Source of the DNA: Synechococcus sp. BL107
Lineage (GTDB): Bacteria; Cyanobacteriota; Cyanobacteriia; PCC-6307; Cyanobiaceae
DNA: 64,000 nt
NCBI RefSeq assembly: GCF_000153805.1
Contig: NZ_DS022298.1
Span: 2,112,827 to 2,176,826, forward strand
Direction: 5' to 3'
Part shown: positions 1 through 64,000 of the stretch, in pieces
How the letters are laid out: each line of letters starts with the position of its first letter
Numbering within the stretch: the stretch's first letter is position 1
Made by a program: the position numbers and the translations under genes
The notes under the pieces: model-generated
The model's database searches: none
Told to the model about the DNA's origin: nothing
The model's input: the letters and a program-made list of their open reading frames with translations, nothing else

Positions 1-102
1 ACAACTCAACGAGCGAAGCAAGGGAATACGATTAAGAGCTACAGATCCAAGCTAAAAGAAGCATTAAGAGGCCTTAAAATCCACTTAAATTACAACAACT
101 AG
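1..102 (+). CDS. possible 3' end of a truncated ORF at the window edge
   Basis: Frame 1 is open from the first base to a TAG at 100-102, giving 33 residues rich in Lys, Arg and Asn. The start lies outside the window, so neither the length nor the family can be judged. Coding potential is uncertain because so short an open frame can occur by chance in this AT-rich edge. I do not recognise the sequence. Confidence 0.25.
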   Translation, partial: TTQRAKQGNTIKSYRSKLKEALRGLKIHLNYNN

Positions 103-685
103 CTATCATAATATTTATAAAACAAATTAAAAAATCAGCGGCAGTTCAAATCGTTTGCTCATTCCTTCCTGAAGGGGGAAGGCCGCCCCTCCCGGATGGA
201 AGAGACGGCCTATCTCGCTCGTTTGTTCATGTCGCTACCCACTGTTCAGTGAAGCTGGTTCCGTGAAGCGTTAATGGCTTAATCGAACAACAGTGAACTG
301 AAAGAAAGTGAACTGAAAGAAGAAGAGCGAAGCGACTGGCTTGGTGGCAAACCCTGGGGCCATTGCGACCAGGTGTGAAACCTCTTTTCCTGCTGGGGCA
401 CCTCAACGATGCAGAGGAAAGTCGACTGGGTTGACGCTCAGCGTTGTCGCGCCAGACGGACGGCTCACGGATGGGTTGAAAGTTGGAGCAGGGGCCAGAA
501 AAGTCAGCGTGCTTCTAGCGCTTGCTCAGGTGGAGTTTCGGCCGTCATGGGCACCTCCGATTTCGATGCCCATACTTTTGCCCAGCACAGCTCGTTTGCC
601 ATCGGTGTTAAGGCGCATTGCCCTCTCAAGCAAAACCTCCGACAGTGGAAACGGCGTGCTTAGAGATGGCCGAGACCGTTGTTGA
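103..685. other. gene-poor stretch with hairpins and no convincing gene
   Basis: Overlapping ORFs exist on both strands (the longest is about 114 codons, from 341) but none has recognisable family features. 164-169 can pair with 177-182 (CCTTCC/GGAAGG), and 180-185 with 206-211 (AGGCCG/CGGCCT), so a structured RNA is possible. I see no tRNA, no Rho-independent terminator with a T tract and no known riboswitch core. Confidence 0.4.
292..321. repeat. perfect 15-bp tandem duplication
   Basis: AGTGAACTGAAAGAA occurs at 292-306 and again immediately after at 307-321. It lies just upstream of the ORF-like region at 341 and has no evident coding role. It is most simply a recent slippage duplication. 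Confidence 0.85.
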
Positions 686-1000
686 TCAACTGTCGCGATC
701 GTCCACATCCGCGCCTGAACCCACCTCCGCGTCAAGCTTCTGCCCAGGACGCCAGCCACTGGACCAAATCTCGCGGCATTTTGTATTCAAACCGCTGCGA
801 TCCAACCCCCAAGAAGAGATCACTTTCCCAAGATCTTGCTTGATGTCTTCCGCTCCAGGGAAATCGCCGTAGCGCATGAACAATCGCCCCGCAGTCGTTA
901 GATGCTCTGGCCCTGGATCACCTTGATGTCCCAAAAGAGCATCCACTTCATCGCGGTCCGTGGCATACAAAGGATGGGTCTGGCTTGAGTCGTCACTCAT
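686..1000 (-). CDS. DUF3288 family protein, cyanobacterial, function unknown
   Basis: The 104-residue product starts with an N-terminal SQTHPLYATDRDEVDALL segment, followed by RLFMRYGDFPGAEDI and a CREIWSSGWRPGQ segment. These match the pattern of DUF3288, a short soluble family that I know only from cyanobacteria. The ATG at 1000 is preferred over the upstream ATG at 1033 because the family begins just before the THPLY motif. The C-terminal tail after RPGQ is acidic and probably disordered. It appears monocistronic. No function has been assigned to the family, and none can be inferred from the neighbours, which are also small unknown ORFs. Confidence 0.85.
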   Translation of the reverse strand: MSDDSSQTHPLYATDRDEVDALLGHQGDPGPEHLTTAGRLFMRYGDFPGAEDIKQDLGKVISSWGLDRSGLNTKCREIWSSGWRPGQKLDAEVGSGADVDDRDS

Positions 1001-1135
1001 CGATTCAACGCCATGATTCAAAAGACAAGGCAATCAAGAACGAAACTTGGATATGTCGAACAATCAAGCTATGTGCCTTGTTGGATGCACCACGCCAAAA
1101 AGAACGGGATAACCAGACCAACGGATTGATTAAAC

Positions 1136-1285
1136 ATGAACTCGAACAACGACAAGATCATTCCGCTGATGCTGCACACCAGCATTCACGATGACTCCCC
1201 GTGCCTCTGCATCGACTGCCAAAACTTGCGGCAGGTGATTGAGCGAAATGCTCGCGCTCAACCTCCGGTGCCGAATGCAGCCTGA
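1136..1285 (+). CDS. 49-residue cysteine-motif small protein, unknown
   Basis: The ATG at 1136 opens a 49-codon frame ending in TGA at 1283. The product has the metal-ligand-like pattern CLCIDCQNL at about residues 23-31 and a Pro/Ala-rich C-terminus. Three cysteines in CxCxxC spacing could bind a metal or form a disulfide, but a complete four-ligand site is not present unless His residues or a dimer contribute. It converges with the small minus-strand gene that ends at 1289, only 3 nt away. No family is recognised. The composition (balanced charges, GC-rich third positions) resembles a real gene. Confidence 0.5.
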   Translation: MNSNNDKIIPLMLHTSIHDDSPCLCIDCQNLRQVIERNARAQPPVPNAA

Positions 1286-1288
1286 TCG

Positions 1289-1453
1289 TTATGGACGCTG
1301 GCTCACACAGCGCTCACGCCCACGGCTGTTTCTCAAAGCAAGCCAATAACCACGCTCGAGGGAGGTCAACTTTGGATTGGCTTCATTGACAACTTCGTGG
1401 GCGCGCTGCTTAGCCGCATCCATGAATCGTTCTGTTTTGTCGCGTGATTCCAT
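1289..1453 (-). CDS. 54-residue basic small protein, unknown
   Basis: The ORF runs from ATG at 1453 to TAA at 1289-1291. The product starts MESRDKTERFMDAAKQRAHE, continues with a segment containing SLERGYWLALRNSRGRERC, and is rich in charged residues with a probable amphipathic helix at residues 2-22. No family is recognised. The tail-to-tail arrangement with the 49-residue ORF ending at 1285 leaves 3 nt between stops. It could be a DNA- or RNA-associated small protein from its charge, but this is only a guess. Confidence 0.5.
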   Translation of the reverse strand: MESRDKTERFMDAAKQRAHEVVNEANPKLTSLERGYWLALRNSRGRERCVSQRP

Positions 1454-1573
1454 AGTTGGAGCCCACGTAGTGATTTAAAAGTTAGTAATGGCTCTGCGAT
1501 ATGCCAACTGATAACCGGAATCCCTCACCTCACCAACCACATCTGTCGCAACAACAGCACAGAAACCTTGGGC

Positions 1574-1663
1574 CTAGCGACCATCATCCATTCCGCGACG
1601 AACCAACACCTGAGTCAGCCAGAGAAGTCCAATAAAACCCGCTGCCACCCAAATCAAATTCAT
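1574..1663 (-). CDS. 29-residue single-pass membrane miniprotein
   Basis: The ATG at 1663 is preceded on the minus strand by a clear CAGGAG ribosome-binding site about 10 nt upstream. The 29-codon frame ends in TAG at 1574. Residues 2-21 form one hydrophobic helix (LIWVAAGFIGLLWLTQVLV), followed by RRGMDDGR, so the C-terminus is probably cytoplasmic by the positive-inside rule. This layout resembles the many one-helix small proteins of cyanobacterial photosynthetic membranes, but I cannot match it to a named subunit. The Shine-Dalgarno sequence is the main support for coding. Confidence 0.5.
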   Translation of the reverse strand: MNLIWVAAGFIGLLWLTQVLVRRGMDDGR

Positions 1664-1803
1664 TCCGCAAAGCACTCCTGTTTACTCAGAGGAGTCAGAT
1701 CCCTCAACTGATGCTGACAGGGGGCAAGGCCATCAAGGAGCCGCCATCAGCAACCCAGCGTTAAATCTTGTAGTTTTGTAACGAACCAATTTCGCTGCGG
1801 CCC

Positions 1804-2001
1804 ATGACCATCGACAACCGCTGTCGCGAGCAGCAAAAAGTTGCTGATCGGATGTTCATGGATTTCAAATACACGGCGCCGGGCTCCACCGAACAGCTAC
1901 AAGCCCTCAAAACGCTCAGCTTCCTCTTGGGCATGTGGGGAGACTTTCTTGGCCATGAGGTGCAACGCATGGATGCCGCGTCATCCCTCACATCAGCCTG
2001 A
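1804..2001 (+). CDS. 65-residue small protein, unknown
   Basis: The ATG at 1804 opens a 65-codon frame ending in TGA. The product is mildly amphipathic, with the segment QALKTLSFLLGMWGDFLGHE at about residues 33-52 likely forming a helix, and an acidic/neutral composition typical of soluble proteins. The opposite-strand 94-codon ORF over the same bases is Ser/Arg/Cys-rich and looks like a shadow. There is no strong ribosome-binding site and no family match. It lies just upstream of the first Nif11-like gene on the same strand, 69 nt away. Confidence 0.5.
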   Translation: MTIDNRCREQQKVADRMFMDFKYTAPGSTEQLQALKTLSFLLGMWGDFLGHEVQRMDAASSLTSA

Positions 2002-2070
2002 CCAGTTCTAAAACCCGAATCATTCAGTGATGATGGGTGCTCCATGGTCTTTACCCACCATTAGTGCTGC

Positions 2071-2286
2071 ATGGCTCTTGACCAGCTGAAAGCCTTTCTC
2101 CTCAAGATGCAGAACGATGCATCGCTCAAGCAAACCGTGCTTGCGGCTTCAACAGCGGACGATGTTGCAAAAATCGGCAGCTCCATCGGCTTCGAGTTCT
2201 CAGGAGACGAGTTGCTGCGTTTCTCAGGCAAAAAAGTGGGACGAGTCACCGTGTCGAAACAGGAAACCCCGGGCGAATACAACTGA
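2071..2286 (+). CDS. Nif11-like leader-domain protein
   Basis: The 71-residue product begins MALDQLKAFLLKMQNDASLK and continues with ADDVAKIGSSIGFEFSGDEL. This is the typical Nif11 pattern: a helix with LxxFLxKxxxDxxL, then a middle helix and a GFxFSxxEL segment. Nif11 domains occur either as leader peptides of ribosomally made modified peptides or as stand-alone cyanobacterial proteins. Here the C-terminus after the domain is short (about 20 residues, no Cys, no Gly-Gly cleavage site), so a secreted core peptide is not evident. A second Nif11-like ORF follows 88 nt downstream on the same strand. Confidence 0.85.
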   Translation: MALDQLKAFLLKMQNDASLKQTVLAASTADDVAKIGSSIGFEFSGDELLRFSGKKVGRVTVSKQETPGEYN

Positions 2287-2374
2287 ATAAGTCAGGAAAT
2301 CAGCACGAAACCTTTTGTTAGCGAAACCCAACAAACCATCTAGCTAGGGCGAAGGAATCCCATCCGGAGTCGCC

Positions 2375-2548
2375 ATGTCGATGAAGCAATTGGTGTCGTT
2401 CATGTCTCGAGTGCAAAGCAACGACTCGCTGCGCTCCGAAATTCAACACTGCGGTGACGACAACAACTGTGTTTTGAAGGTGGCCGCGAAACATGGCCAC
2501 AAATTTTCTTCAGCGAGCTTGTCCCGCTGGCAGCGGGACCATCACTAA
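2375..2548 (+). CDS. short divergent Nif11-like protein
   Basis: The 57-residue product starts MSMKQLVSFMSRVQSNDSLR and then has CGDDNNCVLKVAAKHGHKFS. It aligns by eye with the Nif11 protein encoded just upstream: LxxFMxxVQxxxSL, a central helix, then GHKFSSASLSRW in place of GFEFSGDELLRF. It contains two Cys residues separated by five residues and ends in a basic/His tail. An inverted repeat GTCCCGCT...AGCGGGAC at 2521-2539 lies in its last codons. It is likely a paralogue of its neighbour. No modification enzyme or transporter gene is nearby. Confidence 0.7.
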   Translation: MSMKQLVSFMSRVQSNDSLRSEIQHCGDDNNCVLKVAAKHGHKFSSASLSRWQRDHH

Positions 2549-2560
2549 CGGAAAAACGAT

Positions 2561-2824
2561 TCAATCCGTCTGAGGGGTTGGATCTGATCCTTCAGCAGCC
2601 CGTCGCCGAATCACTTCCGCCAACATTTCAAGCTTGGCGTTCTCAGATTCGGTGGCGCGGTTGGCCATCCATGCACTCGCTGCTTTTTGCTGAGCGACTT
2701 GCTGAACCAACGTCAAAGCCATCTCACGCAACTGCTCAAGATCCCTGCAGTCGTTAATGAACCGCGTGAGCTTTTCTACTTCAAAGCTCTGCTCAAGCAG
2801 TCGTTCGACCGGATCAATAGCCAT
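2561..2824 (-). CDS. conserved-looking 87-residue helical protein, unknown
   Basis: The product is almost entirely helical by composition, starts MAIDPVERLLEQSFEVEKLT, and is rich in Leu, Glu, Gln and Ala with no membrane segment. It begins 7 nt after the stop of the NagB-like gene, so the two are probably cotranscribed, with the SpoIID-like gene 7 nt further upstream. The central region (LEQLREMALTLVQQVAQQKA) may form a coiled coil or oligomerisation helix. I have no function for it. Confidence 0.75.
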   Translation of the reverse strand: MAIDPVERLLEQSFEVEKLTRFINDCRDLEQLREMALTLVQQVAQQKAASAWMANRATESENAKLEMLAEVIRRRAAEGSDPTPQTD

Positions 2825-2831
2825 ATCAGCC

Positions 2832-3638
2832 CTATGCGTGGCGTGAGGCTAAGGAGTGATCCATGGCATCGGCGTCAGTCCACAGCCACACATAGGGGTG
2901 ATTCAACAACCAGCTCGCAGGTAACCCTGGCTGAGGGGCCGGCAAGGTCAACAGTTGCTCGAGGATGTCAGCTTTGACAGCGCCTGTCACCACTAAATGA
3001 ATTTCGTCCGCCGCCAAAATTTCATGGAGGCCAAGGGTGATCGCCTGAGCTGGCACCGCCGCAGGATCTCCCCCAAAAAGTCCTGAATTTTGTCGCCGGG
3101 TGGCATCCGATAGATCCACCACGTGACAAGCCTGATCAGCCGTTGTGGGGGGTTCATTGAAGCCCACATGCCCATTGTTTCCCAAGCCCAAAAGTTGAAC
3201 TCCCACACCGCCGCATGCATTCAACTCAGCTGCATAAGACTGCGCAGCACCATCAGCATCAGCGGCGCTTCCATTGGGTAGATGCAACGTCTCAGGCCGC
3301 AGCAGTAATGGCTCGCCGAGATGACGATGCATATATGTGCTGTAACGACATGGATCTCCAGCCGGTAAACCCAAATATTCGTCCAAATTGAAGCTGGACC
3401 ATCGCCGACGCAGCTCATCGAGATCCTGAGCAGACCAGAGCCTCAGGCGCTGCACTAGGGCTGCATACAGCGGCTCCATCGTTCGTCCAGTCGCCAATCC
3501 CAGGGGCCGTCTCTGGGCCAAAGGCATCGAGAGCCACTGACGCACATGGGCTTCAAGGCGCTCGGCTAATCGATCGCAACAAACCGCAGCGCTGTCATAC
3601 CGCTGAAGCTGTCGGGGGAACCGCAACAAGGGGGACAT
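2832..3638 (-). CDS. nagB: glucosamine-6-phosphate deaminase-like protein (NagB family)
   Basis: The 268-residue product has the NagB pattern: GLATGRTMEPLY near residue 49 (phosphate-binding loop), SFNLDEYLGL with the catalytic-region Asp, a CRYSTYMHRHL segment, and LLGLGNNGHVGFNEP carrying the His and Glu of the active site. The Asn-Asn-Gly-His version of the last motif is also found in Gram-positive NagB proteins, so it is not evidence of inactivation. The DEY motif argues against 6-phosphogluconolactonase, the related family. The predicted reaction is conversion of glucosamine-6-phosphate to fructose-6-phosphate plus ammonia in the cytoplasm. It sits between a SpoIID-like gene and a small helical protein with 7-nt gaps, which may suggest a role in cell-wall amino-sugar turnover (inference). 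No nagA is in the window. Confidence 0.85.
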   Translation of the reverse strand: MSPLLRFPRQLQRYDSAAVCCDRLAERLEAHVRQWLSMPLAQRRPLGLATGRTMEPLYAALVQRLRLWSAQDLDELRRRWSSFNLDEYLGLPAGDPCRYSTYMHRHLGEPLLLRPETLHLPNGSAADADGAAQSYAAELNACGGVGVQLLGLGNNGHVGFNEPPTTADQACHVVDLSDATRRQNSGLFGGDPAAVPAQAITLGLHEILAADEIHLVVTGAVKADILEQLLTLPAPQPGLPASWLLNHPYVWLWTDADAMDHSLASRHA

Positions 3639-3645
3639 CCGATGG

Positions 3646-5115
3646 TCAACCCCACCAGCCTGACGCCGGATGGGGCTGCCAAGCGAGGGCTGGATCGTAG
3701 TGGGGTTGGAAGGGAAGCACAGCCGCTCCTCGGTAATAATGACTCAAGATTGTGCGGAAATCGGCCCCCTGCTCCGCCAGCCCATGGGCACCCCATTGGC
3801 TCATCCCAACCCCGTGGCCATACCCCTGACCACGCACTAAAAGTTGCAATCCACCCACCGATAAACCGCGACGCTTGTTAAACCGCGACGCTCGAAATCG
3901 GAATGACCGAGAGCGCATCGGACTCGACAGCACCGGCGGCGGAGGCGGCGGGGCTACCAAGAACGAGGTTGTTGGGGAAGGGGCGCTGATTGCCGACCTG
4001 GCCACTGACGCTGTGATGCGGTCAATCCGGGATCTCGATCCAATCGATGAAGCCGTACGACGGGCCAAAAGGGTGGAATGCCTGGAAGGCTGGGCCGCGT
4101 CAGCAGAGACCATCTCAAAGGTCACCAATGTGCTTTTGAGGCCCAAACGCTGGCGCAACTCGCGACCGGTCAGCACCAGGGATCCGCGAGGTCCTTCCAG
4201 CCTGGCCTGTCGCACACGACCACTCGCACTCCGACTGGTGACATCCACCCGGTTCACGCCGCCGGTTTCTGGGAGGCGTTGGCGCAAGCCTGACGAAGCA
4301 AAGCGTTCCTGCCATCGATGGACCGGACTGTGTTGGTCATGGTCTGGGACGCTCACGAGATAAGGAAGCTGCTTGCTCCAGACCATCCCGCTGGATTCCG
4401 TGACACCACCCGAACTGCTGTGAAACACCGCATTGATCAATTTGCCGCGATGGACCAGCACCAACGAACGGGTATCGGCCACCGCCTGACGGGTGCTGGC
4501 GGTTTCAGCTTCAACACCCTGGTACACCTGACTCGCCACGGTGGCCTTCACATCCCAGCCACCACCGCGATTGCGCTGACGAAGGGCATACGTTCGAGCG
4601 GCGACGGCCTGGGCTTTCAAAGCGGCCAAGGGCCAATGGTGGGGCATCTCACTCCCCACAACGCTGGTGAGATACGTCTCAATTCCCAGCGCATTCACAA
4701 CCCGTAATTGCCCTCCCCGACAACTGATTTGGAATTCACCCCGATAGCGACGGGAGTCCAACCAGATTCCCCGAGGGTCATCGTTCTGCACCGTCAAAAC
4801 CGTGCTTGAAGCCAAGCGGTGGCGTTTCCCGTCCAGAACAGCCACAACGCTCCCCCGGGCTTCCTCTAACTGCAGCCTTTGAAGCCGGCGCACACCTCCA
4901 CCGAAGCCACGTACCTGCATCCACTGCGCCTTATCCGCCCTGAGCAACAGTTTTGGTCCCTCATGCAACAGAACCCGCATCTGAGGCTCCCGTTCCATCG
5001 GCATCGCTTGCTGAGCCGAGCCCAACAGAGTCGCTGTCGCCAATCCCGCCAGCACAACTGAAGCGATCCGCACCACGTGCAACCGAAGGCTTTTCAGTGT
5101 GCCGCCTCTGGCCAT
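3646..5115 (-). CDS. SpoIID/LytB domain cell-wall protein
   Basis: The 489-residue product has a basic N-terminus and a hydrophobic stretch (about residues 14-33) that looks like a signal peptide or anchor. The SpoIID domain is shown by [30 protein letters not shown], a [11 protein letters not shown] segment, and the C-terminal [19 protein letters not shown]. In sporulating bacteria SpoIID is a lytic transglycosylase acting on denuded glycan; cyanobacterial homologues are presumed to be peptidoglycan enzymes or amidase enhancers. A Pro/Ser-rich insert near residues 360-400 is less conserved. It is the first gene of a minus-strand operon with nagB and is divergent from rnz, with 18 nt between starts. 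Confidence 0.88.
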
Positions 5116-5133
5116 TTCAAGCCAGATGGCAGC

Positions 5134-6117
5134 ATGAAGGACAGAGAACTAACGACCTTGCAGGTCACCTTTCTGGGAACAAGTTCAGGCGTTCCCACCC
5201 GGGCCCGCAACGTATCGGCTGTAGCGCTGCGTCTGCCACAGCGATCGGAGATGTGGTTGTTCGACTGTGGCGAGGGAACCCAGCATCAGTTTTTGCGGAG
5301 CGAACTTCGGCTCTCGCAGCTCAGACGGGTCTTCGTGACCCATATGCACGGCGATCACGTGTTCGGCCTTCCAGGCCTTCTTGCCAGCCTTGGCTTGGCT
5401 GGCAACAGCAACGAAGGCGTCGACCTGTACGGCCCTGATCCTCTCGAGAGCTATCTCAACGGAGTACTGCGCACCAGCTCCACCCGGATCGGCTACCCCC
5501 TCAAGGTGCACCGCGTCCACGACTGCGCAGAGAACGGAACCCTCGTGTACGAAGACGACGATCTGATGGTTCGCTGTACTCCGCTCACCCATCGCGTTCC
5601 GGCCTATGCCTATCGGGTGGACCAAAAACCGCTAGCCGGCCGATTCGATATCGCCAAGGCAAAGGACCTACAAATCCCACCCGGACCGATCTACGCCCAG
5701 CTCAAGCAGGGAGACACCGTCACCCTTGAAGACGGGCGCATCATCGACGGCACAACCCTCTGCGGACCAGAGCGGCCTGGGGTGAGCGTTGTGTATTGCA
5801 CCGACACGGTGTTCTGCGAAGCAGCGGTCGACCTGGCCCAAGGCGCCGATTTACTGATTCACGAGTCGACCTTTGCTCACCAAGAATCAGAGATGGCTTA
5901 TCAAAAAATGCACTCCACGAGCACGATGGCAGCTCAAACGGCGGCGGAAGCCAATGTTGGACAACTCGTCCTCACCCACCTGAGCCCCCGCTACGCCCAC
6001 GGCAATGCGGTAACGCCTGAAGACCTTTTAAAGGAAGCCCAAGCGATTTTTCCAAACACCTGTCTGGCAAAGGATTTCCTCACTTTGGAGGTAAAACCGC
6101 GCTGCAACAGTTTGTGA
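5134..6117 (+). CDS. rnz: ribonuclease Z
   Basis: The product is a metallo-beta-lactamase-fold tRNA 3' processing endonuclease. With the ATG at 5134 it has 327 residues. The sequence shows [16 protein letters not shown] at the N-terminus, [10 protein letters not shown], the zinc motif [10 protein letters not shown] at about residues 69-78, an HESTFAH segment and the C-terminal [11 protein letters not shown] region. The frame is open back to 5077, but the family begins just before the QVTFLGT strand, so ATG 5134 or TTG 5158 is the likely start; neither has a strong ribosome-binding site. It removes 3' trailers from tRNA precursors. It is divergent from the SpoIID-like gene and followed by psbV 74 nt downstream. 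Confidence 0.95.
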
Positions 6118-6191
6118 CCCGGCCTCAGGGAGCCTCGGCCCCGTGATACAAGAGCTGGGTGCGGTGAATCCGTCAGTCCCCGGCAACCTTC

Positions 6192-6704
6192 ATGGTCTCT
6201 GTTTTCTCCTCTTTGCGGCAGTCCTTCAAAGGACTCCTCGTTCTTGTGCCGGTGTTGATCGGCCTGGCGTTCATATCCCCTGCAGAAGCAGTGCAATGGG
6301 ATGCCGAGACACTCACGGTTCCAGTGAATCCCGATGGCGCAGAGGTGACCTTCACAGATCGCGAGATCAATGCAGGACGGAAGGTCTTCAACACCAGCTG
6401 CGGTACTTGCCACGCCGGAGGGATCACGAAAACCAACCAAAACGTTGGCCTCGACCCAGAAACCCTGGCGTTGGCCACACCAGCCCGCGACAACGTCGAA
6501 GCGTTGGTGGATTACATGAAGGATCCCACCTCTTACGACGGTGAATACAGCATTTCCGACGTTCACCCCAGCATGCGCAGTGCTGAGCTGTACCCAGCGA
6601 TGCGCGATCTCGATGACGAAGACCTACGCCTGATGGCTGGCTACATCCTTGTATCCCCGAAAGTGCAAGGATCCTCATGGGGTGGCGGCAAGATTTACTT
6701 CTAA
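6192..6704 (+). CDS. psbV: cytochrome c550, photosystem II extrinsic subunit PsbV
   Basis: The precursor has 170 residues. A signal peptide (residues 1-33, ending SPAEA) directs it to the thylakoid lumen, and the mature protein begins VQWDAETLTVPVN as in other PsbV proteins. The single haem-binding motif CGTCH lies at residues 70-74, and the C-terminus WGGGKIYF is typical. PsbV stabilises the oxygen-evolving Mn4CaO5 cluster together with PsbO and PsbU. It is followed by a strong terminator, so it is probably a single-gene transcript. Confidence 0.97.
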   Translation: MVSVFSSLRQSFKGLLVLVPVLIGLAFISPAEAVQWDAETLTVPVNPDGAEVTFTDREINAGRKVFNTSCGTCHAGGITKTNQNVGLDPETLALATPARDNVEALVDYMKDPTSYDGEYSISDVHPSMRSAELYPAMRDLDDEDLRLMAGYILVSPKVQGSSWGGGKIYF

Positions 6705-6758
6705 CGAACAACCACAAAATCCGATTTAAGTATTCAGAACGATTCCCTTAAAAAAAAG

Positions 6759-6784
6759 AAACCGGCTTTCGGGCCGGTTTTTTT
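6759..6784 (+). terminator. Rho-independent terminator of psbV
   Basis: A perfect 8-bp stem AAACCGGC/GCCGGTTT (6759-6766 and 6773-6780) with a 6-nt loop is followed by T residues to 6784. It lies 54 nt after the psbV stop. The A-run before the stem makes weak bidirectional activity possible. Confidence 0.9.
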
Positions 6785-6969
6785 GTATCGACCTCTCAGC
6801 TAGGTGGGTGATACCGAGCACCACATCAATCAAGAAGAAAAGACAACAGCTACTCAGCTCAAATCGTTTCTGAGAGCTCAGAAATCAAGATCTTGACCAG
6901 TATTTACAAGCCTCCTAATTCAAAATCAAACCACAGAAGAATCCAGGAAACAAACAACTCGCGAACGGC

Positions 6970-7359
6970 TCAATGATCAATCAACGGCTCTAAGTTCGGC
7001 TCAATGTTGCCTGGCTCCATCGAGCGAGGATGACGGCTATACCACCATTCCTGCAACTCGCGAACAAATCGGACGGAGAAGAGCGTCAGCACCGTTGCAG
7101 TCGGTCGCGATCCAGGCTGTAGCAACTCCACCGAGTACGAGGGGCATCGGCGCGCCGCGAGATCCGGCACAAAGCGGCGCCCCACCCGACGCCAGCTTGG
7201 TTCTTTGCTCCTCCAGGCCAGACGACAACATGGCCATGGAAGCTCTTCACGGTCAAACAATCGACAGCATGGGCCGATCACCCGAAAGCTGTACTGACCA
7301 CCTGGACTGGTATGAATACTGCCAGGAGCGAGGAGATCGTGAACCTCTGAACGGCTCAC
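6970..7359 (-). CDS. possible 129-residue protein, unknown
   Basis: The ORF encodes an Arg-, Pro- and Ser-rich product with SPGGQYSFRVIGPCCRLF near the N-terminus and LTLFSVRFVRELQEWWYSRH towards the C-terminus. It lies downstream of petF on the same strand but beyond the petF terminator, so it would need its own promoter. The opposite-strand ORF covering the same bases runs through the petF terminator and looks artefactual, which favours this strand. The family is unknown and the start is uncertain. The high Arg content also fits a chance ORF. Confidence 0.4.
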   Translation of the reverse strand: MSRSEVHDLLAPGSIHTSPGGQYSFRVIGPCCRLFDREELPWPCCRLAWRSKEPSWRRVGRRFVPDLAARRCPSYSVELLQPGSRPTATVLTLFSVRFVRELQEWWYSRHPRSMEPGNIEPNLEPLIDH

Positions 7360-7399
7360 GACGACTTAAAAGCAAGAGCACGAGCCATACAAAGCGGCC

Positions 7400-7432
7400 A
7401 AAAAACAAAAAACCACCCCCGAAGGGGTGGTT
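7400..7432 (-). terminator. Rho-independent terminator of petF
   Basis: The stem AACCACCCC/GGGGTGGTT (7411-7419 and 7424-7432, 4-nt loop) is followed on the minus strand by a T-rich tract (complement of the A-rich run at 7400-7410). It sits about 30 nt after the petF stop. Confidence 0.92.
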
Positions 7433-7461
7433 GAACAACGTTCACTGAACGAAATGAAGGC

Positions 7462-7761
7462 TCAATAGAGCTCTTCTTCAGCGTGGGTCTTGATGGTGCA
7501 GTCAGACGTGGGGTAAGCCACGCAGGTCAGCACGAAGCCAGCTTCGATCTGATCGTCGTCCAGGAAGCTCTGGTCGGACTGATCAACGGTGCCAGCGGTG
7601 ATTTTGCCGGCGCAGGTGGAGCAAGCGCCAGCGCGGCAGGAGTAAGGCAGGTCGATGCCTTGCTCTTCTGCTGCGTCGAGGATGTACTGATCATCAGGGA
7701 CTTCGATGGTCTTGTTGAGACCTTCGCTCTCGCTGACCACGGTGACCTTGTAGGAAGCCAT
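7462..7761 (-). CDS. petF: plant-type [2Fe-2S] ferredoxin
   Basis: The 99-residue acidic protein has the photosynthetic ferredoxin cluster ligands C42, C47, C50 and C80 ([13 protein letters not shown] and LTCVAYP). It accepts electrons from photosystem I and donates to FNR, ferredoxin-thioredoxin reductase, nitrite reductase and others. The C-terminal EEELY is typical of cyanobacterial PetF. It appears monocistronic, with a strong terminator downstream and prmA more than 150 nt upstream. The ferredoxin-thioredoxin reductase variable chain lies elsewhere in this window (18609). A second, more divergent [2Fe-2S] ferredoxin is encoded at 40596. Confidence 0.97.
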
Positions 7762-7888
7762 TGATTGATAAATACGACAGGTTCCGGAAATCCGGTCCTG
7801 CAGAACAGAACCTATCTACTGCAAATGAGGGGAGAAGCAGAGGGTTTTAGCCTCTCAGGGAGGCAGGTCCAATCTGAGCGAGAGGTCC

Positions 7889-7903
7889 GATAAGCCTGGC
7901 TTA
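7889..7903. repeat. short perfect palindrome downstream of prmA
   Basis: ATAAGCC-T-GGCTTAT forms a 7-bp inverted repeat around one base just beyond the prmA stop on the minus strand. There is no T tract, so it is a weak candidate for a transcript 3'-end structure. Confidence 0.4.
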
Positions 7904-7914
7904 TGGCAGATGGC

Positions 7915-8805
7915 TCATGTGTGTCGAATCTCCAACAACCCCCAACGCCCTTGCGCCAACTCCTGAGTGACCTGCCAACCATGGGTCGCAAGAACCTCCT
8001 TAAGCCTCGGAGCTTGATCCACCAACAATCCACTCAGAAGGGCTCTCCCCTGCGGAGCAATGAGGCTTTCAAAGCCAGGGGAAAGTGCCTCAATCACCGG
8101 GGCCAAGATGTTGCAGAGCAAGAGATCAGCGCGTCGGCCTGCCAACAGCGCCTGAAGGGTCTCCACGGATCCCAAGGCCACCTCTAACCGCTTCTCAGAA
8201 CAATGATTGAGCGAGCGATTCCCAGCCGTCGCGCGAATGGCCAATGAGTCGGTGTCTGCAGCCAACACGGCATCAGCGCCCAGGCTCAAAGATGCCAGCC
8301 CCAAAACACCGCTTCCACAACCGAGATCGGCTACGAGTAGGTCCTGGGGAGGGTTCGCCTCCAGGGCCTCCAAACAGAGGCGCGTCGTTGGGTGGCTGCC
8401 GGTGCCAAAAGCGCTGCCTGGATCCATCCGAATCACCAGGCGGTCGGCATGCTCCGAAGGCACGTCTAACCAGGCTGGAAGAATTAAGAGGCGTTGTCCC
8501 ACTGGATCGGGTTGCCAGTGCTGCTTCCAGCTCAAACTCCAATCTTCATCAGCCACCTCATCCCAAACACCTGAAGGGAAAGCCAAACCGAAGGGCTGCG
8601 ATAGGGGCTCAAGACTGGCCAGCAATTGCTCTCGCTCAGCAACGGGCCACTCCGGTTGGGGCAACCAGACCAACAACGTTTTCTGATGGGGAGTGTCCGG
8701 TGAATGCTGCACCGCAAAACGGTGCAGCCCCAAGTCATTCAGCTTCCAAACCAGCGACTCCTCCAGCTCTGGAGGGCAAGGCATCGACAGTCGCCACCAC
8801 ATCAA
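7915..8805 (-). CDS. prmA: ribosomal protein L11 methyltransferase
   Basis: The 296-residue product has an N-terminal substrate-binding region (MMWWRLSMPCPPELEESLVW) and a class I SAM-dependent methyltransferase domain. Characteristic segments are RMDPGSAFGTGSHPTTRLCL, VADLGCGSGVLGLASL (SAM loop, around residue 158) and LLCNILAPVIEAL, the NIL(A/L)P motif of PrmA. It trimethylates L11 on lysines and the N-terminus. Its start overlaps the end of serA by 4 nt, so the pair is translationally coupled. This serA-prmA order is, as far as I recall, common in marine picocyanobacteria. Confidence 0.93.
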   Translation of the reverse strand: MMWWRLSMPCPPELEESLVWKLNDLGLHRFAVQHSPDTPHQKTLLVWLPQPEWPVAEREQLLASLEPLSQPFGLAFPSGVWDEVADEDWSLSWKQHWQPDPVGQRLLILPAWLDVPSEHADRLVIRMDPGSAFGTGSHPTTRLCLEALEANPPQDLLVADLGCGSGVLGLASLSLGADAVLAADTDSLAIRATAGNRSLNHCSEKRLEVALGSVETLQALLAGRRADLLLCNILAPVIEALSPGFESLIAPQGRALLSGLLVDQAPRLKEVLATHGWQVTQELAQGRWGLLEIRHT

Positions 8806-10388
8806 AGTGTGACCGGATGGGCTTCCTGAATGCCATCGATCGCTGTGATTTTTTGAAGCAATTCAGCCGGAATCGGGTCATCGATGCTGAGCACCATCAC
8901 AGCATCACCACGAACAATCTTTCGCCCCACTTGCATGGAGGCGATGTTCACGTTGTGCTCCCCCATCATTGATCCCAAATGGCCAATGATTCCAGGCATA
9001 TCGCGGTGACGGGTGAACAACATGTGCCTGCTGGGAGACACATTCACCGGGAACTCATCAATGCTCGTGATCCGCAATTCTCCATCGGCAAAAACAGCGC
9101 CGGTAACACAACGATCGCCCTGATCTCCACGCGTCGTGATTTGCAGCGACCCCCCTGCGAAATCACGACTCGATTCATCTTTGACTTCCAAAACCTGGAT
9201 ACCTCTGGCTTTGGCTTCCAAAGACGCATTCACAAAATTAATGCTGTCGCCAAGAGCTGCACTCAGGAGGCCTTTCAACGCAGCAATCACAAGCGGTTGA
9301 GAGGGATGACTCGCGAATTCTCCTTGCAGACGTAGCTCCATCTCTTTGACGTGCCCCCCAGCCAGTTGGCTCACCAGCAAACCAACGGTCTCAGAAAGCT
9401 GAAGGTGTGGCTTCAGCCGCTCCATAATTTCAGCGCTAAGGCCAGGGATATTCACGGCGCTGCGGGCCGGCAAGCCCAGCAACACATCCCGAATTTGCTC
9501 CGCCACATCGATCGCCACATTTTCTTGGGCCTCCTCTGTGGATGCACCCAAGTGAGGCGTCAATACCAGCCCCCGTTCAACAGCACGTAACGGCGAATCT
9601 TCCGCTAGCGGCTCACTGGCATAAACATCGAGACCAGCACCGGCAATAACACCCTGGTTAATCGCTTCAGAAATGGCAGCTTCGTCGACAACGCCACCAC
9701 GAGCACAGTTCACGATGCGTGCTGTGGGCTTCATCGTGCGAAGCAAATCGGCATTCACCAAGTTTTCTGTGTCCTTGGTGCGCGGGATGTGCAGCGTCAC
9801 GTAGTCCGCCGTCCGAAACAGCTCATCGAGCTCGAGGAGCTTCACCTGCATTTGCTTGGCGCGATCGGCGGCAATAAATGGGTCGTAGGCGATGACATCC
9901 ATCCCCATCGCTTGAGCCACCTTGGCGACATGGGAGCCGATCTTGCCGAGACCAACCACCCCAAGGGTTTTCTTATAGAGCTCGTTACCCACATATTTTT
10001 TGCGGTCCCACTTCCCTGCACGCATGCCGGCATTCGCCTGGGGCACATGGCGAGACAGCGAAAGCATCATCGCCAAGGCATGTTCTGCCGCAGCAATGGT
10101 GTTGCCCTCCGGAGAGTTCACCACAAGAACACCCCGCTGGGTGGCAGCGGGGACATCCACGTTGTCCACACCAACGCCAGCGCGGCCAATGATCTTGAGA
10201 CGGCTAGCGGCGGCAATCACCGTCGCAGTCACTTGAGTGCCGGAGCGGATCATCAATCCGTCGTACTCACCAATAATCCCCACCAGCTCGTCTTCGCTCA
10301 AACCGATCCGCTGATCGACTTGCGCCACCTGATTGAGGATGTCCAAGCCGGCCTGATCAATCGGATCGGAAACCAGAACTTTCGTCAT
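8802..10388 (-). CDS. serA: D-3-phosphoglycerate dehydrogenase
   Basis: The 528-residue enzyme catalyses the first step of serine synthesis from 3-phosphoglycerate. The NAD-binding core has GVVGLGKIGSHVA, and the active site shows NCARGGVVDE (Arg), a downstream Glu region and TPHLGASTEEAQ (His). A long C-terminal part contains the intervening ASB-type domain and an ACT domain (MLFTRHRDMPGIIGHLGSMM), the usual site of serine feedback inhibition. The start at 10388 (MTKVLVSDPI) is preferred to the ATG four codons upstream because it matches the family. It overlaps prmA by 4 nt and is divergent from the gene at 10492. Confidence 0.96.
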   Translation of the reverse strand: MTKVLVSDPIDQAGLDILNQVAQVDQRIGLSEDELVGIIGEYDGLMIRSGTQVTATVIAAASRLKIIGRAGVGVDNVDVPAATQRGVLVVNSPEGNTIAAAEHALAMMLSLSRHVPQANAGMRAGKWDRKKYVGNELYKKTLGVVGLGKIGSHVAKVAQAMGMDVIAYDPFIAADRAKQMQVKLLELDELFRTADYVTLHIPRTKDTENLVNADLLRTMKPTARIVNCARGGVVDEAAISEAINQGVIAGAGLDVYASEPLAEDSPLRAVERGLVLTPHLGASTEEAQENVAIDVAEQIRDVLLGLPARSAVNIPGLSAEIMERLKPHLQLSETVGLLVSQLAGGHVKEMELRLQGEFASHPSQPLVIAALKGLLSAALGDSINFVNASLEAKARGIQVLEVKDESSRDFAGGSLQITTRGDQGDRCVTGAVFADGELRITSIDEFPVNVSPSRHMLFTRHRDMPGIIGHLGSMMGEHNVNIASMQVGRKIVRGDAVMVLSIDDPIPAELLQKITAIDGIQEAHPVTL

Positions 10389-10491
10389 GAACGGGCGCAA
10401 AACTGCCTGCTCAAACTGTAGAGATCAACACCCACCCTCCCCCCAATAACTAAGGACAGGGTTCAGAATTCAACTAACAAATTGTGAGCGA

Positions 10492-10992
10492 ATGCCCGTC
10501 TGCGTGGTGGTGCTGTCCGATCAACGGGCTGCTGAAGGGCTCAGTCAACAGCTCAAGGAGACCAAACTCCCTCTATCGACATGCATCACGCTGCCACCAG
10601 AAGGCGATGCCATCGATCAAGTGGAATTGCTGAGCCCCAACCTCACCCGGGTTCGAAGGCAGAAAGCCATGGCGCGCTGGTTGATGCCCTTTGGATTTTT
10701 AGCGGGAGTCACGTTCACGCAGATCACCAACCTCACCACGTTTGCAAGCTTCGGGCCATGGGGTGAGATGTTGATCGGCGGTTTGATGGGGATGGGCTCT
10801 GGCTTGATGGGCAGCTATGCAGCGGCCGCCAGCGTGAATTCCGATAACGACGATGGCGTGCGCATCCTGCGCAACCGTCGAGACGAAGGGAGCTGGCTTG
10901 TACTTCTCGAAACGCCGAATGGCATCGAACCCCCATGGCAGGTAGTGCAACGAAGCAATCCCCAACAGGTGGTGCGTCTCAACGACCTATGA
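10492..10992 (+). CDS. cyanobacterial membrane protein, unknown function
   Basis: The 166-residue product has a soluble N-terminal domain of about 60 residues (MPVCVVVLSDQRAAEGLSQQ), then two hydrophobic segments (about 66-86 and 95-116, the latter glycine- and alanine-rich), then a C-terminal soluble part. It is a typical unnamed cyanobacterial protein. Its stop overlaps the start of the photosystem II S4-domain gene by 4 nt (ATGA), so coupled translation is likely and a shared role near photosynthetic membranes is possible (inference). Confidence 0.8.
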   Translation: MPVCVVVLSDQRAAEGLSQQLKETKLPLSTCITLPPEGDAIDQVELLSPNLTRVRRQKAMARWLMPFGFLAGVTFTQITNLTTFASFGPWGEMLIGGLMGMGSGLMGSYAAAASVNSDNDDGVRILRNRRDEGSWLVLLETPNGIEPPWQVVQRSNPQQVVRLNDL

Positions 10993-11774
10993 CCCTCTTG
11001 CAAGACGAGCTCCTCGCAGGGGCAGAAGATCCTGAGGGACTCAAGCGACTGATCCAGCTGGCTGATCAAGTGGTGCGCACCTGGCAACCGGCGTGGAGCC
11101 CGTTCCTTGGGGCTCGACTTCAAGAGGAGGCCCTCGCACGCCTGAACAACTTGAGTGAAATTGGCTGGCACCGTGATGGGGGTTATCCAGGGGCCGAACG
11201 CTGCAGACTCCTTTGCCATCGACGCGACCAAATGGGGGAGGCTGACGCGTGTGCTCCCGCTTATGGCCTTCTTATTGAGGGCAACTTTCTATTCGACCCC
11301 CTCAGTCCGCAAGACATTCGCAACGCCTTACAAGAGCTAGGAGCGGCACCGGATCAAATCGGAGATCTCTGGGTTCGAGGAGACCGAGGGGGGCAAGGGC
11401 TTTGTACTCCAGAGAGCGCAGCACAACTCCACGAACAATGCGGTCGCGTGCGTGATGTCGACATCCGGTGCGAAGCCCTAGCGATCGAAGCGCTCCACCT
11501 CCCGGCCCAACGCACCCCCCGAATCCTGCAAACCGTGGAGGCCTCCTGTCGGATTGATGCGATTGCATCCGCAGGTTTTGGTCTTTCAAGAGCCAAAATT
11601 GTCGGCCATATCAAAGCTGGACGGTTGCGCATGAACTGGCATGACGTGCGTCAGGCCAGTCGAGAGTTGGGAGTCGGTGACCGCCTCCAGCTGCAAGACC
11701 GAGGGGCCCTGGAGGTGCTCTCGCTCACTCGGACCAAACGTGAGCGCTGGCGGGTCGAACTCAGACGCAGTTAG
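10989..11774 (+). CDS. photosystem II S4-domain protein
   Basis: With the start ATG at 10989 ([17 protein letters not shown]) the product has 261 residues. The C-terminal half has an S4-like RNA-binding domain: [20 protein letters not shown] and [17 protein letters not shown]. The N-terminal part matches the cyanobacterial/plastid family named for a photosystem II S4 domain; the molecular role is not well settled. The upstream extension of the frame to 10935 lies inside the preceding gene and is unlikely to be used, because ATG 10989 overlaps that gene's TGA. tRNA-Val lies 69 nt downstream. Confidence 0.88.
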
Positions 11775-11843
11775 GGCGCACTCTGGCTGCTACTCTCCAT
11801 TCCGATCAACACAAGCCATTGAAGGTTTTTTGTTGGTTAATGG

Positions 11844-11915
11844 GGGCGATTAGCTCAGGGGTAGAGCACTACATTGACATTGTAGGAGTCACTGGTTCAA
11901 ATCCAGTATCGCCCA
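11844..11915 (+). tRNA. tRNA-Val (GAC)
   Basis: A 72-nt cloverleaf: acceptor GGGCGAT/ATCGCCC with discriminator A, D arm AGCTCAGGGGTAGAGC, anticodon stem CTACA/TGTAG around TTGACAT (anticodon GAC), and T arm CTGGTTCAAATCCAG. CCA is not encoded. It lies 26 nt upstream of murD. Confidence 0.97.
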
Positions 11916-11941
11916 TTTCCCTTTAGGGGACTGAGGTTTCG

Positions 11942-13330
11942 ATGGCATTCACGATCGTCGTTGGACTTGGACGATCCGGTCTTGGTGCTGCCCGCCTCTT
12001 ACATCATCAAGGTCAAGCCGTTGTTGTTCTGGAGCGCGGTGAGGGCCCTGACCAAACATCCTGTGCGGCACAACTTCGAGCGGAAGGCATTGAAGTTGAG
12101 TTGGGCATTCCCCTCGAAATCAACAGTTTTGAACCCTGGCGTTCTGATCTGACCGCTGTGGTGATTGGACCGGGTATTCCATGGGATCACCCAACCCTTG
12201 AAATCCTTCGCCAGGAGGGTGTTCAAGTCCGCGGGGAGATCGAGCTGGCTTGGGATGCCCTCAATGACATCCCTTGGGTCGGTATCACGGGAACCAATGG
12301 CAAAACCACGGTCACCCACCTCCTCAGTCACGTGCTGGAGCAAGCCGGACTCCGGGCCCCCATGGGGGGGAACATGGGCGTTTCAGCGGCGGAGATGGCG
12401 CTGAAAATCAAAACGGGGGACTTGCTTAGGCCGGATTGGCTGGTGATGGAACTCAGCAGTTACCAAATCGAAGCAGGCCCGACCTTGGCGCCCAGCATCG
12501 GCATTTGGACAACGCTCACTCCGGATCACCTCGAACGCCATGGAACACTCGAGGCCTACAGAGCGATTAAACGCGGACTGCTTCAACGCTCCAGCCTGGC
12601 CATCTTCAATGGGGATGATGCCGATCTCAACGCCCATCGCTCATCCCTCAAAAGTGGGATTTGGGTTCAAACAGCGACCCCTTGCCCTGACGACCAGCCT
12701 GCAGATTTTTGGATTGATGACGCCGGAACGATTCAAGCGAGAGAAAGCGGCGCGATGTTTCCTGCCGATGCCTTGGCGATGCCAGGTGCCCACAATCGTC
12801 AAAACCAGCTGTTGGTAACAGCTGCCGCCATACAGATCGGCCTCAATGCTGAGCAAATTGCCCAAGGCTTCAGGAGCTTCCCCGGTGTGCCCCACCGCCT
12901 CGAGCGACTCGGATCCACAGCATCTGCCGACGTTTTTAATGACAGCAAGGCCACCAACTACGACGCGGCTGCGGTCGGCCTGCAAGCCATGGCAGGAACA
13001 GTTGTGGTTTTGGCGGGGGGCCAGACCAAACGCGGTGACGCCACAGGCTGGCTGACCGAACTGAAATCGAAGGCTTGTGCGGTGGTGTTGTTCGGAGCTG
13101 GGGCGGAGGAGTTGGACGCCCTGATCCGTCAGTCCGACTATCAGGGACAAGTACACCGCTGCAACGATCTGAAGGCTGCCGTAGCGATTGCCGTTCAGGC
13201 AACATCCGAGCTGCAAGCCACCAGCCTGCTGCTTTCACCAGCCTGCGCGAGTTTCGATCAGTACCAAGACTTCGAAGCCCGAGGCGATCATTTCCGCGAC
13301 TTGATGCAGGCCCACATTCGAGTGGCGTGA
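11942..13330 (+). CDS. murD: UDP-N-acetylmuramoylalanine-D-glutamate ligase
   Basis: The 462-residue enzyme adds D-Glu to UDP-MurNAc-L-Ala in peptidoglycan precursor synthesis. It has an N-terminal Rossmann-like domain (VVGLGRSGLGAARLL), the ATP loop GITGTNGKTT at residues 114-123, the Mur ligase middle domain (TPDHLERHGTLEAY) and a C-terminal domain with FNDSKATNYDAA and VVLAGGQTKRGD. The length is normal for MurD. It follows tRNA-Val and precedes an EVE-domain gene by about 70 nt. Confidence 0.96.
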   Translation: MAFTIVVGLGRSGLGAARLLHHQGQAVVVLERGEGPDQTSCAAQLRAEGIEVELGIPLEINSFEPWRSDLTAVVIGPGIPWDHPTLEILRQEGVQVRGEIELAWDALNDIPWVGITGTNGKTTVTHLLSHVLEQAGLRAPMGGNMGVSAAEMALKIKTGDLLRPDWLVMELSSYQIEAGPTLAPSIGIWTTLTPDHLERHGTLEAYRAIKRGLLQRSSLAIFNGDDADLNAHRSSLKSGIWVQTATPCPDDQPADFWIDDAGTIQARESGAMFPADALAMPGAHNRQNQLLVTAAAIQIGLNAEQIAQGFRSFPGVPHRLERLGSTASADVFNDSKATNYDAAAVGLQAMAGTVVVLAGGQTKRGDATGWLTELKSKACAVVLFGAGAEELDALIRQSDYQGQVHRCNDLKAAVAIAVQATSELQATSLLLSPACASFDQYQDFEARGDHFRDLMQAHIRVA

Positions 13331-13399
13331 AACAAATCGAGCATCTTTACTGGCAGTCCACCAGAGAGAACTCAAAATAAAGTGACTTGATTGTGGTTT

Positions 13400-13861
13400 G
13401 TGGCCTTTTGGCTGATGAAAAGCGAACCCGATGCCTACGGCATCGATGATCTTCGCCGTGAGGGATCGACCCTCTGGGATGGCATTCGCAACTATCAGGC
13501 CCGCAATTTCATGCGCAGCATGAGCGTGGGGGACCAAGCTTTTTTTTATCACTCCAACTGCAAACCACCAGGAATTATTGGCTTGATGGAAGTCGTGGAA
13601 ACGCAATTGGTCGACCCAACCCAATTTGATTCCGCCGCTAAGTATTTCGACCCCAAATCCAATCCAGATCAACCGCGATGGGACTGTGCTCGACTTCGTT
13701 TTCTTGGCAAATTTGACGAACTCCTCAGCCTTGATCAGCTGCGCGCCTCCTACAACGAAGAGCAACTGCCTGTGATCAAACGGGGGAATCGACTTTCCAT
13801 TTTGCCTGTCCCGACCACGACTGCAGAAGACCTGCTGGATCGGCTTGGCCCTCTCCACTGA
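13400..13861 (+). CDS. EVE-domain protein
   Basis: The product (about 153 residues) has the EVE signature: FWLMKSEPDAYGIDDL, TLWDGIRNYQARNFMR and GDQAFFYHSNC. EVE domains are PUA-like folds that recognise modified bases or nucleotides in RNA or DNA. The GTG at 13400 is chosen because it places the start two residues before the FWLMKSEP strand; a TTG at 13391 and an ATG at 13415 are alternatives. Its 3' end overlaps the next gene by 17 nt. Confidence 0.9.
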   Translation: MAFWLMKSEPDAYGIDDLRREGSTLWDGIRNYQARNFMRSMSVGDQAFFYHSNCKPPGIIGLMEVVETQLVDPTQFDSAAKYFDPKSNPDQPRWDCARLRFLGKFDELLSLDQLRASYNEEQLPVIKRGNRLSILPVPTTTAEDLLDRLGPLH

Positions 13862-14573
13862 CCTTCCCCTGATCACCCTGCTTCCACGAGCCTGGATCGG
13901 CTTTGGAAAAGCCCCATGGCGCTGCGTTGGGTTGGCAGCTCTCACCTTGATCTGTGCGATCGGTCCCGCCGTCGTAGCCCAAGACCTGCGGGCGATCTCC
14001 AGACCAGGGGTTGCCCGGCTCGGAGACATCGCTGTGCTGATCAGCCTTGGACTGCCAGTGTTTCCCCTACTGGGCTTACTGCGATTAGCCGATCAGCTCT
14101 TGCCAGCCCCCCTTGAACCAAGGCCACCCCAACGGCTTAAAACCCTCCTGAGCCAAGCCCTGGTGTTGGTGGCCATCGAGCTTTTTCTGCTGCTGGCGGG
14201 TTTAGGCCTAATTCAGTGCCTGAGTTGGGCCGTCGGACAAGTCAGCACAACCCTGGCGGGCTTGATTGTGATCCTTGGAGCTCTGATCGTTGGAGCCGGC
14301 CTCTTCACCCAGGTGCTGTCCTTACCGCTGCTGGTTCATCACCGCTGCAGAGCCCTTCAAGCCATGAACCGGAGTCGACGTCTTGTTCAACACAACAGCT
14401 TGAAGATGCTCGCCGTTTTCGGTTTGCTGCTGGGCATTAATGCGCTGGGTCTGATGGGAGCAACCCTCGGACTGTTGCTGAGCTTGCCCTTCAGCGCCCT
14501 TGTCCTGATGGCTTGCTGTCGGCCTCAAGCCCCGTGGAGAAGAGATTCACGACGAAACATATTCCCCACATAA
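13845..14573 (+). CDS. polytopic membrane protein, unknown
   Basis: The 242-residue product starts at TTG 13845 inside the 3' end of the EVE gene. It contains about five or six hydrophobic segments (for example residues 29-46, 60-80, 108-126, 134-156, 192-224). The composition is Leu-, Ala- and Gly-rich with few charges. No transporter or enzyme motif is visible. The 3' end overlaps the minus-strand DUF2811 gene by 49 nt, an unusually long convergent overlap. Alternative starts further in are possible. Confidence 0.7.
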   Translation: MALSTDLPLITLLPRAWIGFGKAPWRCVGLAALTLICAIGPAVVAQDLRAISRPGVARLGDIAVLISLGLPVFPLLGLLRLADQLLPAPLEPRPPQRLKTLLSQALVLVAIELFLLLAGLGLIQCLSWAVGQVSTTLAGLIVILGALIVGAGLFTQVLSLPLLVHHRCRALQAMNRSRRLVQHNSLKMLAVFGLLLGINALGLMGATLGLLLSLPFSALVLMACCRPQAPWRRDSRRNIFPT

Positions 14574-14773
14574 ACCCGGGTTATTTCGCGGGACTCGATC
14601 CCGTTTTGCACCAAGAACCCGGCCAGTGCCGCTTGAACGAGTCGATATTGATCCCAATTGGGATGTAACTCAATGAATTGCACCATGGCCTGCTGCAGAG
14701 CCAGAGGAAGTTCCGACTGGAAACTCACCACGCTGTCTTCACCCTCGACGGCCTGTTCCGAACCCGACTGCAT
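14525..14773 (-). CDS. DUF2811-type cyanobacterial protein
   Basis: The product is about 82 residues from the ATG at 14773 (MQSGSEQAVEGEDSVVSFQS); the frame is open upstream to 14806. The middle region SELPLALQQAMVQFIELHPN followed by WDQYRLVQAALAGFLVQNG matches the cyanobacterial DUF2811 pattern (a ribbon-helix-helix-like length, with HPNWDQ as a hallmark). The function is unknown. It could be a small DNA-binding protein on the basis of length, but this is speculative. Its C-terminus overlaps the convergent membrane-protein gene by 49 nt. Confidence 0.78.
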   Translation of the reverse strand: MQSGSEQAVEGEDSVVSFQSELPLALQQAMVQFIELHPNWDQYRLVQAALAGFLVQNGIESREITRVYVGNMFRRESLLHGA

Positions 14774-15080
14774 CAAAAACTTTCTTACCGCACACCAGTT
14801 CTCCACAAGAATCGGACCCCGTCAAGAAAACTCAAATCGAGCGAGTCTTGCAAGACTCCTTCCAAGACTGCTGCGCCAGCAGCGTTCCAGCGCTCGCAAA
14901 CGCAAGGCATAGAAGATCACTATCGAGTCCCTTGCAAACGTCAAGAAATGGAGTTCAAAGCTTCCGATTTCCACAGAGCTTTGTTGCGGCGGCCGTCCAT
15001 GCGCCAGGCCTGTGGAAAAACTGTGCAAAGGCGGGGGTCGGGATGGGGAGGGATCAATCAGCCGCCATTGATGAGACCAG
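14774..15080. other. 307-nt intergenic stretch with DnaA-box-like sites
   Basis: No convincing gene is seen: the overlapping ORFs on both strands are Arg/Ser-rich and lack family features. The stretch holds three DnaA-box-like nonamers at 14967-15030 (described separately). A G-rich segment lies at 15028-15053. It separates DUF1818 from DUF2811, both on the minus strand. Confidence 0.5.
14967..15030. promoter_or_regulatory. cluster of three DnaA-box-like nonamers
   Basis: Plus strand 14967-14975 reads ATTTCCACA. The complement of 15011-15019 reads TTTTCCACA, which is the cyanobacterial DnaA-box consensus, and the complement of 15022-15030 reads CTTTGCACA. The two minus-strand boxes are in tandem, separated by 2 nt, and face the first. 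Clusters like this bind DnaA at origins or regulatory titration sites. No dnaN or dnaA is nearby. Confidence 0.35.
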
Positions 15081-15455
15081 CTAATCAATGGGCAATCGTC
15101 CCAATGTTCTGACAGCAGCGACCATGGCCACCGCCGAAGACGCAGGCCAGAACCCTTCCACCCCACGCCCCTTCCGCGGCGTCAGAACAAGCGCAAGACT
15201 CCACCCCTGGCAATCTCCTGCCAAACACCCCCACCAAATGCCTCGATCCAGCTCCAGTTCGATGGCCTCCTCGGCCATGAGCTGATTCTTCAACGCCAAG
15301 TGCTGGGTCTCAAGGGTTGAAACGAGCGCCACTAATTCGTTCCATTCAGGCTCTGTGAGCTCGAAGGCCCAGCCCTCTCCTCCGACAAGAATGCTGAACT
15401 CTCCCCTTGAAGGGTCCCGGGCCAAACGCCATCCGGGACCTTCCTGCAAAATCAC
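15081..15455 (-). CDS. DUF1818 family protein
   Basis: The 124-residue product starts MILQEGPGWRLARDPSRGEF and continues with ILVGGEGWAFELTEPEWNEL, the conserved start of the cyanobacterial and plastid DUF1818 family. Later segments include LELDRGIWWGCLAGD and the aromatic-rich EGFWPASSA. It is soluble by composition and has no known activity. The rpoZ gene ends 5 nt upstream, so the two are probably cotranscribed. Confidence 0.88.
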   Translation of the reverse strand: MILQEGPGWRLARDPSRGEFSILVGGEGWAFELTEPEWNELVALVSTLETQHLALKNQLMAEEAIELELDRGIWWGCLAGDCQGWSLALVLTPRKGRGVEGFWPASSAVAMVAAVRTLGRLPID

Positions 15456-15460
15456 GGAAA

Positions 15461-15688
15461 TCAGCCAGGCAACAAATCAGGCTGATCTTGCTCGTCGCTC
15501 AACTCAACGATGGCGCGCTGCACTGGCTTCACACTCGACTCCTCCAGCAATCCATCGAAGTCGTCGAAACGCCGTTGCTTCGCCCGAAATGCAATGCGCA
15601 CTGTGGTGAGATAACGATTACTGGATTGCCGAATCAGGCTCTCGCCTCGCTTGGCGAGATCACTTGAATCAACCCCTGCCGAAATCAC
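15461..15688 (-). CDS. rpoZ: RNA polymerase omega subunit
   Basis: The 75-residue product starts at GTG 15688 and reads [19 protein letters not shown], then [19 protein letters not shown] and a C-terminal acidic tail ([12 protein letters not shown]). This is the pattern of omega subunits of marine picocyanobacteria, with the conserved NRY segment that contacts beta-prime. Omega helps assembly of RNA polymerase and, in cyanobacteria, sigma factor recruitment. It is 5 nt upstream of the DUF1818 gene. Confidence 0.92.
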
Positions 15689-15739
15689 AAGCCAACTGCA
15701 TTCAATAAATCATCTTAATCGTTGATCACGACGATTCAC

Positions 15740-16024
15740 TCAGGCGAGCTGATCGCTATGAAAAGGCACATGCATTGGATAAGACCGCTGCCGTGAACCA
15801 GAGCCCCGCAACACGATCTGGTGCCCCAGACCGAGGGCTCCCAGTGGCGCGCGTAGATAACCAAGAAGCGCACTCACTTCCTCAAGGTGCGCATCATCAA
15901 GACACTCAATGCGCACACTGCCCCAGCTGCGACGCATGCGACAGCCATACAGCGGTTGCAAAAGCTGCTGGATGGCGGGTTCCTCGCGATAAAAGGAGAA
16001 AATCAACCGCTGTAGGCGATCCAT
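15740..16024 (-). CDS. conserved-looking 94-residue protein, unknown
   Basis: From the ATG at 16024 the product begins MDRLQRLIFSFYREEPAIQQ and contains GCRMRRSWGSVRIECLDDAH. It ends with a segment on the reverse side of the divergent Hsp70 gene's promoter region. The upstream extension of the frame to 16198 lies within the divergent gene and is not credited. The mixed composition and Arg-rich middle suggest a soluble protein. No family is recognised. It lies 50 nt from the Hsp70-like start in a divergent arrangement. Confidence 0.7.
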   Translation of the reverse strand: MDRLQRLIFSFYREEPAIQQLLQPLYGCRMRRSWGSVRIECLDDAHLEEVSALLGYLRAPLGALGLGHQIVLRGSGSRQRSYPMHVPFHSDQLA

Positions 16025-16074
16025 CAGCACCAATCCCGTTACTCTCAAGCTGACTTCAACGTGCACCCATCGCG

Positions 16075-17661
16075 ATGGGACACAGCGTGGGAGAAGAAAA
16101 GCTTCAACATTCAGCCGGCCGTGGGGGGACCCTGGCCATTGATTTGGGAAGCACCACAACAGTGGTGGCCTTTCAATCGCCAGATACTCCAACAGCACAG
16201 CTGGTGGAGCTTTCTCCGATTAGCCGACGCCCAGGAGAAGTGCCAAGCCTGGTCTGGGATAACGGCGAGCAGCCCTTGATAGGCCATCAGGTGATCGAGG
16301 CAAAGCTCATTGACTCCAATGATTCAAGGCTTCACCGGGATTTCAAACGTCTGATCGGAACAAAGAACACCCCGGAACACAACCGCGCCTGCTGGGCAGG
16401 ACAACAGCTACTGCGAGACATCTGGCAAAGGCTCCCCCACGGCCTCAACATCGAGCGGCTTGTGCTTTCGGCTCCGGTGGAGAGCTACCGCACCTACCGA
16501 AGCTGGCTCGTGGAAGCGAGTGATGCCCTTCCCGTCAAAGAAATTGCCCTAGTTGATGAGCCCACAGCCGCCGCATTGGGCGCTGGTTTACCGCCAGGCT
16601 CGCGGATGTTGGTCGTGGATCTTGGTGGCAGCACCCTCGATCTGGCGCTGGTGTCCCTGGAAGGCGGCGAAGGCAAAGCCGCTCCGATCGCCCAGCTCTT
16701 GCGGCTGGGTGGACGGAGCCTTGGGGGTAAGAGCGGCCAAAAACTACGCACAGCGAAGGTGCTCGGAAAGTCGGGGCTGCGGGTAGGTGGTCGTGATGTC
16801 GATCGTTGGATCGTGGATGCTTGCTGCCCAAATCAGCCGGTGACCTCATCGTTACTCAACGCTGCAGAGCGTCTGAAATGTCGTCTCAGCAGCAGTGACG
16901 TGACCGATCGAGACCAGTTGCTGGAGATCACAGCGGACGAGCAACAACTCAGCCTTCGCCTGTCTCGCCGGGAGCTCGATCGACTCCTCGAACAGCACGG
17001 CTTCGACACAGTTCTGGCAGAACTCATGGAAACCACCCTCGCTGGAGGACGACGAAACAACTGCCACCTCGAGGATCTTGAGGGTGTCGTGGCGGTTGGT
17101 GGCGGAGCCCAACTGCCTTGGCTGCGCCGATGGCTGGCCGAGAACACGGCCCCAGCCCCTTTACTCACCCCACCACCGGTTGAGGCAGTAGCGCTCGGGG
17201 CACTCAAGCTCACCCCTGGAGTCTCAATTCGAGATGTCTTGAAAAACGGTGTCTCGGTCCGAACCTGGGATCAACGCACCAATCGACATCACTGGCATCC
17301 CCTTTTCGTCGCTGGCCAGCCTTGGCCCAGCCAAGACCCCCTCGAACTGATTCTTGCCGCCAGTCGGACTGGACAACGCAGCATTGAACTGGTCTTAGCC
17401 GAGCCCTTAACCCAAGGCAGACACAATGTTGTATTCGTGAATGGATTGCCGACTGTGCGGGAGATCGAGACCAGTGAGAGCGACCATCAACCCTGGCCGA
17501 ACGATCCCCTGGTCTTACCCCTTTCTCCACCTGGCGAAGTCGGACAAGACTGTCTCCATCTGCAATGGTCGATCGATGCCGATGCGCAGTTGCAGCTCAT
17601 CGTCCGCGATCTTCGATCTGAAGAGCAACACCCCACCATGACCCTGGGCACGGTCCGATAG
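16075..17661 (+). CDS. Hsp70-like ATPase lacking a canonical C-terminal lid
   Basis: The 528-residue protein has the actin-like ATPase motifs of Hsp70: phosphate-1 AIDLGSTTTVVAF (residues 21-33), DEPTAAALGAG, phosphate-2 LVVDLGGSTLDLAL and the adenosine motif VVAVGGGAQLPWL. The nucleotide-binding domain extends to about residue 385, followed by about 140 residues that may form a shortened substrate-binding beta domain. The helical lid and the EEVD-type tail of DnaK are absent. It is therefore probably a specialised Hsp70 relative rather than the main DnaK. A membrane-anchored protein of unknown function follows 75 nt downstream and may be a partner. Confidence 0.88.
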   Translation: MGHSVGEEKLQHSAGRGGTLAIDLGSTTTVVAFQSPDTPTAQLVELSPISRRPGEVPSLVWDNGEQPLIGHQVIEAKLIDSNDSRLHRDFKRLIGTKNTPEHNRACWAGQQLLRDIWQRLPHGLNIERLVLSAPVESYRTYRSWLVEASDALPVKEIALVDEPTAAALGAGLPPGSRMLVVDLGGSTLDLALVSLEGGEGKAAPIAQLLRLGGRSLGGKSGQKLRTAKVLGKSGLRVGGRDVDRWIVDACCPNQPVTSSLLNAAERLKCRLSSSDVTDRDQLLEITADEQQLSLRLSRRELDRLLEQHGFDTVLAELMETTLAGGRRNNCHLEDLEGVVAVGGGAQLPWLRRWLAENTAPAPLLTPPPVEAVALGALKLTPGVSIRDVLKNGVSVRTWDQRTNRHHWHPLFVAGQPWPSQDPLELILAASRTGQRSIELVLAEPLTQGRHNVVFVNGLPTVREIETSESDHQPWPNDPLVLPLSPPGEVGQDCLHLQWSIDADAQLQLIVRDLRSEEQHPTMTLGTVR

Positions 17662-17736
17662 GACGTCCGTCCACAGATCCTTGGTGGACAGAGCAAGGCT
17701 CCATAGAACACATCTACCGAATTCACCAAAATTTCT

Positions 17737-18579
17737 TTGGCGGTGCAACGCCACCTGCTTCAGCTTTGGGTCCTGGCCACCCTGGGCATGGTGCTCGCTA
17801 TTGCGGGGGGAGCGTTCTGGTGGGAAAAACAGTTACCGGCACAACTCCGCAATGCCATTGCAAACCAGGATTACAAGGGTTGCATTCGCGCAAGCGATCA
17901 GTTGGCCGCCTTGCAATGGCTGGGACAACGCGCGCCAGCCGAGCTGGCACTGTGTCGGCAGCGCCATGCTGAGCAGTTATGGGCGCAAGGGGCCTCGAGC
18001 CAAGCGCTCGACCTTCAATACAAACTTGTGGTGTCTGCACAGGGAGATCTCGACAACCACCGAGCCACCCTCAACCAATGGCAGCAGGTGATACGAGAGC
18101 GATCGATTCGATTATTCCGCCAAGGTCAGTTGGAGCAATCCCTGACGCTGCTTCAACCACTCGAACTCCAACAGCGAGAATCCATCCGCGATCTTCGAAA
18201 CACATTTCAAGAGATCTGGAACCGCAACAGCGTCGAACACACACGCCTCGGACGCCTGGTGCAACAGGAACGATGGTGGGAAGCCCTCGACAGCTTGAAT
18301 CGCCTCGATCACCCCTGGTGGCAAGCCAAAGCTGAGGAGCAGAAGAAGCGCATCGAAATCGGTCTCGATGGTTTTGACAGCGGAACAGAGCACAACCAAC
18401 ACGCTGTCCAGTCATCCGATGTGATTTCCGGTCAAGAGCTCGACCGGGCGGTTCAGCATCAATTAAGACAAGCCGTCGAACCTTGGGACGCCTTCCAAGC
18501 CGGATGCCAAAGCCTGGGGGGGCAAGTCAAAGAAGACGGACCGGAAAGCGTTTGCCAACGGCCAACATCAAGACCATGA
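17737..18579 (+). CDS. membrane-anchored helical protein next to Hsp70-like gene
   Basis: The 280-residue product starts at TTG 17737 or GTG 17743. It has one N-terminal transmembrane segment (about residues 8-27, LWVLATLGMVLAIAGGAFWW), then an all-helical region rich in Gln, Leu, Arg and Ala (tandem helices as in TPR-like or coiled-coil proteins), then a less ordered Ser/Gly/Gln stretch. No enzyme motif is visible. Following the Hsp70-like gene on the same strand, it may be cotranscribed with it. Confidence 0.75.
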   Translation: MAVQRHLLQLWVLATLGMVLAIAGGAFWWEKQLPAQLRNAIANQDYKGCIRASDQLAALQWLGQRAPAELALCRQRHAEQLWAQGASSQALDLQYKLVVSAQGDLDNHRATLNQWQQVIRERSIRLFRQGQLEQSLTLLQPLELQQRESIRDLRNTFQEIWNRNSVEHTRLGRLVQQERWWEALDSLNRLDHPWWQAKAEEQKKRIEIGLDGFDSGTEHNQHAVQSSDVISGQELDRAVQHQLRQAVEPWDAFQAGCQSLGGQVKEDGPESVCQRPTSRP

Positions 18580-18608
18580 CAAAATGATCGCGAGATTGAC
18601 TTAATGCG

Positions 18609-18830
18609 ATGCAGACGGGTGACAAGGTGCAGGTCAACACGTCTGTTGTTGTGTTCAACCACCCCGAGCATCGCGGCGAAGCCTTCGACATGCAGGGTCA
18701 AAACGGTGAGATCGTGACCGTGCTGAATGACTGGAAAGGCCGCACGATTAGCCCCACCCTTCCCGTCATCGTTGCGTTTGGTCGATATAAAGCCCATTTC
18801 AACGCTGAGGAACTCACTTCGGCGGGATAG
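18609..18830 (+). CDS. ftrV: ferredoxin-thioredoxin reductase variable chain
   Basis: The 73-residue product has the FtrV fold pattern: MQTGDKVQVNTSVVVFNHPE, then the GQNGEIVTVLNDWKGRTISP beta segment and IVAFGRYKAHFNAEEL at the end. FtrV pairs with the catalytic chain FtrC (not in this window) to pass electrons from ferredoxin to thioredoxin. It overlaps the convergent pyrR gene by 17 nt at the 3' ends. Confidence 0.95.
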   Translation: MQTGDKVQVNTSVVVFNHPEHRGEAFDMQGQNGEIVTVLNDWKGRTISPTLPVIVAFGRYKAHFNAEELTSAG

Positions 18831-19365
18831 AGCGCTTCAAGAAGACCCCCTCTTCCCCGTCAACATCCCGCAAACGGAGCTCAATCGTTTCGCTACGCCT
18901 TGAAGGAACGGTGCGGCCACAGAAGTCCGGCTGAATCGGCAACTCCCTGTGCCCACGGTCCACCATCACAAGCAACATCACGCGCTGGGCTCGACCCCAG
19001 CCATGAAGCGCCTCCAGGGCTGCGCGCACCGTACGGCCTGTGAAAATCACATCGTCCACCAACAACACCTGCCGATCTTCCAAGTTGCAGGGGAGAGTGG
19101 TGGTTTGGGCCAAGCGTGTACCGATCCGCTCGAGATCATCTCGATGAAAGGTTGGGTCGATCGATCCTTGAGCAATGGGGTGACCACACATCCGCTCCAA
19201 TTCTCTGGCCAACACACGGGATAACTCCACGCCTCGTGTGGGGATACCAAGCAACATCAAGCGACGACTGTCATCCACTTGTTCCAACACCTGCGTTGCC
19301 AATCGGACCAAGGTTCGCCCCAGCTCACGGTCAGAGAGAATTTCAACCCTGTCTTGGTCGGCCAT
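18814..19365 (-). CDS. pyrR: PyrR-type uracil phosphoribosyltransferase/regulator
   Basis: The 183-residue product has the phosphoribosyltransferase PRPP loop VLLVDDVIFTGRTVRAAL (about residues 99-116), IPTRGVELSRVLARELE and a VMLLVMVDRGHRELP segment. PyrR proteins bind pyr mRNA and/or act as uracil phosphoribosyltransferase. No pyr operon leader is next to it here, so its regulatory targets cannot be told. It is divergent from gpmI by 108 nt and convergent with ftrV, overlapping it by 17 nt. Confidence 0.93.
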   Translation of the reverse strand: MADQDRVEILSDRELGRTLVRLATQVLEQVDDSRRLMLLGIPTRGVELSRVLARELERMCGHPIAQGSIDPTFHRDDLERIGTRLAQTTTLPCNLEDRQVLLVDDVIFTGRTVRAALEALHGWGRAQRVMLLVMVDRGHRELPIQPDFCGRTVPSRRSETIELRLRDVDGEEGVFLKRSIPPK

Positions 19366-19473
19366 AGAAGCGAAGAATGTGGTGTTGAGGTCAAACGACG
19401 AGTTGTGGCTGGTCGGAGAGTTAGGTTGACTTTGGAAAAGTCCTTCAGAAGCGACGGTCGCGGGTGAACGAAC

Positions 19474-21105
19474 GTGGACAGCAGCACTTCCAACGGTTCA
19501 GCACGCACCGGATCCATTGCTCCGGTGGTTCTCACCATTCTTGATGGCTGGGGGCATCGAGACGAACAAGAAAACAATGCCATTCGACAAGGAGATACTC
19601 CTGTAATGGAGGCCCTTTGGCATGCCTATCCCCACACTTTGATCCAAGCCAGTGGATCTCATGTGGGACTCCCAGATCAACAAATGGGAAATTCCGAAGT
19701 TGGTCACCTCACCATTGGTGCTGGACGCATTATTCGTCAGGAACTGGTTCGCATCAGCGAGACGGTGCGCAATGATCAGCTCAAAAACACCCCAGAGCTG
19801 CAAAACCTTGCCAAACGGGTGAAGGCTGCTGGGAGCACACTCCACCTACTCGGATTGTGTTCCGACGGAGGGGTCCATAGCCATGTCAACCACCTCTGTG
19901 GTGTGATCCGCTGGGCAGCAGAAGCCGGTATTACCAAGGTTGCAGTTCATGTCATCACCGATGGACGTGACACCCCAACCAAGAGTGCACCGGGCTACGT
20001 CAAAGCTGTCCAGGACTGCATTCAATCCACTGGCGTCGGCACAATTGCCAGCCTATGCGGTCGTTATTGGGCGATGGACCGAGACCAACGCTGGGAACGA
20101 ACAGACAAGGCTTACAGGCTCTACACCGATCCCAGCATCGACGTGGATCAGCGCCAACCCGAAGACATCCTCACCGACAGTTACGGGGACGGGATCACCG
20201 ATGAATTCCTCGAACCAGTTCGTCTTCAAAACACCGTGATGCAGGACGGCGATGCCCTGCTGATGTTCAATTTCCGACCCGACCGTGCCCGTCAAATCAT
20301 TCAGGCCCTAATTTTAAAGGATTTTGACGGCTTTGATCGGGAACACACTCCGGCACTGGATATTCTGACCTTCACTCAGCTCGAACAAAACCTGCCGGTT
20401 TCCGTGGCCTTCCCCCCAGAACCTCTCAACAATCTTTTGGGGCAAGTTGTTTCTGAAGCGGGATTGCTTCAATACAGAACGGCAGAAACAGAGAAATACC
20501 CGCACGTCACTTATTTCATGAATGGAGGAATCGAACAGCCCTTGCAGGGAGAAGAGCGTCATCTCGTTCCATCCCCCCGTGTCGCAACCTACGACCTGTC
20601 TCCTGCCATGTCGGCGGATGAACTCACCACAAGTTGCATCAAGGCCATTGAAACGAGGAAGTACGCCTTAATCGTGATCAACTACGCCAATCCCGACATG
20701 GTGGGACATACGGGGATGATGGACGCAGCCAAAGAGGCGATCCAAACCGTCGACACCTGCATTGGTCGTTTACTCAATGCGATCGGCCGAGAAGGAGGAA
20801 GCATGTTGATCACAGCCGATCATGGCAATGCGGAATTAATGCAAGGAACCGACGGTCAGGCCTGGACTGCCCACACCACCAACCCTGTACCGGTCATCCT
20901 GGTGGAAGGAGAGCAACGCAAAATCCCCGGCCACGGGAATGGGATTACGCTTCGTGATAACGGCGGACTAGCCGATATCGCCCCAACGCTTCTGCAGATT
21001 CTCGATCTACCGCAACCGAGTGCCATGACAGGGAACAGTTTAATTGCTCCCATGTCGAACATCGATCCCTCTCCTCTGTCTGCCCGTCTACCCCAACCCG
21101 TCTGA
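19474..21105 (+). CDS. gpmI: 2,3-bisphosphoglycerate-independent phosphoglycerate mutase
   Basis: The 543-residue enzyme interconverts 3- and 2-phosphoglycerate. It starts at GTG 19474. Metal and catalytic motifs are present: LDGWG (Asp24), the serine nucleophile in GNSEVGHL (Ser73), [23 protein letters not shown] and ADHGNAELM. The length is normal for the alkaline-phosphatase-superfamily GpmI. Its stop overlaps secG by 1 nt, so secG is translated right after it. Confidence 0.96.
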
Positions 21106-21338
21106 TGATGCTCAACTCAATCCTGTCTTGGACGTGGATCGGCAGCGGTGTGCTGCTTATCGTTTTAGTGCTTCTACACAGTCCAAAAGGTGATGGCATG
21201 GGGGGACTCGCCGCCAGTGGAAGCTCAATGTTCAGCAGTGCGAGTAGTGCAGAAGCCACTCTGAACAGATTTACCTGGACCTGCCTAGCCATCTTTTTAA
21301 GCCTGGCGGTGATCCTGAGTGCTGGATGGTTGAACTAA
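21105..21338 (+). CDS. secG: preprotein translocase subunit SecG
   Basis: The 77-residue product has two transmembrane helices (about residues 7-24 and 57-74) separated by a Gly/Ser-rich loop with GMGGLAASGSSMFSSASS, the SecG pattern. It is the accessory subunit of the SecYEG channel. The start ATG overlaps the gpmI stop, giving a gpmI-secG operon. No clear terminator is visible before the AT-rich stretch that follows. Confidence 0.93.
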   Translation: MMLNSILSWTWIGSGVLLIVLVLLHSPKGDGMGGLAASGSSMFSSASSAEATLNRFTWTCLAIFLSLAVILSAGWLN

Positions 21339-21931
21339 ACAAATTTGCGCCAAGAGGCTTATATTTTAGAGCTCAAATTACGCATAAATTTCAGTCCTGC
21401 GATTGAATACTCTATATTCACTGTATTGCAATCTTCAGCATATTTAACAAGATCAATCAACAATAATTCCGATTACCAAAGAAGAGAAGACCCATTCGTC
21501 TGATGGCTGGATGCAATTAAGTCGATCCACTCTCTTCGCCAAACCATGACAGACGAAATTGATATAAGTAGCTGAAAATAATGGCAACACTCTCCAGGAA
21601 GAGGCATAGCCAAAATATATTGCCCATATATAAATTACAAGAGTTCCGCTACAGAGCATGCTCTGACAACGATGATACTAAAAGTAGGCAAATGCCCACC
21701 ATTTCATATACTCTTAGCAGCACTTAATCCGAGACAAATAGCTTTATAGAAATCAACCAAATTACACAAGCCACAATCAAACACCTAAGCGAGAAGCCAG
21801 AACAAAAGCTTGAGGCACGAACACCTCTAAGTTCTAATACGAATAGTCAATCCATACGATCTGGGAATAATTTAGAAACTCAATTTAAGAACTGATATAA
21901 GCAAAATAACAACTATATATAAAGCCTAGGA
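21339..21931. other. 593-nt AT-rich stretch without a convincing gene
   Basis: The base composition changes sharply to AT-rich after secG. The longest ORF is 68 codons on the minus strand (21453-21659), hydrophobic at its N-terminus and without a recognised family. No tRNA, insertion sequence ends or terminal repeats were identified. It begins the block that carries the sulfotransferase-like and unknown genes. Confidence 0.5.
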
Positions 21932-23161
21932 TTGAGGACTCGCAATGCAAACCACCAATCTCTTGCCAATGCTAAAATTGATGATCCAGTCCAGAGGGAA
22001 GTGCAAAAAATAAAGCTATTCCTACACATTGGCCACGGAAAAACTGGCACCTCCGCTATCCAGTCATCACTGGCCATCGCTTCAGATGAATTATCCAAGA
22101 AAGGGATTAGCTACCCAATACAGCAGTCTCTCCGCGAACAAGCTTCTCAACTGGAAATCACTTCCGGCAATTGGCAGCCCAGCCCAGAGTCAAGCCTGAC
22201 CAAGCAATTGCTGGAAATTTCGAAGACCAATCAAAGATATTCGAGCATCGTTTTAAGCTCAGAATCTCTTTTCTGGCACGTTCCGGAACTTATTCAAAAC
22301 AAAAGCTTATGGGAAAATCATATCGATATGCACATCATTCTGGCAGTACGAGAGATTGAAGAGATGCTCTCTTCCGAATACCAACAACGCGTTAAGCGAC
22401 ATGGGGACTCCGTGCCACTGAACCAATTTCTTCGAGCCAGACATTTCATATCATCACACCACGAGAAAGCCTCCGAAATCATTGAGATGATGTCTCGTTC
22501 GAACATCTCAAATACAATTATTAATTATTCAAAGCATAAACGTGACATCTCACAATTATTTTTCAGACTCATAGGCGCAGAAAAAATCTATCCTGCAGAT
22601 CGAATGAATGGAGCAATTATCAATAGAAGTCTTAGCCACAAAGAACTTGAGACTCTTGTCACTATTAATGCTCTCTATTACAACAAGTTCCCATGGATCA
22701 GCACAAGAATTTCAGATGCATTAATTAGACATCAACCCAAGCTGGGATCACAACAATGCGAAATTGACGAGCAGAATCTTGATAAAGTATATGAAAAGAA
22801 CAATGGCTATCTTCAAATCATCAATGCACGTCTCGATCCAACCGAACAGCTCACATCACTCACAACATTCAGTCACAAAGTAATACAAGACAATTCACCA
22901 GAAAAAATCAACCAAATTCGCGAAGATGAGTGCATATCTATGCGTCTCATCGGAGATACACTGCTAAAGGTATTGACCAAAAAGTCACAGCAAAAGCTCT
23001 CGAACGATACTGTTGATGCAATCATAAAATTGAGCCAATCTGGAAAAGTATCGAAGACAACAGAGGTTGAGCTCTTGGCACTTGCAAAGGAGAACCGACC
23101 ACAAGGACAAAAGCTAGCAAGACTACTGGAACGTGCTAAGACAGAATTATCAAATACTTAA
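21932..23161 (+). CDS. sulfotransferase-like P-loop protein
   Basis: The product has up to 409 residues. An N-terminal FLHIGHGKTGTSAIQSSL (residues 31-48) is the PAPS-binding 5'-phosphosulfate loop pattern of sulfotransferases. A later IVLSSESLFWH and IILAVREIEEMLSSEYQQ fit the 3'-phosphate-binding strand-helix. The rest is Lys-, Ile- and Ser-rich. The start is uncertain: the frame has no ATG before the P-loop, so TTG 21932 or GTG near 22001 must be used. The AT-rich codon use differs from the flanking genes. The acceptor of any sulfate transfer is unknown, though cell-surface polysaccharide is a common one for such genes. Confidence 0.65.
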   Translation: MRTRNANHQSLANAKIDDPVQREVQKIKLFLHIGHGKTGTSAIQSSLAIASDELSKKGISYPIQQSLREQASQLEITSGNWQPSPESSLTKQLLEISKTNQRYSSIVLSSESLFWHVPELIQNKSLWENHIDMHIILAVREIEEMLSSEYQQRVKRHGDSVPLNQFLRARHFISSHHEKASEIIEMMSRSNISNTIINYSKHKRDISQLFFRLIGAEKIYPADRMNGAIINRSLSHKELETLVTINALYYNKFPWISTRISDALIRHQPKLGSQQCEIDEQNLDKVYEKNNGYLQIINARLDPTEQLTSLTTFSHKVIQDNSPEKINQIREDECISMRLIGDTLLKVLTKKSQQKLSNDTVDAIIKLSQSGKVSKTTEVELLALAKENRPQGQKLARLLERAKTELSNT

Positions 23162-23275
23162 TCGTCAGTAGATTTTATTTGTCAACATTAGCCGTTTTCA
23201 CTGTCATCTAAAGCAGCCCCTATATAAATTCTAAATCCAACAATTATCCGCATATAGAGAAATCAAGCATCATGC

Positions 23276-24715
23276 ATGTATAATCATACTACAAGGGTTA
23301 TAGAGAACAAGATGGAAGAAAATTTTGAGCGAGAAACGGTGATAAAAAACAAAATTCATATTCCACGAAAACTACCAAGTTCTCTGGTTCGAAAAACCCG
23401 CAGTCCATTTTGGAAAAAACTAATTAAGTCGATAGAAAAGAAAGAAGCAGAAACAACCCTCGAAATAGTTAAAACAATTGACAAGCAAAAAAAATTTTTA
23501 TTTCTCCCTCATCCGTTCTTAGAGGCTATAGATACATTTGCAGCAAAAAGCATACGTCAAGGGATGTGCAACTTTATTTTTTTCTATGATTCAAGCGGCC
23601 AAAATCAATGGATTTTATGTCAATGTACTTCATTCGTTGATGCTATTTTTTCGTCAACATATTCAGGCAAACACAAATCTTCGGTCAATGACGAGTTACT
23701 GCTCGCTGCAATCAAGCGAGTCTTTAAAGCTGAAGACAAGGCCGATGCGAAACAATGCGGGATTGAGAAAGCGATATTTTCCGGCTACCTGCTAGACCAA
23801 ACAAGACCTTATCACCACTTCTACGATCAACTCAAGTGGCTAATACATTTACAAACCAAAAAGCCAATAGTTAGTGACAAATCTTTTTTCGCCCCAAAAT
23901 ACTATAAAAGGAATCCATCTTTCTCCAAAAATTATCCTACATTTTCTATGTTTCCATTGGTTATTGGATCGAATCAATTGGGGATAAAACTTGATAAATA
24001 TTCAGATCAGATGGAAAAAATAGTCTATAAAGACAGCTTAAAAGACCTGTATGGTGGAATCATTAATTATCGATGGAATCAAGCCATCCGCACACTCAAA
24101 CAATTACCGGCAAAAAATAAAACTCTTACACTTTGGTTTGGCATTTCTGGGCAAAAAAGAATATGGGTTGAGCAGGAAGATTTTCTACCGGCTCTCGTCC
24201 AACAACTAAAACCATGGTTCGATTCATTTGTCTTTTTTATTGATGGCTATACACAATACGAATGCACCACTAATGATCATCCCATTAAGGGGATGAAACA
24301 AACCGGGATCAGTCAGGATCTTGAAATTGTCAATTCCATAAGGCAAAAATTATTGCCTTTTTCAAATACGCACATCGTAAATCTTGTTGGGCAAACTTAT
24401 CGAAAAAAAATCCAACAATGTCAGTCCGTTGACTTTTTCATCGCAAATGCTGGAGCAGGTCAGTTAACTCCTCATCGCTTTTGCAAAAAGCCAGGCATCT
24501 TGCATTCTAATGAAAAGCATTGTGTTTTTTCGATGGGAATTAACAATACAACCGTAAAGCTAGTCAACAAATCGCTCGTCAATGATGTTGGCAACCTATT
24601 TACAAAGGGCAAAAATATAGAAGCAAAGCCAGCAGGCCTTGGATTCATCAGCTACAGCATAGACGTGCAAGTCATTATCAACATGACTGCAGACATGTTG
24701 AAGCTGAAGAAATAA
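23276..24715 (+). CDS. 479-residue protein of unknown function in AT-rich block
   Basis: The product is basic and Lys/Ile/Phe-rich with no signal peptide or clear membrane segments. A segment near residue 391, FFIANAGAGQLTPHRF followed by CKKPGI, faintly resembles the C-terminal GAG motif of GT61-like glycosyltransferases; this is only a weak resemblance. A segment near residue 285 reads LTLWFGISGQKRIWVEQEDF. ATG 23276 and ATG 23312 (MEENFERETVIKNK) are both possible starts. It follows the sulfotransferase-like gene by 114 nt and shares its AT-rich composition, so the two probably arrived together and may act on the same surface glycan (inference). Confidence 0.75.
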   Translation: MYNHTTRVIENKMEENFERETVIKNKIHIPRKLPSSLVRKTRSPFWKKLIKSIEKKEAETTLEIVKTIDKQKKFLFLPHPFLEAIDTFAAKSIRQGMCNFIFFYDSSGQNQWILCQCTSFVDAIFSSTYSGKHKSSVNDELLLAAIKRVFKAEDKADAKQCGIEKAIFSGYLLDQTRPYHHFYDQLKWLIHLQTKKPIVSDKSFFAPKYYKRNPSFSKNYPTFSMFPLVIGSNQLGIKLDKYSDQMEKIVYKDSLKDLYGGIINYRWNQAIRTLKQLPAKNKTLTLWFGISGQKRIWVEQEDFLPALVQQLKPWFDSFVFFIDGYTQYECTTNDHPIKGMKQTGISQDLEIVNSIRQKLLPFSNTHIVNLVGQTYRKKIQQCQSVDFFIANAGAGQLTPHRFCKKPGILHSNEKHCVFSMGINNTTVKLVNKSLVNDVGNLFTKGKNIEAKPAGLGFISYSIDVQVIINMTADMLKLKK

Positions 24716-24789
24716 TCGCAAAACCTATAATAACGAAAAGACAGCCTTAGCAAATTGGTTTAAATTAACCTTCCAATAAAAAATGACAT

Positions 24790-24820
24790 AAAAAACGGAG
24801 AAAGAAATACTTTCTCCGTT
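24790..24820 (-). terminator. terminator of groEL
   Basis: A perfect 11-bp stem AACGGAGAAAG/CTTTCTCCGTT (24794-24804 and 24810-24820) with a 5-nt loop is followed on the minus strand by a T-run (complement of A-run 24790-24795). It lies 46 nt past the groEL stop. On the plus strand it could also terminate the 479-residue gene. Confidence 0.9.
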
Positions 24821-24865
24821 ATAAAATTAGTGATTTAAGACCTTAATTTATAAAGGTCTAGAAAT

Positions 24866-26512
<1,647 letters not shown>

Positions 26513-26572
26513 CTAAAAAAATAGTGTTAATTGCAGCCAAGGGTTCAAAACCTCAGCGCGTCGTCAACCGAA

Positions 26573-26884
26573 TTAGTTAACGATTGCGAGGATGTCCTTT
26601 TCGGAAAGCAAGACGTACTCATCGCTGCCGAGCTTGATGTCGGTACCGGCGTACTTGCTGTACAGAACTTTGTCGCCAATACCAACCTCAGGTGACTGAC
26701 GGCTGCCGTCTTCATTGGACTTACCGGGGCCGACTTGAACGACCTCACCAACTTGAGGCTTTTCCTTGGCGGTATCGGGCAGAAGAATGCCACCGGCAGT
26801 TTTTTCTTCCGACTCAGAAACCTTGACGAAGACGCGGTCGCCAAGGGGTTTAACCGTGGAGACGCTGAGGGAAACAGCAGCCAT
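26573..26884 (-). CDS. groS: co-chaperonin GroES (10 kDa)
   Basis: The 103-residue product starts [20 protein letters not shown] at ATG 26884; the mobile-loop region [20 protein letters not shown] and the C-terminal [12 protein letters not shown] are typical. The frame is open upstream to 26992, but that region is promoter DNA. GroES caps GroEL. The operon is divergent from atpD with about 243 nt between starts. Confidence 0.96.
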
Positions 26885-26912
26885 GAGTTGTTGCAAAAGC
26901 AGGGACAAAGCA

Positions 26913-26948
26913 CTGAGGGACTCGCATAAACACGAGTTGGCACTCAGG
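26913..26948 (-). promoter_or_regulatory. inverted-repeat element upstream of groES
   Basis: ACTCG (26920-26924) and CGAGT (26933-26937) form an inverted repeat with an 8-nt spacer, flanked by a second pair CTGAG/CTCAG. It lies about 36 nt upstream of the groES start. The layout resembles CIRCE (TTAGCACTC-N9-GAGTGCTAA), the HrcA operator of groESL operons, but the match is degenerate. Confidence 0.35.
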
Positions 26949-27115
26949 GCCGTTGACTGCCAACGTATGCAAAGACACCCCCCACGCACCACAAGACGAC
27001 TGTGCGGGTGACCGAACAGAACGGACTTTTGCCTGCGGGCTGATCAGCCGCCACAGCGGTGGTATGGTTGCGCCGCTCTGAATGGGTCTCGAGCGCGCTG
27101 CGCCTGATCCCGTAA

Positions 27116-28591
<1,476 letters not shown>

Positions 28592-28668
28592 TTCACGATC
28601 GGGGGATGTGACTCACATCCCTTCTTACTTGCCCGTTTTCCTTTCTTCTTCCCTTCGAACCCAGGTTC

Positions 28669-29079
28669 ATGTCCCTCACCCTCCGCGTGCTGGCACCAGA
28701 CCAGAACGTGTTTGATGGCAGCGCCGATGAGGTGATTCTGCCCAGTACCACAGGTCAGCTCGGCATTCTGACTGGCCATATCTCAATGCTTACGGCCATT
28801 GACGTTGGTGTTTTGCGTGTTCGTGCGAACGGCTCGTGGAATTCCATCGCCTTGATGGGTGGATTTGCGGAAGTCGATTCCGACGAAGTCACCGTTTTGG
28901 TGAACAAAGCAGAGCTTGGCAGCAGCATCGATGCCAACGCCGCGGAAGCAGACTTTCAAAAGGCAACGTCCGCTGTTGCTGGCATGGAAGGTCAACCTGC
29001 ATCAGCTGAAAAGGTGAAGGCCCAACAGCAGCTCAATGAGGCGCGTGCTCGCATGCAAGCCAGCAAGTCGGCTGACTGA
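28669..29079 (+). CDS. atpC: ATP synthase F1 subunit epsilon
   Basis: The 136-residue product starts MSLTLRVLAPDQNVFDGSAD and has VILPSTTGQLGILTGHISML, the N-terminal beta-sandwich, then a C-terminal helical hairpin (AEADFQKATSAVAGMEG and the following Ala-rich helix). It couples F1 rotation and inhibits ATP hydrolysis. It follows atpD by 77 nt and is followed by a strong terminator. Confidence 0.96.
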   Translation: MSLTLRVLAPDQNVFDGSADEVILPSTTGQLGILTGHISMLTAIDVGVLRVRANGSWNSIALMGGFAEVDSDEVTVLVNKAELGSSIDANAAEADFQKATSAVAGMEGQPASAEKVKAQQQLNEARARMQASKSAD

Positions 29080-29130
29080 CCGACCATGGCTGCCTGCCTG
29101 AAGGGCAGAGCGATTGCTCTTTATAACTTC

Positions 29131-29158
29131 GCCGGAAGCTGAGCTTCCGGCTTTTTTT
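29131..29158 (+). terminator. Rho-independent terminator of atpD-atpC
   Basis: A perfect 9-bp stem GCCGGAAGC/GCTTCCGGC (29131-29139 and 29143-29151) with a TGA loop is followed by seven T residues. It lies about 50 nt after the atpC stop. Confidence 0.95.
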
Positions 29159-29205
29159 GCGCTTTGTTGGGTTCGCAAAGAACGCAGTCGATTCAGTATT
29201 TCCAT

Positions 29206-29231
29206 AAAAAACGACCTGCAAAGGCAGGCCG
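29206..29231 (-). terminator. terminator of the PSRP-3 gene
   Basis: On the minus strand the RNA CGGCCTGC-CTTT-GCAGGTCG forms an 8-bp stem with one G-U pair, followed by six U residues (complement of 29206-29211). On the plus strand the same hairpin has an A/C mismatch and is also followed by T residues, so weaker activity in that direction is possible. Confidence 0.85.
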
Positions 29232-29263
29232 TTTTTTTTACGCACAAACCGATCAACGGGCGA

Positions 29264-30610
<1,347 letters not shown>

Positions 30611-30614
<4 letters not shown>

Positions 30615-31936
30615 CTCTCCATCGCGGCGAGACTCTTTTGGGCGATGTGGGTCAACACCTCATGGCCCTGATCGGTGACGGCAACGTCATCTTCAATCCG
30701 AATGCCAATCCCTTTCCACCGATCGTCAATCTCGGGCTGACCCTCGGGAACTGCCAAGCGATCGCTGATGTAAAGCCCTGGCTCCACGGTGAGCACGAAG
30801 CCCGTTTCTAATTCAGCGGGCCGTTCACCCAACCGATAGGCCCCCACATCATGGACATCCAACCCCAACCAATGACCGGTGCGATGCATGTAGAGATGGC
30901 GGTAATCCCCTCGTTCAATCAATCCATCGGGATCTCCAACGAGAAGGCCCAAATCAACGAGACCCTCAACCAACGTGCGTAACGCTGTGTTGTGCACGTT
31001 TTCTGCCGTTCCGCCCGGTCGAACCATCTCGATGGCCGATTCCTGGGCCGCTAAGACCAGGCTGTAGAGCTCACGCTGCTCGGCGCTGAAGCGACCATTA
31101 ACGGGAAATGTGCGGGTGATATCGCCGTTGTAATAGTCCTCCACGGAACATCCGGCATCGATCAGGAGCAAATCTCCGTCCTGCAGGGGGGCCGTGTTGG
31201 CGGTGTAATGAAGAACGCAGGCGTTATCGCCGCCGGCGACGATGGATCCATAGGCAGGGCCCCGGGCCCCACTGGCCCGAAAATGGGACTCAATCGCCGC
31301 CTGCACTTCCGACTCCCTCATCCCAGGGCGGGTCATCTCCCGTGCCAGTTCATGGGCTTCTGCGGAAATTCGACAGGCATCGCGCAACCGCGCCAGCTCG
31401 TGCGGGTCTTTGCGAAGACGCAGACGATGAAGGATCGGCGTCGGCGCCACCAAACCAAACGCCGCTTCTCCAGAGCGTGCATACATGTCGAGCTGACGCC
31501 CCCAAGCGGCAAGCACGAGTGGCTCAACGGCTGGGTGACGACCAATCCGGAATGCAATGGCTTCCGCTCCATTCAAATAACCAGACAATTTCTCCTGGAG
31601 TTGATCAAGGGGATGGGCGAGGTCAGCCCCATAGCGCTCCAAGGCCCCCTCCGTCCCCCAACGGAATCCTGTCCAAACCTCCGCCGCTGGATCCTTCGGT
31701 TGGACAAACAAAACGAAGCGCTCACCCTCCGGTCGGTGGGGCAGCAAGAGAGCAACCGCATCGGGCTCGTCGAAGCCCGTGAGATAGAAAAAATCACTGT
31801 CTTGGCGAAACGGCCACTCACAATCGGCGTGATGGGTCGTCAGAGCTGCGGCTGGAATCACCGCCGCTGCAGCCCCTAGTTGCTCCATGAAGCGCTCACG
31901 CCTGAGCGCATGGATACCAGGATCAAACGCGGTCAA
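30611..31936 (-). CDS. pepP: Xaa-Pro aminopeptidase (aminopeptidase P)
   Basis: The 441-residue metallopeptidase removes N-terminal residues preceding proline. Its N-terminal creatinase-like domain is followed by the pita-bread catalytic domain with metal ligands in LLIDAGCSVEDYYNGDITR (two Asp), HRTGHWLGLDVHD (His), LTVEPGLYI (Glu) and GIRIEDDVAVT (Glu). All five ligands are intact. It overlaps the HAD gene's stop by 4 nt in a convergent arrangement and is divergent from the CNNM gene by 87 nt. Confidence 0.95.
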
Positions 31937-32023
31937 ACCGGCGGGAGCGAGTGTTGTTCAGGATGGCAGTTCACGAAGCCTGATTGAGCGCGACGGATAC
32001 GATGGACCGAGTGTTGGTCAGCA

Positions 32024-33019
32024 ATGAGCTCCGATCTTCTCGTGCTGATCGTGCTTGTGTTGATAGTGCTGCTCGGTTCTGCCCTGTGCTCTGGTGTAGA
32101 AGCGGCACTGTTAACGGTGAATCCGATTCGAGTCCAGGAGCTCGCCGCCCGCGAGCGTCCTGTGGCTGGAGCGCGGCGGTTGGCCAAGTTGCGGAAACAT
32201 CTCGGCAGAACGCTGTCTGCACTGGTGATTACCAACAATGGCTTCAATATTTTTGGCAGCTTGATGCTCGGTGGTTATGCCGCCTGGGTTTTTGAGCAGC
32301 GCGGTGTGAACAGTGCGGCACTGCCGCTGTTTTCGATTGGCCTCACGATTCTCGTCATTCTGCTTGGGGAGATTCTTCCCAAGGCTTTGGGTAGCCGCTT
32401 GGCCCTCCCTGTGGCCCTCGCTAGTGCGCCATTACTGCATTGGCTGGGAATTTTGTTACGCCCGCTTGTGGTGCTCCTGGAGCGGATCTTGCCGGCTCTC
32501 ACAGCGGAAGCCGAAATCAGCACCAACGAAGACGAAATCAGGCTCCTTGCTCGCCTTGGCTCCCAAAAGGGAGAAATCGAAGCGGATGAGGCCGCGATGA
32601 TCGGCAAGGTGTTTCAACTCAACGACCTCACCGCAAGAGATTTGATGACGCCCCGGGTGGCTGCTCCAACACTGGATGGCAGCTTGAGCATTGAGTCACA
32701 ACGGACTCGACTGATGGAAAACAATTCCCCATGGTGGGTGGTCTTAGGCGACCAAGTGGACAAGGTTTTAGGCGTTGCAAGCCGAGAACATCTCCTCACC
32801 GCTTTACTGGAAAACCGCGGCCTACTAACACCGGTCGACCTTTGCGAGCAGGTGGATTACGTACCTGAAATGATCCGAGCCGATCGACTACTCACAGGCT
32901 TCAGAAAAGACAGCGGCGGAGTACGGGTCGTTGTCGATGAGTTCGGCGGATTTGTTGGAGTGATTGGAGCCGAAGCCGTGTTGGCGGTATTAGCAGGATG
33001 GTGGCGCAAACCCGCCTAA
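32024..33019 (+). CDS. CNNM/CBS-domain membrane transporter-like protein
   Basis: The 331-residue product begins with a CNNM (DUF21) transmembrane domain: four hydrophobic segments in the first 165 residues, with SALCSGVEAALLTVNPIRV and LGEILPKALGSRLA. A pair of CBS domains follows (about 180-310; DLTARDLMTPRVAAPTLDG). The C-terminal transporter-associated CorC_HlyC domain is absent. Such proteins are linked to Mg2+ or Co2+ efflux in other bacteria; older databases call them hemolysins, which is misleading. Confidence 0.87.
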   Translation: MSSDLLVLIVLVLIVLLGSALCSGVEAALLTVNPIRVQELAARERPVAGARRLAKLRKHLGRTLSALVITNNGFNIFGSLMLGGYAAWVFEQRGVNSAALPLFSIGLTILVILLGEILPKALGSRLALPVALASAPLLHWLGILLRPLVVLLERILPALTAEAEISTNEDEIRLLARLGSQKGEIEADEAAMIGKVFQLNDLTARDLMTPRVAAPTLDGSLSIESQRTRLMENNSPWWVVLGDQVDKVLGVASREHLLTALLENRGLLTPVDLCEQVDYVPEMIRADRLLTGFRKDSGGVRVVVDEFGGFVGVIGAEAVLAVLAGWWRKPA

Positions 33020-33058
33020 GCGATGGTCTCAGACCTCAACAAGCCAACTCAATCCACA

Positions 33059-33235
33059 TCAACAATCATATTCGACTTCAGACAGACGTTGTCGACGATG
33101 AACGTCGTTGTCTTTCATCTGTGATTCGTCATAGTTGAGGCCCTTGATCGGGCAAGCAACAGCACGAAAGGGTTGGTGCTTGCCTTCTTGGACAATGGTC
33201 CCAATACTTTTGGAACCGAGTAAATCAAGAATCAC
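33059..33235 (-). CDS. 58-residue small protein, unknown
   Basis: The ORF starts at GTG 33235 and ends in TGA at 33059. It reads MILDLLGSKSIGTIVQEGKH, then PFRAVACPIKGLNYDESQMK and an Arg-rich end. The first half looks like a beta-rich domain and the tail is acidic/basic. Two Cys residues occur, one of them last. No family is recognised. It is the downstream member of a run of three small minus-strand ORFs (with 33251 and 33676). Confidence 0.45.
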   Translation of the reverse strand: MILDLLGSKSIGTIVQEGKHQPFRAVACPIKGLNYDESQMKDNDVHRRQRLSEVEYDC

Positions 33236-33250
33236 TGATTAAAAAAAAAT

Positions 33251-33478
33251 TTACGCGTGAACCAAAGCTTTGCCTTGGACTTCTAGGTCTGCATTGACCC
33301 ACATCACCCCTTTCGCAGTGATGAGCGACAACATCACGCGGTCATCACGAAGTAAGCGATAGGTGGACAACTCCTGCCCGATCAAATCTTTGGCGTGGTT
33401 AGTCGCACTGTGAAGATCTGAGTGATTGGAATCATGCTCCCAACCATTTGAAGTGAGTTTTTCTAGTCGGACGGTCAT
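33251..33478 (-). CDS. 75-residue small protein, unknown
   Basis: From the ATG at 33478 the product starts MTVRLEKLTSNGWEHDSNHS and contains LIGQELSTYRLLRDDRVMLS and a VMWVNADLE strand. The family is unknown. The composition is balanced and soluble. The frame continues upstream to 33646 through a hydrophobic stretch, but the ATG at 33478 is preceded by non-coding-looking AT-rich sequence and is taken as the start. It lies 15 nt upstream of the 58-residue ORF, so the two may be one transcript. Confidence 0.55.
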   Translation of the reverse strand: MTVRLEKLTSNGWEHDSNHSDLHSATNHAKDLIGQELSTYRLLRDDRVMLSLITAKGVMWVNADLEVQGKALVHA

Positions 33479-33675
33479 GGTGTTTTTTAAATTGTCCGTA
33501 CACGCCAGGATTGGCACAAAAAACAACGGCTGCAAGAAAAAAATGGAAACAAATACCGAAATAACGGAATCGCTTTGGGATCGCAGATCAACAACCCGAG
33601 AAAATTGAGCCCGAAGCCGAGTGAACACTCGTATCGGTTGCAACATGCTCTGCCATCCAAAGGCTTGAGAACAGG

Positions 33676-33843
33676 TCAGCTAGATGAATGGTGATCCTTC
33701 TGCTCATCGACAATTACATCAACATCAACAACCGCCGAGTCGGCACTGATGTCGTGTTGAACGACCGTTGCGTCAGCAAAAATCTTTTTAATTTGACGGA
33801 TCGTAAAAAGAAGTATGAGCGAGAGAAGAAGAATGCGAATCAC
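33676..33843 (-). CDS. 55-residue membrane-anchored small protein, unknown
   Basis: The GTG at 33843 has a clear AGGGGAGAA ribosome-binding site 3-11 nt upstream on the minus strand. Residues 2-15 (IRILLLSLILLFTI) form a short hydrophobic segment, then RQIKK, then a Val/Asp-rich acidic tail ending HHSSS. It may be a membrane-tethered or secreted peptide. Together with 33059 and 33251 it forms a run of small unknown ORFs downstream of the CNNM gene on the opposite strand. Confidence 0.5.
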   Translation of the reverse strand: MIRILLLSLILLFTIRQIKKIFADATVVQHDISADSAVVDVDVIVDEQKDHHSSS

Positions 33844-34151
33844 GGATTCTCCCCTGGCTGACTGGCCTAATCAAGTTTCAGCGTAGCTGGACCAAGACGC
33901 CGAACAACAGGCTCTCAACAAGCAGCCTCTACTGGAGAACGCACCTTGAACAACCCTGAGACATGTCGTCAGAGCAACATCCAGACATGAATGACCTCAC
34001 GTTGGTCGCTTGCGTGGCCTTTTAACCTGGTGGGATGGATCAGGGTCGATTCCAGATCACAGCAAGCCAGGCTGTTTCGGCTCACTCTGCAGGCCTGTCC
34101 GAAGGCTTTGTCAACGCAAGACCAGCGGTGACAGGGTCGCCACCTTCATCC

Positions 34152-35444
34152 ATGCATCCTTCCGCGGTGCCACCGTCCACCGTGGTGCGCTGCCGGGAAC
34201 TGCTCGATCAATGGCGCCAGAGCCTCCGCCTATCCCGGCGGGAACAGGGACTCCTGGGGGGAGAACTCGTCCAGCTCGATCGACAATTGCAACGTCTGCA
34301 GCAACGCACCCTGCGAATCGCGGTGTTTGGCCGGGTTGGCGTTGGCAAGTCGAGTCTGATCAACGCTCTCATTGGCGAGCCCCTACTGGCCACTGATGTG
34401 GCCCACGGCAGTACGCGGAGCCAGAGAGGTGTGGTGTGGCCAGGCTCAATCGCAGACCTCAACCGCGTTGAGCTGGTGGATACACCAGGGATCGATGAAA
34501 TCAATGCCGCGGGTCGAGCGCGATTGGCATCCCGGGTGGCCATGGGGGCTGATTTGGTTCTGCTTGTGATCGATAGCGATCTCACCCGGACGGATCGCGA
34601 GGCGCTGCAAACATTGCTCAGCAGCGGCAAGCCCTTACATGTGGTGCTCAACCGCAGCGACCGCTGGCCGGCACAGGAACGCGCAGCACTCTTCAACAGC
34701 ATTCGCTCACGCCTTCCCGGAGACCTGCCACTCACCGTTGTGGCCGCAGCACCGCGGCAGGCCAAGCTCCAGCCCGATGGCCGCGTTCGCAGTGCACGCA
34801 CCCCAGCCCAGGTTGAGGCCCTAGAACAACAGCTGAAGGGCCAACTCGAACGTGAAGGCGTGCTGCTCCTCGCACTCCAAGCCCTGCGACAAGCCGATAA
34901 GTTCCAGCGCAACTGCCAACAGCTGCGGCTTCAACAACACCGCCGCAGCGCCCAAGGTCTGATTGGTCGATATGCCGCGGCCAAAGCGACGGGGGTGGCG
35001 ATCAACCCAGTGCTCGCCTTTGACCTAGCCGGGGGCATGGCCTGCGACACCGCCTTAGTAGTGCAACTCAGTCGCCTCTATGGCCTTCCTCTCACACCGA
35101 AAGCAGCCCGACAACTGCTCACGCATTTATCTGGAAGTAACGCACTCCTAGGGGGCATACAAATCGGCCTCAGCGCGCTCAAGCAGATGCTGTTGTTGTT
35201 GGTGCCGATCAGTGGCGGCACCAGCCTGGCCCCCGCCGCACCTGTGGCCTTTGCCCAGGCGGCACTGGCGGTTCATGCAAGCCGTCGCACCGGTCAACTC
35301 GTAGCCCAACACCTACTCCACCCATCGGGTGGCCAACCCGGAGCGCTACTCCAACGCTTGGCGCGACGCGATCCCGTCGTGCGTCACTGGCTGCATCGCT
35401 GGCCATTGCGTGCACAGCAAGATCTCCGCCCGTTGCTGCCTTGA
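34152..35444 (+). CDS. GTP-binding protein with C-terminal membrane-associated helices
   Basis: With the ATG at 34152 (MHPSAVPPSTVVRCRELLDQ) the product has 430 residues; the open frame extends upstream to 34035 but the added part is low in conserved features. It has G1 GRVGVGKSS (residues 60-68), G3 DTPGIDE and a G4-like NRSD. The second half has long Leu/Ala/Gly helices (about 300-400), in the manner of DUF697-type cyanobacterial GTPases. It starts an operon with nadD, which begins 2 nt after its stop. Confidence 0.88.
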   Translation: MHPSAVPPSTVVRCRELLDQWRQSLRLSRREQGLLGGELVQLDRQLQRLQQRTLRIAVFGRVGVGKSSLINALIGEPLLATDVAHGSTRSQRGVVWPGSIADLNRVELVDTPGIDEINAAGRARLASRVAMGADLVLLVIDSDLTRTDREALQTLLSSGKPLHVVLNRSDRWPAQERAALFNSIRSRLPGDLPLTVVAAAPRQAKLQPDGRVRSARTPAQVEALEQQLKGQLEREGVLLLALQALRQADKFQRNCQQLRLQQHRRSAQGLIGRYAAAKATGVAINPVLAFDLAGGMACDTALVVQLSRLYGLPLTPKAARQLLTHLSGSNALLGGIQIGLSALKQMLLLLVPISGGTSLAPAAPVAFAQAALAVHASRRTGQLVAQHLLHPSGGQPGALLQRLARRDPVVRHWLHRWPLRAQQDLRPLLP

Positions 35445-35445
35445 A

Positions 35446-36024
35446 ATGGTGCAACAGCGGATTGCCCTCTTCGGAACGAGTGCCGACCCTCCAACCCGAG
35501 GACACCAGGCTCTCCTTGAGCAGCTGCTGCATCGCTACGACCGCGTGGCCACATGGGCAAGCGACAACCCAATGAAGCAGCACGGCGCAACGCTGTCCGT
35601 GCGGGCCATGCTGTTGAAAGCGTTGGTCGAACAACTGAACAGTTCAAACCTGGACCTCGCCCAAGACCTCAGCAGTCCATTCACCATGGAGACGTTGCAT
35701 CGCGCCCATCAACGCTGGCCTCAACACAACCTGGTGTTTGTGGTGGGTAGCGATTTAGCCGCTCAAATCCCCCATTGGAAACAAGCTGATCAGTGGCTCA
35801 GCCAATGCCACATGGCGATTGCTCCACGCCAGGGTTGGCCTCTCACCGCGATGGCACTGGCCGATTTGAGCCGATGCGGAGCCTCTGTTGAAGTGTTGGA
35901 TGTGGAGATCCCAGCGAGCGCCAGCTCTGAGCAACGTCATGCCCCCCAGCCTGAGCAGGTCCCCAGTGCGGTGTGGCCCCTTCTGCTCGAGCACAATCTT
36001 TACGGTCTCGATCCCACCCTCTAG
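35446..36024 (+). CDS. nadD: nicotinate-nucleotide adenylyltransferase
   Basis: The 192-residue product has the nucleotidyltransferase loop IALFGTSADPPTRGHQALLE, an unusual but cyanobacterium-like variant of GGTFDPxHxGH. It also has VFVVGSDLAAQIPHWKQADQ, the substrate-binding region seen in NadD. It forms nicotinate adenine dinucleotide from NaMN and ATP. It lies between the GTPase and nadE with gaps of only 1-3 nt, so nadD-nadE form a NAD synthesis module. Confidence 0.93.
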   Translation: MVQQRIALFGTSADPPTRGHQALLEQLLHRYDRVATWASDNPMKQHGATLSVRAMLLKALVEQLNSSNLDLAQDLSSPFTMETLHRAHQRWPQHNLVFVVGSDLAAQIPHWKQADQWLSQCHMAIAPRQGWPLTAMALADLSRCGASVEVLDVEIPASASSEQRHAPQPEQVPSAVWPLLLEHNLYGLDPTL

Positions 36025-36027
36025 CTG

Positions 36028-37704
36028 ATGCGTCTTGCCCTCGCCCAAATCAATCCACTTGTGGGTGATCTGCAGGGCAACGCAGAGCGCATTCTTGTGG
36101 CAGCCAGCGAAGCCCAACGCGACGGGGCCGATGTGTTGCTCACCCCCGAACTTTCACTTTGGGGGTATCCACCGCGAGACCTGCTGCTCCAACCAGACCG
36201 CATCGCCGCTCAAGCAGAGCTGCTCCAGGGGATGAGCCAGCATTTGGACAGCGATCTCATCGTGCTGGTGGGTGTTGCCTTACCCACCGACGATGACCGT
36301 GCCCCCGGGCTCACCAACAGCATCGCCCTCGTGGACCGGCGGGGATGGCGCGCCGTTGCTCACAAACAACTGCTGCCCAGTTACGACGTTTTTGATGAGC
36401 GGCGCTACTTCCGTCCAGGGACGGGACCAAACCTTCTGCAACTTCCCAACGGCCAACGACTGGGGCTCACGATCTGCGAAGACCTCTGGGTAGACGACAA
36501 CCTGCAGCGGGAACGTCTGGCAGGCCCCGACCCAATCGAACAATTGATCCCAGAACAGCCGGATGTGGTGATCAACCTCGCTGCATCACCCTTCGATGCG
36601 GACAAACCATTGTTGCGACAAAAGCTGGCCGCCACGGCAGCGCGCCGCTTGAACTGTCCAGTGGTGTATCTCAATCAAGTCGGAGGCAACGACGAATTGG
36701 TCTTCGATGGCGGCAGTTTTGTGATGTCTGCCTCAGGAGACCCCTTACTGGAACTCCCATGCTGTTGCGACCAGGTCAGTCTTTGGGACAGCGAAGCTGA
36801 ACCCGCCAATCGAGATCACAGCCCTGATGACCCACTAGATCGACTATTTCGCGCCCTTGTGCTGGGGGTTCAGGACTACGCCTGCAAGTGCGGTTTTCAA
36901 AAAGCACTGTTAGGCCTGAGTGGTGGGATCGATTCAGGGCTCGTTGCCGTGATCGCCACCGCAGCCCTCGGAGCCGATCACGTATCAACACTGCTGATGC
37001 CGTCGCCTTGGAGTTCAGCAGGATCGATCGACGATGCCGTTGCCCTGGCGAAACGACTGGGACTGAAGACCACGACCTTGCCGATCCGTCCCTTGATGGA
37101 TGGCTTCGACACAACCTTGAACCCTGCACTTGGTGCCGATCCAAGCGGAGTCACCGCTGAGAACCTGCAATCCCGCATTCGCGGCACCTTGCTGATGGCG
37201 GTGGCGAATCAGGAGGGCCAATTGCTGTTAACCACCGGCAATAAATCTGAATTAGCCGTTGGGTACTGCACCCTTTATGGGGATATGAATGGTGGGCTAG
37301 CCGTGATCGGCGACCTCTACAAAACCAGCGTATTCGCGCTTTGTGACTGGCTCGACAGTCCAGCATCCCGACACTGCCGTGGGGACTATCACCTTCCCGA
37401 GCACGGAGAGTTGGTGGGCGATGCCATTCGACGAAAACCCCCGAGTGCTGAACTACGACCTGATCAAAAAGACAGCGACTCGCTGCCGGACTACAGCGCT
37501 CTCGATGCCTTACTCAAGGATCTGATCCAAGAACGACGACACGGTGAGGACTTGATCGCCGCCGGCCATAACCCTGAACTCGTCTCCCGCGTTGAACAGC
37601 TGCTGAAACGGGCCGAGTTCAAACGCCGACAGGCGGCGCCCCTGCTCAAAGTGAGCCCTCAGGCCTTTGGCAGTGGCTGGCGGCTGCCGATTGCCTGCGG
37701 CTGA
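36028..37704 (+). CDS. nadE: glutamine-dependent NAD+ synthetase
   Basis: The 558-residue fusion has an N-terminal nitrilase-type glutaminase domain with Glu41 (LTPELSLWGYPP), Lys113 (AHKQLLPSYD) and Cys150 (LTICEDLW), and a C-terminal NAD synthetase domain with the ATP loop LGLSGGIDSGL. It amidates deamido-NAD using glutamine. All three glutaminase catalytic residues are intact. It follows nadD by 3 nt. Confidence 0.95.
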   Translation: MRLALAQINPLVGDLQGNAERILVAASEAQRDGADVLLTPELSLWGYPPRDLLLQPDRIAAQAELLQGMSQHLDSDLIVLVGVALPTDDDRAPGLTNSIALVDRRGWRAVAHKQLLPSYDVFDERRYFRPGTGPNLLQLPNGQRLGLTICEDLWVDDNLQRERLAGPDPIEQLIPEQPDVVINLAASPFDADKPLLRQKLAATAARRLNCPVVYLNQVGGNDELVFDGGSFVMSASGDPLLELPCCCDQVSLWDSEAEPANRDHSPDDPLDRLFRALVLGVQDYACKCGFQKALLGLSGGIDSGLVAVIATAALGADHVSTLLMPSPWSSAGSIDDAVALAKRLGLKTTTLPIRPLMDGFDTTLNPALGADPSGVTAENLQSRIRGTLLMAVANQEGQLLLTTGNKSELAVGYCTLYGDMNGGLAVIGDLYKTSVFALCDWLDSPASRHCRGDYHLPEHGELVGDAIRRKPPSAELRPDQKDSDSLPDYSALDALLKDLIQERRHGEDLIAAGHNPELVSRVEQLLKRAEFKRRQAAPLLKVSPQAFGSGWRLPIACG

Positions 37705-37735
37705 GCCAGATTGAAGACCATCGAGCTGAGCGTCC

Positions 37736-38875
37736 ATGGCAGATTCCATCCTGTCGGCACCGATGGCCAGCATTGGCATACCGAAGGAGATCAAAGTTGA
37801 CGAGCAACGCGTCGCCCTAACCCCCGATGGGGTGCGCGAATTGGTCACCCATGGACTTGAGGTGAAGATTGAAGCTGGTGCCGGAGCGGGGGCCGGGATC
37901 GGAGATGACGCCTTCCGCAAAGCGGGGGCACAACTCGTCAGCCGAGACGAAGCCTGGGCTGCCCATCTCGTCGTGAAGGTGAAAGAGCCCCAGCCCGAGG
38001 AATTCGGATTTCTCCGCAACGACATGGTGCTGTTCACCTATCTGCACCTCGCTGCCTATCCAGACGTGGGGGAAGCACTCCTCAAGGCAGGCACCGCAGC
38101 GATGGCCTACGAAACAGTTCAACTCGAGGACGGAAGCCTGCCTTTGTTGGCACCGATGAGTGAGATTGCCGGACGGCTTGCGGCCCAGGTGGGGGCCCAT
38201 TTCCTGGAAAAACCCCACGGAGGCCGCGGAGTCCTCATGGGTGGCTGCACCGGCGTTCAACCAGCGCGGGTGGTGGTGCTCGGTGCCGGAAACGCCGGCT
38301 GGAATGCGGCGCGCACAGCAGCAGCGATGGATGCGGAAGTGTTGCTACTCGACCGTTCACCGCAGCGGCTTCGCAGCCTGGAGGCGGATCGACGCGGCAG
38401 GCTGACGAGCGTGGTGAGCAGCCGTGGACTGATCGAACGGCTGGTGCCGACGGCGGATCTCGTGATCGGAGCTGTGCTCACCCCCGGCGGCCGTGCCCCC
38501 ACGCTGGTGGACGAAGACCTGGTTCAGGCGATGCGACCCGGTTCGGTGATCGTTGATGTGGCCATTGATCAGGGCGGCTGCATTGCCACCAGCCGAGAAA
38601 CCACCCACACCAATCCAACGGTGTCCATCCATGGAGTGCAGCACTACGCGGTCGGCAACATGCCTGGGGCGGTTCCATTCACGTCAACGGAGGCCCTAGT
38701 CAGCGTGACGCTGCCCTACATCCTGGGCATCGCTGGCCGCGGCCTCGAAGAGGCCTTTACCGAACGACCGGAACTACTCTCAGGCCTCAATACGGTGCAG
38801 GGATCGATCTGCCACCCCGGCGTGGCCAAAGCGCTGGGAGTTACGCCACGACACCCGATGGCCTGCCTGCGCTAG
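37736..38875 (+). CDS. ald: alanine dehydrogenase
   Basis: The 379-residue product begins with a short tail before MASIGIPKEIKVDEQRVALT, where family members usually start; ATG 37763 is the alternative start. It has VVKVKEPQPEEFGFL (Lys), FTYLHLAAYPD (His) and the NAD loop VVVLGAGNAGWNAARTAAAM. It reversibly deaminates alanine to pyruvate and ammonia. It follows nadE by 31 nt, so it may belong to that operon. Confidence 0.93.
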   Translation: MADSILSAPMASIGIPKEIKVDEQRVALTPDGVRELVTHGLEVKIEAGAGAGAGIGDDAFRKAGAQLVSRDEAWAAHLVVKVKEPQPEEFGFLRNDMVLFTYLHLAAYPDVGEALLKAGTAAMAYETVQLEDGSLPLLAPMSEIAGRLAAQVGAHFLEKPHGGRGVLMGGCTGVQPARVVVLGAGNAGWNAARTAAAMDAEVLLLDRSPQRLRSLEADRRGRLTSVVSSRGLIERLVPTADLVIGAVLTPGGRAPTLVDEDLVQAMRPGSVIVDVAIDQGGCIATSRETTHTNPTVSIHGVQHYAVGNMPGAVPFTSTEALVSVTLPYILGIAGRGLEEAFTERPELLSGLNTVQGSICHPGVAKALGVTPRHPMACLR

Positions 38876-38924
38876 CACGATTGATTCACGAAATCGTAAT
38901 AATATTGAGTCAATTGCGTGCTGT

Positions 38925-39332
38925 TTAAGGCATGTCGAGGGCTTTGATGTATTGCCAATCTCCATCGGTGCCTCCACCGCACCGTTGAAAGAACGACGTT
39001 TCCCGCAGCACTCCCTCGCGATGGCGGGCTTCAAAAACCACCGTTCCCATCACGTCAGCCACACCTCCATCGGTGCAGGACAGAATGCGAAGGCCCACCC
39101 AGCGCGTAGCCCGAAAACTTCGGCGCAGTTGCTGTCGTCGCTCCGCCTCAGGCAGATGTGCTTCCGGATGAGTAAGCAACAAATAGTCCAACTCACCCTT
39201 CACAAACGCCGAGTAGCGCGAACGCATTAGCTGTTCGGCCGTTTCGGCACGCTGATCGCCGCGGTGCAGGGGAGCACAGCAGGTGCGATAAGCACCGCCC
39301 CCGCAGGGGCAGGGGCCTTGATCCGTCGACAT
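38925..39332 (-). CDS. YchJ-family (UPF0225) SEC-C protein
   Basis: From the ATG at 39332 the product has 135 residues and begins MSTDQGPCPCGGGAYRTCCA, the SEC-C-like zinc motif, followed by AEQLMRSRYSAFVKGELDYL. The start has a good AAGGGA ribosome-binding site 8 nt upstream on the minus strand. The family is widespread with no firm function. It closes the five-gene minus-strand operon that starts at 41671, and is convergent with ald. Confidence 0.88.
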   Translation of the reverse strand: MSTDQGPCPCGGGAYRTCCAPLHRGDQRAETAEQLMRSRYSAFVKGELDYLLLTHPEAHLPEAERRQQLRRSFRATRWVGLRILSCTDGGVADVMGTVVFEARHREGVLRETSFFQRCGGGTDGDWQYIKALDMP

Positions 39333-39355
39333 CGCAAATCCCTTGCCCTGCTTCA

Positions 39356-40411
39356 TCACTGGATCTCCCTCAACGGTGGCAAGGGCCTCCCGAGCGCAGC
39401 TGGACTGATCCCCTCTCGTAGCGCCACAAGCAACCCAGCAGCTTCGGAATAACTGCTGGCCGGCAACACCCCCGACGACAGCCCTAAAACCGCGGGCGTC
39501 ACGGACAACAGCGAGGGATTCGCCACGCTGATCACAGGAATTCCACGCTCCACACACGCCAACAACGCCTCTCCTCCCAGGGCACCTTCGGGCACCACTG
39601 CGGCTCCGATCTGGGATGCCTGAACATCGCCAGTGAGAGCAGCGCTTGTATCGATCAAGTCTGGCGCCCGGCTCAAGCCCACCAACACGCAGGCCAGAAA
39701 TGTGTAGCCCAGCTCTTCCCCGGCTGCTCGAGGATCCAGCTGGGGATCCAATGGCAGGGGCGCAAGGGCCGGAGCATGGGCGCAGGGCATCTGCAGATGA
39801 CGCACCAACAGATGACTGATCACGGCCTCAGCCCCCGCTAGCGCATCGACACCACTGCCCTGCCGATAGGACGTGAGCGCTTTACTGCCGAGATCCTCCG
39901 GGAAGCGTGCCACCACAGCAATCGCCGTTGCGCCGGCATCACGCAGTCGCTCGCCCGCACGCAACAACGCATCGGGGTGCTCCAGATTTCCCCAGCTGGC
40001 GCCACTTGCTCCGCGAGCGAGGGACACTCCTAGGGGTTGATCCGAACGCAGGACGGGTCCGATATCCAGACCCAAGCTGGCGTGACAAGCCTCGGCCACC
40101 TGAATCTGGCGCTGGGCCAGCTCAGCTTCAATCCCCGCATCGAGGAGAAGGCCGATGCGCTGCCGACGGACCGGTCGCAGTGCCCAATCGCCTACTGCAA
40201 AACGATCCAGGCCATAGCCCTCCACGTACTGAATGCGGGGATCACTCCAATACAGCGCCGCGCCATTCATCACATTGGGATGGGTGATCAGGCAGCCACT
40301 GGCCGCAGCCAATAAACGGGCACTGGGTAAGGCATCACCGGCATACCCTCCGATCTCACAACCGATGCCCGTGGGCACAACCATCAGGGTGGGCAGTGGT
40401 GCTGCACTCAT
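39356..40411 (-). CDS. DUF3326 family protein
   Basis: The 351-residue product (start ATG 40411) begins MSAAPLPTLMVVPTGIGCEI and has GYAGDALPSARLLAAASGCL, the N-terminal signature of DUF3326, a cyanobacterial/plastid family of unknown function. Later segments include GAAVVPEGALGGEALLACVE. The Gly/Ala-rich alternation of strands and helices suggests a Rossmann-like or alpha/beta domain. The start overlaps the upstream 63-residue gene by 4 nt (ATGA). Confidence 0.88.
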   Translation of the reverse strand: MSAAPLPTLMVVPTGIGCEIGGYAGDALPSARLLAAASGCLITHPNVMNGAALYWSDPRIQYVEGYGLDRFAVGDWALRPVRRQRIGLLLDAGIEAELAQRQIQVAEACHASLGLDIGPVLRSDQPLGVSLARGASGASWGNLEHPDALLRAGERLRDAGATAIAVVARFPEDLGSKALTSYRQGSGVDALAGAEAVISHLLVRHLQMPCAHAPALAPLPLDPQLDPRAAGEELGYTFLACVLVGLSRAPDLIDTSAALTGDVQASQIGAAVVPEGALGGEALLACVERGIPVISVANPSLLSVTPAVLGLSSGVLPASSYSEAAGLLVALREGISPAALGRPLPPLREIQ

Positions 40412-40599
40412 TCGATACAAACCCCCTCCACCTGAAGACAACGGGCACCATCGGCTGCCGTCGTCAGCCCCGTAATGGCCCAGCGCAGCAACTCAACATC
40501 GGGATCACTGGCGAGTTCAGCGCGGACCCATGGGCGCAACTCAATGATGGAGACATGCTCTGGCCAGATCAGCTGACGCTGCAGGCGAAGCAGCTTCAC
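40408..40599 (-). CDS. 63-residue small protein in the ferredoxin-DUF3326 operon
   Basis: The product starts MKLLRLQRQLIWPEHVSIIE, has RPWVRAELASDPDVELLRWA and a short strand at the end. It starts at GTG 40599, overlapping the ferredoxin stop by 4 nt, and its own TGA overlaps the DUF3326 start by 4 nt. This tight placement supports that it is real and cotranslated with its neighbours. The family is not recognised. Confidence 0.72.
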   Translation of the reverse strand: MKLLRLQRQLIWPEHVSIIELRPWVRAELASDPDVELLRWAITGLTTAADGARCLQVEGVCIE

Positions 40600-40937
40600 T
40601 TTTGATACTGACCGAACTGGGCTTCGTACAAGGCATCTTCTTGGCCCGTTTTGAGGGTGAGATCAGCACGGGGGAAGGACACACATAACAAGGCATATCC
40701 CTTCTCCTGAAGATCGGATCGAACACCCATGGCATCGGGCTGATCGACGCTTCCAGCTGAAATCACAGCTGCACACGTGGTGCAGACGCCTGTACAGCAG
40801 GAGCTGGGAAGGCTGATCCCTGCGGCTTCTGCCGCGTTCAGCACTGTCTGGTCAGCCCGACATTTGAATTGATGGACTTCACCTTCAATTTCAGCAGACA
40901 CGGAATAGGTGGCCACAGCCGCTGATGGGTCAGACAT
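40596..40937 (-). CDS. divergent plant-type [2Fe-2S] ferredoxin
   Basis: The 113-residue product (start ATG 40937, MSDPSAAVATYSVSAEIEGE) has the cluster-ligand pattern SLPSSCCTGVCTTCAAVISA with the distal Cys in YALLCVSFPRAD. It is more divergent than PetF at 7462 and its partner enzyme is not known. It lies 32 nt after the 2OG oxygenase-like gene and overlaps the 63-residue gene by 4 nt. A role in supplying electrons to a neighbouring enzyme is possible (inference). Confidence 0.9.
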   Translation of the reverse strand: MSDPSAAVATYSVSAEIEGEVHQFKCRADQTVLNAAEAAGISLPSSCCTGVCTTCAAVISAGSVDQPDAMGVRSDLQEKGYALLCVSFPRADLTLKTGQEDALYEAQFGQYQK

Positions 40938-40969
40938 CCCGTCAAAACTTTGCTCTCCAAGTGATTCTC

Positions 40970-41671
40970 TCAGGCAGCGGGTGGGGTTTGTTGGACCCAC
41001 ACATTGGGATGCGGAGCCAAGTATTCCGCCGAATGGTCGTCATCTGGGGCCGTGAGCACGAAATCAAAACTGATCGAACAGCGCAACGCCTCTGGATCGC
41101 TGTTGGGCAAAACGCTGTGGTCCAGACGGGAGGGAAATAGCACCAACAACCCGGATCGAGGCGCGAGGTCCCAGTGATCGGAATTCAGCGGATGTCCTTC
41201 AGTGATGGGGCCTCCATGGCCAACAGCGAGTCCGGGAACAAGTTCATTGATTCGATGCGGCGCCTGAAGGCGCAGCACTCCCTCCTCACCGGAACCACTT
41301 CCCGTGAGATAGAGCACAGCGCTGAGATGGGCATTGGGATGGTGATGACGACCGACCACCTGATCCCAATCGCTCAGCACGGGCCAACATCGCTGAAGGT
41401 GCAGGGCCACTTGAGAACACTCAAAGCCCACCGCATCGAGATAGGTCCATATCTGATCAACAACCTGCTGCGTGAGCTCCACGAAATCGGGGTGCTGATG
41501 CAACCTCCAAGCGCCATGGAGATCGCCAGTCCAGGCACATCCTTCTGTGGGATTTCCGGTCACCTCCCCTCGCAAGGCAAACAACACCTGAAGCTGCCCT
41601 GCCACATCCAAAGGATCCAAGGCCAACTGCACCGTGGCGATGGCAGTGGGAAAGAGCTGATGAAGCTGCAT
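40970..41671 (-). CDS. 2OG-Fe(II) oxygenase-like protein (TIGR02466-like)
   Basis: The 233-residue product starts MQLHQLFPTAIATVQLALDP. A central region GRHHHPNAHLSAVLYLTGSG gives candidate iron ligands, a distal His is in PSRLDHSVLPN, and an Arg is in ALRCSISFDF. This is the pattern of the 2OG-Fe(II)-oxygenase-like family; the substrate is unknown. It is the first gene of a five-gene operon with a ferredoxin next, so an oxidation reaction using that ferredoxin is an attractive but untested idea. The atpG terminator precedes its promoter region. Confidence 0.72.
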   Translation of the reverse strand: MQLHQLFPTAIATVQLALDPLDVAGQLQVLFALRGEVTGNPTEGCAWTGDLHGAWRLHQHPDFVELTQQVVDQIWTYLDAVGFECSQVALHLQRCWPVLSDWDQVVGRHHHPNAHLSAVLYLTGSGSGEEGVLRLQAPHRINELVPGLAVGHGGPITEGHPLNSDHWDLAPRSGLLVLFPSRLDHSVLPNSDPEALRCSISFDFVLTAPDDDHSAEYLAPHPNVWVQQTPPAA

Positions 41672-41686
41672 TGTCATCACCCCATT

Positions 41687-41714
41687 AAAAAAGCCGGCCC
41701 CCGAAGGAACCGGC
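41687..41714 (-). terminator. terminator of the atp operon
   Basis: On the minus strand GCCGG-TTCC-TTCG-GGGG-CCGGC forms a 9-bp stem with two G-U pairs (41693-41714) followed by six U residues (complement of 41687-41692). It lies about 25 nt past the atpG stop. Confidence 0.9.
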
Positions 41715-41738
41715 CATCAACACAATCAACGGGAACGA

Positions 41739-42692
41739 TTAACCAGCGGCAGCAGCGGAACCACCCACCACTTCCAGAATCTCCTGGGTAATCGCGGCCT
41801 GACGTGCCTTGTTGTAGTCAAGAGTCAGCGTCTTCGCCAATTCCTTGGCGTTATCGCTTGCGTTGTTCATAGCGGTCATCCGACTCGCCAATTCCGACGC
41901 AGCCGATTCCTGCAAACAGCGCAAAAGCTGGTTTTGCAAGTACAACGGCAGCAAAGCATTGAGCAGCTGGTCAGGGCTTTGCTCAAAAACGATATCCGAC
42001 GGGATTTTGGGAGCCTTGTTGGCAGAGCTGGTACCAGGCTCGACCGTCAGACGACCCTGATCAGTGGTGAGATTAAAGATCTCATCCTCAGGATCAGCGA
42101 TGTCTTGCGGATCAAGGGGAAGCAGCGTCTGGAGGACGGGTTTACAGCTCACCAAATTGATGAACTTGGTGAACACCATCTCCACTCGATCAGTCCCGGC
42201 TGCAGTGAATTCAGCCAGCATGTCGGTTGCGATCGTGTTGGCTTCATCCGCGGTGGGAACCTGCTCCAGCCCAGTAATTTTGGCCTGAATGGGGTAATCC
42301 CGATTGGTGAAGTAACTAATTGCTTTGCTGCCGATCAACACCAGCTTTACGTTGAAGCCCTTGCCCTTCAACTCAGCGAACCGTTGCTCGGTGCGCTTAA
42401 TAATGTTGGCGTTATAACCACCGCAAAGGCCACGGTCGCCAGTGATGGCAACAAGCGTGATCGTTTCAACGGTGCGCTGTTCCATGAGTGGAGCATCAGC
42501 CTCCTCAAAGCGCATCCTGGATTGAAGATTTTCCAGGATGCGAGAGAGACGATCAGCGAAGGGCCGGCTCCTTAGAACCTGCTCCTGAGCACGACGAACC
42601 TTGGCCGCAGCCACGAGGCGCATGGCCTCAGTGATCTTGCGGGTGTTCTTGACAGATTTGATCCGGTCGCGGATGTCTTTGAGATTTGCCAT
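41739..42692 (-). CDS. atpG: ATP synthase F1 subunit gamma
   Basis: The 317-residue rotor subunit begins [20 protein letters not shown] and ends with the C-terminal helix containing [20 protein letters not shown]-type residues. The insert around residue 200 (DLTTDQGRL region) belongs to the cyanobacterial/plastid gamma subunit, though the cysteine pair used for thiol regulation in plants is not seen. It closes the operon, 13 nt after atpA. Confidence 0.97.
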
Positions 42693-42705
42693 GTCGGCTG
42701 CTCCG

Positions 42706-44283
<1,578 letters not shown>

Positions 44284-44832
44284 TCAGCTCGCCTTGGCGA
44301 GTGCCAGACCGAGACGGCGGACCTGACCAGCCAAGCTGGCATCGATCACTTGAGAGCCGAGGCTGACAACGAAACCGCCAATCAAGGCGGGGTCGACGCT
44401 GAGGTCGATGTCGACCTTCGAGGTGCCGGCCATGGCCTGCACTTTCTTGGAGAGAGCCGACTGTTGTTCTTCAGAAAGAGGCTTGGCAGAACGAACTTGA
44501 GCCAGGGTGATTCCTTGCTGCTCGCGATACAACTCAAGGAAACGGTTCATCACCGCCTCGAAGGCTTGTAGGCGCTGACGATCGGCAAGAACCTTCAGGA
44601 GATTCATCAACGAGGGGGTCACCTCCTCCGCCAAGAGGCTTTCGAGAGCCTTTTTCTTAGAGGAGGGTTCGAGAACAGGCGACACCATCGCATCGCGAAA
44701 TTCAGCCGAACTGTCCCAAACACCTAAAAGCTGCTTGCACTGCTCAGACACCGTTTGGGATTCATCGCGAGCCTCAGTTACCTGAAGCAAGGCTTCGGCG
44801 TAGGGCGTCGCAAGAGAATTAAGGAGAGGCAT
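44284..44832 (-). CDS. atpH: ATP synthase F1 subunit delta
   Basis: The 182-residue product starts MPLLNSLATPYAEALLQVTE, has the helical N-terminal domain that binds alpha, and the C-terminal IDASLAGQVRRLGLALAKAS. It connects F1 to the b/b' stalk. Its ATG overlaps the stop of atpF by one base (TGATG). Confidence 0.94.
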   Translation of the reverse strand: MPLLNSLATPYAEALLQVTEARDESQTVSEQCKQLLGVWDSSAEFRDAMVSPVLEPSSKKKALESLLAEEVTPSLMNLLKVLADRQRLQAFEAVMNRFLELYREQQGITLAQVRSAKPLSEEQQSALSKKVQAMAGTSKVDIDLSVDPALIGGFVVSLGSQVIDASLAGQVRRLGLALAKAS

Positions 44833-45314
44833 CAGGCGTTCTCCAAATTGCGAATGGTTGAGTCGATCAGCTTGGACTGCGCCGCATCATCGAGGCGGCC
44901 AGGCAGATCGGTGAGGACCTTGTCGATCGCCGCCATGGCGGCTTCACGACGCAGGGCATCTTTAATCCGAGACGCCTCAGCATCAGCATCGGCCGCTGCA
45001 CCTTGCTTGATGGCAGCCATCACGGAAATGGTGCGTTTTTCGCCTTCAGCGCGGATCGCAGCTGCACGTTTCTGGCCATCGATCCGAATCTGCTCCGCTT
45101 TTTGCTGAGCGGCAGCAAGCTCGGACTGAGCTGTGGTGAGCTCTTCAGAGGCCTTTTTTAAACGTCCTTCAGCATCCTGAAGGTCTTGGAGGATCGCTGA
45201 GCGACGACGCTCAAGGATGCCACCGAGGAAACCACGCAGGAACCAAAACAGCACACCGATGACGATGGCCAGGTTGACCAGGTTGGTCTCGAGGGGATTG
45301 AAATTGAGATGCAT
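44832..45314 (-). CDS. atpF: ATP synthase F0 subunit b
   Basis: The 160-residue product has one N-terminal membrane helix (LVNLAIVIGVLFWFLRGFLG) then a long Glu/Lys/Ala-rich helix that forms the peripheral stalk coiled coil. It pairs with b' encoded immediately upstream. Its ATG overlaps the b' stop by one base (TGATG) and its stop overlaps atpH likewise. Confidence 0.95.
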   Translation of the reverse strand: MHLNFNPLETNLVNLAIVIGVLFWFLRGFLGGILERRRSAILQDLQDAEGRLKKASEELTTAQSELAAAQQKAEQIRIDGQKRAAAIRAEGEKRTISVMAAIKQGAAADADAEASRIKDALRREAAMAAIDKVLTDLPGRLDDAAQSKLIDSTIRNLENA

Positions 45315-45778
45315 CAGGCAGCCAGCAATCGGTTGATGATCGTGGTGCTGAGCTGATCCACCTTGCCCTTGAGTTGAGCTCGTGCAGATTCACGCTCGGC
45401 TTCGATACCGCGACGACTCTCTTCTTTCGTGCGATTGGCTTCAGCTTCGGCCTGGGCGAGCGCTTCGCGGTAGAGGCCATCGACCTCCTTTTCCGCGTCG
45501 ACGATCACAGACTGAACGGCCTGTCGAGCACCCTTCAGCTGTTCAGCCAAAGCAGCTTCAAGACGTTCAACCTCGGCGAGCTTTTGCTTCGCATCAGCAC
45601 GGCTGGTGGAAATAAAGCCCTCTCGGTCTTCCACGACCTTGCCGACCGGACGGAAGAAGAGAACATTGAGAAGGAAGGTGAGGAGAACCACCTGAACCGC
45701 CATAAGCGGAAGGGTGGCATCGAGGTCAAAAAGACCTCCCTCCGGAACACCTGCTTCAGCGAGCAGAAGCCAGGTCAT
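45314..45778 (-). CDS. atpF2: ATP synthase F0 subunit b'
   Basis: The 154-residue product has a short N-terminus ([20 protein letters not shown]), a membrane helix ([15 protein letters not shown]) and a long coiled-coil helix. Two different b-type subunits (b and b') are typical of photosynthetic organisms. It begins 70 nt after atpE. Confidence 0.95.
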
Positions 45779-45848
45779 GGAAGGGTGCGCTGGGAAGGAA
45801 TCGAAACGAGGGGGTCAGAAGGGGGAACGTTGTGTCCCCCGATCTGAA

Positions 45849-46118
<270 letters not shown>

Positions 46119-46263
46119 TCAGGAGCGCTGAACAGAAATGGGTTGGGGATCGGTTCCCCCCGCGCAGGGACACTCTTTGAAAGAGAGGGCCCGGATGCAG
46201 TCCGGACCTGCGCGCGGATGTGTTTAGCAGATCGCTAGGGCATAGCGAAAGGGGGTGGGGCCG

Positions 46264-46989
46264 CTAATGGGCCTCGTGAAGGCCTTCACCGATGTAAAAG
46301 GCAGCCAAAGTCGCAAAGATCAGAGCCTGAATGGCACTGGTAAACAGACCAAGAAGCATCACGGGCAGGGGCACGATCAAAGGGACCAAATAAACCAGCA
46401 CTCCCACGGCCAATTCGTCGGCAAGGATGTTTCCAAACAAACGGAAAGAGAGGGAAAGAGGCTTGGTGAATTCCTCGATGATTTTGAACGGGAGCATGAT
46501 TGGGGTCGGCTCCACGTACAGCTCAAAGAAGCGCAATCCCTTGCGGCTCAGACCTGCATAGAAGTACGCCAACGACACCAAAAGGGCCATTGCCACGGTG
46601 GTGTTGATGTCCGCGGTTGGTGCACCAAGCTCACCTTCCGGCAGCTCGATAATTTTCCAAGGAATCAGCGCTCCTCCCCAATTGCTCACAAAGATGAACA
46701 AGAAGAGGGTGCCAATGAACGGAAGCCAATCGCGGTAATACTTCTCGCCGATTTGATCCCGGGCTAGGTCTCGGATGAAGTCCCAAAGGAACTCCAACAG
46801 GTTCTGCAGACCTATCGGATCGCGCTTCATGCCACGCGTGCCAACAAGCACGAATGCCAAAAGAACGCCGATCAAGATCCAGGAGCTCAGGAACACCTGG
46901 CCGTGCAAATACAGATCACCGATCTGCCAGTACAGGTGGTGGCCCACTTCCAGTTCGGCAAACGGGAGTGAGAAGGGCATTAATGCCAT
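46264..46989 (-). CDS. atpB: ATP synthase F0 subunit a
   Basis: The 241-residue proton-channel subunit has about five membrane helices. The essential arginine is in [20 protein letters not shown]. It forms the half-channels next to the c-ring. It is the second structural gene of the operon after atpI, which ends 24 nt upstream. Confidence 0.97.
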
Positions 46990-47013
46990 GGGTGCAGGAA
47001 AAAGTGCTCAGCT

Positions 47014-47382
47014 TCAGTCGTCAAAGACGTGCTGAAGAATCAGGGCGGGCTTGTAGAGAAGGAATCCCAGGAAGGCCGGCAACAGATCGAGCTGGGGCAG
47101 CTTGGCCGATCCAACCACAAGCAGGATTGGAACGATGAGCTGAAAACGCCCCAGTCCACGGGACTGGTCACTGAGCCGGGCCACACTGCGGGCAAGCAAA
47201 CGCACGTACAAAAGTCCGGCGCATGCACCCACAAGAACACTGCTAGCGACTGAAAGATTCATGGTGAAGGCCACGATCGGAACCGTGACGAGCGACACCA
47301 GAACGGTGGCTAGCAGCAGACGGCGCTGGAGACGGTAAAAATCTTCCAGACGACACCTGAATTGGCGCGCGGAATCTATCAC
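47014..47382 (-). CDS. atpI: ATP synthase subunit I (AtpI-type assembly factor)
   Basis: The product is 122 residues from GTG 47382 (MIDSARQFRCRLEDFYRLQR) and has four hydrophobic segments (about 24-42, 44-62, 78-96, 100-115). AtpI proteins help assemble the c-ring. The frame is open upstream to 47430, but the additional part overlaps the preceding methyltransferase gene. It lies 13 nt downstream of that methyltransferase. Confidence 0.85.
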   Translation of the reverse strand: MIDSARQFRCRLEDFYRLQRRLLLATVLVSLVTVPIVAFTMNLSVASSVLVGACAGLLYVRLLARSVARLSDQSRGLGRFQLIVPILLVVGSAKLPQLDLLPAFLGFLLYKPALILQHVFDD

Positions 47383-47395
47383 GCGTCTTTCGCCC

Positions 47396-48565
47396 CTACT
47401 CCCGCAACAGCAGAATCTGACGATCCACAAGACCCCTCAATAGATCCACAGCGCCCAACGATCCCAGCGGGGTATCGGGCTGTTCATCGACGGAACGGAG
47501 CAAATCTTTCGCCGCAGCGCTCAGGGAGATGGGTTCCATATTCCGACCAAGGATTGGGTCAGGCTCCCCCCACAAGCAAGGCTGCCGCTGCCCTCGGGCC
47601 GCAGCAATCTCCTGATCTGTTCGGGACCTAATGGAGAGAGGAGCCTTTGAAAGGAAGAACTCGAAATGACTGATATCTGGATCGAGTTGCTCGATCAGGC
47701 TCCACTGCTGGAAGGCAGGCAATGCTTGAGCCCGTTCCAAAAGCTCGCCTTGTAGCAGCCTCGCCGGATCCCACACCTCTGGATTGGAAAAACCTGCAAA
47801 GTGCAACCCAGCCGTCTCGATGAACGAGAACAAACGCTCAAGGTCGTAACTGGTCTCCTGCGGATGTAAGTACATATCCGCAAAATTGGCGTCTGGGGCA
47901 CAGTCCACTGCCCAGCGCCGCTCGTGGTGACAACGCAACCGATTGGATTCAGGCAAAGTCTCGAACAAGTTCCGACCCATACGCAGGCCGTCTCGGCCGG
48001 TTCCGGCCTGAAGCAGTGTCAGTGCTTTTTGAGTGCGATGGATTTCCCAGCGCCCTGCATCTGCATATAGAAAGAGATGGAGCAGTCCCTCGGGAGCGAG
48101 AAGGCCTGCGAGGGCAGAGAGCCCGGCCTCCGGCTCCCGCAGATGGTGAAGCACACCCACGGAATTGATGTAATCGAAGGGAGCTTCATCTCCCAAATCC
48201 AACAGGCTCCGCTGCTGCTGCCGTAACGACCGGACCTCCTGACGGGCTCCGGATCGCTCCAGCCGCTCCCGCGCCACCGCCAAGGCTCCATCGCTGATAT
48301 CGACACCGACAACATCCGCGCCAGGGTTGAGATGGCACAAATAATCCGTGCTGACACCAGTGCCACATCCGGCGTCAAGGATGCGTGGCTGCTCCTGTCC
48401 TGATGGGATCACACCATGGACGGAAGCCAGAACACTGCGATAACACCAACGCCAGTTGTATCCAGGCGGAGGGCCGTCCTGCAACGGATCCCCGGGGAAT
48501 GGAAAGCGGTCATAGAACGCACTCACCACAGGGGTGGCGGCATCACTGGGTCGGACGTCGTCCAT
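47396..48565 (-). CDS. class I SAM-dependent methyltransferase upstream of atp operon
   Basis: The 389-residue product begins MDDVRPSDAATPVVSAFYDR and has the SAM-binding loop ILDAGCGTGVSTDYLCHL, DVVGVDISDGALAVARERLE and INSVGVLHHLREPEAGLSAL. A C-terminal region of about 170 residues outside the methyltransferase core is unidentified. The substrate is not known. It ends 13 nt before atpI, on the same strand, so it is likely cotranscribed with the ATP synthase genes. It is divergent from apcE by 105 nt. Confidence 0.82.
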   Translation of the reverse strand: MDDVRPSDAATPVVSAFYDRFPFPGDPLQDGPPPGYNWRWCYRSVLASVHGVIPSGQEQPRILDAGCGTGVSTDYLCHLNPGADVVGVDISDGALAVARERLERSGARQEVRSLRQQQRSLLDLGDEAPFDYINSVGVLHHLREPEAGLSALAGLLAPEGLLHLFLYADAGRWEIHRTQKALTLLQAGTGRDGLRMGRNLFETLPESNRLRCHHERRWAVDCAPDANFADMYLHPQETSYDLERLFSFIETAGLHFAGFSNPEVWDPARLLQGELLERAQALPAFQQWSLIEQLDPDISHFEFFLSKAPLSIRSRTDQEIAAARGQRQPCLWGEPDPILGRNMEPISLSAAAKDLLRSVDEQPDTPLGSLGAVDLLRGLVDRQILLLRE

Positions 48566-48670
48566 CAGCTTCCATCAATGCTGCTGAGCATTTCATGGCA
48601 ACACCAATGTCCATCACAAGCACCGCAAGGCCTGCAAACATTTGTTCATAGGTAGGCGAACCAACCAGGC

Positions 48671-51625
48671 ATGAGCCGTAACGTGGCTCGATCTGGTTTG
48701 CTTCCGTCGATGACAGTGACCGCCAGCAGCGGCAGCCCGCGCGTGTCTCCCCAGCTGTTCGACACCCTGCCAGTTTCCAGTGTTCGTCAGGCTGAACAGC
48801 AGGACCGATTCCCTGATTCAGTCGAACTCGACACGCTTGTCACCTTTTTCCGAAGCGGTCAAGATCGAATTGAGGCGGCCCGAATCATGGCGGCCAATGC
48901 CGAAGCGATCGTGGCGCGGGCCGCCAATCGCATCTTTGTCGGTGGCACACCACTGTCTTTTCTGGAAGCGCCTCTCACCACCGGTGACGAAATCCGGGCC
49001 AAAGATGCCACCCCGCTTGCTACTGACCAAGCCGCATTCCAAGACTCCGTTCGCACCTTCACCGGCGACAGCGACAGCACAAAGAGTGGAAATTTCTTAA
49101 GTCGATTGCTTGACGGCGCCGGCGGAGATGCAGATGTGCGCGTTGTTTTGCCCACGGGCTTCAACGCCATCAGTGTTGCGAAGTACGGACCCGCCTTCAT
49201 GCGGAAGTCCGTTCGGGATATGGGTTGGTTCCTGCGCTACGTGGGCTATGCCCTCGTGGCTGGAGATCCCAGCATCCTTGCGGTCAATACCCGGGGCCTA
49301 CGCGACATCCTGCAGGCGAACTGTTCCTTGGCTGCCACGAATGTTGCGCTCCAAGAAATGCGTGCAGCATCAGCACTTCTTTTAAAAGATCGGCCAGAGG
49401 CACGCCAACTGGCGATCGACTGTTTCAACGTTCTGCTGAAGGAACTGTCCGTTGCCACCCCGAGCACCCGTCAACGCCAAGGCAGCAAGGTGCAACAGGG
49501 CTTACAGCTCCCTGCGATTTATGCCTTGGCTTCCGAAGGACGCCAACGGTTCGAAATGCGACCTGCGTTATCTGGGGCGGAAAAAGCAGAGATCATCCGC
49601 GCGGCCTATCGCCAGATCTTTGAAAGGGATATCGCCAAGGGTTATTCCCAAAGTCCCTGTCCTGTTGAAGCTAGCCAGGTGGCCCAGGGACAAATTTCAA
49701 TGCGCGAATTTGTTCGCGCCCTTGGCCGCAGCAAGGAATATCGACAACAATTTCACGACCGGTTTGTGAACAGCCGCGTGGTGGAGCTCGCCTATCGCCA
49801 TTTCCTCGGTCGTGGGATCAGCTCAATCGAAGAGTTCAGAAAATCCTTTGCAATCGTGAGTGCCCAGGGCCTCAAGGGTCTAGTTGATGTCTTGGTGAAC
49901 TCCGCCGAATATGCCCAAAATTTTGGCGAAGAGATGGTTCCTTACCTTCGCGATCTTGGCGAAGAGGCCCAAGAAAGCGCTGGTTGGGGTTCAAACCGCA
50001 AATTGTTCAACTTCAGTGCACCGTTTGAGGGAGCACCGCAATACATCACGTTGTACGCGTCGTATCGCCAACCCTTCGCCGATCAGCACGTCTACGGAGG
50101 CAGCAACGATCCCGTCGGGAATCAGTACGGCGCCATTTTCCCTAGCGGGACCGATTCCGTCCGCACACGGCCAGCGCCCTATGGCTACGACAGCCGCCGA
50201 CTTCTGGTGAGCAACGGAATGGCCTCTCCCGGGCAGATGAACAGCAACCAGTTCCGCAGTAGCCGGCCTCGCAAGGTTGGCCCTCGGGTGATGCGTCTCC
50301 AACAAATAGCCACCGGTGGTTCCGTCAACCCGAGGCGTGGTGGGCAGCCCAGCGTTCGAAATACAGAGTCCAGCACCCAAGCCGTTATCAATGCGGTGTA
50401 TGTCCAGGTTTTGGGAAATGCTGGTTACGCCGGCGAACGGCTGACCTCAGCGGAAGCTCGTCTCGAAAACGGCGACATTTGCCTCCGCGAGTTTGTCCGA
50501 AGCGTGGCCCGCTCTGATGCATTCCGACGCCGCTACTGGAGCGGTCTCTACATCATCAAAGCGATTGAAGTCATGCATCGGCGCCTCCTCGGACGTCCAA
50601 CCTTTGGACGTTGGGAAATTGATGCCCTATTCGATACAGCCGCACGGCATGGGTTCTATGGAGTGGTGGATGCTCTCGTTAACGGAGAGGAATACAAGGA
50701 TTGCTTCGGGGAAGACACCGTTCCATACGAACGCTTCATCACCCCGAAAGATTTGAATGTGAGACGAACCGCCACGCTCACGCGAGAAGTGAAGCAATTC
50801 GGTTACGACAACTCGTCGTTCGTCCTGGGAAGTCGCCCTGATGCGAGCACAACACAAGTGTTTCGAGGCAGCGGTGACGTCACACGACGGAATTTGGCCA
50901 GCGCAGCAAAAAGTGCAAGCGCTGATTGGACAAGCCTTGCCCGTAACTTCAGAAAAGGTGAAGACCTGCAGTCAAGCCTTCGCTTGATTCGTCTCGGCGA
51001 ACCGATTGGAGGTGGCCGATCAACTACTGGTTTTGGGCTCTCGAAAACGAGATCGACATCCTCATCACCACTCACCCCGATGACTGGGGCTTTGTCTGCC
51101 ATCTCCGGCGCGGATGGCTACCGACTTCGCTCAAGCCTGCCCACAAACCTTCGCTTAAATCGGCCTTGCACTGAAAGCGATTTGCGATCGATCATTGATG
51201 CCACTTACAAGCAAGTTCTCAACCGAGTTCCACTGCAAGATGAGCGCCTGATCGAGGCGGAATCACGACTCCGCAACGACGACACATCGCTGAACCAGTT
51301 CGTTGAAGAAATCGCCATGAGTGACGCCTTCCAGACCAGGCTGTTCAACATGGCGCCCCTAAGGGCAGCGTCAGCGGCAACGATGGCTCTTCTTGGTCGC
51401 GCGGCTGCCCCTGCAGAAGTGAGCCGTTTTCTGACAATTCGCGCTCAAGCGGGGCAACCGGCAGCCGTTAAAGAGCTACTCGAGAAGCGGCCTGATGAGG
51501 ACACCGTTCCACGCATGGATGGCATGAATACCCGGGCAGGCGTTAGCCAAGCAACCCAGCAGCGAACAGCCGCGCTGTATCGCGGTAACGCCGCCATCAA
51601 TCCATCCACTGATGACGCGATCTAG
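48671..51625 (+). CDS. apcE: phycobilisome core-membrane linker ApcE
   Basis: The 984-residue linker has an N-terminal allophycocyanin-alpha-like domain (residues 1-240, with the loop insert at about 75-150) and a chromophore cysteine candidate at C218 (LQANCSLAATNVAL). Three linker (REP) repeats follow, at about 300-420, 560-690 and 830-945, which correlates with a three-cylinder core in other cyanobacteria. It anchors the phycobilisome core to the membrane and carries a terminal energy emitter. It is followed by an inverted-repeat hairpin, then apcA 411 nt further on. Confidence 0.97.
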   Translation: MSRNVARSGLLPSMTVTASSGSPRVSPQLFDTLPVSSVRQAEQQDRFPDSVELDTLVTFFRSGQDRIEAARIMAANAEAIVARAANRIFVGGTPLSFLEAPLTTGDEIRAKDATPLATDQAAFQDSVRTFTGDSDSTKSGNFLSRLLDGAGGDADVRVVLPTGFNAISVAKYGPAFMRKSVRDMGWFLRYVGYALVAGDPSILAVNTRGLRDILQANCSLAATNVALQEMRAASALLLKDRPEARQLAIDCFNVLLKELSVATPSTRQRQGSKVQQGLQLPAIYALASEGRQRFEMRPALSGAEKAEIIRAAYRQIFERDIAKGYSQSPCPVEASQVAQGQISMREFVRALGRSKEYRQQFHDRFVNSRVVELAYRHFLGRGISSIEEFRKSFAIVSAQGLKGLVDVLVNSAEYAQNFGEEMVPYLRDLGEEAQESAGWGSNRKLFNFSAPFEGAPQYITLYASYRQPFADQHVYGGSNDPVGNQYGAIFPSGTDSVRTRPAPYGYDSRRLLVSNGMASPGQMNSNQFRSSRPRKVGPRVMRLQQIATGGSVNPRRGGQPSVRNTESSTQAVINAVYVQVLGNAGYAGERLTSAEARLENGDICLREFVRSVARSDAFRRRYWSGLYIIKAIEVMHRRLLGRPTFGRWEIDALFDTAARHGFYGVVDALVNGEEYKDCFGEDTVPYERFITPKDLNVRRTATLTREVKQFGYDNSSFVLGSRPDASTTQVFRGSGDVTRRNLASAAKSASADWTSLARNFRKGEDLQSSLRLIRLGEPIGGGRSTTGFGLSKTRSTSSSPLTPMTGALSAISGADGYRLRSSLPTNLRLNRPCTESDLRSIIDATYKQVLNRVPLQDERLIEAESRLRNDDTSLNQFVEEIAMSDAFQTRLFNMAPLRAASAATMALLGRAAAPAEVSRFLTIRAQAGQPAAVKELLEKRPDEDTVPRMDGMNTRAGVSQATQQRTAALYRGNAAINPSTDDAI

Positions 51626-51689
51626 CGCGCCACAAGGTCTGATCGTTCATCAATAACGAAGCGATAACGCTGCTCAAAAATTCTGTCTA

Positions 51690-51723
51690 AAAAGTTCCGA
51701 TGAGGCCCGTCACCGGAACTTTT
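51690..51723 (+). terminator. hairpin between apcE and apcA
   Basis: AAAAGTTCCG (51690-51699) and CGGAACTTTT (51714-51723) form a perfect 10-bp stem with a 14-nt loop, 65 nt past the apcE stop. The T residues are in the stem itself, so it could act as a terminator or as a processing/attenuation structure between apcE and apcA. Confidence 0.65.
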
Positions 51724-52036
51724 CATTGTTTGGAATTTAAAAGGATGCAAACAGGAGAATCCACTGCGCCCCAATGGATTTCACAAATGGAGCTTGGCCA
51801 TGAAGAACTGTTACCCAAGCCCAAGGCAATGGACCAGCTCAGAGCAGAATGCCTCAGCCGACACGTTGCGCTCGAGAGCCACACCGATTCTTGTTGATCG
51901 TTGTGAACTCATCGGTGCAAAACGGTTCGACACCCTGTTTCAGCCATTACGCTGAGGCTTGATCCCTCGGGATCTCCCCCTTATTCACCGGATATCGGTC
52001 TCCTACGGGCGGCCGCTTGCTTCGAGGCAGAACTGC
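51724..52036. other. apcA upstream region, no convincing gene
   Basis: 313 nt lie between the apcE hairpin and the apcA start. A 65-codon ORF (51700-51897) starts inside the hairpin loop and has no recognised family, so it is not called. The stretch must contain the apcABC promoter and leader. A recognisable -10/-35 pair could not be singled out by eye. Confidence 0.5.
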
Positions 52037-52522
52037 ATGAGCATCGTCTCCAACTCGATCATCAACGCGGACGCCGAAGCCCGCTATCTAAGCCCTGGCG
52101 AACTCGACCAGATCAAGGCTTTCGTAACCGGCGGTCAGCGCCGTTTACGGGTAGCTCAGGTTCTGTGCGAAAGCCGTGAGCGCATTGTTAAGCAGGCCGG
52201 CGGTCAGCTTTTCCAAAAGCGTCCTGACGTCATTTCCCCAGGCGGCAATGCCTATGGCGAGGAAATGACTGCCACCTGTCTGCGCGACATGGATTACTAC
52301 CTGCGCTTGGTGACCTACGGCATCGTTGCTGGCGACGTCACACCGATCGAAGAAATCGGTGTGATTGGCGCTAAGGAGCTCTACCGCTCTCTAGGTACAC
52401 CTCTTGAAGCGATGGCAGAGGCCGTGCGTGAAATGAAAAATGTCGCCATGGGCCTTCTAACCGGCGCTGATGCCGATGAAGCCGGCACCTACTTCGACTA
52501 CGTGGTGGGCGCCCTCGCCTGA
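52037..52522 (+). CDS. apcA: allophycocyanin alpha chain
   Basis: The 161-residue product starts [20 protein letters not shown] and carries the phycocyanobilin attachment cysteine C81 ([18 protein letters not shown]). It assembles with ApcB into the trimers of the phycobilisome core. The start at 52037 is chosen because it gives the standard N-terminus; the frame upstream to 51959 is not conserved. Confidence 0.98.
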
Positions 52523-52561
52523 ACACGCTGCTGACTTTCCTTCACGCCTTTCCCCGCATCC

Positions 52562-53050
52562 ATGCAAGACGCCATCACCAACGTCATCAATAAGTCCGAC
52601 GTCCAAGGCTTGTACTTGGACACGGCCTCGATGACCAACCTCGAATCGTATTTCGCCAGCGGTGAACTGCGGGTTCGGGCCGCTGCAACCATCAGCGCCA
52701 ACGCTTCCGCGATCATTCGCGATGCTGTTGCCAAAGCTTTGCTGTACTCAGACATCACCCGCCCGGGTGGAAATATGTACACCACCCGTCGCTATGCAGC
52801 ATGCATCCGCGATCTGGATTACTACCTGCGCTATTCCACCTACGCCATGTTGGCGGGTGACACCTCCATCCTCGACGAGCGTGTCTTGAATGGCCTCAAA
52901 GAGACCTATAACTCCCTTGGAGTTCCCATCGGCGCCACCGTTCAGGCCATTCAGGCCATGAAAGAGGTCACCGCAGGGCTGGTCGGCCCAGATGCCGGTA
53001 AGGAAATGGGTGTGTACTTCGACTACATCTGCTCCGGTCTCGGCAACTGA
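52562..53050 (+). CDS. apcB: allophycocyanin beta chain
   Basis: The 162-residue product begins [20 protein letters not shown] and has the chromophore cysteine C81 ([20 protein letters not shown]). The N-methylasparagine site is N71 in RPGGNMY. It pairs with ApcA. It follows apcA by 39 nt and is followed by apcC 5 nt later. Confidence 0.98.
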
Positions 53051-53055
53051 AACCC

Positions 53056-53256
53056 ATGCGGTTGTTCAAAGTCACCGCTTGCATCCCCAGCCCTGAAAAG
53101 GTTCGGGCGCAGCGAGAACTCCAAAACACCTTCTTCACGAAGTGGGTTCCCTACGACAGTTGGTTCGCTGAACAACAGCGCATCCAAAAGCAAGGGGGAC
53201 GCATCATCAAGGTGGAACTCTGCACTGGAAACCGACAAGTCAACGTCGGAAATTAA
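53056..53256 (+). CDS. apcC: phycobilisome core linker ApcC (Lc7.8)
   Basis: The 66-residue product starts MRLFKVTACIPSPEKVRAQR and ends with GGRIIKVELCTGNRQVNVGN. It caps allophycocyanin trimers at the core cylinder ends. It is the last gene of apcABC and is followed by a strong terminator. Confidence 0.97.
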   Translation: MRLFKVTACIPSPEKVRAQRELQNTFFTKWVPYDSWFAEQQRIQKQGGRIIKVELCTGNRQVNVGN

Positions 53257-53276
53257 TCGCTTCGTTGCGACAAACA

Positions 53277-53304
53277 AAAGCCCAGCCAGATGGCTGGGCT
53301 TTTT
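53277..53304 (+). terminator. Rho-independent terminator of apcABC
   Basis: The stem AAAGCCCAGCC/GGCTGGGCTTT with an AGAT loop (53278-53303) is followed by T residues. It lies about 22 nt past the apcC stop. Confidence 0.95.
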
Positions 53305-53333
53305 TATTGCCCAACAATGCAGTTCTTTCCCAC

Positions 53334-54137
53334 CTACGAGAGTGTGTTGTCGACAAGCCTCTGAAAATCGAGTCCAGTCTCCATGCGGTTAGCGCCAAGC
53401 CAGAGCACGTATTCGTGGTTCCCGGCTGGCCCCGTAATTGGTGATGCCACGATTCCTTGGGGATGCCAATCAAGCGTCTGGGCGGCTGCCACCACCGTGC
53501 CGATCGCGTCGCAATGGGCAGCCGGATCACGCACCACACCCCCACGTCCGACCCGATCACGGCCCACCTCAAATTGAGGCTTCACCAGCACAAGGGCTTC
53601 TGCTTCAGAACCGCGAAGCAGACGACGCAATGCCGGCAGGATTAATCGCAAGGAAATAAACGACACATCCGTCACCGCCAGGGTGGGCCAAGGATCAGCC
53701 TCGCCATACAACGCCTCCGGCTGCAAATGGCGCAGATTGGTTCGTTCCCGCAGCACCACCCGATCATCCGTGCGCAAACTCCAAGCGGTTTGCCCATAAC
53801 CAACATCAATGCCATAAACACGTTTGGCACCGTGCTGCAGCAGACAATCCGTAAAACCACCCGTGGAGATCCCGCCATCCAGACAGATGCGTTCGTCCAC
53901 AGCCACCGGGAAGGCTTCTAACCCCGCCAGTAATTTCTCTCCACCCCTCGAGACAAACCGAGGTGGATGCTCCACCTGAAGCTGCAGGGAGTCCTTCACA
54001 TCATGACCGGGCTTATCGAGCACGGTCCCGACTCCATCCCGAACCTTGCCGGCACGGATCAACTGCTGCGCCTGCTGCCGGGAGGCCACAAGACCGCGAG
54101 CCACGAGCTCTAAATCAAGACGCTGTTTTGACCCCAT
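53334..54137 (-). CDS. tlyA: TlyA-family RNA methyltransferase
   Basis: With the ATG at 54137 (MGSKQRLDLELVARGLVASR) the product has 267 residues. An N-terminal S4 RNA-binding domain is followed by a Rossmann methyltransferase domain with RFVSRGGEKLLAGLEAF, CLDGGISTGGFTDCLLQHGA and VTDVSFISLRLILPAL. TlyA proteins 2'-O-methylate rRNA; they have been mislabelled hemolysins. It is convergent with apcC, separated by that terminator. Confidence 0.92.
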   Translation of the reverse strand: MGSKQRLDLELVARGLVASRQQAQQLIRAGKVRDGVGTVLDKPGHDVKDSLQLQVEHPPRFVSRGGEKLLAGLEAFPVAVDERICLDGGISTGGFTDCLLQHGAKRVYGIDVGYGQTAWSLRTDDRVVLRERTNLRHLQPEALYGEADPWPTLAVTDVSFISLRLILPALRRLLRGSEAEALVLVKPQFEVGRDRVGRGGVVRDPAAHCDAIGTVVAAAQTLDWHPQGIVASPITGPAGNHEYVLWLGANRMETGLDFQRLVDNTLS

Positions 54138-54234
54138 TCCGTCATAAAAGCAGACCCGATCCCAAAGAAAACAGGACATCCAGGGCTCGAATCGAATTCC
54201 GACGGGAGGATCTGCCTCAATTGACCGTCACGAC

Positions 54235-54435
54235 GTGTCCAACCACCAAATCCAACTTTCGAAGGTGGTTCCTCTGCTTCGGCCAGGAACATTCGTGACC
54301 CTGGAGAATCAACCATCGGATCTACCACCCTTCCAAGTCCTGCGTTGCCGAGGTGGTCGTTGCTGGGTTAGGCAGCAGGCTTGGGGACACCACGTTCAGT
54401 GGGAAGTTGAACATGGACGCTTAAACGCTGCCTAA
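54235..54435 (+). CDS. 66-residue small protein, unknown
   Basis: The ORF starts at GTG 54235 and reads MSNHQIQLSKVVPLLRPGTF, then LPPFQVLRCRGGRCWVRQQA and an end rich in His and Gln. The beta-rich composition suggests a small SH3-like or OB-like domain. The family is not recognised. It is divergent from tlyA, 97 nt from the tlyA start, and precedes ftsW by 117 nt. Confidence 0.65.
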   Translation: MSNHQIQLSKVVPLLRPGTFVTLENQPSDLPPFQVLRCRGGRCWVRQQAWGHHVQWEVEHGRLNAA

Positions 54436-54552
54436 CGACGCTCACCTCGACTGCAAAAGAATTAACAACTCCAGGTTGTTTTTCAGCATCAATGTCTTGG
54501 CAAACTCGGGAGATCGCGGCTCAATAGGACAACTTTTCAAATTTCCAACCCG

Positions 54553-55770
54553 TTGCTGAACGCTTCCGCCCCACGTCGTCGTTCTGCATCGCGTCAGCGG
54601 GTTAAGCAGGAAAAAAATGGGATCTTGCAGCGCTTGATGCCACTTCCCTGGCAACTTTGGCCGGCAGAAGCACGGCTGCTTGTTGGATTGGCAGCATTTT
54701 GGAGCGTGGCTGGCTTGGTGGTCTTGGCATCAGCGAGCTGGTGGGTTGCGCTGCGGGAAATGGGCGATGGCGCCTTTTACGTGAAACGCCAAACGATCTG
54801 GCTGCTTGCGAGCTGGAGCCTGCTGGGCCTCACGGTGAGCATCGACCTGCGGCGACTACTCAAGTGGGCGGGGCCAGGGCTGTGGATGGGCTGCATCCTG
54901 ATCGCCGCCACCCTGGTCATGGGCACCACAGTGAATGGAGCCAGCCGTTGGTTGGTTGTAGGTCCGCTACAAATTCAGCCGTCGGAACTGGTGAAACCGT
55001 TTGTGGTGCTTCAGGCCGCCAACCTATTTGCCTCGTGGACAAGGATGAACATCGATCAAAAGTTGCTCTGGCTAGCAAGCTTTGGAGGGCTGCTGTTACT
55101 GATCTTGAAACAGCCCAACCTCTCCACCGCAGCACTGATGGGCTTAACCCTTTGGATGGTGGCCCTTGCCGCTGGCCTGCGTTGGCGCAGTTTGATCGGG
55201 ACAGCCTTTGCAGGCGGTGCCCTTGGCACGGCAAGCATTTTGATTAACGAATACCAACGGTTGCGGGTGGTGTCGTTCCTCGACCCCTGGAAAGACCCGA
55301 TGGGCGATGGCTATCAATTAGTGCAAAGCCTGCTGGCGATTGGATCAGGCGGTGTGATGGGGCAGGGCTACGGCCTCTCCACCCAGAAACTGCAATATTT
55401 GCCCATTCAAAGCACCGATTTCATCTATGCCGTTTTTGCTGAGGAATTCGGCTTCGTGGGATCGCTCATGCTCCTGCTTTTCCTCATGCTGGTGGCCTGG
55501 GTCAGTCTCCGAGTGGCGCTGCGGTGCCGCAGCAATCAGGCCAGGCTTGTGGCCATCGGTTGCTGCACGATCCTGGTGGGGCAATCGATCCTCAACATCG
55601 CTGTGGCCTCTGGGGCGATGCCTACGACCGGCCTTCCACTACCGATGATCAGCTACGGCGGAAACTCGCTGATGTCGAGTCTGGTGATCATGGGCCTCTT
55701 AATCCGGTGCTCATTGGAATCAACAGGATTAATCGGACGCCGTTCAAACGCTCCACGTACAACGATTTAG
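54553..55770 (+). CDS. ftsW: cell-division lipid II polymerase FtsW
   Basis: The 405-residue product starts at TTG 54553 and has about ten membrane helices of the SEDS family. Motifs include GASRWLVVGPLQIQPSELVK, RVVSFLDPWKDPMGDGYQLV, GSGGVMGQGYG and a GLPLPMISYGGNSL segment near the end. FtsW polymerises glycan at the septum with PBP3. The first about 40 residues are Arg/Ser-rich and less conserved. It precedes the ccdA-ccs1 pair. Confidence 0.93.
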   Translation: MLNASAPRRRSASRQRVKQEKNGILQRLMPLPWQLWPAEARLLVGLAAFWSVAGLVVLASASWWVALREMGDGAFYVKRQTIWLLASWSLLGLTVSIDLRRLLKWAGPGLWMGCILIAATLVMGTTVNGASRWLVVGPLQIQPSELVKPFVVLQAANLFASWTRMNIDQKLLWLASFGGLLLLILKQPNLSTAALMGLTLWMVALAAGLRWRSLIGTAFAGGALGTASILINEYQRLRVVSFLDPWKDPMGDGYQLVQSLLAIGSGGVMGQGYGLSTQKLQYLPIQSTDFIYAVFAEEFGFVGSLMLLLFLMLVAWVSLRVALRCRSNQARLVAIGCCTILVGQSILNIAVASGAMPTTGLPLPMISYGGNSLMSSLVIMGLLIRCSLESTGLIGRRSNAPRTTI

Positions 55771-55858
55771 ACCAAGCCTTCGCCGGGAACAACAGCAATT
55801 CAACGAACAAAGCCAATCGCAACGTCCCAGAACTGGATAGGCTCATTAAGCCTGGTGG

Positions 55859-56578
55859 GTGTCTGTGGACTGGTTGCTGCTCTCCGAAATGGCCCAGCGC
55901 AGTGAAGCGCTGTTGAGCAGTGCGTTAGCGAACCCTGGCCCACTCACCATCGCGCTTGTCTTTGGCGGAGGGGCTCTGACCAGCTTGGGGCCCTGCTCGC
56001 TCTCCCTTCTTCCCGTAACGCTGGCATATCTGGCGGGTTTCGAGGACGGGCGCTCGCCATGGCAACGCAGCCTGGCTTTTTGCTTTGGAATCGTTGGCGC
56101 ACTCGTTGTGCTGGGGAGCTTGAGTGGACTGCTAGGAAAGATTTATGGCCAAATGCCAGCGTTGGTGCCAACTCTGGTGGCCATTCTTGCGGTCGCTATG
56201 GGCCTGAACCTGCTAGGCCTGATACGCATTCGCCTTCCTGCTGGACCTGATCCAAACAGTTGGCGCAACAAAGTTCCGGCCCCTTTTGCACCAGTGGCGG
56301 CGGGCCTTGCTTTCGGCGTTGCAGCCTCACCGTGCACCACACCAGTCGTGGCTGTTCTTCTCGGTTGGATTGCCCAAAGCGGCCGACCGTTAGTGGGGGT
56401 AGCGTTATTGACGAGTTTTGGCATCGGCCAAGTGCTGCCCTTGCTAATTGCAGGAACGTTTGCAGCCAGTGTTCCAAAGCTGCTTGAGCTTCGACCAATC
56501 GGACGATGGGTTCCTCCCATCAGTGGAGTCGTTCTTCTCACGACAGGCCTGCTCACCCTGCTTGCACGCTGGAGCTGA
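55859..56578 (+). CDS. ccdA: cytochrome c biogenesis protein CcdA
   Basis: The 239-residue product starts at GTG 55859 and has about six membrane helices with the two conserved Cys motifs [19 protein letters not shown] and [17 protein letters not shown]. It carries reducing power across the thylakoid membrane for System II cytochrome c maturation. Its TGA overlaps the ccs1 ATG (TGATG), so the two are coupled. Confidence 0.94.
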
Positions 56579-57858
56579 TGAGACGAATCGCTGCCTGGTT
56601 GTCAGACCTACGGGTTGCGATCGTTTTGCTGTTCTTGATCGCCCTTGCCAGCGCCGTTGGCACCGCTATTCCACAAGGGGATGCTCCCCGAAGCTATGTG
56701 GAGGCCTACGCCACGCGACCTTGGCTCGGCTTACTCCATGGAGAGCAGGTGCTTCAGCTTCAGCTCGACCATGTGTATTCCAGCGTTTGGTTCCTTGCTC
56801 TCCTGGCCTGGCTCGGCCTAGCGCTGATTCTGTGCAGCTGGCGACGCCAATGGCCGGCTCTTCAGGCCGCAAGGCGATGGATTGACTACCGCAACCCCCG
56901 CCAGCTCAGCAAACTCGCGATTGCAGAAAGTCTGCCGTGCACGGATTCCAACTCAGCACTTCAGGCCTTTTCATTGGTCTTAAGCCGACGGGGCTGGAGC
57001 CTCGAACGCAAAGACAACCGTTTTGCAGCCCGTAAAGGCACCGCAGGACGGGTTGGTCCATTGCTCGTCCATACCGGTTTAATCCTGCTGATGCTGGGTG
57101 CTGTTTGGGGAGTGCTTGCTGGGAATCGCCTGGAACGGTTCCTAGCCCCAGGTCGCACCCTCGACCTGCTGAGCCGCAATGGCGACTCTCAGGTATCGAT
57201 TCTTTTGGAAGCCTTTCAAGTGGACCGCGACCCTGCGGGGCGTGCTGAACAATTTCGCTCTCAGTTGCACCTCGAAGAAAACGGCAACTCGCTCGATCGC
57301 GAAATCAGCGTGAACCATCCCCTGCGGCATCGGGGAATCACCATCTATCAAGCGGATTGGTCACTCGCCGCGATCACCGTTCAAATCGGCCGAAGCCCAC
57401 AATTGCAGCTGCCGCTGCGCAGCTTCCCCGAGCTCGGGGAACAGGTATGGGGACTCGTCCTGCCGACTCGACCGGATGGAAGCGAACCCGTGTTTTTGAG
57501 TGTTGAAAACGAACAGGGTCCGATCAATATTTTTGACACTGATGGGACATTGCTCACCCTCCTGCGCCCCGGGGGACCAGCAGTTGACGTAAAAGGATTA
57601 CCGATGCGTGTGAATTCGGTTCTTCCCGCCAGTGGCTTGTTACTGAAGCGTGATCCAGGCGTCCCATTGGTGTATTTAGGCTTCGCCGTGATGCTCATCG
57701 GAGGGGGCCTCAGCTTGATCGCGACGCGTCAACTTTGGGCCATTGCCAGTGAAGGCCAACTACACGTGGGTGGCCTGTGCAATCGAAACCTCACCGCCTT
57801 TGCCAAGGAATTACCCAACTTGCTCAGGGAAACAGCACTAGCCGATCAGCAGGCCTGA
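56578..57858 (+). CDS. ccs1: cytochrome c biogenesis protein Ccs1/ResB
   Basis: From ATG 56578 ([20 protein letters not shown]) the product has 426 residues with membrane helices near residues 13-31, 64-82, 161-179 and 360-380, and a large lumenal domain. It works with CcsA in haem attachment. A frame upstream to 56506 is out of frame with the real CcdA product and is not used. It overlaps the convergent queF by 13 nt. Confidence 0.93.
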
Positions 57859-58259
57859 CGGCTGCCATGGCTGACTCGGACCACGGTATGGACGTTTCCC
57901 CGGGGATTGAAGTCTGCTTCTAGTTGCAACCAAACAGGATCACAGGCTGCCACTAAATCATCAACGATCCGATTGGACACCTCTTCATGGGAGATCGAGC
58001 GATCTCGGTAGCTGTTCACATACAGCTTGATGGCCTTGAGCTCCACTACCCGGGGACCAGGCTGATAGATAAGTCGGAGGACAGCAAAGTCGGGGTACCC
58101 AGAAAAGGGGCATTTACAGGTGAATTCCGGCAACTCAATGCTCACTTCATAGGCGCGACCCGGCCGAGGATTGTCAAAACAAATCAGCTCAGCCTCATCA
58201 ATCGCCCGTTCTCCATAAAGCGGAGTCTCGGTCCGTTGTTGAGATGCAGCTCCAGTCAA
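57846..58259 (-). CDS. queF: 7-cyano-7-deazaguanine reductase QueF
   Basis: The 137-residue product has the catalytic motif [19 protein letters not shown], with Cys50 as the nucleophile and Asp57, and [20 protein letters not shown], the NADPH/substrate-binding segment. It reduces preQ0 to preQ1 in queuosine synthesis. The other queuosine genes are not in this window. It overlaps the ccs1 stop by 13 nt. Confidence 0.94.
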
Positions 58260-58315
58260 TGCTCAAAGGGGATCACTATGAAATGACCTTAAGCAACAAG
58301 GACACAGCAGTGTTC

Positions 58316-58331
58316 TGTAACAGCAATCACA
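58316..58331 (+). promoter_or_regulatory. NtcA-like site upstream of glnB
   Basis: TGTA-N8-CACA differs from the NtcA consensus TGTA-N8-TACA at one base, and lies 48 nt before the glnB start. NtcA control of glnB is known in cyanobacteria. A hairpin CACACC/GGTGTG (58328-58343) overlaps its end. Confidence 0.5.
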
Positions 58332-58369
58332 CCCCAAGGTGTGTTCCGAGCCATTCTGGATTCAGTTGA

Positions 58370-58717
<348 letters not shown>

Positions 58718-58898
58718 GGCTGAATTGCACAGAGCAACGCGGTGCTTAACCACCGCGTCGTTTCGCAAGCACATGGGATCCAATAAGCGTCGAAGCCATT
58801 AGCTCGAACGAGCAATCGCTTCAAATTCCACACAGGAAAGCTGGAGGTCGACACCCCCCGCCCCATAGATTCATAAATTCGTATGGGCGAGCGAGCCG

Positions 58899-60194
58899 GT
58901 GATCGAGCGCTACACCCTCCCCGAGATGGGAGCCATCTGGAGTGAGCAAGCCAAATTTCAAAGTTGGCTTGACGTGGAAATTGCAGCCACGGAAGCCAAC
59001 TGCCGCCTCGGCCGCGTGCCAGAGGAAGCCCTCGAAACGATCAAAACCAAAGCCTCCTTTTCCGTCGATCGGATTCTGGAAATTGAGGCAGAGGTCCGTC
59101 ACGACGTGATTGCCTTTCTCACCAATGTGAATGAGCATGTCGGCGATGCTGGCCGTCATATCCACGTTGGGATGACCAGTTCCGATGTTTTGGATACAGG
59201 CTTAGCCCTACAGATGAAACGCTCCGTGGTGCTGTTGCGCACGGAACTCGATGCCCTCGCCGATGCCCTAAGAACATTGGCCCGTGCGCACAAAAGCACG
59301 GAGATGATCGGACGCTCCCACGCCATCCATGGCGAGCCAATCACGTTTGGATTCAAAGTGGCCGGCTGGTTGGCCGAAACCGAACGGAACCGCAGCCGGC
59401 TCGAACGCTTGGAAACCGATGTGGCCGTTGGACAAATCAGTGGGGCGATGGGCACCTACGCCAACACAGATCCACAAGTGGAAGCGATCAGTTGCGAGAT
59501 CCTCGGGTTAACACCTGACACAGCCAGCACCCAAGTGATCTCCCGTGATCGCCATGCGGACTACGTGCAGACCCTGGCCCTCGTGGCAGCGTCACTCGAG
59601 CGGTTTTCCACGGAAATTCGCAACCTCCAGCGCACTGACGTGCTCGAGGTGGAGGAAAACTTCGCCAAAGGTCAAAAGGGCAGCTCGGCCATGCCCCACA
59701 AACGCAATCCGATCCGTAGCGAACGGATCAGCGGACTCGCCCGGGTGATTCGCAGCTACACCATTGCAGCCCTCGAAAATGTGACTCTGTGGCATGAGCG
59801 CGATATCAGCCACAGTTCAACAGAACGGATGATGTTGCCGGATTGTTCCGTCACCCTGCACTTCATGTTGAGGGAGATGACCGCCGTCGTTCAAGGATTG
59901 GGCGTCTACCCCGCGAACATGCGCCGCAACATGAATGTGTATGGCGGGGTGGTCTTCAGTCAGCGTGTTCTTCTCGCCCTCGTCAGCACTGGAATGAGTC
60001 GGGAAGAGGCCTATCGCATCGTCCAACGCAACGCCCACACCGCATGGAATAAGGAGGGAGGCAACTTCCGCGCCAACCTCGACAGCGATGCCGATGTAGC
60101 AGCCCATCTTTCCGGTGATGCACTAGACGCGTGTTTCAGCACGGAGGTTCACCAGGAGAATCTGGACGTGATTTGGAATCGCTTGGGGATTTAA
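58899..60194 (+). CDS. purB: adenylosuccinate lyase
   Basis: The 431-residue product starts at GTG 58899 (MIERYTLPEMGAIWSEQAKF) and has the fumarase/aspartase signature GSSAMPHKRNPIRSE. It also has VGMTSSDVLDTGLALQMK and SHAIHGEPITFGFKVAGW. It catalyses two steps of purine synthesis. It lies 181 nt after glnB and ends 17 nt before the convergent polysaccharide export gene. Confidence 0.96.
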   Translation: MIERYTLPEMGAIWSEQAKFQSWLDVEIAATEANCRLGRVPEEALETIKTKASFSVDRILEIEAEVRHDVIAFLTNVNEHVGDAGRHIHVGMTSSDVLDTGLALQMKRSVVLLRTELDALADALRTLARAHKSTEMIGRSHAIHGEPITFGFKVAGWLAETERNRSRLERLETDVAVGQISGAMGTYANTDPQVEAISCEILGLTPDTASTQVISRDRHADYVQTLALVAASLERFSTEIRNLQRTDVLEVEENFAKGQKGSSAMPHKRNPIRSERISGLARVIRSYTIAALENVTLWHERDISHSSTERMMLPDCSVTLHFMLREMTAVVQGLGVYPANMRRNMNVYGGVVFSQRVLLALVSTGMSREEAYRIVQRNAHTAWNKEGGNFRANLDSDADVAAHLSGDALDACFSTEVHQENLDVIWNRLGI

Positions 60195-60211
60195 GAGTAA
60201 GGCGCAAAGTA

Positions 60212-61378
60212 TTAGTTTTCAGTGCCAAATGGTGATGGCAACCCAAGAACGCGGAAAATCGACATCGCATTGACGATGGGATTTAAAGGCTCTAATGCTG
60301 CATTCATACCGTCTGTAATCTGAGTCCGAACATTGCGGTCGACCACAACGATGTCGCCTTGTCTCAAGGGAGGGTTGTTTGGATTACTCAGCAATGCATC
60401 AGGGCTGTACGTCATTTTCTTGACGGATGTAGATCCATCACGTTCTGTACGAATCACAGCAACACGCGCAATGCTGCCGCGAATCGGTTCAATGCCACCA
60501 GCTTTCAGGACTGCTGCCGCCAATGGTGAATTTGGTGGGACCTGAATTGAACCAGGGCTTTTAACCTCTCCAATCACCGCTACTTGAATCAATGCAGGAG
60601 AAAAATTAGAAATTGATCCCGCTATGAGATCGGTCGTCGTGGGTGAATCAGCTCGAACAACCCGAACACTATCCCCGTCATAAATAAGTGGATTTGGTGC
60701 ATGCCCACCATTCTTCAAAACGGTTAGGTAATCAAATTTGTAGCGTTTCGACTGTCCACCATTGGTGTAGCTCGGACGCATAAGTTCCAAGCTGGAAAGA
60801 TCTCCGACAGCCGTAATTCCTCCAGCGCGAGCTATCACATCAACAAGCGTTGGCCAACCACCACCACTCCCAAGTCCTTGATCGATATCAGCTTTACTGG
60901 CATTGACTTGCAACGTGTAAATACCAGGCCTCTCGACTTCACCAGTCACTGTGACCCTGATTGGGCGTTGTCGGGCCAAATCCAAATAGACAATCGGACG
61001 CCGGAGAATCTGCCTGTAGCCCTTGGTAATTTTTTGGCGCGCCTCCTCCAGCGTTAATCCCCACACCAAGACTGTGCCCAAGCGGGGAAGATTGATCGTG
61101 CCATCGCTCAAAACCTCAACCTTTGCTTCGTAGCCTTCAATCTTGAACACCGACATCACCAATTGGTCTCCAGGTGCAAGCCGATACCGATAGGACGTTG
61201 CCGTGAATCGGCTGATCGGAGCTGCTGCGGGTTCAACGGTCTTGACAGACCTCTCTGGGACTTTGAGCCAATTGCGCCTCTCCTCCGACCTTGCTGCTCC
61301 TACCCCAAGCGAGGACAGGGTCAACATCCAAGCGACGACCATGCCTGCAGATAATCCGGACCGAAGAATGAGGGACAT
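60212..61378 (-). CDS. Wza-like polysaccharide export protein
   Basis: The 388-residue product has a likely signal peptide (SLILRSGLSAGMVVAWMLTL, residues 2-21). The polysaccharide-export domain follows with YRYRLAPGDQLVMSVFKIEG and LEEARQKITKGYRQILRRPI. SLBB-type repeats lie at about 150-320 (VTGEVERPGIYTLQV, VIGEVKSPGSIQVPPNSPLA). It would form or line the outer-membrane or periplasmic exit of a surface polysaccharide. It is divergent from the acyltransferase-ACP-ketosynthase cassette by 74 nt. No glycosyltransferase or Wzc is next to it. Confidence 0.9.
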   Translation of the reverse strand: MSLILRSGLSAGMVVAWMLTLSSLGVGAARSEERRNWLKVPERSVKTVEPAAAPISRFTATSYRYRLAPGDQLVMSVFKIEGYEAKVEVLSDGTINLPRLGTVLVWGLTLEEARQKITKGYRQILRRPIVYLDLARQRPIRVTVTGEVERPGIYTLQVNASKADIDQGLGSGGGWPTLVDVIARAGGITAVGDLSSLELMRPSYTNGGQSKRYKFDYLTVLKNGGHAPNPLIYDGDSVRVVRADSPTTTDLIAGSISNFSPALIQVAVIGEVKSPGSIQVPPNSPLAAAVLKAGGIEPIRGSIARVAVIRTERDGSTSVKKMTYSPDALLSNPNNPPLRQGDIVVVDRNVRTQITDGMNAALEPLNPIVNAMSIFRVLGLPSPFGTEN

Positions 61379-61452
61379 GGAGGAGGAAATGATGTGATCC
61401 GCTGAGGCCTACGGCCAATCTTCCCGCATAATGCCCGCTAGGAGCAGAGTTC

Positions 61453-62394
61453 ATGGCGTTACAAGAATCCGATCAACAGGCTGACGTACTGCTTCCTTCG
61501 GGGTGGAACGGTACAAACCCAACGAGCACCAGCCTTTTTACCCTTGACAGCCTCGAATTGCATTTGATTTCAGGCTCACAATTTGCCCCCATCGCTGATG
61601 CAGTTGGCACATTGCGGGAATCGACATACCGCCAACAGCTCTCCGGTTCAGGCAACACTCGTGACCTGGATGGTCGAGATCCCTTTTATGACCACCTCTT
61701 ACTTTTAGATCTTGAGAGCGGAGCCCTAGCGGGATCGGCCCGACTTCAATTCATCCCCCAAGCAACACCGCTTGAACAGCTTCCAGGAGGTGAACACTCA
61801 TATCTTGAACACGTTTACCCAGGCATCAAAGCGCTGCTGGCTGAGCGACAACATCACGTTGAGATTGGGCGGGTCGCCCTCGCGCAACGATTCCAGCGGC
61901 AGCCTCATTCCCTGATGGCGCTCTTCCGTGGGGGGCTCTTAATTTCGTCCCTCTCGGGCTACAGCACCCTGCATGGCCTTGTCTCCTACAACCATTTCGC
62001 GTTCTCCGACACTGTCAACAACGCATTTTTAAGTGCGCTAATGCGGCCTCCTTATCGCCGCGCAGATCTTGGGCTGCCAGGGCCGCGTCACCCTGTTCCT
62101 TCCATCCAAAGCAGCGACAAACCCCATTCGATCGACAACGTCCAGGCCCTAGAACTGGCGCTGCGCAACGACTACGGCGAAGATTTCCGCTTGCCGGTGT
62201 TGCTACGGCAGTACTTCAACCTGATGGGAGCACAGGTGTGCAACCTTTCGCTGGCGAAGGATTTCAATCAAATCACTGAAATTTTGATGGCAGCAGAACT
62301 TAAGAGTCTTCCCAAGGAGCGCCTGAATTACTTCATTGATGTACCCCATCAACCGATCTACCAGCACTTCAGCTGGTACCGAGGCGAAGCCTGA
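61453..62394 (+). CDS. OlsB-like (GNAT-type) acyltransferase
   Basis: The 313-residue product has YDHLLLLDLESGALAGSARL, a GNAT-like strand pattern with the acyl-donor region, and VEIGRVALAQRFQRQPHSLM resembling OlsB N-acyltransferases (EIGR...). The extended N-terminus (residues 1-45) and a C-terminal region of about 100 residues are additional. OlsB enzymes make lyso-ornithine lipid using acyl-ACP; here the amine acceptor is unknown. It is followed by a dedicated acyl carrier protein and a ketosynthase, which supports acyl-ACP as donor. Confidence 0.72.
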   Translation: MALQESDQQADVLLPSGWNGTNPTSTSLFTLDSLELHLISGSQFAPIADAVGTLRESTYRQQLSGSGNTRDLDGRDPFYDHLLLLDLESGALAGSARLQFIPQATPLEQLPGGEHSYLEHVYPGIKALLAERQHHVEIGRVALAQRFQRQPHSLMALFRGGLLISSLSGYSTLHGLVSYNHFAFSDTVNNAFLSALMRPPYRRADLGLPGPRHPVPSIQSSDKPHSIDNVQALELALRNDYGEDFRLPVLLRQYFNLMGAQVCNLSLAKDFNQITEILMAAELKSLPKERLNYFIDVPHQPIYQHFSWYRGEA

Positions 62395-62432
62395 GCCAGC
62401 TGTCGCTGGTAACTTGGCCTGACAACCGTCCG

Positions 62433-62723
62433 GTGCTCCTATTGGCCGAGGTACACCCCGACAAGCACGCGCTCGAGGGACGCCTTGTGGAGATCCTGCA
62501 TCGCATCTCAGGAACCGACCCTGCCTTAATTAAGGCGGATGCTCGTTTGATGGAAGATATCGGTATCGATTCGCTGGGCTTCTACGAGATTCTGATCGAG
62601 GCCGATACCTGTTTCGGAATTCGCATCCCAGAGGAAACCCTTCTGCAATTCCGAACCGTTGGTGATATTCAGACCCATCTTGAGTCGCTAGAGCTCACAC
62701 AACCAAATGCCGAAAACGCCTGA
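62433..62723 (+). CDS. acyl carrier protein (specialised)
   Basis: The 96-residue product starts at GTG 62433 and has the phosphopantetheine site GIDSLGFYEILIEAD with Ser47. The residue after the DSL motif is Gly, instead of the Asp/Glu of the housekeeping AcpP, so it is likely a dedicated carrier. It overlaps the ketosynthase gene by 17 nt and follows the acyltransferase by 38 nt. Confidence 0.9.
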   Translation: MLLLAEVHPDKHALEGRLVEILHRISGTDPALIKADARLMEDIGIDSLGFYEILIEADTCFGIRIPEETLLQFRTVGDIQTHLESLELTQPNAENA

Positions 62724-63978
62724 ACGTTCGGCCATTGTTGGCTGGGGTTCAATTACCCCCATCGGCTCAAATCCCTGCAGCACCTGGGAAGCAGCCCTAA
62801 GCGGCCGCTCGGGAATCCAAGCGCTTCACGACCCCTGGTGCAGCGACCTGGCAACACGCATTGCTGGACGGGTAGATGAATCTGCCTTTGCATCGTTGGA
62901 GCCCATCCTGAGGAGACGCGCTGACCGCTGTGCACAGCTTGCTTTGTTAGCAGCGCGACAGGCTTGGGGCATGGCATTAGAGCGAGTGCCGGGGGTAGAT
63001 CCCGATCGGGTCGCTGTCGTCATCGGGACGGGGATTGGTGGGCTCTCCACCATGCATGAACAGCACATCCAACTCTCCGAAGGGGGCGCATCAAGGGTCA
63101 ATCCCCTCACCGTGCCAATGCTGATCCCCGACGCTCCCGCGGGCCAAGTCGCCATCGACCTTGGACTCCATGGCGGAGCTCATGCACCAGTCTCGGCCTG
63201 CGCTTCTGGCGCTGAAGCCATGATGCTGGCCCAAATGTTGCTCAACGATGACCGAGCCGATCTTGTGCTTGCTGGAGGAACAGAAGCGCCGGTGAACCGA
63301 CTCGGCCTCGTGGGGTTCTCCGCCATGCGCGCTTTGTCATCCCGTAATGACGCACCGGAGCAGGCCTCACGTCCTTACAGCATCGACCGAGACGGCTTTG
63401 TGTTGTCAGAGGGGGCCGGGATTCTTGCCATGATGCGCGATCGGGATGCCCCTAAAGGTGCAACGCTCGGCTGGCAACTCGCGAGTGGCAGCAGCAGCGA
63501 TGGGCATCACATTGTGGCGCCAGAGCCACAAGGGATCCAGGCCAGTCGAGCGATTAACGATGCCCTGCGACGGGCGGACATCCACCCTGAAGATCTCTGT
63601 GCAGTTCAGGCTCATGCCACTGGCACCTCTCTCGGGGACCTTGCAGAAGCCAGAGCCATGCATCGCAGCTTGAGAACCGTTGCAGACTCCCTTCCGGTGT
63701 ATGCACCAAAGGGGCAGCTTGGTCACCTCCTCGGAGCCGCCGGATCCGTTGAAGCGATCTTGGGATTACAAGCCTTAAGTGAAGGAATCTTGCCTCAAAG
63801 CATCAACGCCGACCCTCTCGATCCAGGTGTTGACTTAGCAGTCACTACATCGGAACCAGTGAAGCTGAAAGAACATCAGTCCGAGCGGTTCATGCTCAAA
63901 AATGCCTTCGGATTTGGCGGTCATAACATCAGTCTGATTCTTGCTGCTCCCTGTAATAAGCCTGAACAGCTCGCCTAA
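62707..63978 (+). CDS. FabF-like beta-ketoacyl-ACP synthase
   Basis: The 423-residue product has the Cys-His-His triad: Cys165 (APVSACASGAEAMMLAQM), His303 (VQAHATGTSLGDLAEA) and His340 (APKGQLGHLLGAAGSVEAI). The N-terminus (MPKTPERSAIVGWGSITPIG) is a KAS-II pattern. It elongates an acyl chain bound to an ACP, probably the one encoded just upstream. It is a paralogue type rather than necessarily the housekeeping FabF, which is not identified here. Confidence 0.9.
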   Translation: MPKTPERSAIVGWGSITPIGSNPCSTWEAALSGRSGIQALHDPWCSDLATRIAGRVDESAFASLEPILRRRADRCAQLALLAARQAWGMALERVPGVDPDRVAVVIGTGIGGLSTMHEQHIQLSEGGASRVNPLTVPMLIPDAPAGQVAIDLGLHGGAHAPVSACASGAEAMMLAQMLLNDDRADLVLAGGTEAPVNRLGLVGFSAMRALSSRNDAPEQASRPYSIDRDGFVLSEGAGILAMMRDRDAPKGATLGWQLASGSSSDGHHIVAPEPQGIQASRAINDALRRADIHPEDLCAVQAHATGTSLGDLAEARAMHRSLRTVADSLPVYAPKGQLGHLLGAAGSVEAILGLQALSEGILPQSINADPLDPGVDLAVTTSEPVKLKEHQSERFMLKNAFGFGGHNISLILAAPCNKPEQLA

Positions 63979-64000
63979 ATCCCTCCCGATCGCGAAAATC

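Follow-up and report, generated by a model that had tools for sequence, protein, structure and literature searches.

A GNAT–ACP–ketosynthase cassette in Synechococcus is one half of a conserved picocyanobacterial capsule-initiation island

What is made by a GNAT N-acyltransferase, an acyl carrier protein (ACP) and a ketosynthase (KS) that are encoded side by side in Synechococcus sp. BL107? The three genes lie near the end of the window, a 64,000-nucleotide stretch comprising bases 2,112,827-2,176,826 of one 2.285-Mb contig. A sequence-only reading of the window took them for a dedicated route to an unusual acylated product such as an aminolipid or lipopeptide, possibly connected with a divergent Wza-like export gene. 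We find that GNAT–ACP–KS does not stand alone as an aminolipid cassette: it forms half of a conserved island for capsule initiation, with convergent gene sets, and this island extends beyond the window.

The three consecutive open reading frames are intact, as that reading had described them, and the last two overlap by 17 nt (62707-62723); the gap between GNAT and ACP is 38 nt (Table 1). The divergent Wza-like gene is 74 bp from the GNAT gene. At the other end, a PlsC-like gene converges on the KS gene, and their 3' ends overlap by 50 nt (63929-63978). The island thus reads wza, diverging from GNAT–ACP–KS, which converges on the PlsC-like gene, the KpsS-PlsC fusion and KpsC. In most relatives, the tail-to-tail overlap between KS and the convergent PlsC/KpsS gene is 22-53 nt, and this overlap may help to keep both halves of the island together. 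A promoter and terminator scan returned nothing exceeding chance.

Table 1. Features of the capsule-initiation island, numbered by position in the window.
Feature	Position	Strand	Basis
Wza/KpsD-like outer-membrane polysaccharide export gene	60212..61378	-	Poly_export + SLBB domains
OlsF/GlsB/OlsB-like GNAT N-acyltransferase, 313 aa	61453..62394	+	ORF + domain matches
Second acyl carrier protein (ACP2), 96 aa, GTG start	62433..62723	+	PP-binding match
ACP Ser47 codon, predicted phosphopantetheine site (GIDSLG)	62571..62573	+	sequence; invariant in 33
Second FabF-type ketosynthase (KS2), 423 aa	62707..63978	+	ketoacyl-synt domains
KS catalytic Cys165 codon	63199..63201	+	sequence; invariant in 33
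PlsC-like acyltransferase 3' end, 266 aa, runs past window to about 64729	63929..64000	-	L002:2756-3556
KpsS-PlsC fusion, 712 aa, outside window	about 64748-66886	-	L002:3575-5713
KpsC-like protein, 665 aa, outside window	about 66804-68801	-	L002:5631-7628

The GNAT belongs to Pfam Acetyltransf_5 (PF13444; E 3e-11). It also matches the OlsB-like half of the NCBIfam OlsF model, which spans a two-domain protein, with an E-value of 3e-14 and 52 bits, far under the model cut-off of 620. In the GNAT family as a whole, the OlsB-like half of OlsF is matched by 33 of 33 members, GlsB by 20 and OlsB by 8, and the protein of the window itself has no OlsB or GlsB model match at an E-value of 0.01. The name 'OlsB-like' given to it earlier is appropriate at the level of the superfamily but not as a statement of orthology. 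PEP-CTERM/exosortase N-acyl amino acid synthases were rejected as a class, as TIGR03694 is matched by one of the 33 members only, and weakly (E 0.002).

Residues R55, D73, D76, E137, and R140 of the GNAT are invariant in both alignments, and R97 is kept in at least 90% of the rows. The pair E137-x-x-R140 resembles Glu101 and Arg104, which are listed for LasI-type synthases (PMC9654057). The alignment profile has no match among solved structures, even at an E-value of 1. The remaining conserved residues presumably map onto LuxI. The AlphaFold2 model of the GNAT (mean pLDDT 90, pTM 0.88) has PDB neighbours that include the GNAT domain of CurA, EsaI, BjaI, RpaI, MesI, and FeeM (TM by target about 0.53-0.66); general acetyltransferases are matched with comparable E-values. 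The predicted fold is thus near acyl-HSL and N-acyl-amino-acid synthases, among others, and both residues and fold fit an acyl-ACP N-acyltransferase without proving it, in keeping with the acyl-ACP use that had been proposed. With EsaI, BjaI, and FeeM among the neighbours, the product could also be a capsule-regulating acyl signal, of either the acyl-homoserine-lactone or the N-acyl-amino-acid type. However, the domain searches give no match to autoinducer-synthase families, the conserved gene set contains no regulator, and a dedicated KS, a dedicated ACP, and a KpsS-fused PlsC exceed the needs of a signal, which makes such a role very improbable.

The carrier and the ketosynthase are both second copies. 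ACP2 matches PP-binding with an E-value of 5e-10 and is 31% identical to the housekeeping AcpP over 58 aa. KS2 has the N and C ketoacyl-synt domains and is closest to FabF, with 385.5 bits against a curated fabF cut-off of 493.75; by that cut-off it is not an ortholog of the housekeeping FabF, which is encoded elsewhere and is 38% identical. The active sites are intact, as had been noted from the sequence: Ser47 of ACP2 and Cys165 of KS2 are invariant across 33 homologues, and His303 and His340, which complete the Cys-His-His triad, are kept in at least 90% of the rows, among them one copy that a contig end cuts short. The host genome encodes exactly two PP-binding proteins and two ketosynthases, namely the acpP-fabF pair and the ACP2-KS2 pair. 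The genome has no more than these, which rules out an assembly line for a polyketide (PKS) or lipopeptide; with a Kdo-type capsule-initiation locus downstream, the lipopeptide product suggested earlier is not supported. No dedicated KR, DH or thioesterase is found in the module, and the strand of GNAT–ACP–KS holds only these three genes before the convergent genes, with no multi-domain fatty-acid/PKS-type synthase.

The number of ketosynthases (PF00109) is one in each of seven GNAT-less genomes and two in all five cassette genomes tested. Three further loci keep GNAT, KpsS-PlsC, and KpsC but are missing ACP2 and KS2, and their genomes have one KS each, so that no second ketosynthase lies elsewhere. 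The module can therefore do without the carrier pair. These loci imply that housekeeping acyl-ACP is able to substitute.

The sequence-only reading proposed a search of the downstream sequence for more fatty-acid, PKS, or O-acyltransferase genes. PlsC-like O-acyltransferases are indeed present there, as a free copy and a KpsS-fused copy. PKS genes are not; in their place is a Kdo-type capsule-initiation locus, and the downstream genes are in this sense related to the cassette. The KpsS domain (Capsule_synth) matches the NCBIfam KpsS model NF050054 with an E-value of 1e-82, under the equivalog cut-off, and is fused to the second PlsC-like domain. KpsC matches Capsule_synth in four stretches, as a two-module KpsC. 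The two PlsC copies are 43% identical and both keep the HxxxxD motif (HQNPLD and HRSPCD). PlsC is fused to KpsS in nearly all loci; in some, such as L065 and L041, Pfam recognises no PlsC domain in the KpsS protein, and L041 has PlsC as a separate gene. Plasmid homologues match the KpsS part alone (residues 35-465 in the matches listed), and nowhere on a plasmid does a match reach 80% of the fusion. Anatomically, the strongest hint that the two systems are joined is this fusion of an O-acyltransferase with the Kdo transferase that initiates the linker. Because the downstream locus is of the Kdo-type capsule kind and the O-acyltransferase is fused to KpsS, the likely product is a capsule lipid end and not a free aminolipid. 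Of the earlier proposal, the dedicated acylation route is supported, whereas a stand-alone cassette is not.

KpsC is followed by a PseF-like cytidylyltransferase, three DUF6716 putative glycosyltransferases, a CBS-NeuB-SAF-TIM-barrel protein, and a sulfotransferase. The DUF6716 genes are in tandem (L002:8374-12014), and divergence is much faster in the middle one than in the first (29-52% versus 53-78% identity outside the closest relative). The NeuB-containing protein, of 762 aa (L002:12056-14344), combines CBS, NeuB, SAF, and a xylose-isomerase-like TIM barrel, and sulfotransferases come next; its domains suggest that the capsule sugar is a nonulosonic acid.

Among 251 picocyanobacterial genomes of the family, the GNAT is found in 36, KpsS in 37, and both in 35 (Fisher p 3e-39, uncorrected for phylogeny). 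In the sole GNAT genome without KpsS, the contig ends inside KS. In the two KpsS-only genomes, the gene is either a fragment (G103, whose assembly is 88% complete) or matched only marginally (G166, E-value of 4e-4), and four genomes of the same genus have neither gene. The order purB, wza, GNAT–ACP–KS and, convergent to it, (PlsC), KpsS-PlsC, KpsC recurs in most of the loci of 35 other genomes, several of which are cut by contig ends, with homologues that are 30-86% identical. As wza adjoins the cassette in nearly all loci whose contig reaches that far, the suspected link to the Wza-like gene is borne out in the form of a conserved neighbourhood. Could the product nevertheless be a free membrane aminolipid of the ornithine- or glycine-lipid type, made by GNAT and PlsC, with a tie to the capsule that is positional only? 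The OlsF, GlsB, and OlsB matches and the PlsC-like O-acyltransferases alongside the GNAT would be expected of such a pathway, but the GNAT is strictly co-present and co-absent with KpsS, PlsC is joined to KpsS in nearly every locus, and a review of aminolipids makes no mention of cyanobacteria (PMC11631085). We consider a free aminolipid improbable.

A motif-limited scan for the GNAT in 84,980 species genomes returned picocyanobacteria, the closest named relatives being marine Synechococcus and Cyanobium, and one contig filed under Bifidobacterium. The latter (CALPNT020000098.1), from a Bifidobacterium breve MAG, bears a picocyanobacterial GNAT gene and is very likely mis-binned. When cyanobacteria were searched more broadly, the matches outside the family were all weak and partial.

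To compare divergence, pairwise protein distances were ranked, PurB distances were partialled out, and significance was obtained by matrix permutation (2000 permutations). The partial correlations of GNAT, KS, and ACP with KpsS or KpsC are 0.53-0.77 (p 0.0005, the minimum possible). For the GNAT, the values are 0.62-0.65 with KpsS/KpsC, 0.21 with the cytidylyltransferase, and 0.10 with FtsW. The DUF6716 glycosyltransferase GT5 is intermediate (0.47-0.58; 0.47 with GNAT). Although adjacent, Wza correlates only weakly with GNAT or KS after PurB control (0.26-0.27). Given the strong correlation with KpsS/KpsC and the weak correlation with the adjacent wza, the co-evolving unit is, as far as protein distances tell, GNAT–ACP–KS together with KpsS(-PlsC) and KpsC. 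Physical linkage alone can yield co-divergence, and linkage contributes here, yet the adjacent wza falls outside the unit.

The same values bear on whether the chain ends up at the lipid end or on the polymer. Phosphatidylglycerol could be the KpsS acceptor, with GNAT, ACP2, and KS2 N-acylating a capsule substituent, either an amino sugar or an amino acid, and PlsC re-acylating lyso-phosphatidylglycerol. E. coli group 2 capsules end in (lyso)phosphatidylglycerol (PMC10148158), the downstream region holds genes for nonulosonate-type sugars, which may offer amines, and GNATs acylate many amines. However, the GNAT tracks KpsS/KpsC and not the sugar-activating gene, although it does correlate moderately with GT5, and its closest families acylate free amino acids. 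Such a decoration of the capsule is unlikely, if less so than a free aminolipid.

A capsule lipid end of the Kdo type needs a supply of Kdo. KdsA, B, C, and D are all encoded elsewhere in the genome, with kdsD-kdsC, kdsB, and kdsA within about 10 kb. WaaA (PF04413), which would attach Kdo to lipid A, is absent from the genome, and the LPS of Synechococcus WH8102 and CC9311 is Kdo-free (PMC4515613). Therefore, Kdo is available to KpsS and KpsC, which would be the simplest consumers of CMP-Kdo. KpsE-like and KpsM-like genes are located 157 kb from the locus. The 267-aa ORF that adjoins them in the kpsT position (L126:7185-7988, at about 2.019 Mb of genome C1) lacks both a match to ABC ATPases and an obvious Walker A lysine, and is possibly a degenerate KpsT.

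GNAT–ACP–KS is probably the acyl-supply and N-acylation arm of the picocyanobacterial KpsS/KpsC capsule-initiation module, which would make or remodel the lipid end of the capsule. More tentatively, the capsule anchor may be a diacyl aminolipid that replaces phosphatidylglycerol and is made by GNAT, ACP2, KS2, and a bifunctional KpsS-PlsC that also starts the Kdo linker. KpsS elsewhere acts on phosphatidylglycerol, a lipid that cyanobacteria have, which counts against an aminolipid anchor. OlsB-type GNATs N-acylate amino acids from 3-hydroxyacyl-ACP, and the PlsC-family OlsA adds the second chain (PMC11631085); the first Kdo is attached to a lipid by KpsS and extended by KpsC (PMC10148158). 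By analogy, we infer the enzyme activities, the amine, the 3-hydroxy chain, and the use of the product as KpsS acceptor rather than as a later decoration, as follows. KS2 would load and elongate a chain on ACP2, and the housekeeping FabG would yield 3-hydroxyacyl-ACP2. The GNAT would move the chain from ACP2 onto an amine, and the KpsS-fused PlsC-type domain, here together with the free paralogue, would add a second, ester-linked chain. The KpsS domain would then add the first Kdo to this lipid and KpsC would lengthen the Kdo linker, on which the capsule polymer would be built for export via KpsM/KpsE and the Wza-like protein.

A phylum-wide survey of 2015 argued that cyanobacteria may be without a Kdo linker, given how confined KpsS/KpsC are in their distribution (PMC4594306); a locus with kdsA-D and no WaaA provides a concrete test case. 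Nearly all ABC-exported capsules are described as sharing the Kdo-phosphatidylglycerol end, Vi being the one outlier known (PMC10148158, PMC9597891). An acyl system that travels with KpsS/KpsC in abundant ocean phototrophs suggests another anchor chemistry, and an aminolipid anchor, if true, would be a new kind of capsule anchor. The module is present in ocean and freshwater picocyanobacteria, where an unusual fatty capsule anchor is probable, and a role in the capsule would give a function to the ACP and the ketosynthase that are the sole additional copies in these small genomes.

The capsule itself in marine Synechococcus and capsule-dedicated acyl systems (RkpF, VexE) are already known. The published kps-like capsule clusters Syn-eCAG_008/009 of marine Synechococcus, reported as absent from some clades, probably include part of the present locus (PMC10119275). 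The main text of that paper names no acyltransferase, no acyl carrier protein, and no ketoacyl synthase. The combination of OlsB-type GNAT, ACP, KS, and KpsS-PlsC was not found in the open-access literature searched, which includes the main text of PMC10119275.

Among known systems, the Sinorhizobium meliloti rkp-1 capsule operon, although from a different phylum, shares a dedicated ACP and fatty-acid enzymes that serve the capsule. It has a multi-domain fatty-acid/PKS-type synthase, whereas one KS is found here, and we know of no OlsB-type GNAT in it. Its dedicated ACP is RkpF (Epple 1998, as cited in PMC9386255). The PEP-CTERM/exosortase-linked N-acyl amino acid synthases (Craig 2011, as cited in PMC11631085) share an acyl-ACP-type GNAT tied to a cell-surface system. 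Ornithine and glycine lipid synthesis (OlsB+OlsA, OlsF, GlsB+GlsA; PMC11631085) shares the GNAT superfamily (OlsF-C/GlsB/OlsB) beside PlsC-family O-acyltransferases (PF01553, as OlsA); in contrast, the present GNAT scores far below the OlsF cut-off, has its own ACP and KS and an O-acyltransferase fused to a Kdo transferase, and is always in a capsule locus. E. coli-type group 2/3 capsule initiation (PMC10148158, PMC11041684) shares KpsS, a dual-module KpsC, a complete Kdo pathway, and KpsM- and KpsE-like proteins, but here KpsS is fused to PlsC, GNAT, ACP, and KS are added, and an unrecognisable protein occupies the kpsT position. The Vi antigen lacks a Kdo acceptor, and its VexE, a protein with an LPLAT domain, acylates the C-6 position of UDP-GlcNAc (PMC9597891); it nevertheless shares a capsule-dedicated acyltransferase, the use of acyl-ACP, and a non-standard lipid end, which here are predicted from the genes.
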